This document shows, piece by piece, positions 1 through 61,907 of a DNA stretch of 61,907 nucleotides. Source of the DNA: an uncultured Bacteroidaceae bacterium (GTDB lineage: Bacteria; Bacteroidota; Bacteroidia; Bacteroidales; Bacteroidaceae); the NCBI GenBank assembly GCA_905234745.1, contig CAJOJD010000002.1:645-62551 (forward strand). The letters are read 5' to 3'. The notes beneath the pieces were generated by a model. That model had not been told where the DNA came from and searched no databases. It worked only from the letters and a program-made list of their open reading frames with translations. The number at the start of each line of letters is the position of its first letter. The first letter of the stretch is position 1. Made by a program: the position numbers and the translations under genes.

Positions 1-177
1 AAACTCACATGGAAGGAGGAGCGTATCTATCGCGGACAGCTCAAGGACCTGGCCCGCATAGTGCGCGAGAACAATCTTACTCTCACCACCTTGCTCGTGG
101 TAGGTGATGCCATAGATAACCGTAATGGGCTTTCACGCCTGTACGCCCACGAGTTCAAACACATGTTCCGCAAATGA
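1..177 (+). CDS. cobM: Precorrin-4 C11-methyltransferase, C-terminal end (partial)
   Basis: The reading frame is open from the first base and ends at TGA 175-177, so only the last 58 residues are present. The stretch LTWKEERIYRGQLKDLA followed by NNLTLTTLLVVGDAI matches, from memory, the end of the CobM/CbiF family, which moves a methyl group from S-adenosylmethionine to C11 of the corrin ring precursor. The stop overlaps the next start by ATGA, so it is coupled to the cbiJ/cbiD fusion gene. A related corrin methyltransferase (CobI, CobJ) is possible, because only the tail is visible. The N-terminus lies outside the window. Confidence 0.7.
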   Translation, partial: KLTWKEERIYRGQLKDLARIVRENNLTLTTLLVVGDAIDNRNGLSRLYAHEFKHMFRK

Positions 178-1955
178 TTCTGATACTGGGAGGTACCACT
201 GAGGGCCGTATGGCCGTAAAGGTGGCCGATGAAGCCGGCCGCCGTTTCTGGTATTCCACCCGCGGCGACCTGCAGCAGGTGCAGAGTCATAACGGTGAGC
301 ATGTTACGGGTGCTATGGATACTGATGCCATGACAGCATTCTGCCGTGAGCATGAAATCAGGCTGATAGTTGATGCGGCCCATCCGTTTGCCGCAAGGCT
401 TCACAATACCGTGAGTGAGGTAAGCCATGCGCTTTCAATTCCTGTGGTAAGATATGAACGCACTTATACTGAGCACACTGATGATATAATCTGGTGCAGG
501 GATTATGATGATGCAGTAAGGCGTTTGGAGCAAGACGGCGCAGAGAGCCTGCTGGCTCTTACTGGTGTTCAGACAATTACAGCTTTAAAGGATTATTGGT
601 CAAGGCACAAATGCATATTCCGTGTCCTGGACCGCGAAGAGTCCGTTGAACTGGCCCGCAATGCCGGTTTCAGCACCGACAATCTGGTTTATTACGGCAA
701 CGGCTCGGATCTTGAGATAATGAGTGAGGTAAATCCCCAGGCAGTAATAACCAAGGAGAGCGGACTGAGCGGAGGCTTTACAGAAAAAGCTGCCGCTGCC
801 CGTGAACTTGGCATTCCGCTGTATGCGGTATGCCGTCCTCAACTTCCCGACGGTTTCATCACCGTAACCGGAGAGCACGGACTACGCAAGGAGATTGAAC
901 GGCTAATACCCGATTTCTATGAACTGCGTACCGGATTCACCACCGGAGCTTGCGCAACCGCGGCAGCAAAAGCTGCCTTAACGGCATTGCTGAGCGGTGA
1001 GGAACAGACTCAGGTCCGTTTCAGTATCCCCAACGGTGAAACCTTTACCCTACCTGTCCAGGACTGTCAGATAAGTAAGGATTGGGCTCAGGCATCGGTA
1101 GTAAAGGATGCTGGCGATGACCCAGACGTTACAAACGGCTGCACGGTTAGCGTAAAAGTTGCTTTGAGCCGTGAACCGGGTGTACATTTCCTTCAAGGTG
1201 AAGGTGTTGGGCGCATCACCCTTCCCGGAATCGGCCTGGAGGTTGGCGAACCTGCGGTAAATCCCGTACCCCGCAAAATGATTGTTCAGGAACTGTCGGC
1301 ATTATATGAAGGCGGATTGGACGTTACGGTATCGGTACCCGGCGGTGCAGAACTGGCACAAAAGACATTCAATCCCAAGTTGGGAATAGTTGACGGAATA
1401 TCAATCATTGGCACATTGGGAGTGGTCAGGCCATTCTCGGATGAGGCATTCGTTGAGGCAATCCGCCGTGAAGTTGAGGTTGCAAAGGCTGTCGGCGCAC
1501 CGCGTCTGATAATCAATTCCGGCGCCCGCAGCGAGCGTTTCGTGAAAGCGCTTTATCCCGACCTGCCGGCTCAGGCATTCGTGCACTACGGCAACTACAT
1601 TGGCGATACCATCAGGATTGCACAGGAACTTGGTTTCAAGGAGGTAACGATGGGCCTTATGATAGGTAAAGCCGTGAAACTGGCCGCCGGAATGCTTGAT
1701 ACCCATAGCCGTGAGGGTGTGATGGATAAGAAGTTCATTCGCAGAATGGCCCGCCAGTCGGGATGTCCCTGGTTGGTGCGCCGTGCCATCGGCCGCATGA
1801 CATTGGCGCGTGAACTCTGGACGCTTATCCCCGAGAAGTATCTGGAGTCATTCTGCGCCACAGTAATACGTTACTGTCATACGCATTGTGATGCCCTGCT
1901 TCAGTCAGGTTCTCTCACAATACTACTTATAAACGAAGAAGGAAAAATATATTGA
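174..1955 (+). CDS. cbiD: Fused precorrin-6A reductase / cobalt-precorrin-5B C1-methyltransferase
   Basis: This is a 593-residue two-domain enzyme of corrin ring synthesis. Residues 1 to about 245 are CobK/CbiJ-like: they open with the nucleotide-binding MILILGGTTEGRMA and contain DAAHPFAARLHN and AVITKESGLSGG. Residues from about 253 to the end are CbiD, starting at RTGFTTGACATAAAKA, the hallmark of that family, and including GVGRITLPGIGLEVGEPAVN. CbiD methylates C1 of cobalt-precorrin-5B and CobK/CbiJ reduces precorrin-6A, so the fusion joins neighbouring steps. From memory this fusion is usual in Bacteroidetes. The start overlaps the upstream stop by ATGA. Confidence 0.92.
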   Translation: MILILGGTTEGRMAVKVADEAGRRFWYSTRGDLQQVQSHNGEHVTGAMDTDAMTAFCREHEIRLIVDAAHPFAARLHNTVSEVSHALSIPVVRYERTYTEHTDDIIWCRDYDDAVRRLEQDGAESLLALTGVQTITALKDYWSRHKCIFRVLDREESVELARNAGFSTDNLVYYGNGSDLEIMSEVNPQAVITKESGLSGGFTEKAAAARELGIPLYAVCRPQLPDGFITVTGEHGLRKEIERLIPDFYELRTGFTTGACATAAAKAALTALLSGEEQTQVRFSIPNGETFTLPVQDCQISKDWAQASVVKDAGDDPDVTNGCTVSVKVALSREPGVHFLQGEGVGRITLPGIGLEVGEPAVNPVPRKMIVQELSALYEGGLDVTVSVPGGAELAQKTFNPKLGIVDGISIIGTLGVVRPFSDEAFVEAIRREVEVAKAVGAPRLIINSGARSERFVKALYPDLPAQAFVHYGNYIGDTIRIAQELGFKEVTMGLMIGKAVKLAAGMLDTHSREGVMDKKFIRRMARQSGCPWLVRRAIGRMTLARELWTLIPEKYLESFCATVIRYCHTHCDALLQSGSLTILLINEEGKIY

Positions 1956-1957
1956 TA

Positions 1958-2488
1958 ATGAAGAAGATAATCCTAGTAACAGGTGGAGAGAGGTCCGGCA
2001 AAAGCAGTTATGCCGAACAAACTGCACTATCCCTGTCTCCCAACCCTGTCTATATGGCTACGGCACGGGTGTGGGACGATGAGTTCCGCGAGCGTGTGCG
2101 TCAGCATCAGTTACGCCGCGGACCGGAGTGGACAAACATAGAGGAGGAACTCAATCTGAGCCGACATGATGTCCAAGGCCGCGTAGTGTTAATCGACTGC
2201 GTTACGCTTTGGTGCACAAACTTCTTCTACCGCAATCAGCAGAAAGCGGAGCAGGATCCAGCATGGGTGCATGAGTGTTTGGATGACATCAAAAAAGAGT
2301 TTGACCTGTTCACCGCCCAGGATGCAACTTTCATATTCGTAACCAATGAGATAGGCATGGGAGGCGTATCGGCCAACACCCTGCAGCGCCGTTTTACCGA
2401 CCTTCAGGGCTGGGTCAACCAGTACATTGCTTCAAAGGCCCATGAAGTCACGCTGATGGTCAGCGGCATACCCGTAAAAATCAAATGA
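1958..2488 (+). CDS. cobU: Adenosylcobinamide kinase / guanylyltransferase
   Basis: CobU phosphorylates adenosylcobinamide and transfers GMP to it, giving adenosylcobinamide-GDP for CobS. The N-terminus has the P-loop [35 protein letters not shown] holds the expected catalytic histidine region, [10 protein letters not shown] is a family motif, and the protein ends SGIPVKIK like other CobU proteins. I chose ATG 1958 ([10 protein letters not shown]) over an in-frame TTG at 1952, which would overlap the fusion gene's stop and add only two residues. The stop overlaps the cobT start. Confidence 0.93.
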
Positions 2489-3519
2489 TCATGATAGAGA
2501 ATCTCATTGACCCCGAATTCCAGGCTCAGGTGCAGGACAAGATAGACAACCTGACCAAGCCTAAAGGCTCGCTGGGCCGGCTGGAATCACTTGCCGCACA
2601 GATATGTATGATACAGCACACCCTGAGCCCGGAACTCAGGAACCCCTGCAACATACTCTTTGCGGCCGATCACGGAGTACTTGCGCAAGGCGTCAGCGTA
2701 TCACCCAAGGAGGTCACATGGCAGCAGTCTTACCATTTTCTGGAGGGCGGCGCCGGAATCAGTTTCCTTTGCCGTCAGCACGGATTCCGCCTGATGGTGG
2801 TGGATGCGGGCATCGACCACGACATGGACTACAGCAGCGGCATTGTCAACATGAAGGTGCGTAAGGGTACACGTGATTTCTCCGTTGAGGCGGCCATGAC
2901 AAAGCAGGAACTCGAGTTGGCAATGGAGCGCGGTGCACAATGCGTTGACATGGTATATGCCGACGGTTGCAATATAATCAGCTTTGGCGAGATGGGATGC
3001 GGCAACACATCGGCCTCATCTATATGGATGTCACTATTGGCGGGTATTCCGCTGGATAAATGCATCGGTGCGGGCGCCGGTCTGGACAAAGGCGGAGTGA
3101 GCCACAAGTATGAAGTTCTTAAACACTCCCTTGAGATTTATCCAGGCCATCACACGGTACAGGAAATAATGGCCCGTTACGGCGGCTACGAGATGGTTAT
3201 GGCTGTTGGTGCCATGCTGCGTGCGGCAGAGCTCCGCATGGTTATCCTGGTGGACGGATTCATAATGAGCGCCTGCATGCTGGCAGCATCCAAGCTCTGC
3301 ACCGATGTCCTGGACTATGCCATATTCGGGCATCAAGGTGACGAGAGCGGCCACAAGCTGCTGCTGGAGAGTATGAACGCCAAACCTTTGCTCCATTTGG
3401 ACCTGCGCTTGGGCGAAGGCAGCGGAGCGGTTTGCTCCTACCCTATTGTGCAATCGTCCGTCAATATGATCAATGAGATGGATTCCTTCAGGAAGGCATC
3501 CGTAACCAAATACTTTTAA
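2485..3519 (+). CDS. cobT: Nicotinate-nucleotide--dimethylbenzimidazole phosphoribosyltransferase
   Basis: CobT makes alpha-ribazole phosphate, the lower-ligand precursor of B12, from nicotinate mononucleotide and dimethylbenzimidazole. Length (344 residues) fits the family. Visible motifs are [13 protein letters not shown] near the N-terminus, [18 protein letters not shown] and the C-terminal [11 protein letters not shown] containing the catalytic glutamate. The start overlaps cobU by ATGA. A second ATG two codons downstream (2491) is an alternative. No bluB or bza gene for making dimethylbenzimidazole is in the window. Confidence 0.95.
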
Positions 3520-3522
3520 GAA

Positions 3523-4287
3523 ATGAACAACTTCCTTGCAGCACTGATGTTCTTTACACGCCTGCCGTTCCACAGGATCAGGCAGGTGCCCGCAGAAAGT
3601 TTCCGCCACGTTACCGGCTGGTGGAGCGTAACGGGATGGTTGACCGGCGGCGTATCGGCCCTGACGTTCTGGCTGCTTTTCCAGGTAACCTCAACGAGTA
3701 TTGCCATCGTAATGGCACTGCTTGCAAGAGTTCTGCTTATGGGCGCCCTGCATGAGGACGGGCTGGCCGATTTCCTGGACGGATTCGGCGGCGGCACGGA
3801 CAAGAATAGCACCCTTCGCATCATGAAGGACTCGCACATAGGCACATACGGGGTTATCGGCCTTATTATTTACTTCCTGCTGTCTTATGTTATCCTTGCC
3901 AACATTCATCCGGATTATGTCCCCCTCATAATTCTTTCGTCCGATGTGTTCAGCAAGTGCATAAGCAGTCACATAGTATGGTTCCTGCCGTATGCACGCC
4001 CTGAGCAGGAGAGCAAGAACCGCACGGTCTATACTCACCCAACGGCGCTTGAAGAGGCCCTCACCGTCATTTCCGGATTGGCAGCACTGGCAATTATTGT
4101 CTTGACTGACAGCCCGTTCATAACCAACTATCTGAACCTCAGTCTGGTTGTCATTGTTACCATTGCGGTTGCCTTGCTGCTCATGCTGCTTTTCAGAAAA
4201 AAGATAGGGGGTTACACCGGCGACTGCTGCGGTGCCATGGCCCTCATTACCGAACTTTCATTCCGTCTTGTAACCGCACTCGTATGA
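3523..4287 (+). CDS. cobS: Adenosylcobinamide-GDP ribazoletransferase (cobalamin synthase)
   Basis: CobS is an inner-membrane enzyme that joins adenosylcobinamide-GDP and alpha-ribazole (phosphate) into cobalamin. The 254-residue protein is hydrophobic with several membrane segments. It carries the metal-binding HEDGLADFLDGFGGG and the later GGYTGDCCGA, both family motifs. It sits 3 nt after cobT and overlaps cobC by ATGA. Confidence 0.94.
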   Translation: MNNFLAALMFFTRLPFHRIRQVPAESFRHVTGWWSVTGWLTGGVSALTFWLLFQVTSTSIAIVMALLARVLLMGALHEDGLADFLDGFGGGTDKNSTLRIMKDSHIGTYGVIGLIIYFLLSYVILANIHPDYVPLIILSSDVFSKCISSHIVWFLPYARPEQESKNRTVYTHPTALEEALTVISGLAALAIIVLTDSPFITNYLNLSLVVIVTIAVALLLMLLFRKKIGGYTGDCCGAMALITELSFRLVTALV

Positions 4288-4811
4288 ACGTATATATCAT
4301 CCGACATACCGCCCCAGATGTACCTCAGGGCACATGCTACGGGCAGACCGATGTCCCGCTAAAGGAGACCTTCAAGACTGAGGCCCAAGCAGTCAAGGAT
4401 TCAATCCCCGATATCCGCTTTGATGCCGTCTACAGCAGTCCTCTGTCCCGTTGCCGGCTTCTGGCAGACTTTTGCGGTTTTAGGACACCCCGCCTTGACA
4501 ACCGCCTCAAGGAACTCAATTTCGGCCGATGGGAGATGCTCCGTTACGATGAGATAGACGATCCCTACATCCAGGAGTGGTACGATAATTTTGTTGATGC
4601 CCCCATACCCGGCGGCGAATCGTTCCGCGAGATGTACCGGCGCATATCGGACTTTATGGATGAACTCAGACAGAAGGATTTTGACAACGTGCTGATATTT
4701 GCGCACGGAGGGGTGCTGGCCTGCGCCCGCGTCTATGCAGGTCTCTGCGACTTGCGCCATGCCTTTGAGAACCTCATCCCCTTTGGCGGCATGATCAGCA
4801 TCAGTCTCTGA
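4284..4811 (+). CDS. cobC: Alpha-ribazole phosphatase, histidine phosphatase superfamily
   Basis: This is a 175-residue phosphohistidine phosphatase. YIIRHTAP near the N-terminus contains the catalytic RH pair, YSSPLSRC is the second arginine region, LNFGRWE holds the acid/base glutamate region and IFAHGGV the second catalytic histidine. Its place right after cobS makes it the enzyme that removes the phosphate from alpha-ribazole or adenosylcobalamin phosphate. It is the last gene of the rightward cob run and faces cbiB, with a 31-bp palindromic element between the two. Confidence 0.9.
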   Translation: MNVYIIRHTAPDVPQGTCYGQTDVPLKETFKTEAQAVKDSIPDIRFDAVYSSPLSRCRLLADFCGFRTPRLDNRLKELNFGRWEMLRYDEIDDPYIQEWYDNFVDAPIPGGESFREMYRRISDFMDELRQKDFDNVLIFAHGGVLACARVYAGLCDLRHAFENLIPFGGMISISL

Positions 4812-4816
4812 AAAAA

Positions 4817-4857
4817 TGACGCAAAACGAAACGACCCCTTTGCGTCACTTTGCGTCA
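4817..4857. repeat. 31-bp palindromic dispersed element, copy 1
   Basis: Positions 4817-4847 read TGACGCAAA, a 13-base middle (ACGAAACGACCCC without the shared A), then TTTGCGTCA, so the ends are 9-bp inverted repeats. A further TGCGTCA follows at 4851-4857. Exactly the same 31 bp occurs at 8887-8917 and close variants at 8929, 46156 and 46192. The extra arm supplies the TGA stop codon of cbiB (complement of 4855-4857). Lying between convergent genes it could also act as a two-way terminator, but no T-run follows. Confidence 0.85.
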
Positions 4858-5793
4858 GAATAGAGCTCTGACCGCAATCACAAGAATAACCATTATCACC
4901 TCCGATATAACATTGATGCGGATGGCTTGGCGGGCGTCATCTGTAGTCAGTTCCCTTGGATTTTCTCCTATGTAGGGTTTGTAGAACTCCTGACCAAAGT
5001 AGGTGTGTGTGCCGCCAAACCTGCAGTCCAGAATACCCGCCAGGGCCGATTCGGGGTAGCCGGAATTGGGGCTGGCGTGCTGACGGCCGTACTTGTTCAC
5101 AAACCGCAGCAATCCGGGACGGCCGGCGGACAGAACCATCAGCCATGCGGTAAGGCGTGCGGGAATCCAGTTGGCTATATCGTCTATGTGGGCAGCCCAG
5201 CAGCCGAAGTCTTTGTAACGCTCTGTCTTATAACCTATCATTGAGTCCAGGGTGTTTATCATCTTGTAGGCGGCCATTCCGGGAATTCCCAGCAGCATAT
5301 ACCAGAATAGCGGGGCTATCACTCCGTCACTCAGGTTCTCCGCAAGCGTTTCCAGTGCTGCGGTGCGGATTTCCTGGGCATCCAGTTGGGCTGTATCACG
5401 GCCTACAATCCTTGACAACTGCTTGCGGCCTTTTTCAAGGGATTCATCAACTGCCTTGAATACCATCCTGACCTCCTTTATCAGAGTCTTGCCGGCCAGG
5501 AAATAGAATATGAATATGGCCGATACGCCCACGCCCAGCCACCGGTTCACTCCATTGCAGAACGGTATGAACCACCAGAAAAGCGTGTATGTTGCACCTA
5601 TAAGGATTACGGCGGTAAGAGCGCCTTTAAGCATACGGCGGGCGCCGTGATTGAGAGCTTTCTCTGCGCCTCCTATGAGCTTGCCCATTCCCACAACGGG
5701 ATGTGGAAGCCAGGCAGGATCACCAATCAGGGCATCCAACAACACTCCGGCCAATAGCGGTAGTAGCAAGAATATCAATTGCTGAAAATCCAT
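4855..5793 (-). CDS. cbiB: Adenosylcobinamide-phosphate synthase
   Basis: CbiB is an integral membrane protein of about 312 residues that attaches aminopropanol phosphate, made by CobD, to adenosylcobyric acid. Visible motifs are LLDALIGDPAWLPHPVVGMGKLI at the N-terminus, LSDGVIAPLFWY in the middle and PNSGYPESALAG near the end, all typical of CbiB/CobD-type synthases. The start overlaps the end of the cobD 3' fragment by 19 nt. The stop codon TGA is formed by the edge of the palindromic element at 4817-4857. Confidence 0.93.
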   Translation of the reverse strand: MDFQQLIFLLLPLLAGVLLDALIGDPAWLPHPVVGMGKLIGGAEKALNHGARRMLKGALTAVILIGATYTLFWWFIPFCNGVNRWLGVGVSAIFIFYFLAGKTLIKEVRMVFKAVDESLEKGRKQLSRIVGRDTAQLDAQEIRTAALETLAENLSDGVIAPLFWYMLLGIPGMAAYKMINTLDSMIGYKTERYKDFGCWAAHIDDIANWIPARLTAWLMVLSAGRPGLLRFVNKYGRQHASPNSGYPESALAGILDCRFGGTHTYFGQEFYKPYIGENPRELTTDDARQAIRINVISEVIMVILVIAVRALF

Positions 5794-6221
5794 TCCTTTA
5801 TCCCCCCAATAAGCTGGTCATCGGCCTTTGGACTCTGAACGGCTATGCGGAAACAGCCGTCGTCCAGCCCCTCAAAGTTTGATGCGTCACGTATAAGCAG
5901 GCCTTTCTCTTTGGCCAAATACTCCTTGAGCGCCTTTGCCTTACCCATTCGCAAACGCGCCAGCAACATATTTGAGTCCGATGGCCAGACCTCTATCAAG
6001 CCTGTTTTTGTAAACTCGGCTGCTACACGCTCACGTTCCGCAATCAACTCCTCAGCATCAATTCGGTACAAATCACTGTTTTGGAGCAGGAACTTGCCGG
6101 CCTCAATGGCCAATGCGTTTACGGACCAGGGCATACGGAAAAGGCTGAGTTGCCTTATCAGTTTGGCGCTACCGCTCACGCCCCCTATCCTCAAGCCTGG
6201 CACACCGAACTGTTTGGTCAT
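5775..6221 (-). pseudogene. cobD: Threonine-phosphate decarboxylase, C-terminal fragment
   Basis: This is the C-terminal half of CobD, the PLP enzyme that decarboxylates L-threonine phosphate to aminopropanol phosphate. It begins MTKQFGVPGLRIG, whose lysine is the PLP Schiff-base residue of the family SMTK motif, and later has FRMPWSVNALAIEAG. The ATG at 6221 overlaps the stop of the N-terminal fragment (ATGA), so coupled translation of two pieces is conceivable. Breaking a PLP fold just before its catalytic lysine looks more like an indel. By comparison with remembered homologues about seven residues are missing at the junction. Confidence 0.85.
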
Positions 6222-6775
6222 GGCTGCTCAGTAGCATAAAAAGCATCCAAAACCTTCTTGCGCGTGTATGGAGCATAAGACTGATCAATTACGAAAATGC
6301 AATCGGGGTTGCTCTCTATCAGTTCTGTAAGCCATTCGTAATCCCAAACCTTTCCGGTCGGGTTGTTGGGATTGCAAAGCCAGCACAGCCCTCCCACCGG
6401 GGGCTTCACTGCCTGCTCCGAATAGGCCAGCGTTATCTTGTGCCGGTTAATGCGGCAGGCATCGGCATACTCGCTGAATGTAGGTACGAATATTACGGAT
6501 TTGCTCTCACGATACACTTGAGCAATCAGGTAGATGGCCTCGGTAGCACCATTTGTTACGCAAAGGTTATCAGTCATAACGTCCAAGTGAGATGCCCAGA
6601 AACAGGTCAGGGATTCGGCATCCGGCTCGGGGTAAGAACATATAAAGGGCATTATCCGATCCAGATGCTTATAGAGAGCCTCCAGATCTGTGTGGTACAC
6701 GATGTTTGAACTGAAATTATACTTAATCCCAGGATACTCAAAAACATCGTCACCATGTCCCTTAATCATCCTCAC
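6218..6775 (-). pseudogene. cobD: Threonine-phosphate decarboxylase, N-terminal fragment
   Basis: These are the first 185 residues of CobD. MIKGHGDDVFEYPG and NFSSNIVYHTDLEALY are the usual start. NGATEAIYLIAQ binds the PLP phosphate region, WLCNPNNPTGK is the class I aminotransferase motif and FVIDQSYAPY holds the PLP-contacting aspartate and tyrosine. The frame stops at TGA 6218-6220 right where the lysine motif should follow, and the rest continues in another frame at 5775-6221. The start lies inside the 3' end of cobQ. If the break is real, the linker to the nucleotide loop cannot be made by this gene. Confidence 0.87.
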
Positions 6776-8249
6776 TCATTATTTTGTACAACAATGGCAT
6801 GTTGATATGCTGGCGTACATGGTCGGCAAGAAGGTCATACTGCTGCTGCTTGAATTCCGTATAAGATGTTGCCTGATTGCCATTCTTGGCCGATGCGAAA
6901 GGCGCCAGCAGACTGTCAATGGCCTGCGGATTGTCCAGGATGCCGTGGATGTAGGTTCCCATGGTACGTTCATCAACAAAACAGCCGTCTTTGGTGCCGT
7001 CAGTGAATGTATTAAGTGAAGTGCATTTGGCATCTGCAGCCGGCTCGGTCCGGCCCATGTGTATCTCGTAGCCATTACATCCGTCATTATCCCTGAAGCG
7101 GAACGACACCTGTCGGGTAACCTTGCTGTTCTCCATGACAGTATCAACCGGAAGCAGTCCCAGTCCGGGCATACGTTTGGTGCTTCCCTCCACCCCATCG
7201 GGATCATTTACGCTCAGGCCCATCATCTGGTAGCCGCCGCAGATTCCCAAAACCGTAGTTCCGTCTTTGTGGGCGCGGAGCACTGCCTCGGCCACGCCGT
7301 TGCGGCGAATCTCATAAAGGTCATCTATGGTGCTCTTGGTTCCGGGCAGAATGATTATATCGGCCTTGCCTATCTCCTCAACGTTGTTTGTGTAGTAGAG
7401 ATTCACTCTGGGGTCACGCTCCAGCATTCCAAAGTCGGTAAAGTTGGAGATGTGACGCAGCAGGATGACAGCAACGTTCACTTTGCCGCTTACTGCGTTG
7501 TGCTGCTTGCCGGCCAGTTCCATGGAATCCTCCTCCTCAATATGGATATCCTTGAAGTACGGCACCACACCCAGAACCGGAACCTTGCATATATCCTCAA
7601 GAATCCTGACACCCTCGTCAAACAGGCGCAGGTCACCGCGGAACTTATTGACTATTATACCCTTTATGAGTTTCTTATCCTCAGGCGTCTGAAGTGCTAT
7701 GGATCCGTATGCACTTGCAAAAACGCCACCTCGGTCAATATCAGCCACAAGGATAACCTTAGCCCCGGCATGGCGGGCCATAGGCATATTCACAAGGTCG
7801 GTATCTCGCAGATTAATCTCCGATATGCTGCCTGCACCCTCCATAACTATTGGGTTATAATGGCTGCTCAGGCGGTCAAAGGCGGCATTTACCTCCTTGC
7901 GTAGCACCTCACGGCCCTCGTCCTTGCGGAAATAATCATACGCACCGCAATTGCCCATCGGCTTACCGTTCAGTACCACCTGTGATGTATGGTCCGAACT
8001 TGGTTTTAGCAGCAGAGGGTTCATATCGGTATGACATGGAACACCTGCGGCCTCGGCCTGAACGGCCTGAGCACGGCCAATCTCAAAGCCATCGGGGGTG
8101 GCGTATGAGTTTAGCGCCATATTCTGCGCCTTGAACGGGGCGGGACTGTAGCCGTCCTGACGGAAAATGCGGCACAGGGCGGTAGCAATCACGCTCTTGC
8201 CCACATCGCTGCCCGTTCCTGCCAACATTATGGGATGTAAACTTTTCAC
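6762..8249 (-). CDS. cobQ: Cobyric acid synthase
   Basis: CobQ/CbiP amidates the b, d, e and g side chains of adenosylcobyrinate a,c-diamide using glutamine and ATP. The 495-residue protein has an N-terminal P-loop-like domain (LAGTGSDVGKSVIATALCR, KAQNMALNSYATPDG) and a C-terminal glutamine amidotransferase domain with TTVLGICGGYQMMG, whose cysteine is the nucleophile, and GTYIHGILDN with the catalytic histidine. It overlaps both neighbours: its start is inside the adenosyltransferase end and its stop inside the cobD start. It appears intact, unlike cbiA and cobD on either side. Confidence 0.95.
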   Translation of the reverse strand: MKSLHPIMLAGTGSDVGKSVIATALCRIFRQDGYSPAPFKAQNMALNSYATPDGFEIGRAQAVQAEAAGVPCHTDMNPLLLKPSSDHTSQVVLNGKPMGNCGAYDYFRKDEGREVLRKEVNAAFDRLSSHYNPIVMEGAGSISEINLRDTDLVNMPMARHAGAKVILVADIDRGGVFASAYGSIALQTPEDKKLIKGIIVNKFRGDLRLFDEGVRILEDICKVPVLGVVPYFKDIHIEEEDSMELAGKQHNAVSGKVNVAVILLRHISNFTDFGMLERDPRVNLYYTNNVEEIGKADIIILPGTKSTIDDLYEIRRNGVAEAVLRAHKDGTTVLGICGGYQMMGLSVNDPDGVEGSTKRMPGLGLLPVDTVMENSKVTRQVSFRFRDNDGCNGYEIHMGRTEPAADAKCTSLNTFTDGTKDGCFVDERTMGTYIHGILDNPQAIDSLLAPFASAKNGNQATSYTEFKQQQYDLLADHVRQHINMPLLYKIMSEDD

Positions 8250-8767
8250 CTTTCTCTCATTTCAAAGCGGGCCATCACAAAAAACAGGTCCGATAAGCGG
8301 TTAATGAACGTCAGAATATCCTGAGGAACCGGATCCTCACGATTCAGAGTCCAGAGACGGCGCTCGGCCCTACGCGCCACAGTGCGTGCAAAATGCAGTT
8401 GTGCCGCAAGAGGCGTTCCTCCGGGCAGCACAAAGACCCCTTTATCCGTAATGGCCTGCGTCATCCTGTCCATCCACTCCTCACAGAAACCAATCATTCC
8501 GGAATCAAAGACTTTCGGATTCTTATCACGTATGGCAGACGGTGTTGCCACCTGACTCATCAAAGTCATCAGTTCGGTCTGTATCCTGTTCAGTCCCTGC
8601 TGCCACTCATCATCGGCCTTAAGCAGACTGCGTACTATACCTATCTGGGCATTCAGTTCATCCAGGCAACCGTTAGCCTCGATGCGGATATCGTCCTTGG
8701 GCACACGCTCACCGCCGTGTATTCCGGTGGTGCCGTCATCGCCTGTACGTGTATATATTCTTTTCAT
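8246..8767 (-). CDS. Cob(I)alamin adenosyltransferase, PduO type
   Basis: This enzyme transfers the adenosyl group of ATP to cob(I)alamin or a corrinoid intermediate. It has the PduO/MMAB signature: IYTRTGDDGTTGIHGGERVPK at the N-terminus for ATP, ANGCLDELNAQIG, then the C-terminal FARTVARRAERRLW and FINRLSDLFFVMAR. I start it at ATG 8767 (MKRIYTRTGD), which overlaps the preceding stop by ATGA. A TTG three codons upstream is less likely. PduO-type enzymes commonly stand in for CobA in Bacteroidetes cobalamin clusters. Confidence 0.93.
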   Translation of the reverse strand: MKRIYTRTGDDGTTGIHGGERVPKDDIRIEANGCLDELNAQIGIVRSLLKADDEWQQGLNRIQTELMTLMSQVATPSAIRDKNPKVFDSGMIGFCEEWMDRMTQAITDKGVFVLPGGTPLAAQLHFARTVARRAERRLWTLNREDPVPQDILTFINRLSDLFFVMARFEMRER

Positions 8768-9093
8768 AATTCCCAAAATGCGTTGATATCGGCCTCACCC
8801 CAATACCAGTGGGTGTAACCTGCTATCACATTCTTGTATCTGAACAGCTCCGTATCCACTTTCTCACCCCGCGCATCAAACTGAAGTGACGCAAAACGAA
8901 ACGACCCCTTTGCGTCATTTTCCAAAAGTGACGCATTGTTAAACGACCCCTTTGCGTCAATTTTGGAGTAGTGGAACTCGTGGCCCTTGAACACTTTGCC
9001 GTTTATCTCAATGCTACGGTAACCCAGGTGCAGGCGGGCGCCCTCCATGGTGCACTCAATTGGCAGCACTCCGGCCACATCATCCCGCCGCAC
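8764..9093 (-). pseudogene. cbiA: Cobyrinate a,c-diamide synthase, C-terminal fragment with in-frame palindromic repeats
   Basis: This is the end of the CbiA glutamine amidotransferase domain in its own frame. AGVLPIECTMEGARLHLGYR, KGHEFHYSK (catalytic histidine region) and GYTHWYWGE match the family. It is out of frame with the piece carrying the cysteine nucleophile, and the GTG at 9093 is probably not a real start. Between HYSKI and QFDARG the protein holds the translated 31-bp palindromes as two copies of DAKGSF..AS, a segment longer than expected for this loop. The stop overlaps the adenosyltransferase start by ATGA. Confidence 0.82.
8887..8959. repeat. 31-bp palindromic element, tandem copies 2 and 3, inside cbiA
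   Basis: Copy 2 (8887-8917) is identical over 31 bp to copy 1. Copy 3 (8929-8959) differs in the middle, reading TGACGCATTGTTAAACGACC and then CCTTTGCGTCA. The copies start 42 nt apart, a multiple of three, and both are open in the cbiA frame on the minus strand, giving DAKGSFRFAS and DAKGSFNNAS. They therefore add residues without a stop. Confidence 0.88.
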
Positions 9094-9341
9094 TCGGCAA
9101 AGATTCGCCCGCCACGCTCTGCATACTGCACCAACTGCGATGCCAGCATGCGGTTAAGAGACAACTCGGGGGCAAACAGTTCCGGATAGCCGCCCGGCAG
9201 ATAGACCAGATCAGCCTCCGGCAGTTCATCGCCAGCCAGCGGACTGAAGAAGGTCACCTCGCCCATCTCCCTTAGCCTATCAATATTCTCCCTATAAGTG
9301 AAATTGAAGGCCCTGTCCTTAGCAATGGCAATTCTCATCAT
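9003..9341 (-). pseudogene. cbiA: Cobyrinate a,c-diamide synthase, amidotransferase domain 5' fragment
   Basis: This piece begins MMRIAIAKDRAFNFTY, the usual start of the GATase-3 domain of CbiA, and continues through LPGGYPELFAPELSLNR to IFAECGGMM, which has the nucleophilic cysteine. After AECGGMM the frame runs on as unrelated sequence, while the true continuation (AGVLPIEC) is in another frame. Remembered homologues have about 15 more residues here. ATG 9341 overlaps the upstream stop by ATGA, so the split from the ATPase domain may be a genuine gene fission at a domain border. Confidence 0.8.
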
Positions 9342-9991
9342 AGCTGATCCAGGTTTATATGTTTCTCTATCAGATCAGCTGTCAGATCCGCCAACTTGTT
9401 TATCTCCTGCTCCACGCCTATGGTGAGTCCAAGGTGTCTGGAAGGAACTTCAATGCCTTCGGTGCGTGGAATCCATCCCAGGCTGGGAACGCCGGCGTCA
9501 TCGGCCGCTGCCTTAAGGAATGAGTAATGTGACTCAGACGCCACCTGGTTGAATACAACACCGGCTATTTTGACATCGGACCTGAAAGTCTTCATGCCAT
9601 GCAGAAGCGCCGCCACGGTATAGGCCGATGACCGCGCATTCATAACCAGAACCACAGGCACACCGAGCAGAGCAGCGATCTCGGCGCTGCTGCCACGCAT
9701 ACGGTCATAACCGTCAAACAGGCCCATTACACCTTCTATCACGGCTGCATCGGCCCCCTCACAATAATGTGCGTATACCTCACGAACGTGTTCGGGCGAT
9801 GCCATCCAGGTATCAAGGTTGACCGATTCCCGTCCGGCCGCTATGCTGTGAAACTGCGTATCAATATAGTCAGGGCCGCACTTGAAAGGCTGCACACGGA
9901 GTCTGCGACGGCTTAAAGCACGTAACAGCCCCATGGTGAATGTGGTCTTTCCGCTGCCCGACGTAGCAGCCCCTATCAGCAACTGAATCAT
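9338..9991 (-). CDS. cbiA: Cobyrinate a,c-diamide synthase, ATPase domain
   Basis: CbiA amidates the a and c side chains of cobyrinate. These 217 residues are the N-terminal CobQ/CobB-type ATPase domain: P-loop GAATSGSGKTTFTMGLL, then PFKCGPDYIDTQFHS, NLDTWM, VIEGVMGLFDGYD and VVLVMNARSSAYT. The frame ends at the start of the interdomain linker (NLDQL, stop), and the amidotransferase domain starts with an overlapping ATGA. It is the first gene of the leftward cobalamin operon and shares its upstream region with the riboswitch-controlled uptake operon. I saw no minus-strand riboswitch for it. Confidence 0.9.
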   Translation of the reverse strand: MIQLLIGAATSGSGKTTFTMGLLRALSRRRLRVQPFKCGPDYIDTQFHSIAAGRESVNLDTWMASPEHVREVYAHYCEGADAAVIEGVMGLFDGYDRMRGSSAEIAALLGVPVVLVMNARSSAYTVAALLHGMKTFRSDVKIAGVVFNQVASESHYSFLKAAADDAGVPSLGWIPRTEGIEVPSRHLGLTIGVEQEINKLADLTADLIEKHINLDQL

Positions 9992-10032
9992 TCAATTTCA
10001 ATTAGAGAGTATAAAGATAATGAATTATTACT

Positions 10033-10040
10033 TATTTTTG
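10033..10040 (+). promoter_or_regulatory. Candidate -7 element of the B12 uptake operon
   Basis: TATTTTTG fits the Bacteroidetes TAnnTTTG -7 consensus and lies just before the riboswitch. No clear TTTG is found at the expected -33 distance, so support is moderate. Confidence 0.45.
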
Positions 10041-10044
10041 CCGT

Positions 10045-10225
10045 GTCTTGTTCCGATACTCTTTTCAGAGTTAAAGATTAAAAGGGAATCAGGTGAGAAT
10101 CCTGAACAGACCCGCTGCTGTAAGCCCTCAAAAAAGGGATGTCCAATTGCCGCAAGTGCCACTGCCCGTATGGGTGGGAAGGCGGACAGACCGGGGTAAG
10201 TCAGAAGACCTGCTAGACGTTATAT
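10045..10225 (+). promoter_or_regulatory. Cobalamin riboswitch
   Basis: The plus strand carries the conserved cobalamin aptamer blocks in order: AAAGGGAATCAGGTGAGAAT at 10080-10099, GACCCGCTGCTGTAAGCC around 10109-10126 (the B12 box region), GTGCCACTG followed by GGGTGGGAAGGCGGACAGAC, and AGTCAGAAGACCTGC at 10200-10214. Ends are approximate. It precedes four B12-uptake genes and should lower their expression when cobalamin is present. No clear terminator with a T-run follows, so control at translation initiation is possible. Confidence 0.93.
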
Positions 10226-10262
10226 ACTGCCGGGACTCAGTAACTTTATTAACTTTATAATT

Positions 10263-11009
10263 ATGAAAAAGGTATTATCATTTGCTTTGATGGCCCTTGC
10301 AATGGGCTTTGTGTTCGTATCTTGCGACGATGAAAAGAACGGTGGTGAAGAAGCCGCCAAGTCTTACACTCTTTCAATCAGCCTTGACAAGGCCGAGTCA
10401 TATTATCTTTCCGATGATTCAACTACCAGCGTAGGCTACTATTTCAGATCAGACATAACAGTTGATCCGTTCGTTCTTGTTCACGGATGGAGCCCGCTTT
10501 ACGGTTTCGGCGGCGGTTTCACATATTCAAACTGCACAAATGACACCACAGCATCCAACTATAACCTTTCTGCCATCACAAAGAAAGGTGTAAAGACCAA
10601 CGCATATTTCATCTCTTACACAGGTACCGAGGATTGGGGACTTCCCGTTGAGATCTCATTCAAGGACGGCAAGGCCTATCAGGCAAAGGAGTGCTACGTA
10701 ACCAACAGCACAAGCGCATATCTTGCCATTAAGGAAGGTAAGGCTGAGTATGGTTCAGTCAAGGAGTGGACAAAAGATGACAAGTTCACACTCATCATCA
10801 CCGGTTTCAACGGCAGGGAGCAGACCGGAACAATCGAGTTCCTTCTGGCCGACGGTCTGGATGTTGTCAACACATGGCAGCAGGTTGACCTGAGCAAACT
10901 TGGTAAGGTTACCATGATCAAGTTCTCACTCACCACAACTGACCAGGGTCAGTATGGACCTAACACTCCGTTGTACTTCTGCCTCGACCAGCTCACTGTA
11001 ACCGAGTAA
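10263..11009 (+). CDS. btuH: BtuH-like surface B12-binding lipoprotein (DUF4465 type)
   Basis: A 248-residue lipoprotein. The signal peptide ends at FVFVSC and the mature protein starts CDDEKNG, with acidic residues after the cysteine as in Bacteroidetes surface lipoproteins. The body has the DUF4465 layout: GGFTYSNCTND, YTGTEDWG, FNGREQTGT, VDLSKLGKV and GQYGPNTPLYFCLDQL. Bacteroidetes BtuH proteins of this family bind cobalamin at the cell surface (from memory). As the first gene after the riboswitch and just before btuB, it most likely captures B12 for the receptor. The family call rests on pattern recognition. Confidence 0.85.
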   Translation: MKKVLSFALMALAMGFVFVSCDDEKNGGEEAAKSYTLSISLDKAESYYLSDDSTTSVGYYFRSDITVDPFVLVHGWSPLYGFGGGFTYSNCTNDTTASNYNLSAITKKGVKTNAYFISYTGTEDWGLPVEISFKDGKAYQAKECYVTNSTSAYLAIKEGKAEYGSVKEWTKDDKFTLIITGFNGREQTGTIEFLLADGLDVVNTWQQVDLSKLGKVTMIKFSLTTTDQGQYGPNTPLYFCLDQLTVTE

Positions 11010-11018
11010 TCATGTAAA

Positions 11019-13010
11019 ATGTCTTTTGACGTAAAATACTGTTTGATAGCAATCTGCACCCTGTGTTTCCACCTGGAGACACAGGGTCAGGTTTTATCTG
11101 ACACCATGCGTACAAAAGACATTCCCCAGGTCACGGTAACAAGTGACCGCACCGCAAACCCACGTTCCGTATCAACCTCAAAGAGGGCCGATGCCGCCCT
11201 CATGCAGGCTACCGGCTCGATGCAGGTATCGGACGTAATCAAATATTTCAGCGGCGCCACAGTTAAGGATTACGGCGGTGTAGGCGGACTCAAAACCGTA
11301 TCCGTTCGTGGTCTTGGCGCATCGCACACCGCCGTCGCCTATGACGGTGTCATAATAACCGACAACCAGACAGGACAGATAGACCTGGGCAAGTTCTCAA
11401 GTTCACAGACAGAATCCGTCCGTATGGTGAGCGGCCCGGACAATGACCTGCTCCAGCCGGCAGCCCTTGCTGCACAGGCCGCAGTAATAAGCTTGAGTAC
11501 AGGCCGTCCCGATCTTGGAGACGCCAAAGCCAAAGGCAACCTTCAGCTCAAAGGCGGCAGTTTCGGTACAATCTCTCCCCAGGTGACAGCCCAATTCAAG
11601 GCAGGAAAACGCAACACTGCATCACTGCAGGCCGAATGGCTTGAGACCCAGGGTAATTACCCGTATATCCAGGAAGGCGCCGGTTCCCGCAAGATGTACA
11701 GGGAAAACTCCGATGTAAAACGTCTGCGTCTGGAAAGTGCCCTGTTCAGCGACATCGGCTGCAATTCATCCCTTACCACACGCATCTATTGGTGTCAGAC
11801 CGGACAGGGACTGCCAGCCAACATTTACTACAACGATTACGCGGCACGTGAAAGACTTGGCAACAATTACAGTTTCATCCAATCCACGCTGGCATCGCCT
11901 GTCAACGACCGTCTTACACTACGGTTCAGTGCCAAGTACAGCATCAATTACACCAATTACGTTGACCCCAAATCCAACAACGCTCAAGGTTTCACCGAGA
12001 ACCACTACACTGAGCGTGAAGGATACCTTTCAGGTGTTACACTCTACCGGCTCACTGACAAACTTTCCGCATCAGCCGGCATTGACTTCCGTTACTCCAA
12101 ACTCGCTTCGTTGGGTGATGAGTCACCAAGACCCACAAGATACACCGTAAACAGTACGGCCGCAATAAAGTACGCATCAGAGCGACTGACATTGACCGGG
12201 CGGTTGAACCACGTCATCACAAAAGAGAAAGTGGTAATCCGTCAGGCCGCAGAGAGTTACAACCACCTGTCACCCACCGCGGGACTTAACTGGCTGGCTT
12301 GGCCGGCTGCAGGACTACATGTAAGGGCATCGTTCAGCAACACATTCCGCCTGCCCACATTCAACGACCTCTATTTTGAGCAGATAGGCCGCCGCGACCT
12401 GCGTCCCGAACGGGCATCGGTGGCATCGGCCGGAATAGTCATTGAGAATCAGGCCGACGGTCTCTTCTATTCCGTATATGCCGATGCTTATGACAGCAAT
12501 GTCAAAGACCGCATTATGGCAGTGCCGGGCAAGAACACCGCTGTCTGGATGATGAAAAACATAGGGCTCGTTACAACCCACGGATTTGAGACCGGTCTGG
12601 AAATGCGTGGAGCCGAAGGCAGGGTCCGTCCCGCCTTGCAGGTATCATATACCTACCAGCGCTCAATGGACAAGACCGACAGCGGCAGCACCACATGGAA
12701 TCACCAGTTGCCGTATACTCCCAGGCACTCGGCATCGGCCGTAGCATGGATTGAGAACAATATCGTAAACGCAAGTTGTAACCTCATCTACAGTGGGGTG
12801 TATTACTGCAACGCATACAACGGCCCTCAGTACCGCATGCCCTCATATTACGAGTTGGGCTGTTCACTTTGGAGATCGTTTGCACTTGATACCGGTAACC
12901 TTATACTTAAAGCCGAATGCATCAACATTACCGATAGCCGGTATGAACTTGTACGCAACTACCCCATGCCCGGCCGTCAGTTACGGATATCAATTTCCAT
13001 AGACTTATGA
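11019..13010 (+). CDS. btuB: TonB-dependent vitamin B12 receptor
   Basis: A 663-residue outer-membrane receptor. After a signal peptide ending near TQGQ there is a plug domain (about residues 35-155: VSDVIKYFSGATVKDYGG, SVRGLGASHTAVAYDGV) and a long beta-barrel with alternating aromatic strands, ending RQLRISISIDL. A carboxypeptidase-like N-terminal extension and SusD partner, typical of glycan receptors, are absent, which fits a vitamin receptor. The riboswitch and the BtuH/BtuG/BtuF neighbours indicate cobalamin. The start is 9 nt after btuH and the stop overlaps btuG by ATGA. Confidence 0.92.
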   Translation: MSFDVKYCLIAICTLCFHLETQGQVLSDTMRTKDIPQVTVTSDRTANPRSVSTSKRADAALMQATGSMQVSDVIKYFSGATVKDYGGVGGLKTVSVRGLGASHTAVAYDGVIITDNQTGQIDLGKFSSSQTESVRMVSGPDNDLLQPAALAAQAAVISLSTGRPDLGDAKAKGNLQLKGGSFGTISPQVTAQFKAGKRNTASLQAEWLETQGNYPYIQEGAGSRKMYRENSDVKRLRLESALFSDIGCNSSLTTRIYWCQTGQGLPANIYYNDYAARERLGNNYSFIQSTLASPVNDRLTLRFSAKYSINYTNYVDPKSNNAQGFTENHYTEREGYLSGVTLYRLTDKLSASAGIDFRYSKLASLGDESPRPTRYTVNSTAAIKYASERLTLTGRLNHVITKEKVVIRQAAESYNHLSPTAGLNWLAWPAAGLHVRASFSNTFRLPTFNDLYFEQIGRRDLRPERASVASAGIVIENQADGLFYSVYADAYDSNVKDRIMAVPGKNTAVWMMKNIGLVTTHGFETGLEMRGAEGRVRPALQVSYTYQRSMDKTDSGSTTWNHQLPYTPRHSASAVAWIENNIVNASCNLIYSGVYYCNAYNGPQYRMPSYYELGCSLWRSFALDTGNLILKAECINITDSRYELVRNYPMPGRQLRISISIDL

Positions 13011-14929
13011 AAAAAGGCCTCCTCAAAATAACACCCATACTGTTACTCACATTGGCATGTGACCCCGAGCCCATATTGCTGGAGCCCGGCCAGATCATTG
13101 CCGATGCCGGCCATACCGGTGTATTCGTTCTATCCGAGGGCCTTTTCAACCAGAACAACAGCACTCTTTCATGGATTGATTTCGGCACAGGCAAACCCGA
13201 TTCCTGGGATACCGGAAACGGCCTTTCATATGACTCTTTTGAGAAAGTCAACGGGCGTCGCATAGGTGATACCGCCAATGACATGCTGTTGTACGGAAGC
13301 AAGCTCTACATTGCGGTGTCAGAGTCAAGTACCATCGAGATATTGGATGCGGCTTCCTGCAGTTCACTGAAACAGATCTCACTAAGCCGTGACGGCAAGG
13401 CGTCGCAGCCGCGCCGTCTTGCAGCATCGGGCGGATATGTCTATGTCTGCTGTTTTGACGGCACGGTGACACGCATAGATACCGTAACCATGATGAATGA
13501 CGCCACCATTCAGGTGGGCCGAAACCCCGACGGCATATGCTGTACGGGTGGTAAACTGTATGTTTCCAACTCGGGCGGACTGGACGTTGACAATCCAGAC
13601 AACACCGTATCAGTCATCAGCCTCAGTTACTTTGCCGAGGTCAAACGCATATTTGTACGTTCCAATCCGGGCAACATATACAGCGACGGAGATAATGTAT
13701 ATGTTGTATCAAGAGGCAAGTTCAGCTATGTCACTATGGATTATGATACCCGTCTGCACTGTATCGACACACAGACCGATGAGGTAACCGCCACATACGA
13801 TCTTCCCATTCTGAATATGGATATTGCCGACGGCAAGGCATGGTTCTACGGTTACGGAGCAGGCGGTACCATTCAGGTCCTGGATCTGGCCACCGGGCAG
13901 ATTCTTGACCAGGATTTCATTACCGACGGCACAAGGGTGCAATGCCCCTACTCCATAAAAGTAGAGCCCACCACCCACAAGGTTTATGTATGCGACGCTC
14001 TTGATTATGTAACACCCGGATCGCTGTATTGTTTCAGCCCCGACGGTCATCTTCTTTACAGCGTACCGGGCATCGGCATCAACCCCAATACCATACAGTT
14101 CTGTGACATTAATGTCAAGACCACCCGATACACGGGCCCGCCTGAAATCAAGGGTGATATTGACCGCGTATTCGAGTATAAACCCGCTCCGGGACAGTTC
14201 GTAAACCTGTTGCCTGTTTATGAGCAGGGCGATGATTCCGCAAGTATGGCTCTGAAATGTCTCAATGCCCTTCAGTCCGGCAATATGATAACCCTGGGCG
14301 GTTTCGGCGGCTACATAACCGCAGGTTTCAACGCAACCGTACAGAATCAGGACGGCCCGGATTTCAGGATTGACGGAAACGCCTACAACGGAAACGCCGA
14401 ACCCGGAGTGGTATGGGTAAGTTCCGATGCCAACGGCAACGGCCTGCCCGACGATACCTGGTATGAAATATGGGGATCCGAGCAGAAAGAGGGCCGCGCC
14501 ACACTTGGATACGCCATCACATACAGTAAGCCGGCTGCAAACGACGGTAACTCCGAATGGACAGGATCAGACAGCCGTACCGGAAGCATATTGCATAACA
14601 GCTTCCACAGCCAGCCCTACTATCCGCAGTGGTATGAAGGCAACTCGGTATCATTTACAGCTACGCTTCTACCCGACAACGTAACGTATGAGAACGGCAT
14701 CTACGTAATGTCGTCATTCGGCTACGGCTATGTGGACAATCTGCCCAACAGCCCCGAGAACTCTCAGTTTGACATAGACTGGGCGGTCAACAGTGACGGA
14801 ACACCTGCCAATCTGCAATCCATAGACTTCATAAAGATCCAGAACGGCGTGATTGGCTGCAACAGCACAACCGGGGAATTATCGACCGAAGTTTCGACAA
14901 TCTACAATCTCAACTCAAAGACAGAATGA
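13007..14929 (+). CDS. btuG: BtuG-like beta-propeller B12-capture lipoprotein with C-terminal extension
   Basis: A 640-residue lipoprotein (lipobox LTLAC followed by DPE). Residues about 30-370 form a YncE/DUF5074-like beta-propeller with repeating blades such as GDTANDMLLYGSKLYIAVS, GRNPDGICCTGGKLYVSNS and TTHKVYVCDALD. BtuG proteins are surface propellers that bind cobalamin very tightly and sit on BtuB. About residues 380-640 form a further domain (GNMITLGGFGGYITAGF, WVSSDANGNGLPDDTWYEI), not part of the minimal BtuG as I know it. It overlaps btuB and btuF by ATGA, so all are coupled. Confidence 0.85.
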   Translation: MKKGLLKITPILLLTLACDPEPILLEPGQIIADAGHTGVFVLSEGLFNQNNSTLSWIDFGTGKPDSWDTGNGLSYDSFEKVNGRRIGDTANDMLLYGSKLYIAVSESSTIEILDAASCSSLKQISLSRDGKASQPRRLAASGGYVYVCCFDGTVTRIDTVTMMNDATIQVGRNPDGICCTGGKLYVSNSGGLDVDNPDNTVSVISLSYFAEVKRIFVRSNPGNIYSDGDNVYVVSRGKFSYVTMDYDTRLHCIDTQTDEVTATYDLPILNMDIADGKAWFYGYGAGGTIQVLDLATGQILDQDFITDGTRVQCPYSIKVEPTTHKVYVCDALDYVTPGSLYCFSPDGHLLYSVPGIGINPNTIQFCDINVKTTRYTGPPEIKGDIDRVFEYKPAPGQFVNLLPVYEQGDDSASMALKCLNALQSGNMITLGGFGGYITAGFNATVQNQDGPDFRIDGNAYNGNAEPGVVWVSSDANGNGLPDDTWYEIWGSEQKEGRATLGYAITYSKPAANDGNSEWTGSDSRTGSILHNSFHSQPYYPQWYEGNSVSFTATLLPDNVTYENGIYVMSSFGYGYVDNLPNSPENSQFDIDWAVNSDGTPANLQSIDFIKIQNGVIGCNSTTGELSTEVSTIYNLNSKTE

Positions 14930-16032
14930 ACAGAAAGACCTTGACCATACTGTTTGTATCTATGCTCCTGTGCGCCTGCCACGGTGGCACCCAGTTCAAC
15001 GCCGAGGGCGGCATATTGGAGCTTGCAAGTCATATTACCATTAACGAGACACCTCACAGTTATCATGTAAGGATTGCCAATCCCTGGAAAAAAGGCACGC
15101 TTCTGCATACCTACACATTCACTGACTCACTGCCTACGGACTACAGTTTCAACCGCAACGTCAACACAGTCCACATCCCGCTCAAACGGGTGGTCGTAAT
15201 GACCAACAGTCTGGCACACCTGATGGTTGAGCTTGGCGTGGAAGACTGCATTGCCGGAGTCTGTGAGCCCGAATACATATCCGATACCCTTATCCGCGCC
15301 CGCCTTGCCGACGGCACCATTGTTGATTGCGGCAACAGCATGTACCCCACCATCGAGAAGATAATGAGTCTGCACCCGGATGCAATAATGGTATCGCCGT
15401 TTGAAGGTACCGGCTACGGACAATTGGAAAAGCTTGGCATACCTCTGCTGGAGTGTGCCGATTACATGGAGACATCACCTCTTGCTAGGGCAGAGTGGAT
15501 ACGCTTTTACGGCCGTCTGTTCGGTGCAGCCGCCACAGCCGATTCTCTGTACGGACAGGTAAGCCACGATTACAACTCACTTAAGGAGATTGCCTCCAAA
15601 ACTGTGATGTGTCCAAAGGTCATGCTCGATACCCGCAGCGGATCTGCCTGGTATGTGGCAGGAGGCGGCAGCACCATAGGCCGTATGATAGCCGATGCAG
15701 GCGCAATATATCTGTTTGCCGACAATGATAACAGCGGCTCGGTTCCGCTCTCATTCGAGACCGTGTTTGAAAAGGCTCAGGATGCTGATGTATGGTTACT
15801 CAAGAACAGCAGTTCTGTTCCTCTGACTTATAATCTGCTGGAATCGGACTTTAAGTCATACGCATCATTCAAACCCTTCAGGGAGCGCAACATCTGGGTA
15901 TGCGACGTCAATCAGGTTCCCTATTTCGAGTTGAGTTCATTCCACCCCGAGATGCTGTTAAGCGATTTCATATCTATCTTCCATCCGGAAACAAGTAGCG
16001 GACGGCATTTCTACCGTCCGCTGAATGAATAA
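14926..16032 (+). CDS. btuF: Cobalamin ABC transporter substrate-binding lipoprotein
   Basis: A 368-residue periplasmic binding protein with lipobox MLLCAC. The class III binding-protein fold of siderophore and B12 carriers is suggested by VVVMTNSLAHLMVELGVED, PTIEKIMSLHPDAIMVSPF, WYVAGGGSTIGRMIADAGA and ADVWLLKNSSS. It ends the riboswitch operon. The permease BtuC and ATPase BtuD expected next to it are absent. The nearest FecCD permease is at 24412 in another operon, so the partner membrane complex is probably encoded elsewhere. Confidence 0.85.
   Translation: MNRKTLTILFVSMLLCACHGGTQFNAEGGILELASHITINETPHSYHVRIANPWKKGTLLHTYTFTDSLPTDYSFNRNVNTVHIPLKRVVVMTNSLAHLMVELGVEDCIAGVCEPEYISDTLIRARLADGTIVDCGNSMYPTIEKIMSLHPDAIMVSPFEGTGYGQLEKLGIPLLECADYMETSPLARAEWIRFYGRLFGAAATADSLYGQVSHDYNSLKEIASKTVMCPKVMLDTRSGSAWYVAGGGSTIGRMIADAGAIYLFADNDNSGSVPLSFETVFEKAQDADVWLLKNSSSVPLTYNLLESDFKSYASFKPFRERNIWVCDVNQVPYFELSSFHPEMLLSDFISIFHPETSSGRHFYRPLNE
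15997..16022. terminator. Hairpin at the btuF 3' end
   Basis: A perfect 9-bp stem, AGCGGACGG and CCGTCCGCT, with an 8-base loop lies over the last codons of btuF. No T-run follows directly, so it may stabilise the mRNA end or act as a weak terminator. Confidence 0.4.
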
Positions 16033-16053
16033 AGGTTGTATTTATTGGTATTA

Positions 16054-16449
16054 TCAGCAACCAAGTACGATACGTGCTATCGTACGGTCAACTGAAGCCT
16101 TATACTTACGTGACCAGGTACTACCTATTGTCATCAGATATTCCAGCTCAGATACCGGAAGTATGTTCTGACCATCTGCTGAACCAGAGAACTCAGCCTT
16201 GAGATGAGCCAGGCTGCATGCAGTATTGATGAATGTCTTCATATCATCAGTGCATCCGGTAAACACGATTGTCTGACCGCGACGGAAATCCTTAACCATA
16301 AGACCATATGCAAGTTTACGAACCTGATCCTCAAATACGCGCGGAGAAACTTTCATCCAGGTTCCGTCAACAGGTGCCATAGGCTTGCTATCTCCTATAA
16401 GAGATTTTATTGCTGACTGATTGCAGTCGAATGAACAGATTGTAGTCAT
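16054..16449 (-). CDS. Small protein resembling the N-terminus of an AMP-forming acyl-CoA synthetase
   Basis: A 131-residue protein of uncertain function. The segment TWMKVSPRVFEDQVRKLAYGL followed by FRRGQTIVFTGCTDDMKTFINTACSLAHLKAEF has the pattern of the first part of acyl-CoA synthetases (use of the substrate frame, then a GD.V.I region), but the AMP-binding core and everything after are missing. The frame is intact with a clean start and stop, so it may be a free-standing domain or a remnant. It converges on btuF and is divergent from the LytTR gene. I do not assign a function. Confidence 0.55.
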   Translation of the reverse strand: MTTICSFDCNQSAIKSLIGDSKPMAPVDGTWMKVSPRVFEDQVRKLAYGLMVKDFRRGQTIVFTGCTDDMKTFINTACSLAHLKAEFSGSADGQNILPVSELEYLMTIGSTWSRKYKASVDRTIARIVLGC

Positions 16450-16676
16450 ATCTAGTAACAGTTTTTACTTTTCTTTTCGCCACAAAGATATAACGTATGC
16501 CTGATGGGTGAAAATAAAAGGGATATACACCATATTGGAGTGACTAAATCCAATATTTAGGGGTAAAATTGCAAATATGAGGGTGAAATTGAAGTGAAAA
16601 ATTTTTCACCCCAGAGATACAGGGGTATAATTTTACCCCTATATTTGCACTTGGAACCCAAAAACAAACGGTATTT
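16450..16676. promoter_or_regulatory. Divergent control region rich in palindromes
   Basis: Three inverted repeats fill this 227-bp gap. ATATTGGA and TCCAATAT flank 9 bases at 16532-16556. GTGAAAAATTTTTCAC is a perfect 16-bp palindrome at 16594-16609. GGGGTA and TACCCC bracket TAATTT at 16622-16639. A TAnnTTTG element (TATATTTG, 16640-16647) is well placed for the LytTR gene. On the other strand ATATTTGCAA near 16570-16580 may serve the leftward gene. The palindromes may be operators for the LytTR protein or another regulator. Confidence 0.5.
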
Positions 16677-17531
16677 ATGCATAAAATTCCCGATTCCTAC
16701 TTTAAAGGCAACATTCTGGCTTGCTACATTCTGCTCATACCTCTGTACGCTTTTTTCTTCCTGATAGGTGCGCGTCCCTATCATCTGGACACTTTCATGA
16801 ACGTAACCCAGGACCAGCTGGCGTTCAGATCGGCCATCATGGCATCAATCGAGGTCGTAGTCGTTCTGATAAGCCGCCTTTCAATGCTGCTCACACGCAG
16901 CAAACGACAGATGAACTACACGGGATTCGTCATTTGGGAACTCCTTGAGGGACTTGCCATAACCATGTTCTGCGCACTGTTCGTTTGGCTCATGGACAAG
17001 CGTACCACCCCTTATATGGAGCTTCTGCCCAAGATGTTCATCATTACATTCTCCATACTGGTATTCCCGTATGTGATAATGGCACTGATATCGGAAATAA
17101 AGGACCGCGACATACGTCTTGCCAAGAACATTGTCACAATTGAGAAATACGCATCGGGACAGATAGGACGCGAGGACAGCACCCTGCCCTTCCTGGATGA
17201 CAAGAAGGCCCTCAAGCTTGCGGTTACCGCCAACGCCATACTCTACGTTGAGGCTGCCGACAATTACGTAAACATCTGCTACCTTAACAATGACAAGCTG
17301 GTAAGATTCCCCCTTCGCAGTTCGATGCGCTCCATAGAACAGATATGCGAGTCAAACAACATAGTCCGCTGTCATCGGTCCTACTACGTGAACCTGCGCA
17401 AGATCAGGGCAATCCAGAAAGGGGCCGACGGACTCTTTGCCGAGCTCACCTACGCTCCCGCGCCGCACATACCCATCTCAACCACCTACTCCGAGACGGT
17501 AACGGGCAAGTTCTCCACATTGGCGCAATAA
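16677..17531 (+). CDS. Membrane-anchored LytTR-family transcriptional regulator
   Basis: A 284-residue protein with about four hydrophobic segments in its first 140 residues (ILACYILLIPLYAFFFLIGA, GLAITMFCALFVWLM, FIITFSILVFPYVIMALI) and a C-terminal LytTR DNA-binding domain from about residue 180 (ILYVEAADNYVNICYL, FPLRSSMRSIEQI, IVRCHRSYYVNLRKIRAI). There is no receiver domain, so it is not a classical response regulator and may sense a membrane or extracellular signal directly. The palindromes upstream suggest autoregulation. It ends against the AraC gene, sharing a strong hairpin. Confidence 0.85.
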   Translation: MHKIPDSYFKGNILACYILLIPLYAFFFLIGARPYHLDTFMNVTQDQLAFRSAIMASIEVVVVLISRLSMLLTRSKRQMNYTGFVIWELLEGLAITMFCALFVWLMDKRTTPYMELLPKMFIITFSILVFPYVIMALISEIKDRDIRLAKNIVTIEKYASGQIGREDSTLPFLDDKKALKLAVTANAILYVEAADNYVNICYLNNDKLVRFPLRSSMRSIEQICESNNIVRCHRSYYVNLRKIRAIQKGADGLFAELTYAPAPHIPISTTYSETVTGKFSTLAQ

Positions 17532-17532
17532 A

Positions 17533-17567
17533 ATAGTACCATTGGGGTCTGACCCCAATGGTACTAT
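17533..17567. terminator. Bidirectional hairpin terminator
   Basis: ATAGTACCATTGGGGTC and GACCCCAATGGTACTAT form a perfect 17-bp stem with almost no loop, between the convergent LytTR and AraC genes. The AraC stop codon (complement of 17564-17566) is inside the stem. No long T-run follows on either side. Confidence 0.7.
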
Positions 17568-18475
17568 TCTTCCCTGTACTGCGTCGGAGTCTGACCGGTG
17601 TGGTTCTTGAAGAACCTGAAAAAGAATGACTGGCTGGGGAAATTGAGTCTGGCCGATATCTCCTTTATCGTCATGTCAGTATGGCGCAGCATGTTCTTGG
17701 CATCGAGAATGAGCAGCTCGCTGAGCCAGTCGGGGACCGAGCGGCCGCTTGCCTCCTTTACAATCTTGGACAGATACTTGGGCGTTACGCACATCTTGTC
17801 GGCATAATAACCCACCAGATGCTCTTTTGCATGGTCAGTTATGGCCAGTTTCATGAACTGCTCCAGCATCTGGCGCTGCCGTGTGGTACGCACGGGAGTC
17901 TCCATATCCTGACGGCGCTTGGAATCGGCCAGGAATCCGGCAAACTGATAGAATACCGATGATACCAGTCCACCTATACTCTCCTTCACGAACTGCGGAT
18001 TGGCTTTTGTAATGTCGAGTGCCAAATTGACATATTTGTGAAGCATTTCGGTCTCATCGGCCGAAAGATGGATACACGGGTCACGCAACACCTCGACCGC
18101 CTCGATGAGGAACTTGCTGGGGTTGATGCCTATATTGGTAATAAAAGAGGTGGAAGCGCAGATCAGAGTCACTCTCAGATTCTGGTCTATCTCATCGGGC
18201 TGGGTCAGTTTCACTATGTTGCCCGGCGTTATCAGCAGCAGAGTACCGGTAGTCAGATGGTAATCGGTCAGGTTGACAGAGCAGTCAACCGATCCTTCGA
18301 CGCAGTATGCAGCCAGGTAACAGTCCACCCTGAAGGGGTAACGCAGATAGGTATATTGGGGCTTCTCCACCAGGCGTGAAATAAAGAAGTCGTCACCTAT
18401 GCCAAGCGATATTCCGGACGGCACCATCTGCTTGATTTTTGAGGGTGTGATGAGCGTTTCTGAATATTTTTCCAT
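17564..18475 (-). CDS. AraC-family transcriptional regulator
   Basis: A 303-residue regulator. The N-terminal part is a cupin-like sensing domain (LITPGNIVKLTQ). The C-terminal 100 residues are two helix-turn-helix units: HLVGYYADKMCVTPKYLSKI and MTIKEISARLNFPSQSFFFR followed by FKNHTGQTPTQYR, the AraC signature. It is divergent from the TolC/HlyD/ABC-2 efflux operon and probably controls it, as is common for such pairs in Bacteroidetes. Confidence 0.9.
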   Translation of the reverse strand: MEKYSETLITPSKIKQMVPSGISLGIGDDFFISRLVEKPQYTYLRYPFRVDCYLAAYCVEGSVDCSVNLTDYHLTTGTLLLITPGNIVKLTQPDEIDQNLRVTLICASTSFITNIGINPSKFLIEAVEVLRDPCIHLSADETEMLHKYVNLALDITKANPQFVKESIGGLVSSVFYQFAGFLADSKRRQDMETPVRTTRQRQMLEQFMKLAITDHAKEHLVGYYADKMCVTPKYLSKIVKEASGRSVPDWLSELLILDAKNMLRHTDMTIKEISARLNFPSQSFFFRFFKNHTGQTPTQYREE

Positions 18476-18650
18476 CTCTTATGTCTTAATTTTGAGCCAA
18501 AAGTAATATGTTTTTATGGAATATAATACCTATTTGTTGGTAATTTCAACCAAAAGATACAAAGAGTGATTAAAAAGATTGCTTTCGGACCATGGAACGG
18601 CACTAATTTTGCAGTGCAATTTGAAAACGGAAAAAACAATACAAAAAGAT
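18476..18650. promoter_or_regulatory. Divergent promoter region of araC-type gene and efflux operon
   Basis: For the rightward operon TAATTTTG at 18604-18611 fits the -7 consensus, with TTGC 21 bases upstream (18579-18582) as a weak -33. For the leftward gene, TACTTTTG lies on the minus strand near 18500. A short inverted repeat TTGGT/ACCAA (18537-18541 and 18549-18553) lies between them and could bind the AraC protein. The region from the -7 box to 18650 appears to be a leader of about 35 nt. Confidence 0.5.
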
Positions 18651-20153
18651 ATGAGACACAACAATCGGATTCTGATTACGGTCTGCACCTTATTAATGGT
18701 CGTTACGGGCGCAACAAATGCCCAGACCGTTCTTACGCTTGATGAGTGCAGGTCAATGGCACTGGAAAACAACAGCCAGTCCAAGATTGCACAGGAGAAG
18801 GTAGCCGCCGCCGAGTATGACAGCAAGACGGCATTCGCAAACTACCTGCCCAAGGTATCCGCCATGGGACTCTACATGCACAACAGTGAAAACATCAACC
18901 TGGCCACCGAGGACCAGCGCAACACCCTGTCCGGTATGGGAACATCTCTTACATCGGGCATACAGAGCTCGCTCATGACCGATCCTCAGTTCCTGAATCT
19001 TTACATGAACGACGCCACCGTAAAGAACACCGTAAACTATCTTGTACAGAAGATGTCGGCGGCCGATGTAGAAGGCGCGCTCAACCAGTTGGGCCAGGAC
19101 ATGTCAAATGACCTGACACTGGACATCCAGAATGTTTACGCAGGTGTGATTACGATCGAGGAGCCCATCTATGTGGGCGGCAAGATACGCGCATATAATA
19201 AGGTGGCCGCCTACGCCAAGGAGCTGGCCCTGACCCAGTTGAGCGGTGAGGACCAGAAGGTTATCGTGACAGTCGACGAGGCCTACTGGCAGATCGTATC
19301 GGTCGCAAACAAGCTGCGTCTGACCGAGCAGTATGTGGACCTGCTCCGCCAGATGGACCAGAACGTCGAGATAATGAAACAGGAGGGCGTTGCAACCGCA
19401 TCGGACCAACTCTCCGTAAGAGTAAAACTGAATGAGGCCGAGATGAGTCAGATCAAGGCCCAGAACGGTCTGGCACTCTCCAAGATGCTGCTCTGCCAGC
19501 TTTGCGGAATGCCGCTTGACAGCGAAATAATGCTTCAGGACGAATTGAACGAGACCCTGGATATCCCGACCGACACTGTCACCTATACCCAGGAGGATCT
19601 GTACGAAAACCGTCCCGAACTCAAAAGCCTGGAACTGGCAGTCAACATGTATGACATGAAATCCCGCATAGTACGTGCCGATTACCTGCCTACCGTTGCT
19701 CTCATGGGCAATTATCTGGTTACAAACCCGTCGGCCAGCAACGGATTCAGCAACGATTTCCACGGAATGTGGAACGTAGGCGTAGTCGCAAAGATTCCGG
19801 TATTCCACTTTGGCGAGGGCGCCAACAAGTACCGCAGGGCAAAATCGGACGTAATACTTACACAATATCAGCTGGAGGATGCCCGCGGCAAGGTTTCGCT
19901 TCAGGTAAACCAGTACGAGAAGAAGATTGACGAGGCCGATTCCCGATTGGCAATGGCCCTCAAGAACATGGAGAACGCCGAGGAGAACCTGCGAATAGCC
20001 AACATAGGATTCCAGGAGGGTGTGGTCGAGTCGCAGCTTGTGCTGGCCGCTCAGACCGCATGGCTCAAGGCCCACTCCGAAGAGATAGACGCCCGCATAG
20101 ACCGCATCATGGCTACTGTCTATCTGCGTCAGGCAACAGGACAACTCAAATAA
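18651..20153 (+). CDS. TolC-family outer-membrane efflux protein
   Basis: An outer-membrane channel of about 500 residues. The start at ATG 18651 (MRHNNRILITVCTLLMVV) gives a proper signal peptide ending ATNAQ. A further upstream ATG at 18579 would put the promoter inside the gene. LTLDECRSMALENN is the usual TolC start. The long coiled-coil helices hold VDEAYWQIVSVANKLRLTEQ and the second repeat has ENRPELKSLELAVNMYDMKS and GKVSLQVNQYEKKIDEAD. It opens an operon with an HlyD-type adaptor and two ABC-2 permeases, forming a tripartite exporter. Confidence 0.93.
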   Translation: MRHNNRILITVCTLLMVVTGATNAQTVLTLDECRSMALENNSQSKIAQEKVAAAEYDSKTAFANYLPKVSAMGLYMHNSENINLATEDQRNTLSGMGTSLTSGIQSSLMTDPQFLNLYMNDATVKNTVNYLVQKMSAADVEGALNQLGQDMSNDLTLDIQNVYAGVITIEEPIYVGGKIRAYNKVAAYAKELALTQLSGEDQKVIVTVDEAYWQIVSVANKLRLTEQYVDLLRQMDQNVEIMKQEGVATASDQLSVRVKLNEAEMSQIKAQNGLALSKMLLCQLCGMPLDSEIMLQDELNETLDIPTDTVTYTQEDLYENRPELKSLELAVNMYDMKSRIVRADYLPTVALMGNYLVTNPSASNGFSNDFHGMWNVGVVAKIPVFHFGEGANKYRRAKSDVILTQYQLEDARGKVSLQVNQYEKKIDEADSRLAMALKNMENAEENLRIANIGFQEGVVESQLVLAAQTAWLKAHSEEIDARIDRIMATVYLRQATGQLK

Positions 20154-20186
20154 TTCAATTGCAGAAAACGATAAAAACATAAAGAT

Positions 20187-21179
20187 ATGGACAACAAGAC
20201 ACAAAAAATGAACATTGCGCTGTCATTGACGGCATTCTTTGTTGTAGTGGTAATTGTGTGCGCGGTTGGTATCTACACCTTCAACCATCGTGTTCCTGAA
20301 ATTGTTCAGGGCCAGGCCGAGGTAAGCGAATACCGCGTGTCAAGTAAAGTTCCCGGTCGTATTCTCAAGATCATGGTACAGGAGGGACAGATGGTACATG
20401 CAGGCGATACACTTGCCATACTTGATACTCCCGATATCAACGCCAAGCAGGCCCAGGCCGAGGCAGTACTGAGTGCCGCCACCGCCCAGAACGCAAAGGC
20501 ACAGAAGGGTGCCCGCGAAGAGCAGATACAGGGCGCATATGAGATCTGGCAGAAAGCCAAGGCCGGACTGGAGATTTATGAAAAGTCATACCGCCGTGTA
20601 GAGAACCTCTTTGCACAGGGTGTTGTAAGCGAGCAGAAACGTGATGAGGCAAAGGCTCAGTACGATGCCGCCGCTGCAACCGAGAGAGCAGCAAAGTCAC
20701 AGTACGATATGGCCGTGAACGGAGCCGAGGAGGAGGTCAAGGAGATGGCAGCAGCCCAGATGCGTCAGGCCGAGGGCGTGGTTGCCGAGGTCAACTCATA
20801 TATCGACGAGACCGTACTTACCGCAACGCTTGACGGTGAGGTAAGCGAGATATTCCCAATGGTTGGCGAACTGGTCGGTACAGGTGCTCCCATAATGAAC
20901 ATAGCCGTAATGGAGGATATGTGGGTATCGTTCAATGTCCGTGAGGACCTGCTGCAGGATCTGACCATGGGTGCAGTGCGTGACGCTTTTGTCCCGGCAT
21001 TGGACAAAACTGTCCCGGTCAAGGTCACATATATCCGTGACCTGGGTTCTTATGCCGCATGGAAGGCAACCAAGGCCAACGGCCAGTATGACCTCAAGAC
21101 TTTCGAGGTACGCGCCGTTCCTCAGGAGACAGTTGAGAACCTGCGTCCCGGAATGACAGTTATCATAAACAGGGAGTAA
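20187..21179 (+). CDS. HlyD/EmrA-type membrane fusion protein
   Basis: A 330-residue periplasmic adaptor with one N-terminal membrane helix (IALSLTAFFVVVVIVCAVGI). Its biotinyl-lipoyl-like half motifs are YRVSSKVPGRILKIMVQEGQ with GDTLAILDTPDI, and ATLDGEVSEIFPMVGELVG. An alpha-helical hairpin rich in Ala, Glu and Lys lies between them (about residues 80-200). It links inner-membrane ABC-2 permeases to the TolC channel. It follows the TolC gene by 33 nt and precedes the permease by 2 nt. Confidence 0.93.
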   Translation: MDNKTQKMNIALSLTAFFVVVVIVCAVGIYTFNHRVPEIVQGQAEVSEYRVSSKVPGRILKIMVQEGQMVHAGDTLAILDTPDINAKQAQAEAVLSAATAQNAKAQKGAREEQIQGAYEIWQKAKAGLEIYEKSYRRVENLFAQGVVSEQKRDEAKAQYDAAAATERAAKSQYDMAVNGAEEEVKEMAAAQMRQAEGVVAEVNSYIDETVLTATLDGEVSEIFPMVGELVGTGAPIMNIAVMEDMWVSFNVREDLLQDLTMGAVRDAFVPALDKTVPVKVTYIRDLGSYAAWKATKANGQYDLKTFEVRAVPQETVENLRPGMTVIINRE

Positions 21180-21181
21180 TC

Positions 21182-22354
21182 ATGGCAAACAAAAAGCAAG
21201 GATTTCTGGCAATAGTGAGACGTGAGATACTGCGTATGCAGTCACGTCCGCTGTATGGGCTGAGCATGATCTTTGCGCCGCTGTTCTGCTTTGTCTTCTT
21301 TACCACGCTCATGAATGAGGGTCTGCCGCAAAGCCTTCCTGCAGGTGTGGTAGATGAGGACAACACAACGGTTTCAAGGTCCATCCTTAGAAACCTGGAC
21401 TCATATCAGCAGACAGAAATCATTAAGCAGTACTCCAGTTTTGCCGAGGCCCGCGAGGCCATGCAGAGGAACGAGATTTACGGATTCTTCTACATACCCA
21501 AAGGCACCGAGCTCAAGGCTTCAAGCCAGCAGCAGCCTGTAATATCCATCTACACCAACGCCACATACCTTATACCTTCATCACTGCTTTACCGCGACAT
21601 GAAGACGATGGCCGTGATGGCAGCGGCTGCAGTTGGACGTGAGGTCCTGTTTGCAAAGGGCGCCAACCTGGACCAGGCAATGGGATTTCTGCAGCCCATT
21701 CAGATGGACATGCACCCCATAGGCAACCCCTGGCTCAACTATAACGTCTATCTGAGCAACACCATGCTGCCTGCCGTTCTGGCTCTTATGATACTGATGG
21801 TGACCTGTTTCAGCATCCATACCGAACTCAAGGACGGGACCGCTGGAGAGTGGCTCCAAATGGCCGATGACAACATACTCAAGGCCGTGAGCGCCAAACT
21901 GTTCCCGCAGACCATGTTGTTCTCACTGATGGCACTCATCTATCTGGTGCTTATATACGGATATCTGCAATTCCCGGCACACAACGGATTCTGGCCCATG
22001 TTTCTGGCAGCCGAACTGCTCATCCTGGCATCGCAGGGATTTGCCGTGTTCATTGCATCGGCCATACCCTCACTGCGCTGGTCACTGAGCCTGTGCACCC
22101 TGTGGGGCGTGCTCTCCATACCTATCAGCGGATTCTCATTCCCGGTAATGGGTATGCCGGCCGCGCTCCAGGCCATGTCATACCTGTTCCCGCTGCGCTA
22201 CTATTTCCTCATTTATGTGGATCAGGCGCTCAACGGAATCCCCATGGTCTATTCGGCATGGTTCTATACCGCCCTCGTGGCGTTTCTCATATTGCCGCTC
22301 TTGGACATAAGCCTGCTGCGCAAGGCGGCTCACGAATATGCTTATCTACCTTAA
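21182..22354 (+). CDS. ABC-2 type export permease, first copy
   Basis: A 390-residue inner-membrane permease of the YhhJ/YbhS type. A first membrane helix (LSMIFAPLFCFVFFTTLMN) is followed by a periplasmic domain (PAGVVDEDNTTVSRSILRNL, YGFFYIPKGTELKASS) and about five C-terminal helices (LPAVLALMILMVTCFSI, PISGFSFPVMGMPAALQA). The substrate is unknown. The pair of permeases has no ATP-binding subunit in this operon. Confidence 0.9.
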   Translation: MANKKQGFLAIVRREILRMQSRPLYGLSMIFAPLFCFVFFTTLMNEGLPQSLPAGVVDEDNTTVSRSILRNLDSYQQTEIIKQYSSFAEAREAMQRNEIYGFFYIPKGTELKASSQQQPVISIYTNATYLIPSSLLYRDMKTMAVMAAAAVGREVLFAKGANLDQAMGFLQPIQMDMHPIGNPWLNYNVYLSNTMLPAVLALMILMVTCFSIHTELKDGTAGEWLQMADDNILKAVSAKLFPQTMLFSLMALIYLVLIYGYLQFPAHNGFWPMFLAAELLILASQGFAVFIASAIPSLRWSLSLCTLWGVLSIPISGFSFPVMGMPAALQAMSYLFPLRYYFLIYVDQALNGIPMVYSAWFYTALVAFLILPLLDISLLRKAAHEYAYLP

Positions 22355-22366
22355 AAACAAGACTGT

Positions 22367-23632
22367 ATGTGGATAAAAGATATGCTCGATGTGTGTGGTA
22401 AGGAACTCCGCAAGACAGTGTCCGATGTGGGCGTGCTGGTGTTCTTCATAGTGGTGCCGCTGCTGTACCCGCTGCTGTACGCCTATCTGTACGGCCGCGA
22501 GACGGTGCGCGAGGTTCCCGTTGTAGCCGTGGATGACTGCCGCAGCACTACCAGCCGCGAGTTCCTGCGCAAATGCGACGCCACCCCTGACCTTAAGATT
22601 GTATCCTATTGCGCCGATATGGAGGAGGCCCGTAACGTAATCCATAACCATAAGGCATACGGAATAATCCAGATTCCGCGTGAGTTGGACAAGACTTTGG
22701 CCGATGGGCACCAGGCTACCATAAACCTGTACTGCGACATGAGCGGCCTGCTCTACTACAAGGCCATGCTGAGCGGATGCACCATGGTATCGCTCGATAT
22801 GAACCGCGACATCCAGATGGTACGTCTGTCAGGTATGTCGGACCGCGAGAAAGAGGTCATGACCATGCCTATCGAGAACGAGTACGTGACCATGTTCAAC
22901 CCGGCAAACGGATTCCAGGCCTTCCTTATACCGGCAGTCCTGATCCTGGTACTACAGCAGACTCTTGTGCTTGGCGTTGCCATGATGGCCGGAACTGAGC
23001 ATGAGCGCCGCCGCAAAGGTGAACTGATCCTGGGCGACGAGTACTCCAACCCCATAACCGTGCTTGGCGGCAAGGCACTGGCCTACCTGCTGGTTTACGG
23101 ATTCACCGCCACTTACGTGCTTTGCGTAGTACCCTGGCTGTTCAACATGCCGCAACTGTGGCAACTGCCCACCCTGGTGGCATTCATAGTTCCGTTCCTG
23201 CTGGCAAGCATCTTCTTTGCCATCAGTATCTCTTTCTTTGTAAGAGACAGGGAATCCTGTTTCCTGCTGTTCGTGTTCGTATCGGTCCCCCTGATATTCA
23301 TGAGCGGTATCTCCTGGCCTACCTCCAACATGCCTACATTCTGGAGGTTCCTGGCACAGATATTCCCGTCAACGCAGGCCGTCAACGGATTTGCCCGCAT
23401 AGGTACCGCAGGAGCATTGCTGCAGGACGTACGTTATGAATCAATAGCCCTCTGGATCCAGACCGCCGTCTATTTCATGACTTCGCTGTTCATCTACGAG
23501 CGTCTGTACCGCTCCGAGAAGATGCCGGGCGTGGAGTTCGTCATCGCCATGCGCACCCGCATGCGCAAAGAGATGCGTGAAGTTGAACGCGACCTCAAGG
23601 TCGTTCGCCGCAAAATCAAATCCAAATTGTGA
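22367..23632 (+). CDS. ABC-2 type export permease, second copy
   Basis: A 421-residue permease homologous in layout to the preceding one: helix VLVFFIVVPLLYPLLYAYLY, periplasmic domain (PVVAVDDCRSTTSREFLRKC, KAYGIIQIPRELDKTLAD), then C-terminal helices with FVSVPLIFMSGISWPTSNMP and IFPSTQAVNGFARIG. The C-terminus is a basic cytoplasmic tail (RTRMRKEMREVERDLKVVRR). It is the last gene of the efflux operon and ends 7 bp before a 142-bp palindromic element. Confidence 0.9.
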   Translation: MWIKDMLDVCGKELRKTVSDVGVLVFFIVVPLLYPLLYAYLYGRETVREVPVVAVDDCRSTTSREFLRKCDATPDLKIVSYCADMEEARNVIHNHKAYGIIQIPRELDKTLADGHQATINLYCDMSGLLYYKAMLSGCTMVSLDMNRDIQMVRLSGMSDREKEVMTMPIENEYVTMFNPANGFQAFLIPAVLILVLQQTLVLGVAMMAGTEHERRRKGELILGDEYSNPITVLGGKALAYLLVYGFTATYVLCVVPWLFNMPQLWQLPTLVAFIVPFLLASIFFAISISFFVRDRESCFLLFVFVSVPLIFMSGISWPTSNMPTFWRFLAQIFPSTQAVNGFARIGTAGALLQDVRYESIALWIQTAVYFMTSLFIYERLYRSEKMPGVEFVIAMRTRMRKEMREVERDLKVVRRKIKSKL

Positions 23633-23639
23633 TTTTTCT

Positions 23640-23781
23640 CGCCAAAGTGTCCCACACCAACCCGCGTCAGAACGTATTCTGAGCGGGATGCGTGTGGGAC
23701 ATCGGCTTTCTGAGGGGGTGTGTAACACAATGAACCCCACTACAAGACTTATGGTGGGGTTCGTTGTGGGACACTTTGGCG
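23640..23781. repeat. 142-bp palindromic intergenic element, copy A
   Basis: The ends CGCCAAAGTGTCCCACAC (23640-23657) and GTTGTGGGACACTTTGGCG (23763-23781) are inverted repeats. Inside are a second GTGTGGGACA and two sub-palindromes, AGAACGTATTCT (23670-23681) and a CCCCAC...GTGGGG stem (23735-23760). A related element of the same length lies at 27659-27800. Both lie between convergent genes and may terminate both. No protein is encoded. Confidence 0.85.
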
Positions 23782-23799
23782 GGAATAACCCGCAAATGC

Positions 23800-24324
23800 T
23801 TACTTCACTTTCCAGACGTCAAGGGTGATGCCGCCACCGGCGCCGCCAAAGCCGGGCTGGCAGAGGAAGAGGCACTCGTTCATCCAGGCGTACTTGCTGT
23901 CCTTGGGAGCCTCGAACTTGGGGGCGCAGCGGAAATACATGCCGCCCTGGCCGCCCATCTTGATGATACCGTTGTTGCGAACGTGGATGGTTACGCCGTC
24001 ATCGGTGCGGATGCAGTAGATTGCCTCAACTTCATTGCGGCCGTCAACTGCGAGCTGGTAATCGGCTCCGCCGGGAAGAACCTCTCCCTTGATATCGGGA
24101 CCCTCGAATGTGCCGCCGGTGATAGGTATGATGGTACGTGTGCCCTTGCCGTTGTTGCCCGATGAATAGGCCTGGCCCAGGGTTACGTTAAGGCGTACTA
24201 CGTATTCAAGCTCGGGAGCCTTGGGCTCGCCACCCTGCTGTTGGGGTGCGCCGAAACCGAACTGTGCGTTTGCATTCACTGAAAAGAGAGCCATTACGGC
24301 TGCTGCGAAAAGGATTTTCTTCAT
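23800..24324 (-). CDS. Secreted DUF3237-like protein
   Basis: A 174-residue exported protein. I start it at ATG 24324 so that it opens with the signal peptide MKKILFAAAVMALFSVNANAQ; a longer frame upstream adds no signal-like sequence. The mature part has LEYVVRLNVTLGQAY, GGTFEGPDIKGEVLPGGADY and IRTDDGVTIHVRNNGI, the pattern I associate with DUF3237 beta-barrel proteins of unknown function. It is divergent from the FecCD permease operon, which includes a secreted esterase, so a joint role in an extracellular process is possible but not shown. Confidence 0.75.
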   Translation of the reverse strand: MKKILFAAAVMALFSVNANAQFGFGAPQQQGGEPKAPELEYVVRLNVTLGQAYSSGNNGKGTRTIIPITGGTFEGPDIKGEVLPGGADYQLAVDGRNEVEAIYCIRTDDGVTIHVRNNGIIKMGGQGGMYFRCAPKFEAPKDSKYAWMNECLFLCQPGFGGAGGGITLDVWKVK

Positions 24325-24384
24325 TGTTGTAAGTATTAATTGTGTAACAAATTCCGAATTGGGCCGAAAGTTAGACATTATTTT

Positions 24385-24392
24385 TAAATTTG
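24385..24392 (+). promoter_or_regulatory. Candidate -7 element for the permease-esterase operon
   Basis: TAAATTTG fits TAnnTTTG and lies 20 bases before the ATG at 24412, giving a very short leader. No TTTG lies at the -33 distance. Confidence 0.4.
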
Positions 24393-24411
24393 TGGCCATA
24401 AACCTGAGAGT

Positions 24412-25446
24412 ATGGCTGGAGATAAAAGGAAACCGATATCAATTTCAATTATACTTGTTGCGGCAACTCTGATGCTGTTCTTTCTGAACCTGTGCTGGGG
24501 TACCGTACATATCCCGTTCAGGGATGTGATTGCATCGCTTACGGGTAGCGGGGCAAGCCGTGAGAGCTGGGATTTCATAATTCTCGAGTCACGTCTGCCG
24601 GCTGCAATAACCGCACTGCTCGCAGGTGCATCGCTGGCTGCATCAGGACTTATGCTGCAGACGGCTTTCCGCAATCCTCTGGCCGGTCCGGACATTCTGG
24701 GAATTAACGGAGGTGCCGGTCTGGGCGTGGCTCTGGTCATGCTGCTGTTCGGCGGTAACCTGACAATGGGCAACCTTACCCTGGGCGGTTCCGTATCGGT
24801 CATAATCGGTGCGTTTGCAGGTGCTCTGGCGGTGACTGCGCTGGTGCTCTATCTGTCAACCAAACTCAAGAATCCGGTCATGCTGCTCATTATGGGTATC
24901 ATGGTGAGTTATCTGGCATCGGCCATTATCTCCTTGCTCAACTTTTTCTCAACGGCCGAGGGCGTACACTCCTACACCATGTGGGGCATGGGTAACTTTG
25001 GCGGTGTTTCGCTTGGACAGCTGCCGCTCTACTGCATGGTAGTGGCTCTGGGGCTGTTCATTGCAGTGTCGCTCATCAAACCGCTCAACGCGCTGCTGCT
25101 GGGCGATATGTATGCCGAGAATCTGGGTATCAACATTTTACGCACCCGCAACTGGCTGCTGCTATCAACCAGTCTGCTGGTGGCTATCATCACGGCTTAC
25201 TGCGGACCGGTGTCGTTCATCGGACTGGCTGTACCGCATATCGGACGCATCATGCTGCAGTCCAGCAACCATCGCAGCCTTATGCCGGTGACAATTCTTA
25301 CAGGTGCTGTAGTTGCGCTGCTGTGCAACGTGCTCAGTTCCATTCCCGGCAACCGCGGACTGATTCCGCTCAATGCCATCACGCCCGCCATCGGTGCTCC
25401 GGTAATCCTTTACGTGCTATTAAAAAACAGACATAACCAATTGTAA
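24412..25446 (+). CDS. FecCD/BtuC-family ABC transporter permease
   Basis: A 344-residue, about ten-helix inner-membrane permease for iron-siderophore or cobalamin uptake. The family motifs are RLPAAITALLAGASLAASGL, QTAFRNPLAGPDILGINGGA, the coupling-helix region AENLGINILRTRNW, and GPVSFIGLAVPHIGRIM near the C-terminus. No ATPase or binding protein gene is adjacent. It could pair with BtuF from 14926, but the following esterase would instead fit a ferric-siderophore system. Substrate not assigned. Confidence 0.9.
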   Translation: MAGDKRKPISISIILVAATLMLFFLNLCWGTVHIPFRDVIASLTGSGASRESWDFIILESRLPAAITALLAGASLAASGLMLQTAFRNPLAGPDILGINGGAGLGVALVMLLFGGNLTMGNLTLGGSVSVIIGAFAGALAVTALVLYLSTKLKNPVMLLIMGIMVSYLASAIISLLNFFSTAEGVHSYTMWGMGNFGGVSLGQLPLYCMVVALGLFIAVSLIKPLNALLLGDMYAENLGINILRTRNWLLLSTSLLVAIITAYCGPVSFIGLAVPHIGRIMLQSSNHRSLMPVTILTGAVVALLCNVLSSIPGNRGLIPLNAITPAIGAPVILYVLLKNRHNQL

Positions 25447-25448
25447 TT

Positions 25449-26618
25449 ATGAGGACTTCAAAGATTATGGCCGCCCTGCTGACGGCAGTTTTGTGCAGTT
25501 ATGCTGCAGCTCAGAGACCCCGCATGGAGCAGTTCCCCGAGGGTTCATACTCTCCCGTTACCAACATAAACCGCAACAGTTATCCCCGTGTTTTGGCCGA
25601 TAACAGCGTGATGTTCCGCGTTCAGGCCCCGCAGGCACAGAACGTGCAGATTGACCTGGGCGGCACCAAATATGACATGACCAAGGGCGAGAACGGCGCA
25701 TGGACCGTTACCACCAAGCCTCAGGTCCCCGGATTCCACTACTACAATCTCTTTATTGACAACGTATCGGTGTCTGATCCCGCCAGCCAGCCTTTCTATG
25801 GCTGCAGCCGATGGACAAGCGCCATTGAGATCAAGGAGGACGGAATGGATGTATTTGAGGTGCAGGATGTTCCTCATGGTGAGGTAAATACCGTTTACTA
25901 CTACTCCAAAGTTGAGGAGGCATGGCGTCCGCTTATGGTTTATACTCCGGCCGGATACAATGAGGGCAAACAGGAATATCCCGTGGTTTATATCCAGCAC
26001 GGCGGCGGCGAGGACCATCGTGGCTGGATGGAACAGGGCCGTACTGCCATGATTATGGATAACCTTATTGCCCAAGGAAAGGCAGTGCCCATGATCGTTG
26101 TAAGCTCTAACAGCAATGTAACATCACGCAGCGGCGGCATGGGCGGCGGTTACAGCTGGCAGGGTATGCAGACATTCCGCAGCGAATTGATTGATAATGT
26201 AATACCGTTTGTAGAGAAGACATACCGCGTAAAGAAAGACCGCAAGAGCCGCGCCATGTGCGGATTGTCCATGGGTGGCGGCCAGTCATTCTACATCGGC
26301 CTTCGTGACCCTGAGGTATTTGCAAACGTGGGCGTGTTCTCAACCGGTATGTTTGGCGGAATATCGGGCGCAGCAAACTTTGACCTGGAGGCCGAGTGCC
26401 CGGGTATGCTTTCCGATACCAAGAACTTCAACAAGACGTTCGATGTGTTTTTCCTGAGCTGCGGCGAGCAGGATCCGCGCATAGAGTATACCCGCAACAT
26501 AGTTCAGAAGATGCGTGACGGCGGAGTGAATGTCAAGTTCAACTCCTATCCCGGCGACCATGAGTGGCAGGTTTGGCGCAAGTCACTGCATGAGTTCGCA
26601 CAGTATCTGTTCAAATAA
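25449..26618 (+). CDS. Secreted esterase, carbohydrate esterase 1 / enterochelin-esterase-like
   Basis: A 389-residue exported alpha/beta hydrolase. A signal peptide (ending YAAAQ) is followed by an immunoglobulin-like CBM48-type domain (about residues 45-130: NSVMFRVQAPQAQNVQIDLG) and the catalytic domain with MVYTPAGYN, VVYIQHGGGEDHRGW, the nucleophile elbow CGLSMGGGQS and YPGDHEWQVW with the catalytic histidine. The family includes feruloyl and acetyl esterases acting on plant polysaccharides and siderophore esterases. Starting 2 nt after a FecCD permease favours either option weakly. Confidence 0.85.
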   Translation: MRTSKIMAALLTAVLCSYAAAQRPRMEQFPEGSYSPVTNINRNSYPRVLADNSVMFRVQAPQAQNVQIDLGGTKYDMTKGENGAWTVTTKPQVPGFHYYNLFIDNVSVSDPASQPFYGCSRWTSAIEIKEDGMDVFEVQDVPHGEVNTVYYYSKVEEAWRPLMVYTPAGYNEGKQEYPVVYIQHGGGEDHRGWMEQGRTAMIMDNLIAQGKAVPMIVVSSNSNVTSRSGGMGGGYSWQGMQTFRSELIDNVIPFVEKTYRVKKDRKSRAMCGLSMGGGQSFYIGLRDPEVFANVGVFSTGMFGGISGAANFDLEAECPGMLSDTKNFNKTFDVFFLSCGEQDPRIEYTRNIVQKMRDGGVNVKFNSYPGDHEWQVWRKSLHEFAQYLFK

Positions 26619-27656
26619 ATGATTATTGATATACTGACCGAATCACTGCGCACCGCGGTCCTGGTAACTGGGCTGGTGGTGATAATGATGATGTTCATCG
26701 AGGTGTTCAACGTGCGCTCCCACGGGCGTATGTTCGGCAGCTTGCGCAACCGCCGTGTGGGCCAGGTGCTGCTGTCGGCGGCTCTGGGTACCGTACCCGG
26801 ATGCATGGGCGGATTCGCGTCAGTATCCCTCTATACCCACGGTCTGATAAGCTTTGGCGCCCTGATTGCCATGATGATTGCCTCATCGGGCGACGAGGCT
26901 TTCGTTATGCTGGCCATGTTCCCCGGCAAGTCAGCCTGGATATTCCTGATACTCTTTGTTTTGGCAGTTGCCGTAGGCCTGCTGGTTGACCTGTTCCGCA
27001 GTAAGGATGACGGCTGCCATTCCATGAACGTGCATGGCCAAGACCGCGAGCCACGTCATGAGCACCATCACGAGCGTCACTATGGCTGGCAGCGAATAGT
27101 TCTGTTCTTAGGGGTGCTTGTATTTATAGGCTCCCTCCTGGCCGGCTGGCTTGAGGCCGATGAGTCCGATGCAGGTGCAGGCGGTTTCAATCTGCTCTCC
27201 GAGGAGTGGATGTACTGGCTGTTCGCAGCGTTGAGCCTTGCCGTGCTTGGCATGCTGCTGTTTGCAGGTGACCACTTTGTCGAGGAGCACCTGTGGGAGC
27301 ACATAGTATGTCACCATTTGCCAAGCATCTTCCTTTGGACTTTCGGCACAATCCTGATAATTGGCGTGCTGATGTCATATTTTGATATCACCTCATGGAT
27401 CAGTGACAACACAATCCTGATGATCCTGCTGGCCGCAGCCATCGGCATAATCCCAGAGTCCGGCCCGCATCTAGTATTCGTATCATTGTACGCAGCAGGC
27501 GTTGTCCCGCTGCCCGTGCTTCTGGCCAGCTGCATAAGCCAGGACGGCCACGCCTCACTGCCGCTTCTGGCTCAAAGCCGTGGCTCGTTCCTCAAAGCCA
27601 AACTCATCAACGTTGGCGTTGCCGTCGTCATCGGCCTAATCAGTCTGATGCTATAG
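26619..27656 (+). CDS. Putative heavy-metal/manganese exporter, ArsP_2 (DUF2899) family
   Basis: A 345-residue membrane protein with about ten helices in two similar halves. GTVPGCMGGFASVSLYTHG with SSGDEAFVMLAMFPGKS in the first half is mirrored by GIIPESGPHLVFVSLYAAG with CISQDGHASLPLLAQSR in the second, the internal duplication of this family. A histidine-rich cytoplasmic loop (HGQDREPRHEHHHERHYG, about residues 134-152) may bind metal. It starts on the base after the esterase stop, so it is in the same operon. Confidence 0.82.
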   Translation: MIIDILTESLRTAVLVTGLVVIMMMFIEVFNVRSHGRMFGSLRNRRVGQVLLSAALGTVPGCMGGFASVSLYTHGLISFGALIAMMIASSGDEAFVMLAMFPGKSAWIFLILFVLAVAVGLLVDLFRSKDDGCHSMNVHGQDREPRHEHHHERHYGWQRIVLFLGVLVFIGSLLAGWLEADESDAGAGGFNLLSEEWMYWLFAALSLAVLGMLLFAGDHFVEEHLWEHIVCHHLPSIFLWTFGTILIIGVLMSYFDITSWISDNTILMILLAAAIGIIPESGPHLVFVSLYAAGVVPLPVLLASCISQDGHASLPLLAQSRGSFLKAKLINVGVAVVIGLISLML

Positions 27657-27658
27657 TT

Positions 27659-27800
27659 CGCCAAAGTGTCCCACACTTACCCCACTCACAACGCTCCTGA
27701 GTCAGTTCGTTGTGGGACATCCCCTCAAAATGAACCAGTGTCCCACACCCACCAGCGAAAGAACGTATTCTAAGCGCGGTGAGCGTGGGACACTTTGGCG
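27659..27800. repeat. 142-bp palindromic intergenic element, copy B
   Basis: Ends CGCCAAAGTGTCCCACAC (27659-27676) and GCGTGGGACACTTTGGCG (27783-27800) are inverted. Internal GTTGTGGGACA and AGTGTCCCACAC and the sub-palindrome AGAACGTATTCT (27761-27772) match copy A best when one copy is reversed. It fills the gap between the convergent exporter gene and leuB. Confidence 0.85.
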
Positions 27801-27813
27801 TATTAGGCAAGAA

Positions 27814-28872
27814 TTAGCGCAGAATGTAGTCTGCAATCCACTGCCCCACCTCGCGGGTGCCGTAGTGAGCACCACCCTCCACCTGAATTTCCGGGGTGCG
27901 GACATTGGCATCGAGCGAAGCCTGGACGGCCTTACGTATCACTGCGCCTTCCTCGTTGAGGCCGAAATACTCGAACATCATGGCGGCGCTAAGTATCTGC
28001 GCTATGGGGTTGGCAATGTTCAGGCCCTTGCCCTGCGGCCACGAACCGTGAACTGGCTCGAATACGGGGGTATGTTCGCCGGTTGATGCGCTGGGGAGCA
28101 GGCCCATGGATCCGGTAATGCACGATGCCTCATCGGTCAGGATATCACCAAAGGTATTCTCGGTTACGATGACATCAAAGAACCTCGGCTCCTGAATCAT
28201 GCGCATGGAGGCGTTGTCCACGAACATGAAATCGGTCGTAACCTCTGGGTACTCCTTCATTACCTCCATGGCAACGTTGCGCCACAGACGGGAGCTGGCC
28301 AGCACGTTTGCCTTATCGACCACGGTCACGTGCTTGCGGCGTGCCAAGGCATACTTGTAGCCAACGCGAAGTATGCGTTCCACCTCGGCGCGGCTGTACA
28401 GATTCGTATCGTAAGCCTCATCGGCACCCTCTTTCTTGGGGCCGAAATACATGCCGCCGGTAAGCTCGCGGATGCAGATGAAATCGGCACCCCGCACAAT
28501 CTCATCCTTAAGCGGTGACTTGTGTACCAGGCAGTCAAAAGTCTCAATGGGGCGGATGTTGGCGTACAAGCCCAGTTTCTTGCGCATAGCCAGAAGTCCC
28601 TGCTCAGGGCGCACTTTTGATGTGGGGTCATTGTCATACTTGGGGTCACCCACGGCGGCAAACAGCACGGCATCTGACTCCATGCAGGTGCGGAAAGTCT
28701 CATCCGGGAAGGGATCCCCCACCTTGTCAATGGCATCTGCACCGCAAATGGCCTCACGGTACTCCACCTCATGTCCAAACTTGCGGGCCACGGCATTTAC
28801 AACAGCTACACCCTGCTCCATTATCTCGGGGCCGATACCATCACCGGCCAGAACTGCTATCTTAAGTTTCAT
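27814..28872 (-). CDS. leuB: 3-isopropylmalate dehydrogenase
   Basis: LeuB oxidatively decarboxylates 3-isopropylmalate in leucine synthesis (and methylmalate in the citramalate route to isoleucine). The 352-residue protein has [29 protein letters not shown], the substrate and metal residues around [14 protein letters not shown] and [12 protein letters not shown], and [22 protein letters not shown] for NAD binding. It is the last gene of the leu operon, 3 nt after the LeuD-synthase fusion. Confidence 0.95.
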
Positions 28873-28875
28873 ATG

Positions 28876-31011
28876 TTACATTGACTCTATCTTGTTCAAC
28901 ATCTTGACGGTTGCCTTGATTGCCGCCTCGGTCTGGTCGGCATCAAGTCCGCGTGTCTTGAACTCGGAACCCTTGAAACTCCATGTGATTATGGTCTGTA
29001 CAAAGGCATCGGTACGGCCTCCGGGCGGGATTGATACCGTATAGTTGGTCAGAACCGGGAAGGGTTTGTCAAGGCTGGCGTATATCTTGCGCAGCGCACG
29101 CACAAAGGCGTCATACTGACCGTCACCGGTAGCAGCCTCCTGATACGGTTTGCCGTCAATCTCAATCTTGACGGTAGCCTGAGGACGCAAGCCCTGAGTG
29201 AGACTGAGCGAATAGTTCAGTATGCGGATTCTCTGCTCCTCCTGTTCGTGATGAAGTACATCATGAACAATGTAAGGCAGGTCATCCTGTGTAACCTGTT
29301 CCTTCTTTACACCAAGTTCAATGATTCGGTCGGTTACCTTACGCATGGACTCCTCGTCAAGCTCAATACCCATGGCCATAAGGTTCATCTGGATATTGGC
29401 CTTACCGCTGTTCTTGCCAAGGGCGTATTCACGCACGCGGCCAAAGCGCTCGGGCAGCAGGGCATTATAGTAAAGGTTATCCTTCTTGTCACCATCGGCA
29501 TGAACGCCAGCGCACTGGGTAAAGACGAACTCACCCACCACAGGCATGTTGTGCGGAATATGTATGCCGCTGTCCATCTCGACCTTACGGCTCACCTTGA
29601 ACAGGCGGTTCTCATTCAGTCCGGTCTCAACGCCCATCTGGTCCCTGAGCATGGCCATAACGCTGCCCAAAGGTGCATTTCCCGCACGCTCGCCAAGGCC
29701 GTTCACGGTTACATGAAGGCCCTGCACGCCAGCCTTGACTGCCGCATAGACATTGGCCACAGCCAGGTCATAGTCATTGTGTGCATGGAAATCAAAATGT
29801 ATCGCAGGATAACGCTCCACCATGCGGCGGCAGTACTCTAAAGTGGTATCGGGGTTGAGGATTCCCAATGTGTCGGGCAGCATCACACGCTTAATAGGCA
29901 TGGTGCTCAAAGCATCCATCAACTCAAACACATACTTGGGCGAGCGCTTCATACCATTGCTCCAGTCCTCAAGATATATGTTCACCTCCATACCGCGGCT
30001 TACGGCATACTCAACGGTGCTCAGGATATCGGCTATATGCTGTGCGGCAGTCTTGCCCAACTGGGCGGTCACATGCTTGAGGCTACCCTTGCAGAGCAGG
30101 TTCATCACATGACATCCGGCACCCAGAATCCAATCGGCCGAGCGGTTCTGGTCAACAAATCCCAGCACCTCGATGCGGTTCAGCAGTCCGTTCTTATCGG
30201 CCCATTCGGCAATGCCGCGCACGCAATCCTGCTCGCGGTCAGATACCATGGCCGATGCAATCTCCACGCGGTCCACGTTCAGGTCCGACAGCAGTGACTG
30301 CGCTATGCTGAGTTTCTCCTGATTTGAGAAACTTACGCCCGATGTCTGCTCACCGTCACGCAACGTGGTGTCCATTATCTCGATGTAACGTCCGCGTGCG
30401 GCACGGCTCTCATATGCCTCGATATCGGCCTTGCGTGAAAGCAGGTAGTCAATATCGTCATAACCGTTCATCAGGCACAGTTTCTTGTAGCCGTCTATCT
30501 CAAACTTCTCGGAGTGTCCGTTGGAGAGGTTGGTTACGGTCTGCGCCTCAAGGTCTACCCTCACGCGAGTCGCTGCGTCACGGTTGATGCTTGCCATAAG
30601 CTCATCGCGGAAAGCGGTGCTCACGGTTACCGGCAGCACAAAGCAGTTGAGCAGGTTGCCACGGTGTATATCGGCGAAACGGTCCGATATCACCACCCTG
30701 ATGCCGTAACCGGCTATAGCCCAGGCGGCATGCTCGCGGCTTGATCCGGAGCCCCAGTTGGTACCGGCCACCAGAATCTCGTGGCAGCCCTCGTGGGGGC
30801 GCTCGCTGAATTCGGGACGGTTCAGCACGAAATCAGTCACCGGAGTGCCGGCGGCATCATAGCGCAGATCATGCATGAACGCATCGCCGAAATAGCCCAG
30901 ATCACGCGTGGTAGCAGCCATATATCGGGCCGGGATAATCAGGTCCGTGTTGCAGTTGTCTATATTGATCGGAATACAGGTTGATTCCACTATACTCATC
31001 TTCTTTTCCAT
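28876..31011 (-). CDS. Fusion of 3-isopropylmalate dehydratase small subunit and a LeuA/citramalate-synthase-like enzyme
   Basis: About 711 residues with two enzyme domains. Residues 1-195 are LeuD: PINIDNCNTDLIIPARYM, WGSGSSREHAAWA, SDRFADIHRGNLLNCFVLPV and the typical end YDDIDYLLSRKADIEAYE. A short linker (SRAARGRYI) leads to a DRE-TIM synthase: [51 protein letters not shown], and a C-terminal LeuA-type regulatory domain. The synthase may make citramalate, 2-isopropylmalate or a homologue. I chose ATG 31011; a GTG at 31017 overlapping the leuC stop is an alternative. There is no internal Met at the domain border. Confidence 0.88.
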   Translation of the reverse strand: MEKKMSIVESTCIPINIDNCNTDLIIPARYMAATTRDLGYFGDAFMHDLRYDAAGTPVTDFVLNRPEFSERPHEGCHEILVAGTNWGSGSSREHAAWAIAGYGIRVVISDRFADIHRGNLLNCFVLPVTVSTAFRDELMASINRDAATRVRVDLEAQTVTNLSNGHSEKFEIDGYKKLCLMNGYDDIDYLLSRKADIEAYESRAARGRYIEIMDTTLRDGEQTSGVSFSNQEKLSIAQSLLSDLNVDRVEIASAMVSDREQDCVRGIAEWADKNGLLNRIEVLGFVDQNRSADWILGAGCHVMNLLCKGSLKHVTAQLGKTAAQHIADILSTVEYAVSRGMEVNIYLEDWSNGMKRSPKYVFELMDALSTMPIKRVMLPDTLGILNPDTTLEYCRRMVERYPAIHFDFHAHNDYDLAVANVYAAVKAGVQGLHVTVNGLGERAGNAPLGSVMAMLRDQMGVETGLNENRLFKVSRKVEMDSGIHIPHNMPVVGEFVFTQCAGVHADGDKKDNLYYNALLPERFGRVREYALGKNSGKANIQMNLMAMGIELDEESMRKVTDRIIELGVKKEQVTQDDLPYIVHDVLHHEQEEQRIRILNYSLSLTQGLRPQATVKIEIDGKPYQEAATGDGQYDAFVRALRKIYASLDKPFPVLTNYTVSIPPGGRTDAFVQTIITWSFKGSEFKTRGLDADQTEAAIKATVKMLNKIESM

Positions 31012-31013
31012 AG

Positions 31014-32408
31014 TCACAAGAGTTTTCGGGGGTCTGTTATCACACCGGTCACGGCACTTGCCGCCACAGTAAGAGGACTTGCCAGAATGGTTCTGGAGCC
31101 GGGTCCCTGACGGCCCACAAAGTTACGGTTCGACGTGGATATGCACAGCTTTCCTGCAGGGACCTTATCCGGGTTCATGGCAAGACAGGCCGAGCATGAA
31201 GGCAGGCGCAGTTCAAAACCGGCCTCCTCAAGTATCTTGTCTATACCCTCCTCTATTATCTGCTTGCGCACCAGCCATGATCCGGGAACCAACCATGCAG
31301 TAACGTTAGGAGCCTTGCGGCGGCCCTGTACCACACTTGCAAAAGCACGAAAGTCTTCTATACGACCGTTGGTGCAGGCACCCAGGAAACACCAGTCAAT
31401 TGGCGTGCCCTCCAGTTTCTGTCCTGGAGCAAACTGCATATAATCCAACTGTGTCTTGAGTTGTGTTCTCTCCGCAGCACTCAGCCCCTCATATGAGGGA
31501 ACGACACCATCTATAGCTATGCCTGCACCCGGGTTGGTTCCGTATGTGATTCGCGGCTGCATATCATCGGCATAGAAGGTAACCTCCTTGTCAAACACGG
31601 CATCATCGTCCGTGCGCAATTCACGCCACCTGGCCACGGCGCGGTCCCAATCCACACCCTTGGGGGCGAATTCGCGGCTGCGCAGCCAACTGAACGTGGT
31701 CTCATCGGGAGCAATCAGTCCGGCGCGGCTGCCCATCTCGATCGACAGGTTTGACAGCGTAAGGCGTCCTTCCATGGACATCTCGCGAATGACACGTCCG
31801 GCATACTCCACGGCATAACCCGTAGCACCCGATGTGGTCATCTGCGACATGATATAGAGAGCCACATCCTTTGCCGTAACTCCTTTTCCCAGTTCACCCT
31901 CAATGTTTATGCGCATGGTCTTGGGCTTGCGCTGCAACAGGCACTGTGATGACAGTATCTGTGCCACCTCGGATGTGCCGATGCCCATTGCGATTGCACC
32001 CAACGCGCCGTGGGTCGATGTATGTGAATCGCCGCACATGATTGTCATTCCCGGCAGTGACAGTGCCTTCTCGGGGCCAACCACATGGATTATTCCGTTA
32101 TCCGGCGTACCCATACCAAAGTATCTTATCCCAAACTCACGGCAGTTACGCTCCAATGCCTCCACCTGCTTACGGCCCACGGCATCGTCAATACGCTCCT
32201 GCTGGTCCGACGGGGTGTTATGGTCTGGCATTGCGACTATCCTTTCGGGACGCAGCACGCCGCAGCCCTTGTCGCGGATGGCATCAAAAGCCTGAGGAGT
32301 GGTCACCTCATGGCAATACAGCCTGTCTATATAGAGCAGGTCCGGCCCGTCGGGCACCGATTGCACCACATGGGCGCTCCATATCTTGTCAAACAGTGTC
32401 TTACCCAT
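31014..32408 (-). CDS. leuC: 3-isopropylmalate dehydratase large subunit
   Basis: LeuC, with the LeuD domain of the next gene, isomerises 2- to 3-isopropylmalate with a [4Fe-4S] cluster. The 464-residue protein shows [34 protein letters not shown], and the cluster cysteines in [15 protein letters not shown] and [14 protein letters not shown]. The start is inside the end of leuA (overlap 8 nt). Confidence 0.95.
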
Positions 32409-33915
32409 TTTCCTGCGGCTTAAACTTATTAATACAATCTATGTAAGCCTCCACACTGGCGGTAACGATATCGGTATCCGATCCGAAACCATAGTACAGA
32501 TGCCCGTCATTCTCAACCTGCATATGCACCTTACAGGCGTCATCCGATCCTTTTGAAAGAGCCTGGATGGTCATCTCCTTAAGAGTCATGGTGCGCAGGA
32601 TTATCTTCTTGAGTGCCTTGATCGATGCATCCAGCGGTCCGTTTCCGGTAGACTGTGCTGTGAACGACTCGCCGTTCACGTTCAGCTTGATGGTTGCATC
32701 GGGAACCACTCCCTTACCGGTGGTAACCTCAAGTGCCTCCAGCTTGACATGCTTCTTGGCCGATAAATCCGCACCTGCAAGCATCAGTATATCGTCATCG
32801 GTAAGTTCTCTCTTCTTATCTGCCAGTTTCAGGAAGGCCTCGTAAATGCGGTTCATGGCAATGATATCGACCTTTACGCCAAGCGCGCTGAGACGATGCC
32901 TCAGGGCAGCACGTCCGGACCTTGCAGTCAGGACTATATCGCTCTCATCCAGACCCACATCCTTGGGATCTATTATCTCATACGTGGTGGTATTCTTAAG
33001 AACACCGTCCTGATGTATGCCGCTGGAGTGAGCGAACGCGTTCCTACCCACAATAGCCTTGTTGAACTGAACCGGCATGCTCATAAGAGATGATACCAGA
33101 CGGCTGGCTGCGGTAATTCTCTGGGTATTGATACCACATTCCAAAGGTATATCATGATGGCACTTAAGGATCATTGCAATCTCCTCGAGCGATGTGTTTC
33201 CGGCCCTCTCGCCCACACCGTTTATGGTCACCTCAACCTGACGGGCACCGTTCAAAACACCGCTCATGGTGTTGGCGGTTGCCATACCCAGGTCGTTGTG
33301 GCAGTGTGTGGAGAGTATTGCCTTTCCGTTGGCCAGGCCATCCACATGCTCCATAAGGTAACGGATCTTGGCTCCGTATTCATCGGGCAGACAGTACCCC
33401 GTGGTATCAGGTATATTTATAATGGTGGCGCCGGCCTTGATTGCGGCCTCGGCCACGCGGGCCAGATACTCGTTATCGGTACGGCCTGCATCCTCGGCAT
33501 AGAACTCCACCTCAGCCCTCTTTGACGCTGCATATTTCACGGCAGCCACGGCACGCTCCAGAATCTCCTCACGGGTGCTGTTGAATTTGTAACGGATATG
33601 CTCATCACTTGTGCCGATGCCCGTGTGGATGCGTCTGTACTTTGCGTACTTCAGTGATTCGGCCGCAACGTTGATATCGTTCTCAACCGCACGGGTAAGC
33701 GCGCAGATGACGGGTCTTGATACCGCGCGCGATATCTCCACCACCGAGTTGAAGTCACCGGGACTGCTCACAGGGAATCCGGCCTCAATCACATCCACGC
33801 CAAGTGACTCAAGTTGGCGCGCCACCTCAATCTTCTCGATCGTGTTCAACTGGCATCCCGGGACCTGTTCGCCGTCCCGGAGAGTCGTGTCAAAGAAAAT
33901 CAGTCTGTCTGACAT
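32401..33915 (-). CDS. leuA: 2-isopropylmalate synthase
   Basis: LeuA condenses 2-ketoisovalerate and acetyl-CoA, the first committed leucine step. From ATG 33915 ([17 protein letters not shown]) it has 504 residues: the catalytic TIM barrel ([53 protein letters not shown]) and a C-terminal allosteric domain ([15 protein letters not shown]). An upstream in-frame ATG at 33951 would extend into the attenuator hairpin and is rejected. It is preceded by a leader peptide and an intrinsic terminator, so expression should be controlled by attenuation. Confidence 0.94.
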
Positions 33916-33934
33916 TTTGTTAAGTGTATTAATC

Positions 33935-33970
33935 AAAAAAGCCTCTCTCACTCTTGTGAGAAAGGCTTTT
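33935..33970 (-). terminator. Leu operon attenuator
   Basis: Read on the minus strand, AAAAGCCTTTCTCAC and GTGAGAGAGGCTTTT form a stem with a 4-base loop followed by a run of T. It lies between the leader peptide stop (34003) and leuA (33915), the position of a transcription attenuator. Confidence 0.85.
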
Positions 33971-34002
33971 GCATTTATTTCTACTAAGTTCAGATATATG
34001 CG

Positions 34003-34068
34003 TCAGGCTTCCTCACACCGGCTATCCGGAATGATAATGGAAATAATAATGAGGCCCTGCAGTCGCAT
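34003..34068 (-). CDS. Isoleucine-rich leader peptide of the leu operon
   Basis: A 21-residue open frame starts at ATG 34068 about 25 nt after the predicted transcription start and ends with TGA at 34003-34005. The sequence begins MRLQGLIIISIIIPDSR and ends CEEA. It contains six isoleucine codons within seven positions plus two leucines. With the terminator stem starting about 35 nt downstream, this has the structure of a branched-chain amino acid leader peptide: stalling at Ile codons when charged tRNA-Ile is scarce would prevent terminator formation. Its length puts it below normal gene-calling limits. Confidence 0.82.
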   Translation of the reverse strand: MRLQGLIIISIIIPDSRCEEA

Positions 34069-34099
34069 ATCTCTTCTTAATTTGTCCGTTTTGACTGCG

Positions 34100-34130
34100 C
34101 AAAGTTAAATACACTATTCAAAATGACAAA
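34100..34130 (-). promoter_or_regulatory. Promoter of the leu operon
   Basis: On the minus strand TTTG (complement of 34127-34130), exactly 19 bases, then TAACTTTG (complement of 34100-34107): a full match to the Bacteroidetes -33/-7 consensus. It places transcription start near 34093. Confidence 0.8.
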
Positions 34131-34148
34131 CAGATAGGCATTATTTTT

Positions 34149-34156
34149 TACCTTTG
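34149..34156 (+). promoter_or_regulatory. Candidate -7 element of the M6 protease operon
   Basis: TACCTTTG fits TAnnTTTG and lies 20 bases before ATG 34177, divergent from the leu promoter. The -33 box is not clear. Confidence 0.4.
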
Positions 34157-34176
34157 AACTTGATAAAGCAGATATA

Positions 34177-35862
34177 ATGGTTATGACTTATACAGACATT
34201 AAAAAGGGCATTACGGTTCTGTTGATACTATTCCTGAGCACAGCTGCAAAAGCAATTCCCGCCAAACCCGGACAGACACGTCAGATCACGCTTGATGACG
34301 GCACCACTGAAACCGCACTTCTGGTAGGCGATGAGTATGGTCACTACTGGCTTACCCAAGACGGCAGAGCATACATGGGCGTAGGCGATTCATATGTACC
34401 TGTCGATAAACAGTTTGTACAGGAAAAAGCCAAGATACGCCGAAATAAAGCCAACCAACGCCGCACCGCACGTCTTGCCCCTTCACGCGGATCAAAAGCC
34501 CACGAGCATTTTTCCGGACAGAAGAAAGGACTCATAATTATGGTAAACTTTGCCAACAAGTCCTTCCAGGAAGACCATACCGACTCACTGTTTAACGAGA
34601 TAGCCAATCGCGAAAACTACCAATCGGCCCCTTTCAAGGGCTCCATGTATGACTACTTCCGCGACCAAAGCCGGGGAGAGTTCCTGTTGAACTTTGATAT
34701 AGCGGGTCCGGTCAATCTAAGTAAGGATTATGAATATTACGGAACCAATGATTCCAAGGGCTATGACCTACATCCCGGCGAAATGGTAATAGAGGCACTT
34801 GAACTGGCCGATTCCATTGTAGACTATTCAGATTATGACTGGGATGGTGACGGTACTGTAGAACAAGTCTATGTGATCTATGCCGGAAAGGGTGAGGCCG
34901 ACGGAGGCGCCACAAAAACCATATGGCCGCATGAATTCACCCTGTATGAGGCCTATATCGGCGGTGACGGTTCCGGTCCCCAGATTCTGGATAGTGTAGA
35001 AATCAACACATACGCTTGCGGAAGTGAGCTTAACGGCTTGGGCAAGGTAGCCGGAATAGGAACCATGTGTCATGAATTCAGCCATTGCCTGGGTTACCCT
35101 GACTTCTATGATACAGACTACAGCGGCGGACAGGGTATGTTTGAATGGGACCTTATGGATACAGGGTCCTATAACAATAACGGTTACCTGCCGGCTGGAT
35201 TCACCAGTTATGAACGCTGGTTTGCCGGATGGTTGGAACCCACAGAACTGACTGAAACCACGACAGTCAGCAATATGCCCGATTTACAGAACGGAGGCGG
35301 TTCATACATAATCCACAATAAAGGATACCGCAACGAGTATTTCCTTCTGGAGAACCGTCAGAAAACAAAATGGGATGCGGGTATTCCAGGTGCCGGACTG
35401 CTTATCCTTCACGTCGATTATGATGAAAAAGTCTGGAACAGGAACGAGCCCAACGAGGATCCCGACCACCAGCGTATGACATGGATTGCGGCCGATGGCG
35501 AATACCAGAAATCCGAGTACGACGGTCAGTGGTACTGCACCACCACAGGAGCCGCCAACGACCCCTTCCCGTACGATACAGTGAATGCCTTCAACGCCAC
35601 CACGACACCTGCGGCAGTCTTCTATAATCTGAATTCAGACGGCACATACAATCTTGACTCGTCAATAGAAGACATTACACAGAACGCAGACGGTACCGTT
35701 TCCTTCAAGTTTGTCGTTCCCACCACAGGCGTACCCACAATCAATGTCAAGTCAGGATCAGGCAACAACCGTTGGTATGACATGAACGGTCGTCCGCTTG
35801 ACAGGATGCCCGACGCTCCGGGTCTTTACATAGGTAACGGAAACAAAGTTCTGATAAAGTGA
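34177..35862 (+). CDS. Secreted M6-family metalloprotease with C-terminal sorting-like tail
   Basis: A 561-residue exported protease. After a signal peptide (ending about AAKAIPAKPG) and a propeptide-like region come GLIIMVNFANKSFQEDH, the start of the M6 domain, and the zinc site HEFSHCLGYPD at about residue 298 (HExxHxxGxxD), then FEWDLMDTGSYN. The last 30 residues (WYDMNGRPLDRMPDAPGLYI to KVLIK) match the tail of the 1137-residue protein at 39224-42637. The stop overlaps the kinase-like gene by ATGA, so this protease is translationally coupled to a peptide-modification and export set. It may process the exported peptide or be a cargo. Confidence 0.9.
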   Translation: MVMTYTDIKKGITVLLILFLSTAAKAIPAKPGQTRQITLDDGTTETALLVGDEYGHYWLTQDGRAYMGVGDSYVPVDKQFVQEKAKIRRNKANQRRTARLAPSRGSKAHEHFSGQKKGLIIMVNFANKSFQEDHTDSLFNEIANRENYQSAPFKGSMYDYFRDQSRGEFLLNFDIAGPVNLSKDYEYYGTNDSKGYDLHPGEMVIEALELADSIVDYSDYDWDGDGTVEQVYVIYAGKGEADGGATKTIWPHEFTLYEAYIGGDGSGPQILDSVEINTYACGSELNGLGKVAGIGTMCHEFSHCLGYPDFYDTDYSGGQGMFEWDLMDTGSYNNNGYLPAGFTSYERWFAGWLEPTELTETTTVSNMPDLQNGGGSYIIHNKGYRNEYFLLENRQKTKWDAGIPGAGLLILHVDYDEKVWNRNEPNEDPDHQRMTWIAADGEYQKSEYDGQWYCTTTGAANDPFPYDTVNAFNATTTPAAVFYNLNSDGTYNLDSSIEDITQNADGTVSFKFVVPTTGVPTINVKSGSGNNRWYDMNGRPLDRMPDAPGLYIGNGNKVLIK

Positions 35863-36722
35863 TCGGGACCAGGCTCTACATAGTTGCAGACCATCTGTTT
35901 TTGGTCAAGGCCGATGAAACCGTTCTGGCCCGGATGACCAACTATGAGCCGTTCCGTACTGATAAAGCCGATGTTTCCGATGCGCTGTTCGCTCTCACCG
36001 TAATTGAGGGAGCGCCCGTTTCCTACATAGAGGAGTGGCGTCAGGATGAGGAGGGACAGGAGACCATATGCGGTCACACCGAGGATGGGAAATCCGTTTT
36101 TGAGTACCGGTTCGGCGGCAAGACTGCGGGATGGCTGGTATGCACGCCGGGATACAGGGATGGAACGCTTCATCTCAGCGGATTCCAGTCCAAGTCCGCG
36201 CTTGACAACTCCCTGATGATACAGTTCGCAATGGCATCGGCCTGTCTGGGAACAGTGCTGTTCCATGCGGCAGTGGTGAATCTGGATGGACGCGGATATA
36301 TGTTCCTGGGCAAGAGCGGCACGGGTAAGAGCACCCATGCAAGACTGTGGCTCCAGAACATTCCCGGCACTGAGCTGATGAATGATGACAACCCTGCGGT
36401 TCGCGTAAAGCCGGACGGCACAGCCGTTGTATATGGTACTCCCTGGAGCGGTAAGACTCCATGTTACCGCAACGTAAGTGCTCCGCTTGGAGGGATTGTG
36501 CTTCTGAGTCAGGCACCATACAATAAGATTGTGCGCCTTCAAGGCATAGGTGCATACGCGGCAGTGGTGCCCAGCATATCTGGCAAGCGTTGGGATTCAC
36601 GCATTGCCGACGGACTGCATGAGACAGAGAACGCTCTGGCAGGCAACATACCGGTATGGCATCTGGACTGTCTGCCCGATGCCGATGCCGCACACACATG
36701 TAAAGATGCAATCGCCATATGA
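35859..36722 (+). CDS. HPr kinase/phosphorylase-like protein
   Basis: A 287-residue cytoplasmic protein. YMFLGKSGTGKSTHARLW (about residues 147-164) is a P-loop in the arrangement of the HprK C-terminal domain. MNDDNPAVRVKPDG and YGTPWSGKTP follow, as in HprK-related kinases that accompany PqqD proteins and S24/S26 peptidases in modified-peptide clusters. There is no HPr phosphotransfer context here, so it probably acts on a peptide or another small substrate. It overlaps both neighbours by ATGA. Confidence 0.8.
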   Translation: MIGTRLYIVADHLFLVKADETVLARMTNYEPFRTDKADVSDALFALTVIEGAPVSYIEEWRQDEEGQETICGHTEDGKSVFEYRFGGKTAGWLVCTPGYRDGTLHLSGFQSKSALDNSLMIQFAMASACLGTVLFHAAVVNLDGRGYMFLGKSGTGKSTHARLWLQNIPGTELMNDDNPAVRVKPDGTAVVYGTPWSGKTPCYRNVSAPLGGIVLLSQAPYNKIVRLQGIGAYAAVVPSISGKRWDSRIADGLHETENALAGNIPVWHLDCLPDADAAHTCKDAIAI

Positions 36723-37165
36723 CCGATGGGCAGATCATAAAAGAGGCCGTGCGCCTGGTGGCTGACGGAGTGAGCGTAACGTTCCCCGTCAAGGGCCGAA
36801 GCATGATTCCGTTCATAGTCGGCGGACGCGAGAGCGTGGTGCTGCAGAAACCTGATGACCTCAAGGTGGGTCATGTGGTGCTGGCAGAGATAGCCCCTGA
36901 GCACTATGTGGTACACCGCATCATACGCATCGGCCCCGATGACCGGATTACCCTTATGGGTGACGGCAACATACGCGGCACCGAGAGTTGCAGACGGGAG
37001 CATGTGCTGGCACGGGCCACTCATGTGGTCGATGCACAGGGACAGCGCCGCACTTTGGAGTCAAAAGGGCAGATTTTCAAAGCCAGAGTATGGTACAGGA
37101 TACGTCTGTTCCGCAGGATCATACTGGCCGTTTTAAGAAGAACCTGTAAGAAATACGCATTATGA
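36719..37165 (+). CDS. S24/S26-family peptidase
   Basis: A 148-residue protein with the signal-peptidase-like fold. VTFPVKGRSMIPFI holds the serine nucleophile (GRSM) and YVVHRIIRIGPDDRITLMGDG has the HR motif of the Ser-His (ER/SipW-like) type in place of the bacterial catalytic lysine. A basic hydrophobic C-terminus (YRIRLFRRIILAVLRRT) may touch the membrane. Such proteins regularly sit beside HPrK-like and PqqD genes. Its substrate might be the small peptide encoded at 39038-39196, but this is inference. Confidence 0.8.
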   Translation: MTDGQIIKEAVRLVADGVSVTFPVKGRSMIPFIVGGRESVVLQKPDDLKVGHVVLAEIAPEHYVVHRIIRIGPDDRITLMGDGNIRGTESCRREHVLARATHVVDAQGQRRTLESKGQIFKARVWYRIRLFRRIILAVLRRTCKKYAL

Positions 37166-37431
37166 AGATAAAGAAAGGATATATTCTACGCACTGTGTGC
37201 GGCGAGAACGTGATAGTTGGAGAAGGCCTGGATGCAATCAACTTCGGGCGCATGCTCTCTCTGAACGAGACTGCCGCATTTATCTGGAAAAAGGCACAGG
37301 AATACGGTGAATTCACGGCCGAAAGACTGGCTGTCGCAGTATGTCACGAATATGACGTTGACCTGCTTCGGGCCAGGAACGATGTAAAGGAAACTCTGGA
37401 CAACTGGACTAAACTGGGTGTAATAGAATGA
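37162..37431 (+). CDS. PqqD-family peptide-recognition protein
   Basis: An 89-residue protein of the PqqD family, a winged helix that binds the leader part of precursor peptides and passes them to modifying enzymes. Visible features are the N-terminal strand region KKGYILRTVCGENVIVG, LNETAAFIWKKAQEYGEFTAE and the C-terminal VKETLDNWTKLGVIE. It overlaps the neighbours on both sides by ATGA. Its presence is the strongest hint that this operon handles a ribosomally made peptide. Confidence 0.87.
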   Translation: MKIKKGYILRTVCGENVIVGEGLDAINFGRMLSLNETAAFIWKKAQEYGEFTAERLAVAVCHEYDVDLLRARNDVKETLDNWTKLGVIE

Positions 37432-39041
37432 AATATTCAAGTTGGATATGGCGTAACACACAAGGCATCCGCTGGAACACGGCGGTGCGCATAGTTACAG
37501 GCACTGCACAGGTGGCGCTTGGCCTGCTTATGGTATGGCTTAGCCGCCGCTTCATAGATGAGACCATCCACACCGGATCGGCCCATGACGTAACCGTCAT
37601 GATCATCTGGCTGGTGCTGACCGTAGTTGGCGGAGTGCTGCTGCGTCAGGTCTATTTCCTGCTCACCACCAAGGCAAGCATCCGCCAGACCAACGCCATC
37701 CGCCTGCGTATGTTTAGCGGGCTTTTCCGCCGCCAGCTATATGACGAGAAAGAGATACACTCCGGTGACATCAGTTCACGCCTTACCAAGGATATCGAGG
37801 TGGTGTCCGATACCACCACCGATACCCTACCCCAAATGTGCATTACCTGCATCCAGCTTATTGGTGCATTCCTGCTGCTCCATTACTTTGACCGCTGGCT
37901 TGCATGGGCTCTGCTCATAATGACACCGCTTGCAATACTGATGGCCAAGTTCATAGGCCGTAAATTGCGTCAGATGACTCTTGACATACGCCAGGACGAG
38001 AGCCGCATCCAGATGCAGGTACAGGAGGGCATGGAGAACAACGCCGTACTGCGCGCCATGGGCAGCCAGGAGTGGATGACCGGCCGTCTGGACTCCGCTC
38101 AGCGGCAACTCAAAGGCAACATCATGCGCCGTACCCGCTTTACCATAATGATTCGCATCATACTGGGCAGCGCGTTCGGACTGGGTTACCTGCTGGCATT
38201 CGTATGGGGAGGCCTGCAACTGCGCAACGGCGCAATAACATTCGGTATAATGACATCGTTCCTGCAACTGGTAGGCCAGATACAGCACCCCGTAATGCAG
38301 CTGCTCAACCTGGTGCCGCAGGTAATACACTCCACCGCCAGCATAGACCGTCTGGCCGAGCTTGAGGACAATGCCGTGGCCGATACCGGCACGCTGCACC
38401 CTACCCTTAGCGGAATACGTTTTGAGAACGTCAACTTCAGGTATGCAAGCGGTGACCGCCAGATACTGACCGGTTTCAGTCATGATTTCCAGCCCGGCAC
38501 CAAGACCGCACTTATGGGTGAGACCGGTATAGGCAAGACTACCCTGTTCCGACTTATGCTGGGATTCATCAGCCCCGACAGCGGCAACATAAGCCTTTAT
38601 GGCTCCGACAATTCCCTTACCGCAGGCGCCGAGACCCGCCCCGACTTTGTGTTTGTACCTCAGGGCAATACACTCATGAGCGGCACCATCCGCTTCAACC
38701 TGCAGGTGGCCAATCCGGATGCATCGGACGAACAACTTATTGAGGCTCTGCACACCGCCTGCGCAGATTTTGTACAGGAACTCCCCGACGGTCTTGACAC
38801 AATGCTCGGCGAACGCGGCAGCGGTCTCAGCGAAGGCCAGGCCCAAAGAATAGCAATAGCCCGGGGCTTACTGCGCCCGGGCTCCATATTGCTCCTTGAT
38901 GAGATAAGTTCGTCTCTTGATCCCGAGACAGAGACTGAGCTCTACGCCCGCCTCTTCAAGGCTTATCCCAGCAAGACTATGATCTTTATCACTCACCGCA
39001 CCGCAGTCACAACTCTCTGCGACTCGGTGCTGACACTCTAA
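37428..39041 (+). CDS. ABC exporter, fused permease and ATPase
   Basis: A 537-residue half-transporter. About six membrane helices in residues 1-310 are followed by an ATPase domain: Walker A GETGIGKTT, Q-loop region FVPQGNTLMSGTIRFN, signature LSEGQAQR, Walker B ILLLDEISSSLD and H-loop FITHRTA. No N-terminal C39 peptidase domain is present, so leader removal, if any, must use another protease such as the S24/S26 or M6 protein. Its stop overlaps by a few bases the stop of the small-peptide gene on the other strand. Confidence 0.92.
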   Translation: MKYSSWIWRNTQGIRWNTAVRIVTGTAQVALGLLMVWLSRRFIDETIHTGSAHDVTVMIIWLVLTVVGGVLLRQVYFLLTTKASIRQTNAIRLRMFSGLFRRQLYDEKEIHSGDISSRLTKDIEVVSDTTTDTLPQMCITCIQLIGAFLLLHYFDRWLAWALLIMTPLAILMAKFIGRKLRQMTLDIRQDESRIQMQVQEGMENNAVLRAMGSQEWMTGRLDSAQRQLKGNIMRRTRFTIMIRIILGSAFGLGYLLAFVWGGLQLRNGAITFGIMTSFLQLVGQIQHPVMQLLNLVPQVIHSTASIDRLAELEDNAVADTGTLHPTLSGIRFENVNFRYASGDRQILTGFSHDFQPGTKTALMGETGIGKTTLFRLMLGFISPDSGNISLYGSDNSLTAGAETRPDFVFVPQGNTLMSGTIRFNLQVANPDASDEQLIEALHTACADFVQELPDGLDTMLGERGSGLSEGQAQRIAIARGLLRPGSILLLDEISSSLDPETETELYARLFKAYPSKTMIFITHRTAVTTLCDSVLTL

Positions 39042-39196
39042 GCCAACAGGTTATCCTCTGACTGGCCAATACCGGGAATCTGAGAGAAGCCGTTGCCCCA
39101 ACCTGGGGGTAATGACCTGTCTCCACTTCCGCAGAGTATGCCGGTTGTCTCAATGTTTATAACCTCAGTTACGGGCTTGCTGTATATCTTTTTCAT
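39038..39196 (-). CDS. 52-residue candidate precursor peptide
   Basis: An intact small frame from ATG 39196 to TAG 39038-39040. It begins MKKIYSKPVTEVINIET, passes TGILCGSG and ends in a Gly/Pro-rich segment (SLPPGWGNGFSQIPGIG) and SEDNLLA. The N-terminal pattern MKK-Y-x-KP-x-x-x-V-x-x-I, followed by a small-residue G-S-G site, is one I recognise from short Bacteroidales proteins near peptide-modification genes. The gene lies tail to tail with the ABC exporter and downstream of the 1137-residue protein gene. Leader and core would divide near CGSG. Not experimentally known to me. Confidence 0.7.
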   Translation of the reverse strand: MKKIYSKPVTEVINIETTGILCGSGDRSLPPGWGNGFSQIPGIGQSEDNLLA

Positions 39197-39223
39197 AATT
39201 CAATCTGTACTTAAGACCATTAA

Positions 39224-42200
39224 TTACTTTATCATCACTTTAGAGCCCTTGTTGTTAAGGTAAATACCAGGCTGTGTTGGCATACCGTCCACTGAACGTC
39301 CGTTCATGTCAAACCACTTTTCTATAGTGATATCACCGCTCTCCACATCTATCGTGCCCACAGCAGTAACATCTCCGCCAGTTCCCAGAAGACGAACCTT
39401 GATGCGGTCAGGAGCACTGGCAATGGCACCGTCTCTTGATGGAGCATGCAATGCAGCATCGCTGCCAGCATATGTTAGGAATGCACGGAACGGCGATATA
39501 AATGCGCCGCTGGCCGCCTTTACAAACTGGCCTGCTTCAACATCAGTTACGCCATCAGTTGCTTTACCGCTTGTGGCGGCAAATCCGAATACGGTACCGG
39601 AGAACGGATCATCACCGTAATCCAGGTAGCTGTAAGTGCCGTGGAATGTCCAGTCACCGCTATTGGTTGTACCCTCAGTTACTGATGCAGATGCCGTGCC
39701 GCTGAACGTCACTTCGTCGTCAGAATCAGGCATAAACAGGTACGGAGTATTGGCATTGGTTGATGTAACTTCATTACCCGGACCTGGGGTAGCATCAATC
39801 ATCGTTGCAACCCAACCTTCTTGAGCATCGTATGTCACATCCTGAAACTCATAGACCTTACCGCCGCTAATGCTCGTCATAGCAAACGGCAAGCATATGG
39901 TCGATGCCTTACCCGCTGTGAATGTACGGTTAAACTCCACTTCTTTTTCTGCAATCAGAGAAGCTATCTGGCCTGTAATACCATAAGACTCACTTACTGC
40001 ATATCCTGAACTGACAGTAGTAGCAGCATTAGGCATAGTGAACGACCAAGTTCCATTTCCATTATCTGAAGCATCGTTTCCGTTATATGTAACATTTGTA
40101 AGAGTCAATCCGGCATTAGCGGATCCTAATGTGACGGTTGACTGTTTTGTGTAATACTCTTTATTGTCGTAAGTTACACCATCTGCATAAACTATATTAC
40201 TCCCGGATATTATTGTTCCATTTGTCCGCGTAACTGTAATGCCTACAGGATGTGTCAAGGCATAAACAGAAACGGCACCATTGTTTGTCGAAACATCTTC
40301 ATTTGAATTGATACCGACACCTATAGTATTATTTCCAACCGTGCAGTTATAGTAGTAATTGTACCGTAACGCGCCATCACCGGATCCTGTAATAGCCCCT
40401 TTACTTGAAACATTGGGTATCGTAACTCCTGCAGCAAAACAATCCCTGATAACACCAGGGCTATTGTTTACACCCGCAATTCCGCCATATCTATAGCCTC
40501 CTCCTGCATCCATTGAAATTGTGACGGAACTGACACAACGCTGGATCGTCCCTTGGTTTTGACCAGCAATTCCACCATGTTCGTATGCATTATCATGAGC
40601 AGCGTTTATTACAGTATTTCTTACTGTACAATTCTCTATTGTACCATGGTTATAGCCTGCTATACCGCCTGTAACATCATATCCCGTAATACGGGCATTT
40701 ATAAGATTTACATTCCTTACACTACCACTGTTATTTATATAACCGAACAAGCCTTGATGACCATCATTTACATAACTATCACCGCTCTTATAAATCCGCA
40801 CTCCACTGATGGTATGGTTTTGGCCATTGAAGTTGCCTCCAAATGTATGATTGTAATCACCAATACGACTGTAATTCGTCTGTGTAGAACTTTTGTTCCA
40901 AGCTTTTTCATAAGAGTATGAAATGTCAGCACCCAATACGAAATAGACACTACTACAACTGTTTCCTTTGCTGACATAACTTGCCAGATATTCAAGACCT
41001 TTAGTGGTGGTAATACAATAAGGATTCTCAATGGTACCGTCTGCTCCATTACCCATTCCCCAAACGTCAGTCCAATTGGCTGTAAATACCAAATCACCGT
41101 CACGAGAGTTTTGTGGAATAGTGACGTCTCTATTCGGCACATTACCGTTGCTGCCCGTCCATCCTTCAAAGTAATAACCAAATTTGGTCGGTTCCTTCAG
41201 CGTGATGGATGACGTCTCCCAGGCATAACTGGTGGGATTATTGGCCGTGCCGCCGTCCAAGTCGTAGCTGATAGTGTAAACACGGCTGGCATCCAAACCG
41301 GTGCCCAAGTCCTGGTTTAAAGATCCGCTAAAAGCATTGCCGGCCAGGTCGCTGATAGTGCCTCTCATGCCGGTAATCTTCAATGTACCGCTGGCATCAC
41401 GTATTATTGTACCGCTGAAGGTAAGCACATTGCTTCCGCTAGTACCGCTCACCAAATTAAGTGAACCCCAGGAAGTAGAGAGTCTGGCATCACTGCTTGT
41501 CACAATTTCATTGAAAGCCACGCTTACATACACCGGATTGCCCTTAGCGTGATAACCAGGGGCCACTGAAACTGCCAATGTAGTAGGTGCAGAGCCTTCC
41601 ACGGCCTGGATGTGTGCCGTGACGTTCTTGGCCCACCACTCATCGTTGTCGGTACCGCCACCTGATGCATTGCAACGCACAGCAATGAAGCTGAAATCCA
41701 TAGGAAGGAGAAGCCTACCATCAGAAGCACGACGGTTTGTATTGAACTTTTGCATGCTTAGAATATAGCTTGTACCGTAGTCCCACGGATTATCGTTTCC
41801 TGCATTGTTGCCAACAGAAGTAACAGGGAAACTGTAACTCTTGTACTCCGTATCCTTACCGTTGGTCTTGTGCTCAAAGCCTGCCATGTACCATGAATTG
41901 TTGATATTGCCAGGATTACCGTTGGAGCAATCTTTACGATTATCATATAAGGTTGTAGAATTCAAGATTGACATATACTGATAACCGTCATTCTGCTCCT
42001 TGACATCCATACTGAGCGTCATACGAAGTTCGGCACCGACAAACTGATAGTAAGCCTTAGGTGCAGCATTGTTAAAGAAAGCGGTGTAGGACACCGATTT
42101 GACGGTATTACTTTCATAACCTGCATCTGTGTTCTGATACTCGGATTCCTGAATGACTACGTCCTTGACGGCGAAAGCACCTGAAGAAGGTACACTGGTG

Positions 42201-42637
42201 CCCGTATTGAAGCTGCGGGTTTTGTCAACCAGGAAGAAACCTTCAACGTCAGTTACCTCCAGCTTATAGTTGCGGCTGGTGCTCGTCTGATACTTGTAAG
42301 CGTTGGTACTGGCTGCCTGCTCCGTTACGGTAACGGTTCTGCTGGTTTCGTCACCGGCTGTAAAAGTAAACTCGCCGCTCAACTCATTGGAGTTTACGCC
42401 ATTAACCTTGGTCACATTATAGTGCTGCCCTTCGTATGCACTCAAGTTCACCAGACGGTACTTTACCGTCTCTGCCACCGATGTGTTGTCACGGGTAATG
42501 GTAAATGTTGTAACGTTGTCGCTGGTGCTGGAGCTAATATTCCAGCCATTCTCGGCCCAAGCATTCTGTCCTACTGTCATGCTAACGACCAGAAGCATGA
42601 CTTTGATGATTCGGTTTAGAATAAAGTCTCTTTTCAT
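39224..42637 (-). CDS. Large secreted GLUG/InlB-repeat surface protein
   Basis: A 1137-residue exported protein of the adhesin-like type; no enzyme domain is seen. It has a signal peptide (ending QNAWAE), beta-rich domains to about residue 450, a Listeria-Bacteroides repeat (YTISYDLDGGTANNP ... FEGWTGSNGN, about 455-530), then GLUG-type repeats (GGIAGYNHGTIENCTV, GGIAGQNQGTIQRCV, GGIAGVNNSPGVIRDC, about 640-750). The tail WFDMNGRSVDGMP ... KVMIK matches the M6 protease end, suggesting the same sorting route. The middle (about 40000-41100) looks more AT-rich than the flanks. The start overlaps the small membrane protein stop. Confidence 0.87.
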   Translation of the reverse strand: MKRDFILNRIIKVMLLVVSMTVGQNAWAENGWNISSSTSDNVTTFTITRDNTSVAETVKYRLVNLSAYEGQHYNVTKVNGVNSNELSGEFTFTAGDETSRTVTVTEQAASTNAYKYQTSTSRNYKLEVTDVEGFFLVDKTRSFNTGTSVPSSGAFAVKDVVIQESEYQNTDAGYESNTVKSVSYTAFFNNAAPKAYYQFVGAELRMTLSMDVKEQNDGYQYMSILNSTTLYDNRKDCSNGNPGNINNSWYMAGFEHKTNGKDTEYKSYSFPVTSVGNNAGNDNPWDYGTSYILSMQKFNTNRRASDGRLLLPMDFSFIAVRCNASGGGTDNDEWWAKNVTAHIQAVEGSAPTTLAVSVAPGYHAKGNPVYVSVAFNEIVTSSDARLSTSWGSLNLVSGTSGSNVLTFSGTIIRDASGTLKITGMRGTISDLAGNAFSGSLNQDLGTGLDASRVYTISYDLDGGTANNPTSYAWETSSITLKEPTKFGYYFEGWTGSNGNVPNRDVTIPQNSRDGDLVFTANWTDVWGMGNGADGTIENPYCITTTKGLEYLASYVSKGNSCSSVYFVLGADISYSYEKAWNKSSTQTNYSRIGDYNHTFGGNFNGQNHTISGVRIYKSGDSYVNDGHQGLFGYINNSGSVRNVNLINARITGYDVTGGIAGYNHGTIENCTVRNTVINAAHDNAYEHGGIAGQNQGTIQRCVSSVTISMDAGGGYRYGGIAGVNNSPGVIRDCFAAGVTIPNVSSKGAITGSGDGALRYNYYYNCTVGNNTIGVGINSNEDVSTNNGAVSVYALTHPVGITVTRTNGTIISGSNIVYADGVTYDNKEYYTKQSTVTLGSANAGLTLTNVTYNGNDASDNGNGTWSFTMPNAATTVSSGYAVSESYGITGQIASLIAEKEVEFNRTFTAGKASTICLPFAMTSISGGKVYEFQDVTYDAQEGWVATMIDATPGPGNEVTSTNANTPYLFMPDSDDEVTFSGTASASVTEGTTNSGDWTFHGTYSYLDYGDDPFSGTVFGFAATSGKATDGVTDVEAGQFVKAASGAFISPFRAFLTYAGSDAALHAPSRDGAIASAPDRIKVRLLGTGGDVTAVGTIDVESGDITIEKWFDMNGRSVDGMPTQPGIYLNNKGSKVMIK

Positions 42638-42795
42638 ATCTGTTTGTTTCTGTTTTTTCTGTCAGACGGAGCATCGGGCCATCGTAAATCCTCGGGATGT
42701 TCACGCAAATATCTGGAGGTCTTGTACAGGCACCATATGATGTATGCCGCACAGACCACCAGGATAATTGTCATGATGATTTCAAGGGCTTTCAT
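42634..42795 (-). CDS. Small single-helix membrane protein
   Basis: A 53-residue protein from ATG 42795: MKALEIIMTIILVVCAAYII forms one membrane helix, followed by a basic and charged tail (YKTSRYLREHPEDLRWPDAP). A longer frame to 42876 has a hydrophobic start with no better support. The stop overlaps the start of the large GLUG protein by ATGA, so the two are coupled. A minus-strand TACCTTTA near 42810 could be a -7 box. Function unknown. Confidence 0.6.
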   Translation of the reverse strand: MKALEIIMTIILVVCAAYIIWCLYKTSRYLREHPEDLRWPDAPSDRKNRNKQI

Positions 42796-42922
42796 TTGGG
42801 GAGATAAAGGTACCCCATCCCCTGTCTCGGAATGGAAAGGACTAATGAAACGAGAGATAAAATAAAAAAAGCCCATATTGTTTTAAAACGTGGGCAAAGT
42901 TCGCGCGCGAGCAGATACACCC

Positions 42923-42988
42923 TGTCAAAATCAGTAAAATTCACAGGGCGGTTTTGTCAAAATCAGTAAAAATTTTGCAGGGGGGGGG
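42923..42988. repeat. Two direct repeats and a G-run downstream of the ATPase gene
   Basis: TGTCAAAATCAGTAAAA occurs at 42923-42939 and 42955-42971 (32 nt apart). The first copy lies within a CCCTGT/ACAGGG stem. Nine G follow at 42980-42988. The rest of the 216-bp gap (42796-43011) holds a weak GCCCA/TGGGC hairpin near 42871-42895 and no gene that I can support. Confidence 0.65.
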
Positions 42989-43011
42989 CACAAAGGGGGC
43001 AAAGGGGACGG

Positions 43012-44220
43012 TTATATAATCGCCTCCACATCGCTGATCAGGAAATCATCCAAGCTCACGCCACCGGTTCCTACCACAAACGACCGCTTAGGACTAAATG
43101 TATCCACAAACTCGGGCAAACCGGAATTTATCCCTCTGCGGCCGCTCTTCACCTCAATGGCCGTCACCTCGCCGTCACGCACAACCACAAAATCCACCTC
43201 AAAATCACCCTGAGAAGCATTTCTCGATGGTTCACGCCAATAATACACCTTATAATCCAGCTCGTCGGCCATACTCAACAGATGAGCACCCACGGCACTC
43301 TCCACCCAGCGGCCCCATGCCTTCGTGTCCGTCCGGTCCGTTATGAACCCGCGACCCTTGTAAGCCGTCAGCAAGGCATTGTTATACACCTGATACTTGG
43401 GGATGGAACCACGTTTGCGCGCCTCATCATTGGCATATTTTTGCAAACCCGTCAACAGGGCGCACTGGTCCAGAATCTCCAGATAACCCGCAAGAGTGGT
43501 CACGTTGCCCGCATCCTGCAACTGCCCCATCATCTTCGTTAGCGACAGAATCTCGGCCGAATAGCCGCATCCCAACTCAAACAGTTGCTTCATCAGAGCC
43601 GGTTTATAGATGTTCGATGTCATGATCACGTCTTTCTCTATGGCTGGAGCCACAAGAGAGTCCTTAATATATTTCCGCCACCTGCGCTCGTCCTTTATCA
43701 TGTGTGCAGGCCCGGGATAGCCGCCAAAATAAATGTATTCATCCAGCGTCACCCCGAAGGCATCCCGCATCTCCTGCAGGCTCCAGTGCGGCATTCTAAT
43801 CAGTTCAAAACGTCCCGCCAGCGATTCCGTCAGTCCCTTCTTCAGCAGCAGACGACTACTCCCCAGCAGCACCACCTTCAGATTCACGTGATTGCGCGAG
43901 TCAGCGTCCCACTCCCGTTTCACCACCTCGCTCCAGTTCTCAATCTTCTGCACCTCGTCAATCACTAGCAGGTAATCGTCCAACTTCCGGAGCATCATCG
44001 TGGTGCGGGCAGCCTCCCAAACGCGATGAATCCAGTCGCTGTCCTTAGAATCCACCGCATCCGCCACCTCTATGGTATAAGGAATGGTCACTTGTGCCAG
44101 TACCTGATTCACTAGTGTTGACTTTCCCACCTGTCTGGGACCGGCCAGCACCTGCATGAAATTTCTGGGTTCCAGCAACCGTTCTTTTAGCGTATAGAAT
44201 TGTTTACGAATATATTCCAT
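43012..44220 (-). CDS. ATP-binding protein, AAA_14/DUF4143 type
   Basis: A 402-residue ATPase of a family present in many copies in Bacteroidales. The N-terminal part has Walker A AGPRQVGKSTLVNQV, Walker B LLVIDEVQKIENW and sensor LLGSSRLLL. The C-terminal DUF4143 part resembles a restriction-endonuclease-like nuclease fold: YYWREPSRNASQGDFEVDFVV and AIEVKSGRRG give the D...E-x-K pattern. Biological role unknown; some are suspected to be part of defence or mobile units. It has its own strong promoter and tandem repeats around its start. Confidence 0.87.
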   Translation of the reverse strand: MEYIRKQFYTLKERLLEPRNFMQVLAGPRQVGKSTLVNQVLAQVTIPYTIEVADAVDSKDSDWIHRVWEAARTTMMLRKLDDYLLVIDEVQKIENWSEVVKREWDADSRNHVNLKVVLLGSSRLLLKKGLTESLAGRFELIRMPHWSLQEMRDAFGVTLDEYIYFGGYPGPAHMIKDERRWRKYIKDSLVAPAIEKDVIMTSNIYKPALMKQLFELGCGYSAEILSLTKMMGQLQDAGNVTTLAGYLEILDQCALLTGLQKYANDEARKRGSIPKYQVYNNALLTAYKGRGFITDRTDTKAWGRWVESAVGAHLLSMADELDYKVYYWREPSRNASQGDFEVDFVVVRDGEVTAIEVKSGRRGINSGLPEFVDTFSPKRSFVVGTGGVSLDDFLISDVEAII

Positions 44221-44235
44221 TATTTAAATTGATAT

Positions 44236-44301
44236 GTAATTTTACTCAATTTTCATTGCAATTTTACTCAAATTACATTGCAAAATTACTCAATTTATTT
44301 A
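44236..44301. repeat. Three tandem 22-bp repeats upstream of the ATPase gene
   Basis: Units at 44236-44257, 44258-44279 and 44280-44301 share GYAATTTTACTCAATTT-like sequence (for example GCAATTTTACTCAAATTACA). They span from the ATPase promoter's -7 box to 16 bases before the ATG, so most lie in the mRNA leader. Confidence 0.8.
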
Positions 44302-44311
44302 ATGGAGCAAA
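44281..44311 (-). promoter_or_regulatory. Promoter of the ATPase gene
   Basis: On the minus strand TTTG (complement of 44308-44311), 19 bases, then TAATTTTG (complement of 44281-44288): a full consensus match. The -7 box is built from the third tandem repeat. Confidence 0.75.
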
Positions 44312-44324
44312 ACTTTCATGTTCC

Positions 44325-45452
44325 TTATTCCAGCTGACGGCGGACGTTGTAGTATGATTGGCGGGAGCCGAAACCGGATGCGATGACGATCTCCTCGATT
44401 GAGGCATCGGGCTGCTGGACCTTGAGGCGTGCCACATGAGCCAGGCGGCAGCGGTTTACGTAGTTGTAGAATCCACCCATACACTCGCTGATAACCTGCG
44501 AAAGGTATGTGCGGTTCACACCGCATATACGTGACAGGCTGGAAAGAGTAAGATGGCTGTCCAGATAAGCCTGATCTTCCTCCACGCAATGGCGTACTAT
44601 GCCTGCAATCTCATCCTTACGTTCCTGTGACAGTGTCTCCTCAGCAAGCTCCGGTTCTGAATCGGGCTCAGGCAACTGCGGTTCGGGGATATCGGGCACT
44701 GTATCAACCTGAAGCTCTCCTGACTCCAGACGCTCCACATCAAGCGTGCGGTGAGGTGTAAGTGCGCCTATTATGAACACCACTCCCAGGACGGAGAGCA
44801 GCAGCATACCGATGGAGAGCGAGTTGTAAGTTCCGATAAATGTAGTTACCCAACTGATGGTGAGATGGATTACAGGAACCCATATTATACCTTTGGCAAA
44901 CTGGCGCGGAAAGTCCTCAGGGTTGGAGTAGTTGTCCTCCGAGTAACGGCGGATAGCGCGGGTTATCATGCTGATTGCCATCACGAAACAGAGTAGATAA
45001 ACAACTGCCAGGACACCTGAGATACAGAAAAACCACTTACAGAACGAACCCTCAAGCTGTGTACCCGGAATGAATGTCAGAACAAGTGCCGTCAAGGCCA
45101 TTAGGACAAACGGGACATAGAGTGCATGTACGGGGTTGCGCCACCAGCCCACATTCAGTACCTTGCCAAAGTAACTGAACAACACCACCGCACAGAAGAA
45201 CGGCGAAGCCAGGATAAGCAACATGCGCAGATACAGTATAGCATCGGTATCCTGTGGCATAAAGGCTATGGGCAGCAAGAGTATATCGGACGCAAAGCAG
45301 AATACCAGCGTCTTCCAGGCCGGGTAATAATAATCGGCATGACGTGCGTAAGGCTGGCACTTGTGGCCCCAACGGATAGCGGCAATCGCCAGACTGATAG
45401 CTACATAAACTGCAACAGATACGCTAAAGAACAGTTCCTCTCCTGAATACAT
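44325..45452 (-). CDS. Membrane-bound AraC-family regulator
   Basis: A 375-residue protein. About residues 1-230 hold roughly seven membrane helices (for example VAVYVAISLAIAAI, MLLILASPFFCAVVLFSYFG, SIGMLLLSVLGVVFIIGAL). An acidic, proline-rich linker (PEPQLPEPDSEPELAEE) leads to a C-terminal AraC helix-turn-helix domain (LTLSSLSRICGVNRTYLSQV, ASIEEIVIASGFGSRQSYY). It probably senses a membrane or periplasmic signal directly. The start overlaps by one base (TAATG) the end of the methionine synthase activation protein, so they share an operon. Confidence 0.87.
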   Translation of the reverse strand: MYSGEELFFSVSVAVYVAISLAIAAIRWGHKCQPYARHADYYYPAWKTLVFCFASDILLLPIAFMPQDTDAILYLRMLLILASPFFCAVVLFSYFGKVLNVGWWRNPVHALYVPFVLMALTALVLTFIPGTQLEGSFCKWFFCISGVLAVVYLLCFVMAISMITRAIRRYSEDNYSNPEDFPRQFAKGIIWVPVIHLTISWVTTFIGTYNSLSIGMLLLSVLGVVFIIGALTPHRTLDVERLESGELQVDTVPDIPEPQLPEPDSEPELAEETLSQERKDEIAGIVRHCVEEDQAYLDSHLTLSSLSRICGVNRTYLSQVISECMGGFYNYVNRCRLAHVARLKVQQPDASIEEIVIASGFGSRQSYYNVRRQLE

Positions 45453-46147
45453 TATTTAGTCCTTCTCTTGTAACAATCCTTTTTATCGCAAATTCCGCAT
45501 GTATAGGGCAGATATCTTACATCGGGCCCGATGCCTATGACGCCGCTCACCGATTTCATGGGTAGCATGAGGCAGGACTCCGTGAGTTCTATGCCGCAGG
45601 GGTTCTTCTCGGGGAACAGGCTGAAAAGCGCCGGCTGTGCCGATACGTGCCAGCCGCAGTAGCCGGGACTGAAACGGTTGGTGCGCTTGTATCCGGCAGG
45701 ATCAATCTCTGCCTGCAGCACCGTCTCCATATAATCGGCCACGCTCTCCACAATCTGGCTGCCCACGCAGTCCATGGCGTAGGTCTGGAACATGTCGTCA
45801 CGGCGCTTGACCGCATCGGACCACTGGAAATAGCCGTTGCCTACCGTTGCCACAAATACGGCGTAGCGCTGTGCTCCGCGCAGTTGGCGGCATATTATCC
45901 TGCCGGCATCAAATGTTACGGGTCCCTTCTCCCCTATCAGCGTAAACTGATTGGCCTCCAGGTCAAGCGTTCCGTCCACAATCACGTATTTGAACTGAGG
46001 GCGCAGGAACTGGGCGCTCTCGCGCAGCAGATACTCAACAGTCGTGCGGGTCTGTTCATCAGGCTCGCTGTCCTTGTACCCCATGAATGAATAGACCTCT
46101 TTAAGCGGTATATCCAATCGGTTAATATCTATCTGCTGCCAGCTCAT
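45452..46147 (-). CDS. Vitamin B12-dependent methionine synthase activation-domain protein
   Basis: A 231-residue protein with the MetH reactivation-domain fold: RFSPGYCGWHVSAQPALFSL and MLPMKSVSGVIGIG match the S-adenosylmethionine-binding activation domain of MetH, here without the other MetH domains. It ends with a cysteine cluster (YTCGICDKKDCYKRR) that might bind a metal. I start it at ATG 46147 (MSWQQIDINRL). A longer frame to 46174 would read into the palindromic repeat and is rejected. It may serve a split MetH encoded elsewhere, linking to the window's B12 genes. Confidence 0.87.
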   Translation of the reverse strand: MSWQQIDINRLDIPLKEVYSFMGYKDSEPDEQTRTTVEYLLRESAQFLRPQFKYVIVDGTLDLEANQFTLIGEKGPVTFDAGRIICRQLRGAQRYAVFVATVGNGYFQWSDAVKRRDDMFQTYAMDCVGSQIVESVADYMETVLQAEIDPAGYKRTNRFSPGYCGWHVSAQPALFSLFPEKNPCGIELTESCLMLPMKSVSGVIGIGPDVRYLPYTCGICDKKDCYKRRTK

Positions 46148-46155
46148 TTTTTTCT

Positions 46156-46222
46156 TGACGCAAAGGGGTCGCATCGTTTTGCGTCAGTTTTTGACGCAAA
46201 GCGAAACGACCCCAATGCGTCA
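46156..46222. repeat. 31-bp palindromic element, copies 4 and 5
   Basis: Copy 4 (46156-46186) is the reverse complement of copy 1 with a few changes in the middle. Copy 5 (46192-46222) is in the forward orientation with changed arms (TGACGCAAA and AATGCGTCA). They start 36 nt apart and fill the gap between thrC and the activation-domain gene. The last three bases supply the thrC stop codon. Confidence 0.87.
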
Positions 46223-47524
46223 CTTTGCTTCGTTAAACAAAAATTCTCTAAAGTCTGAGTAGTCTTTGCTTATTTCCACGCTCTGCTTGGTGCCCTTCAT
46301 GAAGGCCTGCAGGCGGGCGGGAATCTCAACATCGCCGCCGGTAATGGCATCCACCTTCTCCTTGAACTTGGCGGGATGCGCGGTCTCTAAGAACACTCCG
46401 TACTCTCCCGGCTGCAGCTGCTCCTTGAGGGCGCGGTAGCCGCAGGTGCCGTGCGGGTCAAGCAGGTAACCGGTACGCTCATAGCACTCCTTGAGCGTCT
46501 CCTTGATCTGCTCATCGGTATAGGTAGCACCACTTATGTGCCCTGCAATATCCTTATGTGAGCCTCCGTACAGGGCAAGCACACGGGCAAAGTTACTGGG
46601 ATCGCCCACATCCATCGCATTGGCCAGTGTCTGGACCGACGGTTTGGGGCTATAGACTCCGGTCTTAAGATAATTGTAGAATATATCGTTAGCGTTGTTG
46701 GCGGCAATGAAACGCTTTACGGGCAGCCCCATGAACCAACCGAACAGACCGGCCGTGATATTACCGAAGTTACCGCTCGGCACGCATATTACCAGATTAT
46801 CGGCCTTACCCAGACGTTTCATCTGTGCGTAGGCGTTAAAGTAGTAGAATGCCTGTGGCAGGAACCGTGCCACATTGATTGAGTTGGCCGATGTCAACTT
46901 CATGCGCTGATTGAGCTCGGCATCCATAAAGGCGTTCTTGACCAATGCCTGGCAGTCATCAAACACGCCGTCCACCTCGACAGCGGTGATGTTCTTGCCC
47001 AATGTGGTGAACTGGCACTCCTGGATGGGGCTGACCTTGCCTTTGGGATAGAGCACATACACGTGCACGCCCTTCACGCCCAGGAATCCGTTGGCCACGG
47101 CGCTTCCGGTATCGCCCGATGTGGCCACCAGCACATTGACCAGCTGTTTCTCCTCCTTATTGAAGTATCCCAGCAGGCGAGCCATAAAGCGTGCGCCTAC
47201 ATCCTTGAAGGCAAGTGTGGGACCATGGAACAACTCCAGCGAGTAGATGTTATCATCAACCTTGACAACGGGAGTCTCAAAAGCAAGAGTGTCATAGACA
47301 ATCTTCTTAAGGTCTGCCTCTGGAATATCCTCGCCAAAGAATGCCTTGGCAACTTCAAATGACATCTCCTGAAACGTCATCTTGTCTATGCCGTCAAAGA
47401 ACTCCTTGCTCAGTTTGTTCAAGCGCTCCGGCATGTAAAGCCCGCGGTCAGGGGCCAGTCCGCGAACCACCGCATCACGCAGGGTCACGTCACTTGACTT
47501 ATGGTTTGTGCTGTAGTATTTCAT
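46220..47524 (-). CDS. thrC: Threonine synthase
   Basis: ThrC, a PLP enzyme, converts O-phosphohomoserine to threonine. The 434-residue protein has YYSTNHKSSDVTLRDAVVRG at the start, FHGPTLAFKDVGARFMAR with the PLP-binding lysine, VATSGDTGSAVANGF and PSGNFGNITAGLFG for the phosphate. It overlaps the preceding apgM piece by ATGA. Its TGA stop is the outer edge of palindromic copy 5. Confidence 0.95.
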   Translation of the reverse strand: MKYYSTNHKSSDVTLRDAVVRGLAPDRGLYMPERLNKLSKEFFDGIDKMTFQEMSFEVAKAFFGEDIPEADLKKIVYDTLAFETPVVKVDDNIYSLELFHGPTLAFKDVGARFMARLLGYFNKEEKQLVNVLVATSGDTGSAVANGFLGVKGVHVYVLYPKGKVSPIQECQFTTLGKNITAVEVDGVFDDCQALVKNAFMDAELNQRMKLTSANSINVARFLPQAFYYFNAYAQMKRLGKADNLVICVPSGNFGNITAGLFGWFMGLPVKRFIAANNANDIFYNYLKTGVYSPKPSVQTLANAMDVGDPSNFARVLALYGGSHKDIAGHISGATYTDEQIKETLKECYERTGYLLDPHGTCGYRALKEQLQPGEYGVFLETAHPAKFKEKVDAITGGDVEIPARLQAFMKGTKQSVEISKDYSDFREFLFNEAK

Positions 47525-48111
47525 CGTAGTGATAGGAAAATCTTAGTGAATTCTGTGCCCTCAATATTACCGTAGCTGCCCTGCTTGCAACTCTCCTCGT
47601 CAAAAGCAGTCACGCTGTCAGCCTCCAGTCCCGGGGCATAGATAAGGAACGGAATGGGGTCCGATGTGTGCGTGCGGTGTGCACAAGGAGTAGGATGGTC
47701 GGGAAGCACCGCAATGGCCACCGGCTCGTTCCACTTGGAGACCTCCTCATAGATGGGACCTATCAGGCGGCTGTCCAGATCCTCAACGGTGCGGTTCTTG
47801 AGCGTAAAGTTGCCCTCATGACCGGCCTCATCGGGAGCCTCGACATGCACGTACACAAAATCATCGGTCTTAAGGGCATCTATTGCAGCCTGTGCCTTGC
47901 CCTCATAATTGGTATCGAACAGACCGGTTGCGCCCTCCACGTCAATCACCTTCATGCCGGCATAATGGCCTATACCCTTGATAAGATCCACGGCCGATAT
48001 CACCGAGCTCCTGCGTACGTTTGGATAGAGCTCACTGATGGGCTGCATCGATGGGCGGTAACCGGGTGACCAGGGCCAGATGCTGTTGGCGGGGTCCTTA
48101 CCCTCTGCCAC
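47521..48111 (-). pseudogene. apgM: Cofactor-independent phosphoglycerate mutase, C-terminal fragment
   Basis: This is the second half of ApgM, which interconverts 3- and 2-phosphoglycerate with metal ions. It contains AEGKDPANSIWPWSPGYRP, EGATGLFDTNYEGK, VHVEAPDEAGHEGNF and AVLPDHPTPCAHRTHTSDP with metal-binding Asp and His residues. The GTG at 48111 is probably not a start: the frame also reads VNLKRVAEGKD upstream, as in homologues. The true N-terminal part ends in another frame at 48116. Confidence 0.85.
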
Positions 48112-48115
48112 ACGC

Positions 48116-48718
48116 TTAAGGTTTACTCTCCTGTGAGCGCAGAATCAGGTCGTTAAGAAGGTCTGCCGTAGGCTGAGCATCGGGGGTTGCAGCCTTGATC
48201 ATCAGATCCTTGAACGGCTGTCCCGGCACATCATGAGGCGGAGTACAGATAAGCTCTTTGCGGCCTCCGTCAATCACCAGCAGATGGCGGTACTGTATTC
48301 CGGTATGGAAATGCACCTTATCCGTGCCCAGTTCCTTGTCCAGAGCCTTGATAAGCTCATCGGCCTCGGGGGTGGTAATATGTCCTGCCGAGTGGTTCTT
48401 GATAAGTCCGTTCTCTATGCAGATTATGTTGCAGCGCATACCCATCTGTCCGGGCTTGATATCTACGCCTATGTTTGCTGCCTCAAGCACGCCGCGGCCC
48501 TCAAACGAGCGGGTCACATCATAGCCCATCACGGTCATGTTGGCCACTTCGCTTCCGGGGTGGAATCCGTCAGGGACTGTCTTGAGCATGCCGGTGCGAC
48601 CTTTGCGCGCAAGCATGTCCATATAGGGTTTGCGGGCGTTCTGGAGTATGGTCTTACCGCCAAACTCCTTTACCGGCCAATCGGCCATTCCGTCGCCGAG
48701 TATTATTATGTATTTCAT
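48116..48718 (-). pseudogene. apgM: Cofactor-independent phosphoglycerate mutase, N-terminal fragment
   Basis: These are the first 200 residues of ApgM: IIILGDGMADWPVKEFGGKT, FHPGSEVANMTVMGYD, GRGVLEAANIG, KNHSAGHITTPEAD and CTPPHDVPGQPF. The frame runs to LILRSQESKP and stops, where homologues continue with about six residues before VNLKRVAEGKD. This points to a deletion of about 17 nt near 48125, or an assembly fault. It sits between thrA and thrC, the normal Bacteroidetes order, where ApgM may also act as a phosphohomoserine-related enzyme; that role is not established. Confidence 0.85.
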
Positions 48719-48739
48719 TTTTGGAAAAGACTGATTATA

Positions 48740-51166
48740 TCAGATATTAGCGATACTCATTATGTCGGCAAACACACCTGCGGCGGTAACCGCAGCACCT
48801 GCACCGTAACCCTGAATCATCATGGGATACTCCTTGTAACGCTCGGTTGTGAGCAGGATTATGTTGTTGCTGCCCTGCAGGTTATAGAACGGATGGTACT
48901 TGTTTACCTCGGCCAGCGATATGCTTGCCTTGCCGTTCTCCAGACGGGCCACAAAACGCATGCGCTTGCCCTCCTTCTCCACACGTGCACGGCGCTGCTC
49001 AAAGTCTGCATCCAACTGCGGCAGTTTCTTCCAGAACTGGTCAATTGTACCGTCAAACAGCTCCTGCGGTATGAACAGCTCGCTCTTGACATCGTTCTGC
49101 TCAATGGCGTAACCGCTCTCACGGGCCAGTATCACCAGCTTGCGCAGCACATCCTTACCGCTCAGGTCAATGCGCGGATCAGGCTCGCTGTAACCCTTCT
49201 CCTTGGCCAGGCGGATGGTCTGGCTCAGGGGGCAGTCGGCACTCAGCGTGCTGAATATAAAGTTCAGTGTACCGCTCACCACAGCCTCGATCTTAAGGAT
49301 ACGGTCACCGCTGTTTATCAGGTCGTTGATGGTATTGATAACCGGCAGGCCTGCGCCCACATTGGTCTCAAACAGGAACTTGACACCACGGCGGCGGGCC
49401 GTTTTCTTAAGTTCCAGATACTTGTCATACTCCGATGAGGCCGCAATCTTATTGGCAGCCACCACCGATATGTTATGATCCAGGAAATCACGGTAAAGTC
49501 CGGCAACATCGGCACTGGCGGTACAATCCACAAATACGGAATTGAATATGTTCATCCCGATGACCTCATCATGCAGTATCTGAATGTTGCTGGCTGGGGC
49601 TTTCTCCAACTGCTCGCGGTATGTATCCAGGTCAATGCCCTCACGGCAGAACATAGCCTTGCTGCCGCGTGCAATACCAACCACGTTCAGCTTGAGCCCG
49701 CGCGCCTGCATCAGTTTCTCGCGCTGTCCGCGTATCTGCTCCAGCAGGCTGCTGCCCACGGTACCCACACCGCAGATAAAGAGGTTGAGCACCTGATACT
49801 CGGACAGGAAGAACGAGTCATGGATTACGTTGAGCGACTTGCGCAATGAGCTCTTCTGTACCACAAATGATATGTTGGTTTCGGATGCACCCTGAGCGCA
49901 GGCAATCACGTTGATACCGTTGCGGCCCAGCACGCTGAACAGCTTACCTGCAATACCGGGGCTGCGTTTCATGTTCTCGCCTACAATGGCCACGGTTGCC
50001 AGGTCCATCTCGGCCGATATGGGGAAAATGGCACCCAGCGCAATCTCCTTGCTGAACTCGCGGTTCAGGAGCTCGCACGCCAGTGCCGCATCCTCATTGC
50101 GTACACCTATTGAGGTACTGTTCTCGGACGATGCCTGTGACACCATGAACACGCTGATACCGTTCTCGGCCAGCGTCTTGAATATGCGGTAGTTAACACC
50201 TATCACGCCCACCATACCCAAGCCACGCATGGTGATAAGGGCGGTGTTGCCTATGCTTGATATACCCTTGATGGCCTTGGTTCCGGCGGGAAGTTCGTTC
50301 ACTATCTCAGTACCGCGGGCCGTTGGGTTAAATGTATTCTTTATCAGTATGGGGATGTTCTTCTGGCAGACCGGATAGATGGTAGGCGGATAGACCACCT
50401 TGGCGCCAAAGTTGCAGAGCTCCATTGCCTCCACGTAACTCAGCTCATCGATGGTGTATGCTGTGGATATCACGCGGGGATCGGCCGTCATGAATCCGTC
50501 CACATCGGTCCATATCTCAAGCACGCTGGCATCCAGTGCGGCTGCCAGGAGTGATGCGGTGTAGTCAGATCCTCCGCGGCCCAGGTTGGTTATCTCACCC
50601 GTCTGGGCATCGGCCGATATGAATCCGGGGGCCAATGCCTTATGAGGCATATCCTTGAATGTCTCGCGGATAAGCCGGTAGGTAAGGTCGCTGTCAATGG
50701 AGTGATTGTGGCCGTTGTGCTCGGTCTTGATAAAGTCACGTGAGTCATAGAGCTTGATGTCATCTATGAGCTGCGCCACAATCTGTGATGACAGGCGCTC
50801 GCCGTAACTTACTATGGTATCCATGGTCTTGTCCGACAGGTCGTGCAACAGATACAGGCCCTGCATGATCTCCTTGAGCTCGCCAAAAAGCTTGCGAACC
50901 TGATTGAATGCCTTGCGGCGACGCTCGGGTGCCACTACGTCATGTATCATCTGCTCATGACGTGCCAGCATAGCCTCGGTCTCAGCCTCATACTGACGCT
51001 CGCCCTTGGCAGCCATCCTGGCTGTAGCAATAAGCTTGTCAGTAATTCCGCCCAGAGCCGAAACCACTACTATCACATCATCCTGTTGTGACTCTACAAT
51101 CTGTTTAAGGTTGGTGATGCTCTCCTTGGACCCCACGGACGAGCCACCGAATTTAAGTACTTTCAC
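48740..51166 (-). CDS. thrA: Bifunctional aspartate kinase / homoserine dehydrogenase
   Basis: ThrA carries the first and third steps from aspartate toward threonine. It has about 808 residues. The kinase domain starts KVLKFGGSSVGSKES and includes SRDFIKTEHNG and GRGGSDYTASLLAAAL. Two ACT regions (about residues 310-450) provide feedback control. The dehydrogenase domain starts near LNLFICGVGTVGSSLL and contains EPDPRIDLSGKDVLRKLVIL. I choose GTG 51166 as the start: it begins exactly at the conserved sequence, and a promoter lies just upstream. A TTG at 51193 would lie inside the -7 box. Confidence 0.95.
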   Translation of the reverse strand: MKVLKFGGSSVGSKESITNLKQIVESQQDDVIVVVSALGGITDKLIATARMAAKGERQYEAETEAMLARHEQMIHDVVAPERRRKAFNQVRKLFGELKEIMQGLYLLHDLSDKTMDTIVSYGERLSSQIVAQLIDDIKLYDSRDFIKTEHNGHNHSIDSDLTYRLIRETFKDMPHKALAPGFISADAQTGEITNLGRGGSDYTASLLAAALDASVLEIWTDVDGFMTADPRVISTAYTIDELSYVEAMELCNFGAKVVYPPTIYPVCQKNIPILIKNTFNPTARGTEIVNELPAGTKAIKGISSIGNTALITMRGLGMVGVIGVNYRIFKTLAENGISVFMVSQASSENSTSIGVRNEDAALACELLNREFSKEIALGAIFPISAEMDLATVAIVGENMKRSPGIAGKLFSVLGRNGINVIACAQGASETNISFVVQKSSLRKSLNVIHDSFFLSEYQVLNLFICGVGTVGSSLLEQIRGQREKLMQARGLKLNVVGIARGSKAMFCREGIDLDTYREQLEKAPASNIQILHDEVIGMNIFNSVFVDCTASADVAGLYRDFLDHNISVVAANKIAASSEYDKYLELKKTARRRGVKFLFETNVGAGLPVINTINDLINSGDRILKIEAVVSGTLNFIFSTLSADCPLSQTIRLAKEKGYSEPDPRIDLSGKDVLRKLVILARESGYAIEQNDVKSELFIPQELFDGTIDQFWKKLPQLDADFEQRRARVEKEGKRMRFVARLENGKASISLAEVNKYHPFYNLQGSNNIILLTTERYKEYPMMIQGYGAGAAVTAAGVFADIMSIANI

Positions 51167-51190
51167 AGTAGCAACGTTTTTTTCAAACTG

Positions 51191-51222
51191 CAAAAATACT
51201 CCTTTTCCCGCAAAACTCCCAA
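51191..51222 (-). promoter_or_regulatory. Candidate promoter of the thr operon
   Basis: On the minus strand TTGG (complement of 51219-51222), 20 bases, then TATTTTTG (complement of 51191-51198). It gives a start near 51184 and a leader of about 18 nt. I saw no attenuator peptide here. Confidence 0.55.
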
Positions 51223-51263
51223 CGCACGTACCTCTTATTGCACTTTTTACTCAATAGTGCTGA

Positions 51264-52661
51264 TTAGCCGAACAAATTCTTGAAGGCTTCTTCGACTTTG
51301 GTTACGGGGACCAGTTCGATGCCCAGTTTGCGCTTTTCCAGGCCGTGCATGTTGCTCTTGGGGATGATGATGCGCTCGAATCCAAGTTTTGCGGCTTCGG
51401 CAATACGCTGCTCTATGCGGCTTACGGGGCGGATTTCACCAGATAAACCAACTTCTCCGGTCATACAGATGGTACGGTCTACTGCGATGTCAAGACTACT
51501 TGAGAGGATGGCGCTGATTACGGCAAGGTCAATTGCGGGATCACTTACTTTCAACCCACCTGCTATGTTCAGGAATACGTCTTTCTGACCAAGTTTGAAA
51601 CCTACACGTTTTTCAAGCACAGCAAGAAGCATATTCATGCGTCGAACATCAAAGCCTATTGCACTGCGCTGCGGCGTTCCGTAAACTGCAGTACTGGCCA
51701 GTGCCTGGACCTCAATCAGGAACGGGCGAACGCCCTCGATGGTGCATGCGATTGATACTCCGCTCATGCCCTGGTGGCTGTCGGTCAGGAGCAGTTCGCT
51801 GGGGTTGTTTACCTGACGCAGGCCGTCCTCGCGCATCTCATAAATACCAAGCTCAGCGGTGCTTCCAAAGCGGTTTTTGATGGGACGAAGTATGCGGTAC
51901 AGGTAGTGCTGGTCACCCTCGAACTGAAGCACTGCATCGACAATATGTTCCAGAATCTTGGGACCTGCGATTGATCCGTCCTTGGTGATGTGACCAATCA
52001 ACAGAACGGGTGTTCCGCTCTCCTTTGCAAACTTGAGCAGCGACGCGGCGCACTCACGCACCTGCGTGATGCTTCCGGCCGATGAATCCACATATTCACT
52101 GCTTATAGTCTGGATGGAGTCGATTACAACCAGTTCCGGTTTCTGTTTTTTTATCTGTTCGTAGATGTTTTCAAGTGATGTCTCGCACAGTACAAGCAGG
52201 TTCTCACTCAACTCGCTGCTTCCTGCCAGACGCTCGGCGCGCATCTTGATCTGGCGGGCGCTTTCCTCGCCCGATACATAGAGTACCTTGAGGTCCTGCA
52301 GACGCATCACGGTCTGCAGTGTCAGGGTGGATTTTCCAATTCCCGGCTCACCTCCAAGCAGCACGATTGATCCCTGAACAAGGCCGCCTCCAAGTACGCG
52401 GTTCAACTCGTCGTCGTGCATGTCAATGCGCGGATAATCAGAGCTTTGAATCTCGCCAAGCGTATGGGGCTTGCTGTCATCGGTCTTCCCCGATGCCTCC
52501 TTCCTGGCGGTGACGGTTGCATTCTGTGCGGCCTGCGCCTTTACGGTCATCTCCTTCATGGTGTTCCATCGGCCGCAAGAGGGGCATTTGCCGCTCCATT
52601 TGGACGAGTCAAAACCGCACTCGGAGCACACATACATTGTCTTGTCCTTTATCGTTGCCAT
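51264..52661 (-). CDS. radA: DNA repair protein RadA
   Basis: RadA/Sms is a RecA-like helicase that extends strand exchange in recombination. The 465-residue protein has the N-terminal zinc finger YVCSECGFDSSKWSGKCPSC, Walker A GGEPGIGKSTLTLQ, Walker B ELVVIDSIQ, the KNRFGSTAELGIYEM motif and a Lon-protease-like C-terminal domain (VGLSGEIRPVSRIEQRI). The start is 3 nt after the PnuC stop. Confidence 0.96.
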   Translation of the reverse strand: MATIKDKTMYVCSECGFDSSKWSGKCPSCGRWNTMKEMTVKAQAAQNATVTARKEASGKTDDSKPHTLGEIQSSDYPRIDMHDDELNRVLGGGLVQGSIVLLGGEPGIGKSTLTLQTVMRLQDLKVLYVSGEESARQIKMRAERLAGSSELSENLLVLCETSLENIYEQIKKQKPELVVIDSIQTISSEYVDSSAGSITQVRECAASLLKFAKESGTPVLLIGHITKDGSIAGPKILEHIVDAVLQFEGDQHYLYRILRPIKNRFGSTAELGIYEMREDGLRQVNNPSELLLTDSHQGMSGVSIACTIEGVRPFLIEVQALASTAVYGTPQRSAIGFDVRRMNMLLAVLEKRVGFKLGQKDVFLNIAGGLKVSDPAIDLAVISAILSSSLDIAVDRTICMTGEVGLSGEIRPVSRIEQRIAEAAKLGFERIIIPKSNMHGLEKRKLGIELVPVTKVEEAFKNLFG

Positions 52662-52664
52662 ACG

Positions 52665-53351
52665 CTATGCCTTTTTTGACATTTTGCTCCACCAGACTAT
52701 TCCATAGATGGAGTTCATCATGTAAAATACGTACTGAACCACCATGATGGGTGCAAACTGAACACCGCGAGTGGCTGCAATGGCCCACATCACCAGATTG
52801 GCGCCGTTTACCACAATCCACATGAACCACTGCTCAATGAATGCGAACGTAAGCAGGAACTGGGCACCTACGGCTACGGTCATGGCGAGTGCATCGGACA
52901 CGGGTTGAGGGTCATCGGTCTTAAGCAACAAACGGCTTATTCCCCAGACTGCAGCAGCACTAATTGCAATGAGCAAAGCTCTCTGTGGCCAGGTCATCCA
53001 GCGGGTTTTGATGCCCTCGTGACCGCCGCCAAGCGCACGTTTGCGCCACTGGGCCCAGCCCACGAACTGCATCGGCACATTATAGAGCAGGAACAACGCC
53101 GCATTGGCGTAAAGCCCGCTGCGCAAAGCCATATATCCCTGAATGCAAGATCCCAGGAATCCGAACAGGAAGTTCAGCACGCTGCCCTTGACGCCAAAAA
53201 TCACGCAAAGCACGCTGCAGGTTCCCGCAATAAAACTAAGCACACTGAAATTCCCGTTCAGCACACTAACCGCCACACTAACACCAATGAATCCCAGTAT
53301 CAGGAACCAATCCCACCAAGTAAACTTTGGTATCTCTATCTTACTTTTCAT
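52665..53351 (-). CDS. pnuC: PnuC-family nicotinamide riboside / vitamin transporter
   Basis: A membrane protein of about 228 residues with seven or eight helices. WWDWFLILGFIGVSVAVSVL, FGFLGSCIQGYMALRSGLYA, NVPMQFVGWAQWRKR and WFMWIVVNGANLVMWAIAAT follow the PnuC pattern. PnuC proteins facilitate uptake of nicotinamide riboside, and relatives carry thiamine or riboflavin; no riboswitch indicates which. I use ATG 53351 (MKSKIEIPKF). ATG 53369, overlapping the previous stop, is also possible. Confidence 0.88.
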   Translation of the reverse strand: MKSKIEIPKFTWWDWFLILGFIGVSVAVSVLNGNFSVLSFIAGTCSVLCVIFGVKGSVLNFLFGFLGSCIQGYMALRSGLYANAALFLLYNVPMQFVGWAQWRKRALGGGHEGIKTRWMTWPQRALLIAISAAAVWGISRLLLKTDDPQPVSDALAMTVAVGAQFLLTFAFIEQWFMWIVVNGANLVMWAIAATRGVQFAPIMVVQYVFYMMNSIYGIVWWSKMSKKA

Positions 53352-53361
53352 GTCTGCAAAA

Positions 53362-54048
53362 TTAATCATTATTCTCCTTGGACCAGGTAACTGCGCGGTT
53401 AATGAAATCCAGGAAAGGCTTGGTGGTTTTAAACAGGGCGGCTACGCGCTCGGCAAGATTCGGCGCCAAAATGAAATCGTCATCAGGCATGTAGGTTATA
53501 CAGAAACGCTTGAGGCGGTAAAAATCGGAGTCAGGCGTATCGGCAGGGAATCCGGCCGGCACTTTCTTGAGTGCCCCCTCAAAGTCCAGCTCAAATCCGG
53601 GAGCAGCCTGAGCCAGAATCTTGCGGAAACCGCCGTCGCTCATCTCAATATCCTCGCGCAGGATATTCAGCACCTTGGGATCGCACCAGTAATCACCCGC
53701 CGCCAGCATATGGGTCCCCTCCCAACTGTCACTGGCCGATGCACTCACCTGGAAATAGTATCCGCTGTAGGCCGATTTCTTGCCGCCCGGGCAGATATAC
53801 ACACCCATATGAGTCTTGTACGGGGACTTATCGGCCGAAAACCTTACGTCGCGGTATATACGGTAGGTGATGTCATTAAGCTGCAGGTCACCTATGGCCG
53901 TGTCAAACTTGCGAATATCTGCCAACAACTCAAGCGCAAAGGCATCGAACCGTTCCTTGGCCCGCTTGTACTCCTCCTTATGCTCCATGAACCAACTGCG
54001 CTCGTTGTTGCAACTAAGCCTCCTAAGGAAATCCAGTATCTCTTTCAT
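53362..54048 (-). CDS. DUF2461 family protein
   Basis: A 228-residue cytoplasmic protein of unknown function. MKEILDFLRRLSCNNERSWF, RIYRDVRFSADKSPYKTHMG and GGKKSAYSGYYFQV are the hallmark segments of the DUF2461/TIGR02453 family. ATG 54048 is preferred over 54060 because it begins at the conserved start. It heads a leftward group with pnuC and radA. Confidence 0.87.
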   Translation of the reverse strand: MKEILDFLRRLSCNNERSWFMEHKEEYKRAKERFDAFALELLADIRKFDTAIGDLQLNDITYRIYRDVRFSADKSPYKTHMGVYICPGGKKSAYSGYYFQVSASASDSWEGTHMLAAGDYWCDPKVLNILREDIEMSDGGFRKILAQAAPGFELDFEGALKKVPAGFPADTPDSDFYRLKRFCITYMPDDDFILAPNLAERVAALFKTTKPFLDFINRAVTWSKENND

Positions 54049-54141
54049 AAGTATCCTCAATTAAGACCCTAAAAATACAAAAAAGAAGCACCCCATGCCT
54101 TCCAATCCGCCAAAAACATTTTTTGTCCGGACGCTTTAACC

Positions 54142-54292
54142 GCCAGAACACGCTGCAAGACCGTTTTGGTGTCCAAGTGTCCGCAAAATGACGGTATACC
54201 CCATTTAGTCGGACTCTTTGACAGCCGGAATACGCTGTAGGTCTCATTCCGTGCCGTAGCGTCCGTGTGATTCCGTGTCGCAGTGTCCGTGC
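54142..54292. repeat. Imperfect direct repeats between divergent genes
   Basis: GCCAGAACACGCTGCAAGAC (from 54142) resembles GCCGGAATACGCTGTAGGTC (54224-54243). ATTCCGTGCCGTAGCGTCCG (from 54246) resembles ATTCCGTGTCGCAGTGTCCG (from 54270), a 24-bp tandem pair. The 278-bp gap 54049-54326 holds no gene that I can support. Confidence 0.55.
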
Positions 54293-54299
54293 TTTGTAT

Positions 54300-54307
54300 T
54301 ATCTTTG
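54300..54307 (+). promoter_or_regulatory. Candidate -7 element
   Basis: TATCTTTG fits TAnnTTTG and lies 19 bases before ATG 54327. It directly follows the tandem repeats. Confidence 0.4.
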
Positions 54308-54326
54308 CACCCGGAAATCACTTTAT

Positions 54327-54683
54327 ATGGAAGACTTTATTCTTAGAGAGATAGACCGCATAGGGGAACTGCTCCTGCAGATTGCCATTCGTCTGGGATT
54401 GTTCAAGGATAGCGACCCCAAATGTACTGTAGCCGATGTCAAGGCCGAATTCGGCAAGGCGGAACTGCCGTTTGACATTGATGAAATACTCTCCAAGGAT
54501 AATCCCGTGATCTACATGGCGGAGCAGAAAAACATAAGCGACAAGAGCCTGGAACTCATGGCCGATATCCTGTTCCATTCCGATATAGACCAGGCACGCA
54601 GGAAAGCCATTCTTGACGATGCCCTAAGATATCTGGACCACAAAGGCTACTATTCATTCAGGTTGCACTCGCTGAGCATCTGA
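54327..54683 (+). CDS. Small hypothetical protein
   Basis: A 118-residue, mostly helical cytoplasmic protein starting MEDFILREIDRIGELLLQI. It is rich in charged residues (CTVADVKAEFGKAELPFDID, LELMADILFHSDIDQARRKA). The layout resembles short helical-repeat proteins of Bacteroidetes, but I do not recognise a named family with confidence. ATG 54327 fits the promoter; a longer frame starts inside the repeats. It precedes the FAD dehydrogenase by 17 nt and is probably cotranscribed. Confidence 0.7.
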   Translation: MEDFILREIDRIGELLLQIAIRLGLFKDSDPKCTVADVKAEFGKAELPFDIDEILSKDNPVIYMAEQKNISDKSLELMADILFHSDIDQARRKAILDDALRYLDHKGYYSFRLHSLSI

Positions 54684-54700
54684 TTCATACACAGGCTGAT

Positions 54701-56281
54701 ATGATAAAGGAATTACAACTCAGGGTAGAGCCGCAGTTCGCATACAACGAGCAGGTGCTCAAGGAAACTGTCTCAAGGCAGTGCGGGCTTGACGTGCGCA
54801 CCATTACGGCTGTTCGCACACTCAAGAAGAGCATTGACGCCCGCCAGCGCACCATATTCGTGAACCTGACCCTGAGGGTATTCATAAATGAGCAGCCGCC
54901 CAAGGATGAATTCACCCGGATAGAGTACCAGCCCGTTGACGGCAAACCCACGGTTGTGGTTGTTGGAGCTGGTCCCGGCGGACTATTCGCTGCATTGCAC
55001 TTAATTGAACTCGGTCTGCGCCCCATAGTGGTTGAGCGCGGCAAAAACGTGCATGACCGCAAGGTAGACATAGCCGACATAAGCCGTACCCACAAGGTCA
55101 ACCCTGAGTCAAACTACAGCTTCGGCGAAGGCGGCGCAGGCGCTTACTCCGACGGCAAGCTCTACACCCGGAGCAAGAAACGCGGCAGCACTGACCGCAT
55201 ACTGAACATATTCTGCCAGCACGGCGCAAGCCCCACAATATTGTCCGATGCCCACCCCCACATAGGTACGGACCGCCTGCCGCGCGTAATCGAGAACATC
55301 CGCAACACCATAATAAACTGCGGCGGTGAGGTCCACTTTGAGACCCTGATGACCGGATTCATCCTGGATGGCAACCGCGTAATCGGTGTAAACGCCACTC
55401 ACTCAGGACAGCAGTGCACATTCATGGGACCGGTAATACTGGCCACAGGCCACAGCGCCCGCGATGTATACCGTTACATGGCCGCCCACAACTTCAATAT
55501 TGAGGCCAAGGCACTTGCCGTAGGATGCCGTCTGGAACATCCTTCGCAACTCATAGACAGTATACAATACCACAACCGCAACGGACGCGGCAAGTATCTG
55601 CCCGCCGCCGAGTACAGCTTTGTTACCCAGGTTGACGGACGCGGAGTCTACAGTTTCTGCATGTGCCCCGGCGGATTCGTGGTTCCGGCTGCATCGGGCC
55701 CTCAGCAGATTGTGGTGAACGGTATGTCACCGTCGGGCCGAAACTCCCGCTGGAGCAACTCAGGAATGGTGGTTGAAACCCGCATAGAGGATGTGGCCAA
55801 GACCGATGCCGATATGCACGACCCGCTGCTGATGATGCGTTTCCAGGAGCAGTTGGAGCATGACTGCTGGCAGGCCGGCAACATGCGTCAGACTGCCCCG
55901 GCCCAGCGAATGGCCGATTTTGTAAACCGTCGTCTCAGCTATGACCTGCCCGAGAGCTCCTACTCTCCCGGACTCATCTCTTCACCGCTCCATTTCTGGA
56001 TGCCGGAGTTCATCACCAGCCGCCTCAAGCAGGGATTCCTGCAGTTTGGCAAGAGCAGTCACGGATTCCTGACCAACGACGCAGTAATGATTGCCGTCGA
56101 GACCCGCACATCATCACCCGTGCGCATAGTCCGCGATAACGAGACCCTCCAGCACATCGGCCTTGAAGGCCTCTTCCCCTGCGGCGAAGGCGCCGGTTAC
56201 GCCGGCGGCATAGTCTCATCGGCCATAGACGGAGAGCGTTGCGCCGAATCGGCCGCTCAATTCGCCACATCGGCACTCTAA
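54701..56281 (+). CDS. FAD-dependent dehydrogenase (COG2509 type)
   Basis: A 526-residue flavoprotein. The N-terminal 80 residues are a family-specific domain. The FAD dinucleotide motif VVVVGAGPGGLFAALHLIEL follows, with IVVERGKNVHDRKVDI, SYSFGEGGAGAYSDGKLYT (written with N before Y in the protein), ILATGHSARDVY and the C-terminal GLFPCGEGAGYAGGIVSSA, which binds the flavin. Substrate unknown. Members are widespread in Bacteroidetes and Firmicutes as uncharacterised NAD(FAD)-utilising dehydrogenases. Confidence 0.9.
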   Translation: MIKELQLRVEPQFAYNEQVLKETVSRQCGLDVRTITAVRTLKKSIDARQRTIFVNLTLRVFINEQPPKDEFTRIEYQPVDGKPTVVVVGAGPGGLFAALHLIELGLRPIVVERGKNVHDRKVDIADISRTHKVNPESNYSFGEGGAGAYSDGKLYTRSKKRGSTDRILNIFCQHGASPTILSDAHPHIGTDRLPRVIENIRNTIINCGGEVHFETLMTGFILDGNRVIGVNATHSGQQCTFMGPVILATGHSARDVYRYMAAHNFNIEAKALAVGCRLEHPSQLIDSIQYHNRNGRGKYLPAAEYSFVTQVDGRGVYSFCMCPGGFVVPAASGPQQIVVNGMSPSGRNSRWSNSGMVVETRIEDVAKTDADMHDPLLMMRFQEQLEHDCWQAGNMRQTAPAQRMADFVNRRLSYDLPESSYSPGLISSPLHFWMPEFITSRLKQGFLQFGKSSHGFLTNDAVMIAVETRTSSPVRIVRDNETLQHIGLEGLFPCGEGAGYAGGIVSSAIDGERCAESAAQFATSAL

Positions 56282-56329
56282 TTTGCCACAAACAGACTTT
56301 TTTACTCCGCTCGCCCACGCGCGGGTGAG

Positions 56330-56337
56330 TACATTTG
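56330..56337 (+). promoter_or_regulatory. Candidate -7 element of the SDR-ALDH-mrp group
   Basis: TACATTTG fits TAnnTTTG, 22 bases before ATG 56360. A CCCACGCGCGGGTG hairpin (56314-56327) immediately precedes it. Confidence 0.4.
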
Positions 56338-56359
56338 CACCAGTTATTGAAATGAGACA

Positions 56360-57265
56360 ATGAAAATCAAGGATGCAAATGTGCTTATAACCGGTGGAGC
56401 ATCGGGCATAGGCAGGTTAATGGGCCGAATGGCCCTTGAGAAAGGTGCAGCAAGACTTATCATCTGGGATATAAACGCCCAGAATATCGAGCTGGTCAAG
56501 GCTGAACTCTCCTCACTGGGTAAGGTTAGCGGTTTCCGCGTGGATGTATCGGACAAGAATGTAATCGAGCAGGCCTACGCCGCAACAGTCCAGGAGTGCG
56601 GTCCGGTGGATATTCTGATCCAGTGCGCCGGTATCGTAACCAGCAACGCCACATTTGACAAGCTGACCACGGCCGATATAGAGCGTACCATGATGATCAA
56701 CGCCATAGCACCCATGAATGTGGCCCATATCATGTTGCCCGATATGATCAAGCGGGACAAGGGCCACATCTGCAACATAGCATCGGCCGCAGGTATGCTC
56801 TCCATGCCCAAGATGAGCGTCTACTCCGCCAGCAAGTGGAGCGTGATAGGCTGGTCCGACTCGGTCCGAATAGAACTGGCCAAGATGAAATCAAAGGTAC
56901 GCTTTACCACCGTTGCCCCCTACTTTATCAACACCGGCATGTTTGACGGAGTATCATCCAAGATTTTCCCCATCCTTGACCCCGAGAACACCGCCCGCAA
57001 GATAATCCGCGCAATTGAGCGTAACCGTGATTTCCGCGGCATACCTTTCGGATTCCATTTCATAAGATTCTGGCAGGCTGTACTGCCGGTTGCCTTGTTT
57101 GATTATGTATTTGGCACTATCTTTGGAATCTATCACACAATGGATCACTTTACAGGTCGCAAAAATGACAATAGAAAATACATCGAAGGAGCGAATTCAG
57201 CAGATTCTGCTCTCACAGCGTCAGTTCTTCAGAACGGGGACAACGCTGAGCGTAAAGTTTCGTAA
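56360..57265 (+). CDS. Short-chain dehydrogenase/reductase
   Basis: A classical SDR: the cofactor loop VLITGGASGIGRLMGR near the N-terminus, IQCAGIV, NIASAAGML with the catalytic serine region and YSASKWSVIGW with the Tyr-x-x-x-Lys pair. Membrane-active C-terminal sequence (FWQAVLPVALFDYVFGTIFG) suggests membrane association. The last 33 residues after TGRK look non-native because they overlap the start of the aldehyde dehydrogenase by 101 nt. One extra A in the run at 57161-57165 would end the protein at RKK with an ATGA overlap, so a frameshift is likely. Confidence 0.88.
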   Translation: MKIKDANVLITGGASGIGRLMGRMALEKGAARLIIWDINAQNIELVKAELSSLGKVSGFRVDVSDKNVIEQAYAATVQECGPVDILIQCAGIVTSNATFDKLTTADIERTMMINAIAPMNVAHIMLPDMIKRDKGHICNIASAAGMLSMPKMSVYSASKWSVIGWSDSVRIELAKMKSKVRFTTVAPYFINTGMFDGVSSKIFPILDPENTARKIIRAIERNRDFRGIPFGFHFIRFWQAVLPVALFDYVFGTIFGIYHTMDHFTGRKNDNRKYIEGANSADSALTASVLQNGDNAERKVS

Positions 57266-58562
57266 GGAGCAGCTGCGCAAGTTGAAATCGGCCCTCAAGG
57301 AATTTGAAAAGCCGTTGGCCGATGCACTCTGGACTGATTTGCACAAGTCATACCAGGAGGCTTACCTGACCGAAATCGGACTTGTGAAGGCCGAGATAAA
57401 GGAGCATCTGCATCATGTGGGCCGATGGTCACGCCGCAGACGCAAACGCTCCCCTCTGACACTCTTTCCCGCCAACTCATACATTGTAAGCGAGCCACTG
57501 GGACAGGCGCTGATAGTTTCACCCTGGAACTACCCCGTGCAGTTGCTGCTCAATCCGCTGGTGGGTGCCATATCTGCCGGCTGCACCGCTGTGCTCAAAC
57601 CTTCGCCCTACGTTCCTAACGTATCGGCCGTACTGGAGCAGATGATCAGGTCGGTGTTCAACGAGAACTATGTCGCAGTGGTTCAGGGAAACCGCGATGT
57701 CAACAAGGAGCTGTTCGGCAGCCGATGGGATATCATATTCTTTACCGGCAGTCCCGCTCTGGGCCGCAAGGTCATGGCCGCTGCAGCCGAGAACCTGACT
57801 CCCGTAGTACTGGAACTGGGCGGCAAGAGCCCCTGCATCATTGACAGCACCGCCAACCTCAAGATTGCAGCCCGCCGCGTAGCCTGGGGCAAGACCCTCA
57901 ACGCCGGCCAGACCTGCATCGCCCCTGACTATATCCTTATCCATGAGGATGTCAAGGAGGCGTTCATCAGGGAGTTTGCCGCCGCAGTTGAGTACCTGCA
58001 CGGCAGCGACATAAAGCAGTCGCAGCATTTTGTCCGCATGGTATCGGACAAGGCGTTTGAGCGCGTGACCGGATACCTCAAGGACGGCAATATTGTCTAT
58101 GGCGGCCGCACGGACTCATCGGACCGTTTCATCGAACCCACCCTGCTGGACAATGTAAGCCCGGATGCGCCGGTAATGACCGATGAGATTTTCGGCCCCA
58201 TATTCCCGCTCATAACCATCAGCCCCAAAGACGGCAGTTTCAAGGATCAGGTGGAAAAGTTTATCACTGACCGCGAGAAACCCCTGGCTTTCTACTACTT
58301 TGGACGTGAGAAAGACGGATGGGAGCTGATACACCGCACATCATCAGGCGGCGGATGCATCAACGACACCATCATGCACATAGCCAACGGCCACATCCCG
58401 TTTGGCGGTGTAGGCAATTCCGGAATGGGTCACTATCACGGCAAGCTCAGTTTTGACGCTTTCACGCACCAGCGCTCCATCGTCAAAGCTCCCACTTTCA
58501 TTGACCTGCCCGTGCGCTACATGCCGTACAAATTCTTTGCTTTGATAAAGAGGATGATGTAA
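57165..58562 (+). CDS. Aldehyde dehydrogenase, class 3-like
   Basis: A 465-residue NAD(P)-dependent aldehyde dehydrogenase from ATG 57165 (MTIENTSKERIQQ). Motifs are VSPWNYPVQLLLNPLVGAIS, FFTGSPALGRKV, the glutamate in LELGGKSPCI, the catalytic cysteine in NAGQTCIAPDY, and EIFGPIFPLI. The C-terminal hydrophobic end (FIDLPVRYMPYKFFALIKRM) resembles membrane-linked fatty aldehyde dehydrogenases. The preceding SDR in the same operon may act on the same lipid-like substrate. An earlier ATG at 57090 is rejected, because the conserved N-terminus starts here. Confidence 0.9.
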   Translation: MTIENTSKERIQQILLSQRQFFRTGTTLSVKFRKEQLRKLKSALKEFEKPLADALWTDLHKSYQEAYLTEIGLVKAEIKEHLHHVGRWSRRRRKRSPLTLFPANSYIVSEPLGQALIVSPWNYPVQLLLNPLVGAISAGCTAVLKPSPYVPNVSAVLEQMIRSVFNENYVAVVQGNRDVNKELFGSRWDIIFFTGSPALGRKVMAAAAENLTPVVLELGGKSPCIIDSTANLKIAARRVAWGKTLNAGQTCIAPDYILIHEDVKEAFIREFAAAVEYLHGSDIKQSQHFVRMVSDKAFERVTGYLKDGNIVYGGRTDSSDRFIEPTLLDNVSPDAPVMTDEIFGPIFPLITISPKDGSFKDQVEKFITDREKPLAFYYFGREKDGWELIHRTSSGGGCINDTIMHIANGHIPFGGVGNSGMGHYHGKLSFDAFTHQRSIVKAPTFIDLPVRYMPYKFFALIKRMM

Positions 58563-58575
58563 CTTTGCAGCCACT

Positions 58576-59676
58576 ATGGCATTATATCCCAATCTGATAA
58601 AAGAGGCCTTGCAGACGGTGCGCTATCCGGGTACCGGCAAGGACATCATCTCCATGGAGATGCTTGAGGACGATATCCGTATAGACGGAAACTCAGTATC
58701 GTTCTCACTCATTTTTGAGAAACCCACCGATCCGTTCATCAAATCGATAGTAAAATCGGCCGAGACCGCAATCAAGCTCAAAGCCGGTGATGACGTACAG
58801 GTGGAAATCAAGGTAAAGACCCGCCAGGCACCCCGTCCCGAGGGTCCGGAACTTTTGCCCGATGTCAAGAACATCATAGCCGTTGCATCCGGCAAGGGCG
58901 GCGTAGGCAAGTCAACCGTAGCAGCCAACCTGGCAGTGGCTTTGGCAGGCATCGGATACAAGGTAGGATTGCTTGATGCCGATATTTTCGGCCCATCAAT
59001 GCCCAAGATGTTCAACACCGAGGGCGCTCGCCCGTATGCCGAGAACAAAGGCGGCCGCGACCTGATAATCCCCGTTGAGCAGTACGGAATCAAGCTCCTC
59101 TCAATAGGTTACTTTGTTGACCCCGAGCAGGCTGTCCTGTGGCGCGGAGCCATGGCAAGCAACGCACTCAAGCAGCTCATAGCCGATGCTGACTGGGGTG
59201 AGCTGGACTACTTTATAATCGATATGCCTCCCGGCACAAGCGATATCCACCTGACCCTGGTACAGACACTTGGCATAACCGGCGCAGTAGTGGTAAGCAC
59301 CCCGCAGGAAGTTGCCCTGGCCGATGCCCGCAAGGGAATAGATATGTTCCGCAACGAGAAGGTGAACGTACCTGTACTCGGATTGGTTGAGAATATGGCC
59401 TGGTTCACACCTGCCGAACTCCCGCAGAACAAGTACTACATCTTTGGAAAGGAGGGTTGCAAGCGTCTGGCCGATGAACTTAAAGTGCCCCTGCTGGGAC
59501 AGATTCCCATCGTGCAGAGCATCTGCGAAGGCGGCGACAACGGCACCCCGGTGGCTCTCAACCCCGATACACTAACCGGTATGGCGTTCCGCGACCTTGC
59601 ACAGTCAGTAGCCGTCGCTACCGATGCGCGCAACCATCAGCAACCGCCCACAAAGGCAGTAAGCACTCATTCCTGA
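58576..59676 (+). CDS. Mrp/NBP35-family Fe-S cluster carrier ATPase
   Basis: A 366-residue protein. The N-terminal MIP18/DUF59-like domain (about residues 1-80) precedes a ParA-type ATPase with the deviant Walker A VASGKGGVGKSTVAANLA, LLDADIFGPSMPKMF, DYFIIDMPPGTSDIHLTL and STPQEVALADARKGIDMF. Mrp/ApbC proteins carry or insert iron-sulfur clusters. The usual C-terminal CxxC pair is not obvious: the C-terminal region has KEGCKRLADEL only, and NMAWFTPAELPQNKYYIF replaces the cysteine segment. Its end overlaps by 10 bp the convergent histidine kinase end. Confidence 0.92.
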   Translation: MALYPNLIKEALQTVRYPGTGKDIISMEMLEDDIRIDGNSVSFSLIFEKPTDPFIKSIVKSAETAIKLKAGDDVQVEIKVKTRQAPRPEGPELLPDVKNIIAVASGKGGVGKSTVAANLAVALAGIGYKVGLLDADIFGPSMPKMFNTEGARPYAENKGGRDLIIPVEQYGIKLLSIGYFVDPEQAVLWRGAMASNALKQLIADADWGELDYFIIDMPPGTSDIHLTLVQTLGITGAVVVSTPQEVALADARKGIDMFRNEKVNVPVLGLVENMAWFTPAELPQNKYYIFGKEGCKRLADELKVPLLGQIPIVQSICEGGDNGTPVALNPDTLTGMAFRDLAQSVAVATDARNHQQPPTKAVSTHS

Positions 59677-59924
59677 ACTGTTTCTTCAGACTTGGATTCT
59701 TCGGGCGGAACTACAGGAACCTCAAATACGAATCTGGCTCCTCCATCGGTGTATGTAGTGTCAAGATAGACATTAGCACCCATAAGTGTGGCTATCTCGC
59801 GGCAGATACTCAGGCCCAGTCCCGTACCCTGGACAAAATTGTTCAGTTTGGTGAACCGGTCAAATATAGCCTCTGCCTGATCAGCCGGGACACCCGGGCC
59901 GGTATCAGTGACACTGAACGTCAC
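59667..59924 (-). pseudogene. Sensor histidine kinase, C-terminal ATPase fragment
   Basis: This holds the G boxes of the HATPase domain: FSVTDTGPGVPADQAEAIFD, GTGLGLSICREIATLMGA and GARFVFEVPVV. The GTG at 59924 overlaps the upstream stop, but the same frame continues upstream as TVQFAYCPKPGYVTFSV, so this is a frameshifted end and not a separate gene. It lacks the N box and histidine, which lie in the upstream piece. Confidence 0.85.
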
Positions 59925-61648
59925 ATACCCGGGCTTGGGGCAGTAAGCGAACTGGACAGTACAATCTGCCCCGATGAGGTATGCTTGCAGGCGTTTGTCA
60001 GCAGATTGATAAGGATCTGCTGGACACGCTGCGGATCTGTACGGAAAGTAAAAGGCTCTTCCGATTCAGGCTCATATAACATCCGTACTCCCGGATGCAG
60101 CCGGTGCTCAGAACTTGTTATAGCTGCCTTGCACATATAATGAACCTCACCCTCATCGTATGTAATCTTATACTGGCCGTTATCCATATCGGTAGTATTC
60201 AGTATATCCTCAAGCAGCATTATCAGAATCTTGGTATTGTTCATGATATGGTTTGAGAATTCCTGTTTTTCCTCCGGTGAAAGCGCATCATCAGGAAGTG
60301 ACAGCAACTGCGAGAAACCCACTATCGCGTTGAGCGGAGTGCGCACCTCGTGACTCATGTTCTGCACAAAACGGGTCTTGGCGGCGTTGGCAATTTCAGC
60401 TTTGCGATTGGCGGCGGTCAGTTCGTTGATCATTTTCTGGTCACGTATCCTGCGGCGTCTCAGACCTATCACCTGACTGTATGATAATGCCAGAAGGCCA
60501 AGCAGCACAGCCGTCACAAGTATTGTAAGTATCAGCGTCGTCCGGTCCAGTTGCTGTGATTTTTTTTCCAAATCCGCTGTCAGCACCTTGTTGCCCATCT
60601 TTGCGTCAAATTCAGCCATATTAAGCTGGTTGGACCTGGCAAAATTAAGTTCCATCAGTTCCATCAGGCGCTTCTCCAGGCGGAAAGCGGCGTTTTCATA
60701 TCCGTAAAGTTCGGCAATATTGACAACAAACTTCATCTCACGTATTTTGGAAAGGGCTTCAATACGATCCAAATCCTTGTTGTTGATTGTACCATCTATA
60801 ATCTCATCAATGAGATGGAACATGTTCCTTGCTGTTACTGAAATCAGGCGCAACTGTCCATCGGCCAAACAACGGTCACGTAGTTCCGTGTACTTGCGTG
60901 TATCCTTATCCAGTGCCGCTATGACAGCCAGATAATAGTTACAGCGTAGAGTATCATTGTGGCTCATTGATACTTCATAAGCCTTGTCTATATATATCCT
61001 CATGGAATCACTCAAAACAGGATATGTATTGGCCAGGTCACAGTATGCATTGGTTAGCGACTGGCGTCTTACCGTAGGATCATCGGTCTCATTATAGACC
61101 CTGATGCCCTCCAGGATATATTTCTTGGCCGTTACGTAATCGTTCATGGCCGTATACAGCGAAACCATATATCGGGAGCTGTACCACATCCCGTAAGCAT
61201 CATTCTGCTCAATGGCGTATGCCTGCATCTCCTGCAGCAACTCAATAGAGGTGTTAGGCCTTCCATTGTTGTAATAAAAGTTTTGGGTCAGCTCGTAAGC
61301 GTAGTAGAAATACTGCCTGTAGCCGTATGAAAGAGCTATTGCCTTAAGTTCCTCAAAAGCCTTGAGAACCCGATCCTCATTACTGAACGGACCGCGGTTA
61401 AGATGCTTGAGCCGCTCCACATAAGATATCACCTGTGCCTTGTTGTCTCCCTTGACCAAAGCGGTCTGCAGCAACGAGTCATTCACAAGGTTGAACTCCT
61501 CGTCGGATACGCCCCCCGCCAGACTCTCAGCCTTCTGGAACAGCGCATAGCATTCATCGTCAATCCCATAAGGATTATTCTGGGCCGATGTCCTTATGGC
61601 CGATGAAAACGCCACAAGCAACAGGATTATTCTAAACAGTCCTTTCAT
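59921..61648 (-). pseudogene. Sensor histidine kinase with TPR-like periplasmic domain, N-terminal piece
   Basis: About 575 residues from ATG 61648: signal peptide (MKGLFRIILLLVAFSSAI), helical TPR-like sensor region (about 25-370), one membrane helix (TLILTILVTAVLLGLLALSY), HisKA with the phospho-acceptor in VQNMSHEVRTPLNAIVGFSQ, and the ATPase N box ILINLLTNACKHT. Near 59950-59965 the frame shifts: a 2-base insertion, GT, in ATTGTACTG would explain it, and the domain is finished by the fragment at 59667-59924. No response regulator is in the window. Confidence 0.87.
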
Positions 61649-61664
61649 AATGCCGTAAAAATAC

Positions 61665-61703
61665 AAAAAATGACACAAAAGGAACAGTTCCTTCTGTGTC
61701 ATT
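61665..61703 (-). terminator. Terminator after cysK
   Basis: TGACACAAAAGGAAC (61671-61685) and GTTCCTTCTGTGTCA (61687-61701) form a near-perfect 15-bp stem. On the minus strand it is followed by a T-run, giving an intrinsic terminator for cysK just before the kinase gene. Confidence 0.75.
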
Positions 61704-61725
61704 TATTTTAAATGCGCTTTTTTGT

Positions 61726-61907
61726 TTATTCAGCCGAGAAAAGTGCAGTTGAAAGGTAGCGTTCACCCGTATCAGGCAGCAGGACAAATACGTTCTTACC
61801 TGCAAACTCCGGACGTGAGGCAACTACGCTTGCTGCGTATGCTGCGGCTCCGCTTGAGATACCTACCAGCAGGCCCTCCTCCTTGGCCCTGGCGTTGGCG
61901 GCCAGGA
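61726..61907 (-). CDS. cysK: Cysteine synthase, C-terminal part (partial)
   Basis: The minus-strand frame is open from the window end to TAA 61726-61728, giving 60 residues. [20 protein letters not shown], where GISSGA binds the PLP phosphate region, and the end [19 protein letters not shown] are typical of O-acetylserine sulfhydrylase, which makes cysteine from O-acetylserine and sulfide. The start lies outside the window. Confidence 0.92.

Follow-up and report, generated by a model that had tools for sequence, protein, structure and literature searches.

A candidate lasso-like, cyclase-free machine for maturation and export of dispersed precursor peptides in Bacteroidaceae

The window, a stretch of 61,907 nucleotides from an uncultured Bacteroidaceae bacterium, contains an operon whose HPrK-like, S26-like, PqqD and ABC exporter genes are best read, from their sequences, as a lasso-like but cyclase-free RiPP machine for the maturation and export of small ribosomal peptides with dispersed precursor genes. 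PqqD would bind the peptides through their conserved leader (Y-x-K-P-M-x-V), and the HPrK-like enzyme would phosphorylate Ser or Thr in the bound precursor at the expense of ATP. The leader would be cut off by the S26-like protease near a conserved L-L-x-[G/A/S]-S, leaving the acidic core for export through the ABC protein. A 52-residue peptide encoded in the window would be one substrate, with others dispersed in the genome; many of their genes appear to be co-transcribed with the gene of a large protein bearing a common C-terminal tail. The M6 metalloprotease is one of these tailed proteins, here placed ahead of the machine. Taken as a whole, this scheme of binding, phosphorylation, cleavage and export of dispersed peptides is, on balance, probable.

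Organization of the operon and the facing peptide gene

The five ORFs of the operon lie where they had been predicted, all on the forward strand, and the peptide gene is on the reverse strand:

34177..35862, + strand: M6 metalloprotease (TIGR03296; HExxHxxG; apparent Sec signal peptide, by eye; tail WYDMNGRPLDRMPDAPGLYIGNGNKVLIK)
35859..36722, + strand: kinase-like protein with a putative HPrK/PEPCK fold, starting at GTG; candidate Ser kinase of the precursors
36719..37165, + strand: S26/S24-like serine protease, candidate leader peptidase (conserved Ser28, His66, Asp82)
37162..37431, + strand: PqqD-family protein, candidate RiPP recognition element (PF05402)
37428..39041, + strand: ABC exporter, a fusion of membrane and ATPase domains without peptidase domain (PF00664, PF00005)
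39038..39196, - strand: 52-residue precursor-like peptide (leader MKKIYSKPVTEVINIETTGILCGS, core GDRSLPPGWGNGFSQIPGIGQSEDNLLA, putative boundary)
39224..42637, - strand: 1137-aa tail protein, apparently secreted, with List_Bact_rpt domain and C-terminal tail
42634..42876, - strand: 80-aa ORF, joined to the tail-protein gene by an ATGA overlap at the latter's start

All four internal junctions had been described as ATGA overlaps, which holds for junctions 2 to 4, but the first (M6/HPrK) is GTGA, so HPrK starts at GTG. The exporter was correctly predicted to lack a peptidase domain; it matches PF00664 and PF00005. Its gene does face the peptide gene tail to tail, with overlapping stop codons (TAA at 39039-39041 on the + strand, TAG at 39038-39040 on the - strand). 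The peptide gene is the last of a minus-strand unit consisting of the 80-aa ORF, the 1137-aa tail protein and the peptide, and the tail-protein gene lies directly upstream of it with a gap of 27 bp; the 80-aa ORF is likely on the same transcript as the tail-protein gene. The 1137-aa protein matches PF09479 (31.7 bits vs. a cut-off of 27) and falls just under the cut-off for GLUG (20.2 vs. 20.5 bits).

A leader-bearing peptide family and its link to the kinase

Judged by sequence, the 52-residue peptide belongs to a genuine family with the leader Y-x-K-P...L-L-x-x-S and an acidic, variable core; a relative in locus L115 is 67% identical to the window's peptide. The dN/dS values of five peptide pairs (0.17-0.27) indicate purifying selection. 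Among 29 peptides picked by a K..Y..P pattern, P8 is invariant and Y5 occurs in at least 90%. Of 42 distinct K..Y..P peptides chosen because they follow a tail gene, 39 contain LLx(x)[ST], 37 of them with the [ST] 19 or 20 positions past the Tyr; the loci of this set had been retrieved with kinase or peptide as the query, and the share of tail genes with a peptide in it is not a genome-wide one. A non-coding or chance ORF was rejected on the dN/dS values, this conserved spacing and the pairing with tail genes described below. The family has general traits of RiPPs, namely a conserved leader, a variable core and a recognition-element protein. Inspected by eye, the cores have no obvious common chemistry, and neither a ring acceptor nor the first residue is fixed among them.

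Peptides with this leader lie beside HPrK operons. With a peptide model whose seeds were chosen by eye from a pattern scan, 41 matches were found in 32 of 101 kinase-fetched loci, after a chance match in L103 (E 0.96) had been left out of 42. The kinase was detected in 206 and the peptide in 172 of 251 sampled genomes of the family. Peptides occur in 166 of the 206 kinase-positive genomes and in 6 of the 45 kinase-negative ones (40 kinase only, 39 neither; Fisher p 1.5e-17), and the same test within 194 SprA-positive genomes gave p 3e-8 (both in 147, the kinase alone in 25, the peptide alone in 6, neither in 16), where both tests treat genomes as independent and leave relatedness uncorrected. 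The leader-like character originally proposed for the peptide is thus borne out by a conserved family tied to HPrK operons, and conserved small peptides do occur near homologous operons. Because same-leader peptides accompany these operons and co-occur with the kinase across the 251 genomes, a maturation machine is suggested, and the sequence case for the peptides as its substrates is strong. Counting against the machine are the 40 kinase genomes with no peptide match, the 6 peptide genomes with no kinase match, the lack of any obvious common chemistry in the cores and the distance of most peptide genes, which are dispersed (2 to 20 per genome, 72 in all in nine genomes), from the HPrK-S26-PqqD-ABC genes.

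Alternatively, the cassette could make a small PQQ-like cofactor, with the peptide incidental, as the PqqD name and the radical SAM genes beside the cassette in three relatives might hint. However, the window's operon has no radical SAM gene, and the peptides, which are under selection, follow the kinase in their distribution; this explanation was rejected as having next to no probability.

The cassette compared with kinase-bearing lasso clusters

HPrK-like and S26 proteins had been said to recur beside PqqD, and the four-gene set including ABC indeed recurs. Of 98 representative loci, 55 have HPrK, S26, PqqD and ABC as consecutive genes; 38 of 77 adjacent HPrK-S26 pairs overlap by four bases. 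The 101 kinase-fetched loci contain PqqD in 88, S26 in 84 and ABC in 78, counts that come from heuristic gene calling and include truncated contigs and genes sometimes outside the operon. The search for related loci covered the best 80 of at least 586, and some regions were fetched twice (L032 = L112; L057 = L122). Locus L057 comes from a cultured rumen commensal, Prevotella aff. ruminicola Tc2-24, which has the four cassette genes in order and 7 peptide matches. The order peptide-NTP-HPrK-S26-PqqD-ABC on one strand is frequent in Prevotella and in contigs labelled Fibrobacter, which are mostly MAGs with possible binning errors. The kept gene order and LLx(x)[ST] spacing, together with the dN/dS values, argue for a maturation machine.

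The PqqD protein exceeds the cut-off of PF05402 (50.5 vs. 23.4 bits), which, together with the conserved leader family, makes the leader-binding role first proposed for it plausible at the sequence level; lasso PqqD models stay sub-threshold (23.2 of 70 bits), and a PDB profile search gave no useful match. The other two labels lie below all curated cut-offs, which also counts against the machine. The kinase-like protein scores 16.5 bits with PF07475 (cut-off 33.3) and 16.8 with TIGR00679 (cut-off 240), its best NCBIfam row being ScmC (26.8 of 125 bits); HPrK structures are absent among the 50 fold matches listed for it, and a PDB profile search returned weak rows (ABC transporters and a PEPCK, E about 0.05). 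As these scores stay sub-threshold, the HPrK label rests on conserved residues and, more tentatively, on the fold: the active-site residues H, G, G, G, K, S, D and D, as in BsfK, are each kept in 98-100% of 92 homologues. The S26/S24-like label, likewise sub-threshold in Pfam and NCBIfam (TIGR02228, 25.8 bits vs. a cut-off of 51.85; PF00717, 18.1 bits, below cut-off), is based on Ser28, His66 and Asp82, each found in 100% of 79 homologues. S26B-type signal peptidases have a catalytic Ser with His and Asp. In a PDB profile search, the protein matched LexA weakly (best E 0.0016).

In the available portions of two studies (PMC8498205; PMC10368454), HPrK homologues phosphorylate Ser of lasso precursors, and BsfK has weak activity on a YxxPxL precursor that is greatly raised by the RRE BsfB1; the YxxP leader motif of lasso precursors is likewise described (PMC10368454). 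In a rumen survey, as far as its accessible part goes, lasso clusters, for the most part in Firmicutes, are reported to come with genes for HPrK, PqqD and a nucleotidyltransferase (PMC7533575). The operon resembles kinase-bearing lasso clusters (paeninodin, pseudomycoidin and bsf, with A, B1, B2, C, K, N and D) in its PqqD-type B1, HPrK-homologue kinase, ABC exporter and YxxP leader, and in a nucleotidyltransferase in part of the loci. Of the NCBIfam models that the peptides touch below cut-off, lasso_PadeA (NF033524) comes first, with 4 of 29 peptides and a best E of 0.029, and unrelated models score almost equally (E 0.048). The presence of all residues listed for BsfK, with lasso_PadeA leading these weak rows, further suggests a maturation machine. 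The HPrK-like protein probably phosphorylates peptides. Phosphorylation, put forward as a new chemistry, is by itself not new, because HPrK homologues were already known to act on lasso precursor Ser. That the HPrK-like protein is the sole candidate modifier holds within this operon but not among relatives, where the gene immediately upstream of HPrK encodes NTP_transf_5 in 20 of 98 representative loci and a radical SAM/SPASM protein adjoins the cassette in L080, L085 and L109.

The operon differs from these lasso clusters in its S26-like protease, in its dispersed precursors, often behind tail-protein genes, and in the missing B2 and cyclase: B2 (Transglut_core3, PF13471) has no match in the window's genome, which is 79.9% complete, and no asparagine-synthetase-like macrolactam cyclase (C) was found among the operon genes. 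A strict lasso peptide was rejected on the B2 result. The B2 and C genes could instead have been lost or dispersed, the peptides being lasso precursors cyclised by enzymes encoded elsewhere, and the PqqD, kinase, exporter, YxxP leader and relatives' NTP_transf_5 would fit. We find this highly improbable, since Transglut_core3 was matched in only 6 of 101 genomes searched (5 over the cut-off, none of the same genus), the cores, by eye, vary in their first residue and offer no constant ring acceptor, and the S26-like protease occupies the place expected for B2.

Two other systems are less close. HPr-rel-A (HprK_rel_A/PqqD_rel_X) and SynChlorMet (ScmC/ScmD) likewise pair an HPrK-like with a PqqD-family protein, but all scores of the operon proteins with their models are far below cut-off. 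To our knowledge, neither description includes an S26 protein, an ABC exporter or YxxP peptides. RiPP clusters surveyed in Bacteroidales come from the same bacterial order and likewise have a dedicated exporter and precursor peptides, but those described in the accessible passages use peptidase-containing transporters and radical SAM enzymes; the text mentions PqqD a single time, among its references, and never S26, S24 or nucleotidyltransferase (PMC10352776).

Tail proteins and the place of the M6 protease

In nine genomes, at least 38 of 72 peptides lie directly behind a tail gene vs. 0.135 expected, a lower bound because only the best 150 of 235 tail matches were compared and the expected value used all 235. 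The tail model was seeded from loci beside peptides, to which several of the nine genomes contributed and among which are the tails of the 1137-aa protein and of M6, so the strongest tails are biased toward having a peptide. The common tail is type IX-like by resemblance; none of its 26 short seed sequences matched a relevant Pfam or NCBIfam model. The window's genome encodes SprA (PF14349, E 2.6e-143).

Alternatively, the peptides may be small partners of the tail proteins (chaperone, anchor or regulator), with the machine serving their export and not natural products. Besides the pairing, with none of the peptides on the opposite strand among the tail matches listed, this would account for the tail gene between S26 and PqqD in L113 and for the co-occurrence of SprA in 251 genomes with the peptide (both in 153, the peptide alone in 19, SprA alone in 41, neither in 38) and with the kinase (both in 172, the kinase alone in 34, SprA alone in 22, neither in 23). 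On the other hand, 30 of the 39 tail genes listed in G233, a single contig, have no peptide, SprA gave no match in 19 of the 172 genomes with peptides, and some peptides adjoin lipoprotein-like genes or no tail gene. We consider the partner role unlikely, though worth keeping in view. The exceptions also weigh against the machine as described: one of three peptides in the window's genome adjoins a lipoprotein-like gene and is not behind a tail gene, and in G075 none of eight is. A tail gene is directly upstream of the kinase in 2 of 98 representative loci. A strict tie of the peptide to Trp-initial tails was rejected (G233, 4 of 8 Trp vs. 5 of 31 others, p 0.065).

M6 (TIGR03296, 196.5 bits vs. 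a cut-off of 110.8; motif HEFSHCLG) carries the same tail (E 1.3e-17). It had been proposed to mature the peptide outside the cell. In the neighbourhoods of HPrK and PqqD the small leader peptide does co-occur, but M6 is directly upstream of HPrK in only 6 of 98 representative loci (the window, L078, L079, L089, L094, L125), and in none of the same-genus operons L111-L119; in L031, L035, L115, L117 and L118 the operon occupies the same position but lacks M6 in front. Thus M6 was rejected as a core member and appears to be an occasional operon partner, one more tailed secreted protein; M6-positive genomes carry one to six M6 matches. As it is non-core and its tail is common to secreted proteins, the proposal finds no specific support, and despite the translational overlap with HPrK in the window we judge it very improbable that M6 belongs to the pathway and matures the exported peptide.

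Under the favoured reading, that of a cyclase-free maturation and export machine, a wider statement is possible but held tentatively, with the odds somewhat against it: that the linear, acidic, Ser-phosphorylated peptides of a PqqD-HPrK-S26-ABC machine with many dispersed genes form a distinct RiPP-like class in two phyla. In some species a nucleotidyltransferase or radical SAM enzyme might modify them further, and many genes would be partnered with a secreted surface protein, the machine decorating or reporting on a changing set. Searches of open-licence PubMed Central papers turned up neither this operon, nor the pairing of peptide and surface-protein genes, nor any case in which RiPP precursors are described together with type IX secretion. 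If true, a large share of the sampled family genomes, from gut and rumen bacteria, would encode undescribed processed peptides; a lasso-type kinase and recognition protein would be separated from lasso cyclisation, the HPrK-PqqD pair would have a natural substrate, and a peptide pathway would be linked to secreted surface proteins.

The operon and its conservation

All five genes of the original prediction, and the peptide gene facing them, were found at their predicted positions.

34177-35862, + strand: M6 protease
35859-36722, + strand: HPrK-like kinase
36719-37165, + strand: S26-like protein
37162-37431, + strand: PqqD
37428-39041, + strand: ABC exporter
39038-39196, - strand: 52-residue candidate precursor peptide

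Coupling by ATGA at all four internal junctions holds for junctions 2 to 4 but not for junction 1, which is GTGA. Family scans confirmed M6 (TIGR03296, 196.5 bits), PqqD (PF05402, 50.5 bits) and the ABC exporter, which carries no peptidase domain; scores for the kinase-like and S26-like proteins fell under every curated cut-off. Elsewhere in the window, a 713-aa ORF (28876-31017), by eye an apparent LeuD fused to an isopropylmalate/citramalate synthase-like domain, adjoins leuC-like and leuA-like genes (also named by eye), and several relatives have ORFs of 712-714 aa at the equivalent site. A 402-aa ATPase (43012-44220; AAA_14/DUF4143 type by eye) has a similar gene adjoining the operon in L034.

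Within the family, 206 of 251 genomes carry a kinase homologue. Twenty additional wider regions from relatives were collected, as were 80 further loci, the best 80 of at least 586, drawn from genomes of named species, Bacteroidales and Fibrobacter-labelled contigs. Among 101 loci including the window, every one retrieved via the kinase and scored by heuristic gene calls with truncated contigs and non-operon genes counted, PqqD was found in 88, S26 in 84, ABC in 78, NTP_transf_5 (a nucleotidyltransferase family) in 28, M6 in seven and a radical SAM protein in five. The consecutive order HPrK-S26-PqqD-ABC occurs in 55 of 98 representative loci.

Immediate upstream neighbor of the kinase in 98 representative loci
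Other same-strand gene within 150 bp: 27
Opposite-strand gene: 26
NTP_transf_5: 20
Same strand, farther off: 9
M6: 6, window among them
PqqD: 4
S26: 2
Tail protein: 2
Further kinase piece: 1
Contig end: 1

Of the 251 family genomes, 184 have M6 genes, one to six apiece, and against this background their six occurrences directly upstream of the kinase look, by rough judgement, above chance. M6 as a core operon member was rejected on this count of 6/98, on its absence from same-genus loci L111-L119, and on five near relatives (L031, L035, L115, L117 and L118; kinases 75-81% identical to the window's) in which the operon occupies the same site by the leucine genes with no M6 upstream.

Gene order varies. 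L111, L112 and L032 have S26-HPrK-PqqD-ABC, a HipBA-like pair (by eye) lies immediately upstream of the operon in L111 (5679-7125) and L112 (5550-6996), and a gene for a tail-bearing protein is inserted between S26 and PqqD in L113 (7869-10052). In three loci (L080, L085, L109) a radical SAM/SPASM protein adjoins the cassette. These loci also have a PqqD gene upstream of the kinase and Cys-bearing peptides sharing the leader, and possibly represent a thioether-forming branch.

The peptide family and its tail-protein genes

Peptide relatives were located first by pattern scan and then by profile. The predicted small peptide beside the operon recurs: with one chance row removed, 41 related peptides lie in 32 of the 101 kinase-retrieved loci. 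In the nearest relatives they occupy the position seen in the window, with the exporter gene to one side and a large tail-protein gene to the other; a frequent arrangement in Prevotella and in Fibrobacter-labelled contigs places them upstream of NTP_transf_5-HPrK-S26-PqqD-ABC on one strand. Five pairwise comparisons gave dN/dS of 0.17-0.27; in two of these, dS exceeds 1.5 and is saturated. The 29 aligned peptides matched no Pfam or NCBIfam model significantly; the leading NCBIfam row was a paeninodin-family lasso precursor (4/29, best E 0.029), beside an unrelated row at E 0.048.

The peptide profile matches 172 of the 251 family genomes. Kinase and peptide occur together in 166, kinase alone in 40, peptide alone in six and neither in 39 (P = 1.5×10−17, uncorrected for relatedness). 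Among genomes positive for SprA, the secretion pore, the counts are 147, 25, six and 16 (P = 3×10−8, likewise uncorrected). At the sequence level, the link between the peptide family and the operon is established.

Inspection of surrounding regions found many dispersed peptides behind genes for apparently secreted proteins with a common, type IX-like C-terminal tail (consensus W-Y-x-L-x-G-R-x-L...G-x-Y-I-x-N-G-K-K-V-x-I-K). Domains of the BspA-type LRR, List_Bact_rpt, InlB-type repeat, CUB or Cna_B kind are present in the proteins upstream at kinase loci; seven were scanned, and one of these (L053) gave no domain. Across nine genomes, with peptides accepted up to E 0.05 and a tail gene required to end no more than 320 bp upstream in the same orientation, at least 38 of 72 peptides lie directly behind a tail gene (expectation 0.135). 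Among the matches listed, none of the 72 has a tail gene downstream or on the other strand within 320 bp.

Peptides directly behind a tail gene, by genome
G233: at least 9/10
G189: 3/3
G211: at least 5/6
G000: at least 2/3
G133: at least 1/2
G222: at least 10/20
G104: at least 5/11
G197: at least 3/9
G075: 0/8 among the matches listed

The reverse direction is weaker in G233, where 9 of 39 tail genes have a peptide behind them among the matches listed (39 of 51). In L145, L146, L148 and L155, family peptides lie immediately upstream of lipoprotein-like genes, with no tail gene directly upstream.

Leader, core and a proposed pathway

Leader and core were compared in peptides taken by position behind tail genes in the loci examined: 55 tail genes gave 50 small ORFs, 44 with K..Y..P, and 42 distinct peptides. 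The leader is sharply defined: two hydrophobic residues, one or two further residues and then Ser or Thr mark 39 of the 42 leaders, the Ser/Thr lying 19 or 20 positions past the Tyr in 37 of these. The core that follows averages 22 residues, is abundant in Asp, Gly, Glu and Pro, and has a further Ser or Thr in 35 of 39 peptides. An aromatic and acidic motif (such as DDW, WDD or DDLF) lies inside or ends several cores, among them cores from L159-L176, the rest of the core varying.

We infer every catalytic step of a pathway in which PqqD would bind the leader, the kinase would phosphorylate the PqqD-bound precursor, S26 would cleave near the conserved Ser of the leader, and the ABC protein would export the core. 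In its working this resembles the first half of a lasso pathway that includes a kinase, though the system is not classed as lasso: that assignment was rejected because the window's genome (2.2 Mb, 115 contigs, completeness 79.9%) has no match to B2, the transglutaminase-like leader protease of lasso clusters, and no lasso cyclase lies among the operon genes. B2-type matches occur in 6 of 101 genomes searched, five above cut-off. A rumen survey (PMC7533575), in the part available, places HPrK, PqqD and nucleotidyltransferase genes near lasso clusters, chiefly in Firmicutes, and does not mention Prevotella there; the operon is not covered in the available part of a survey of Bacteroidales RiPPs (PMC10352776), and no description of it was found in the open-licence PubMed Central literature searched. 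There is a fair chance that the system forms a separate class. In their pairing with tail proteins, its peptides may act as co-expressed signals, partners or decorations.
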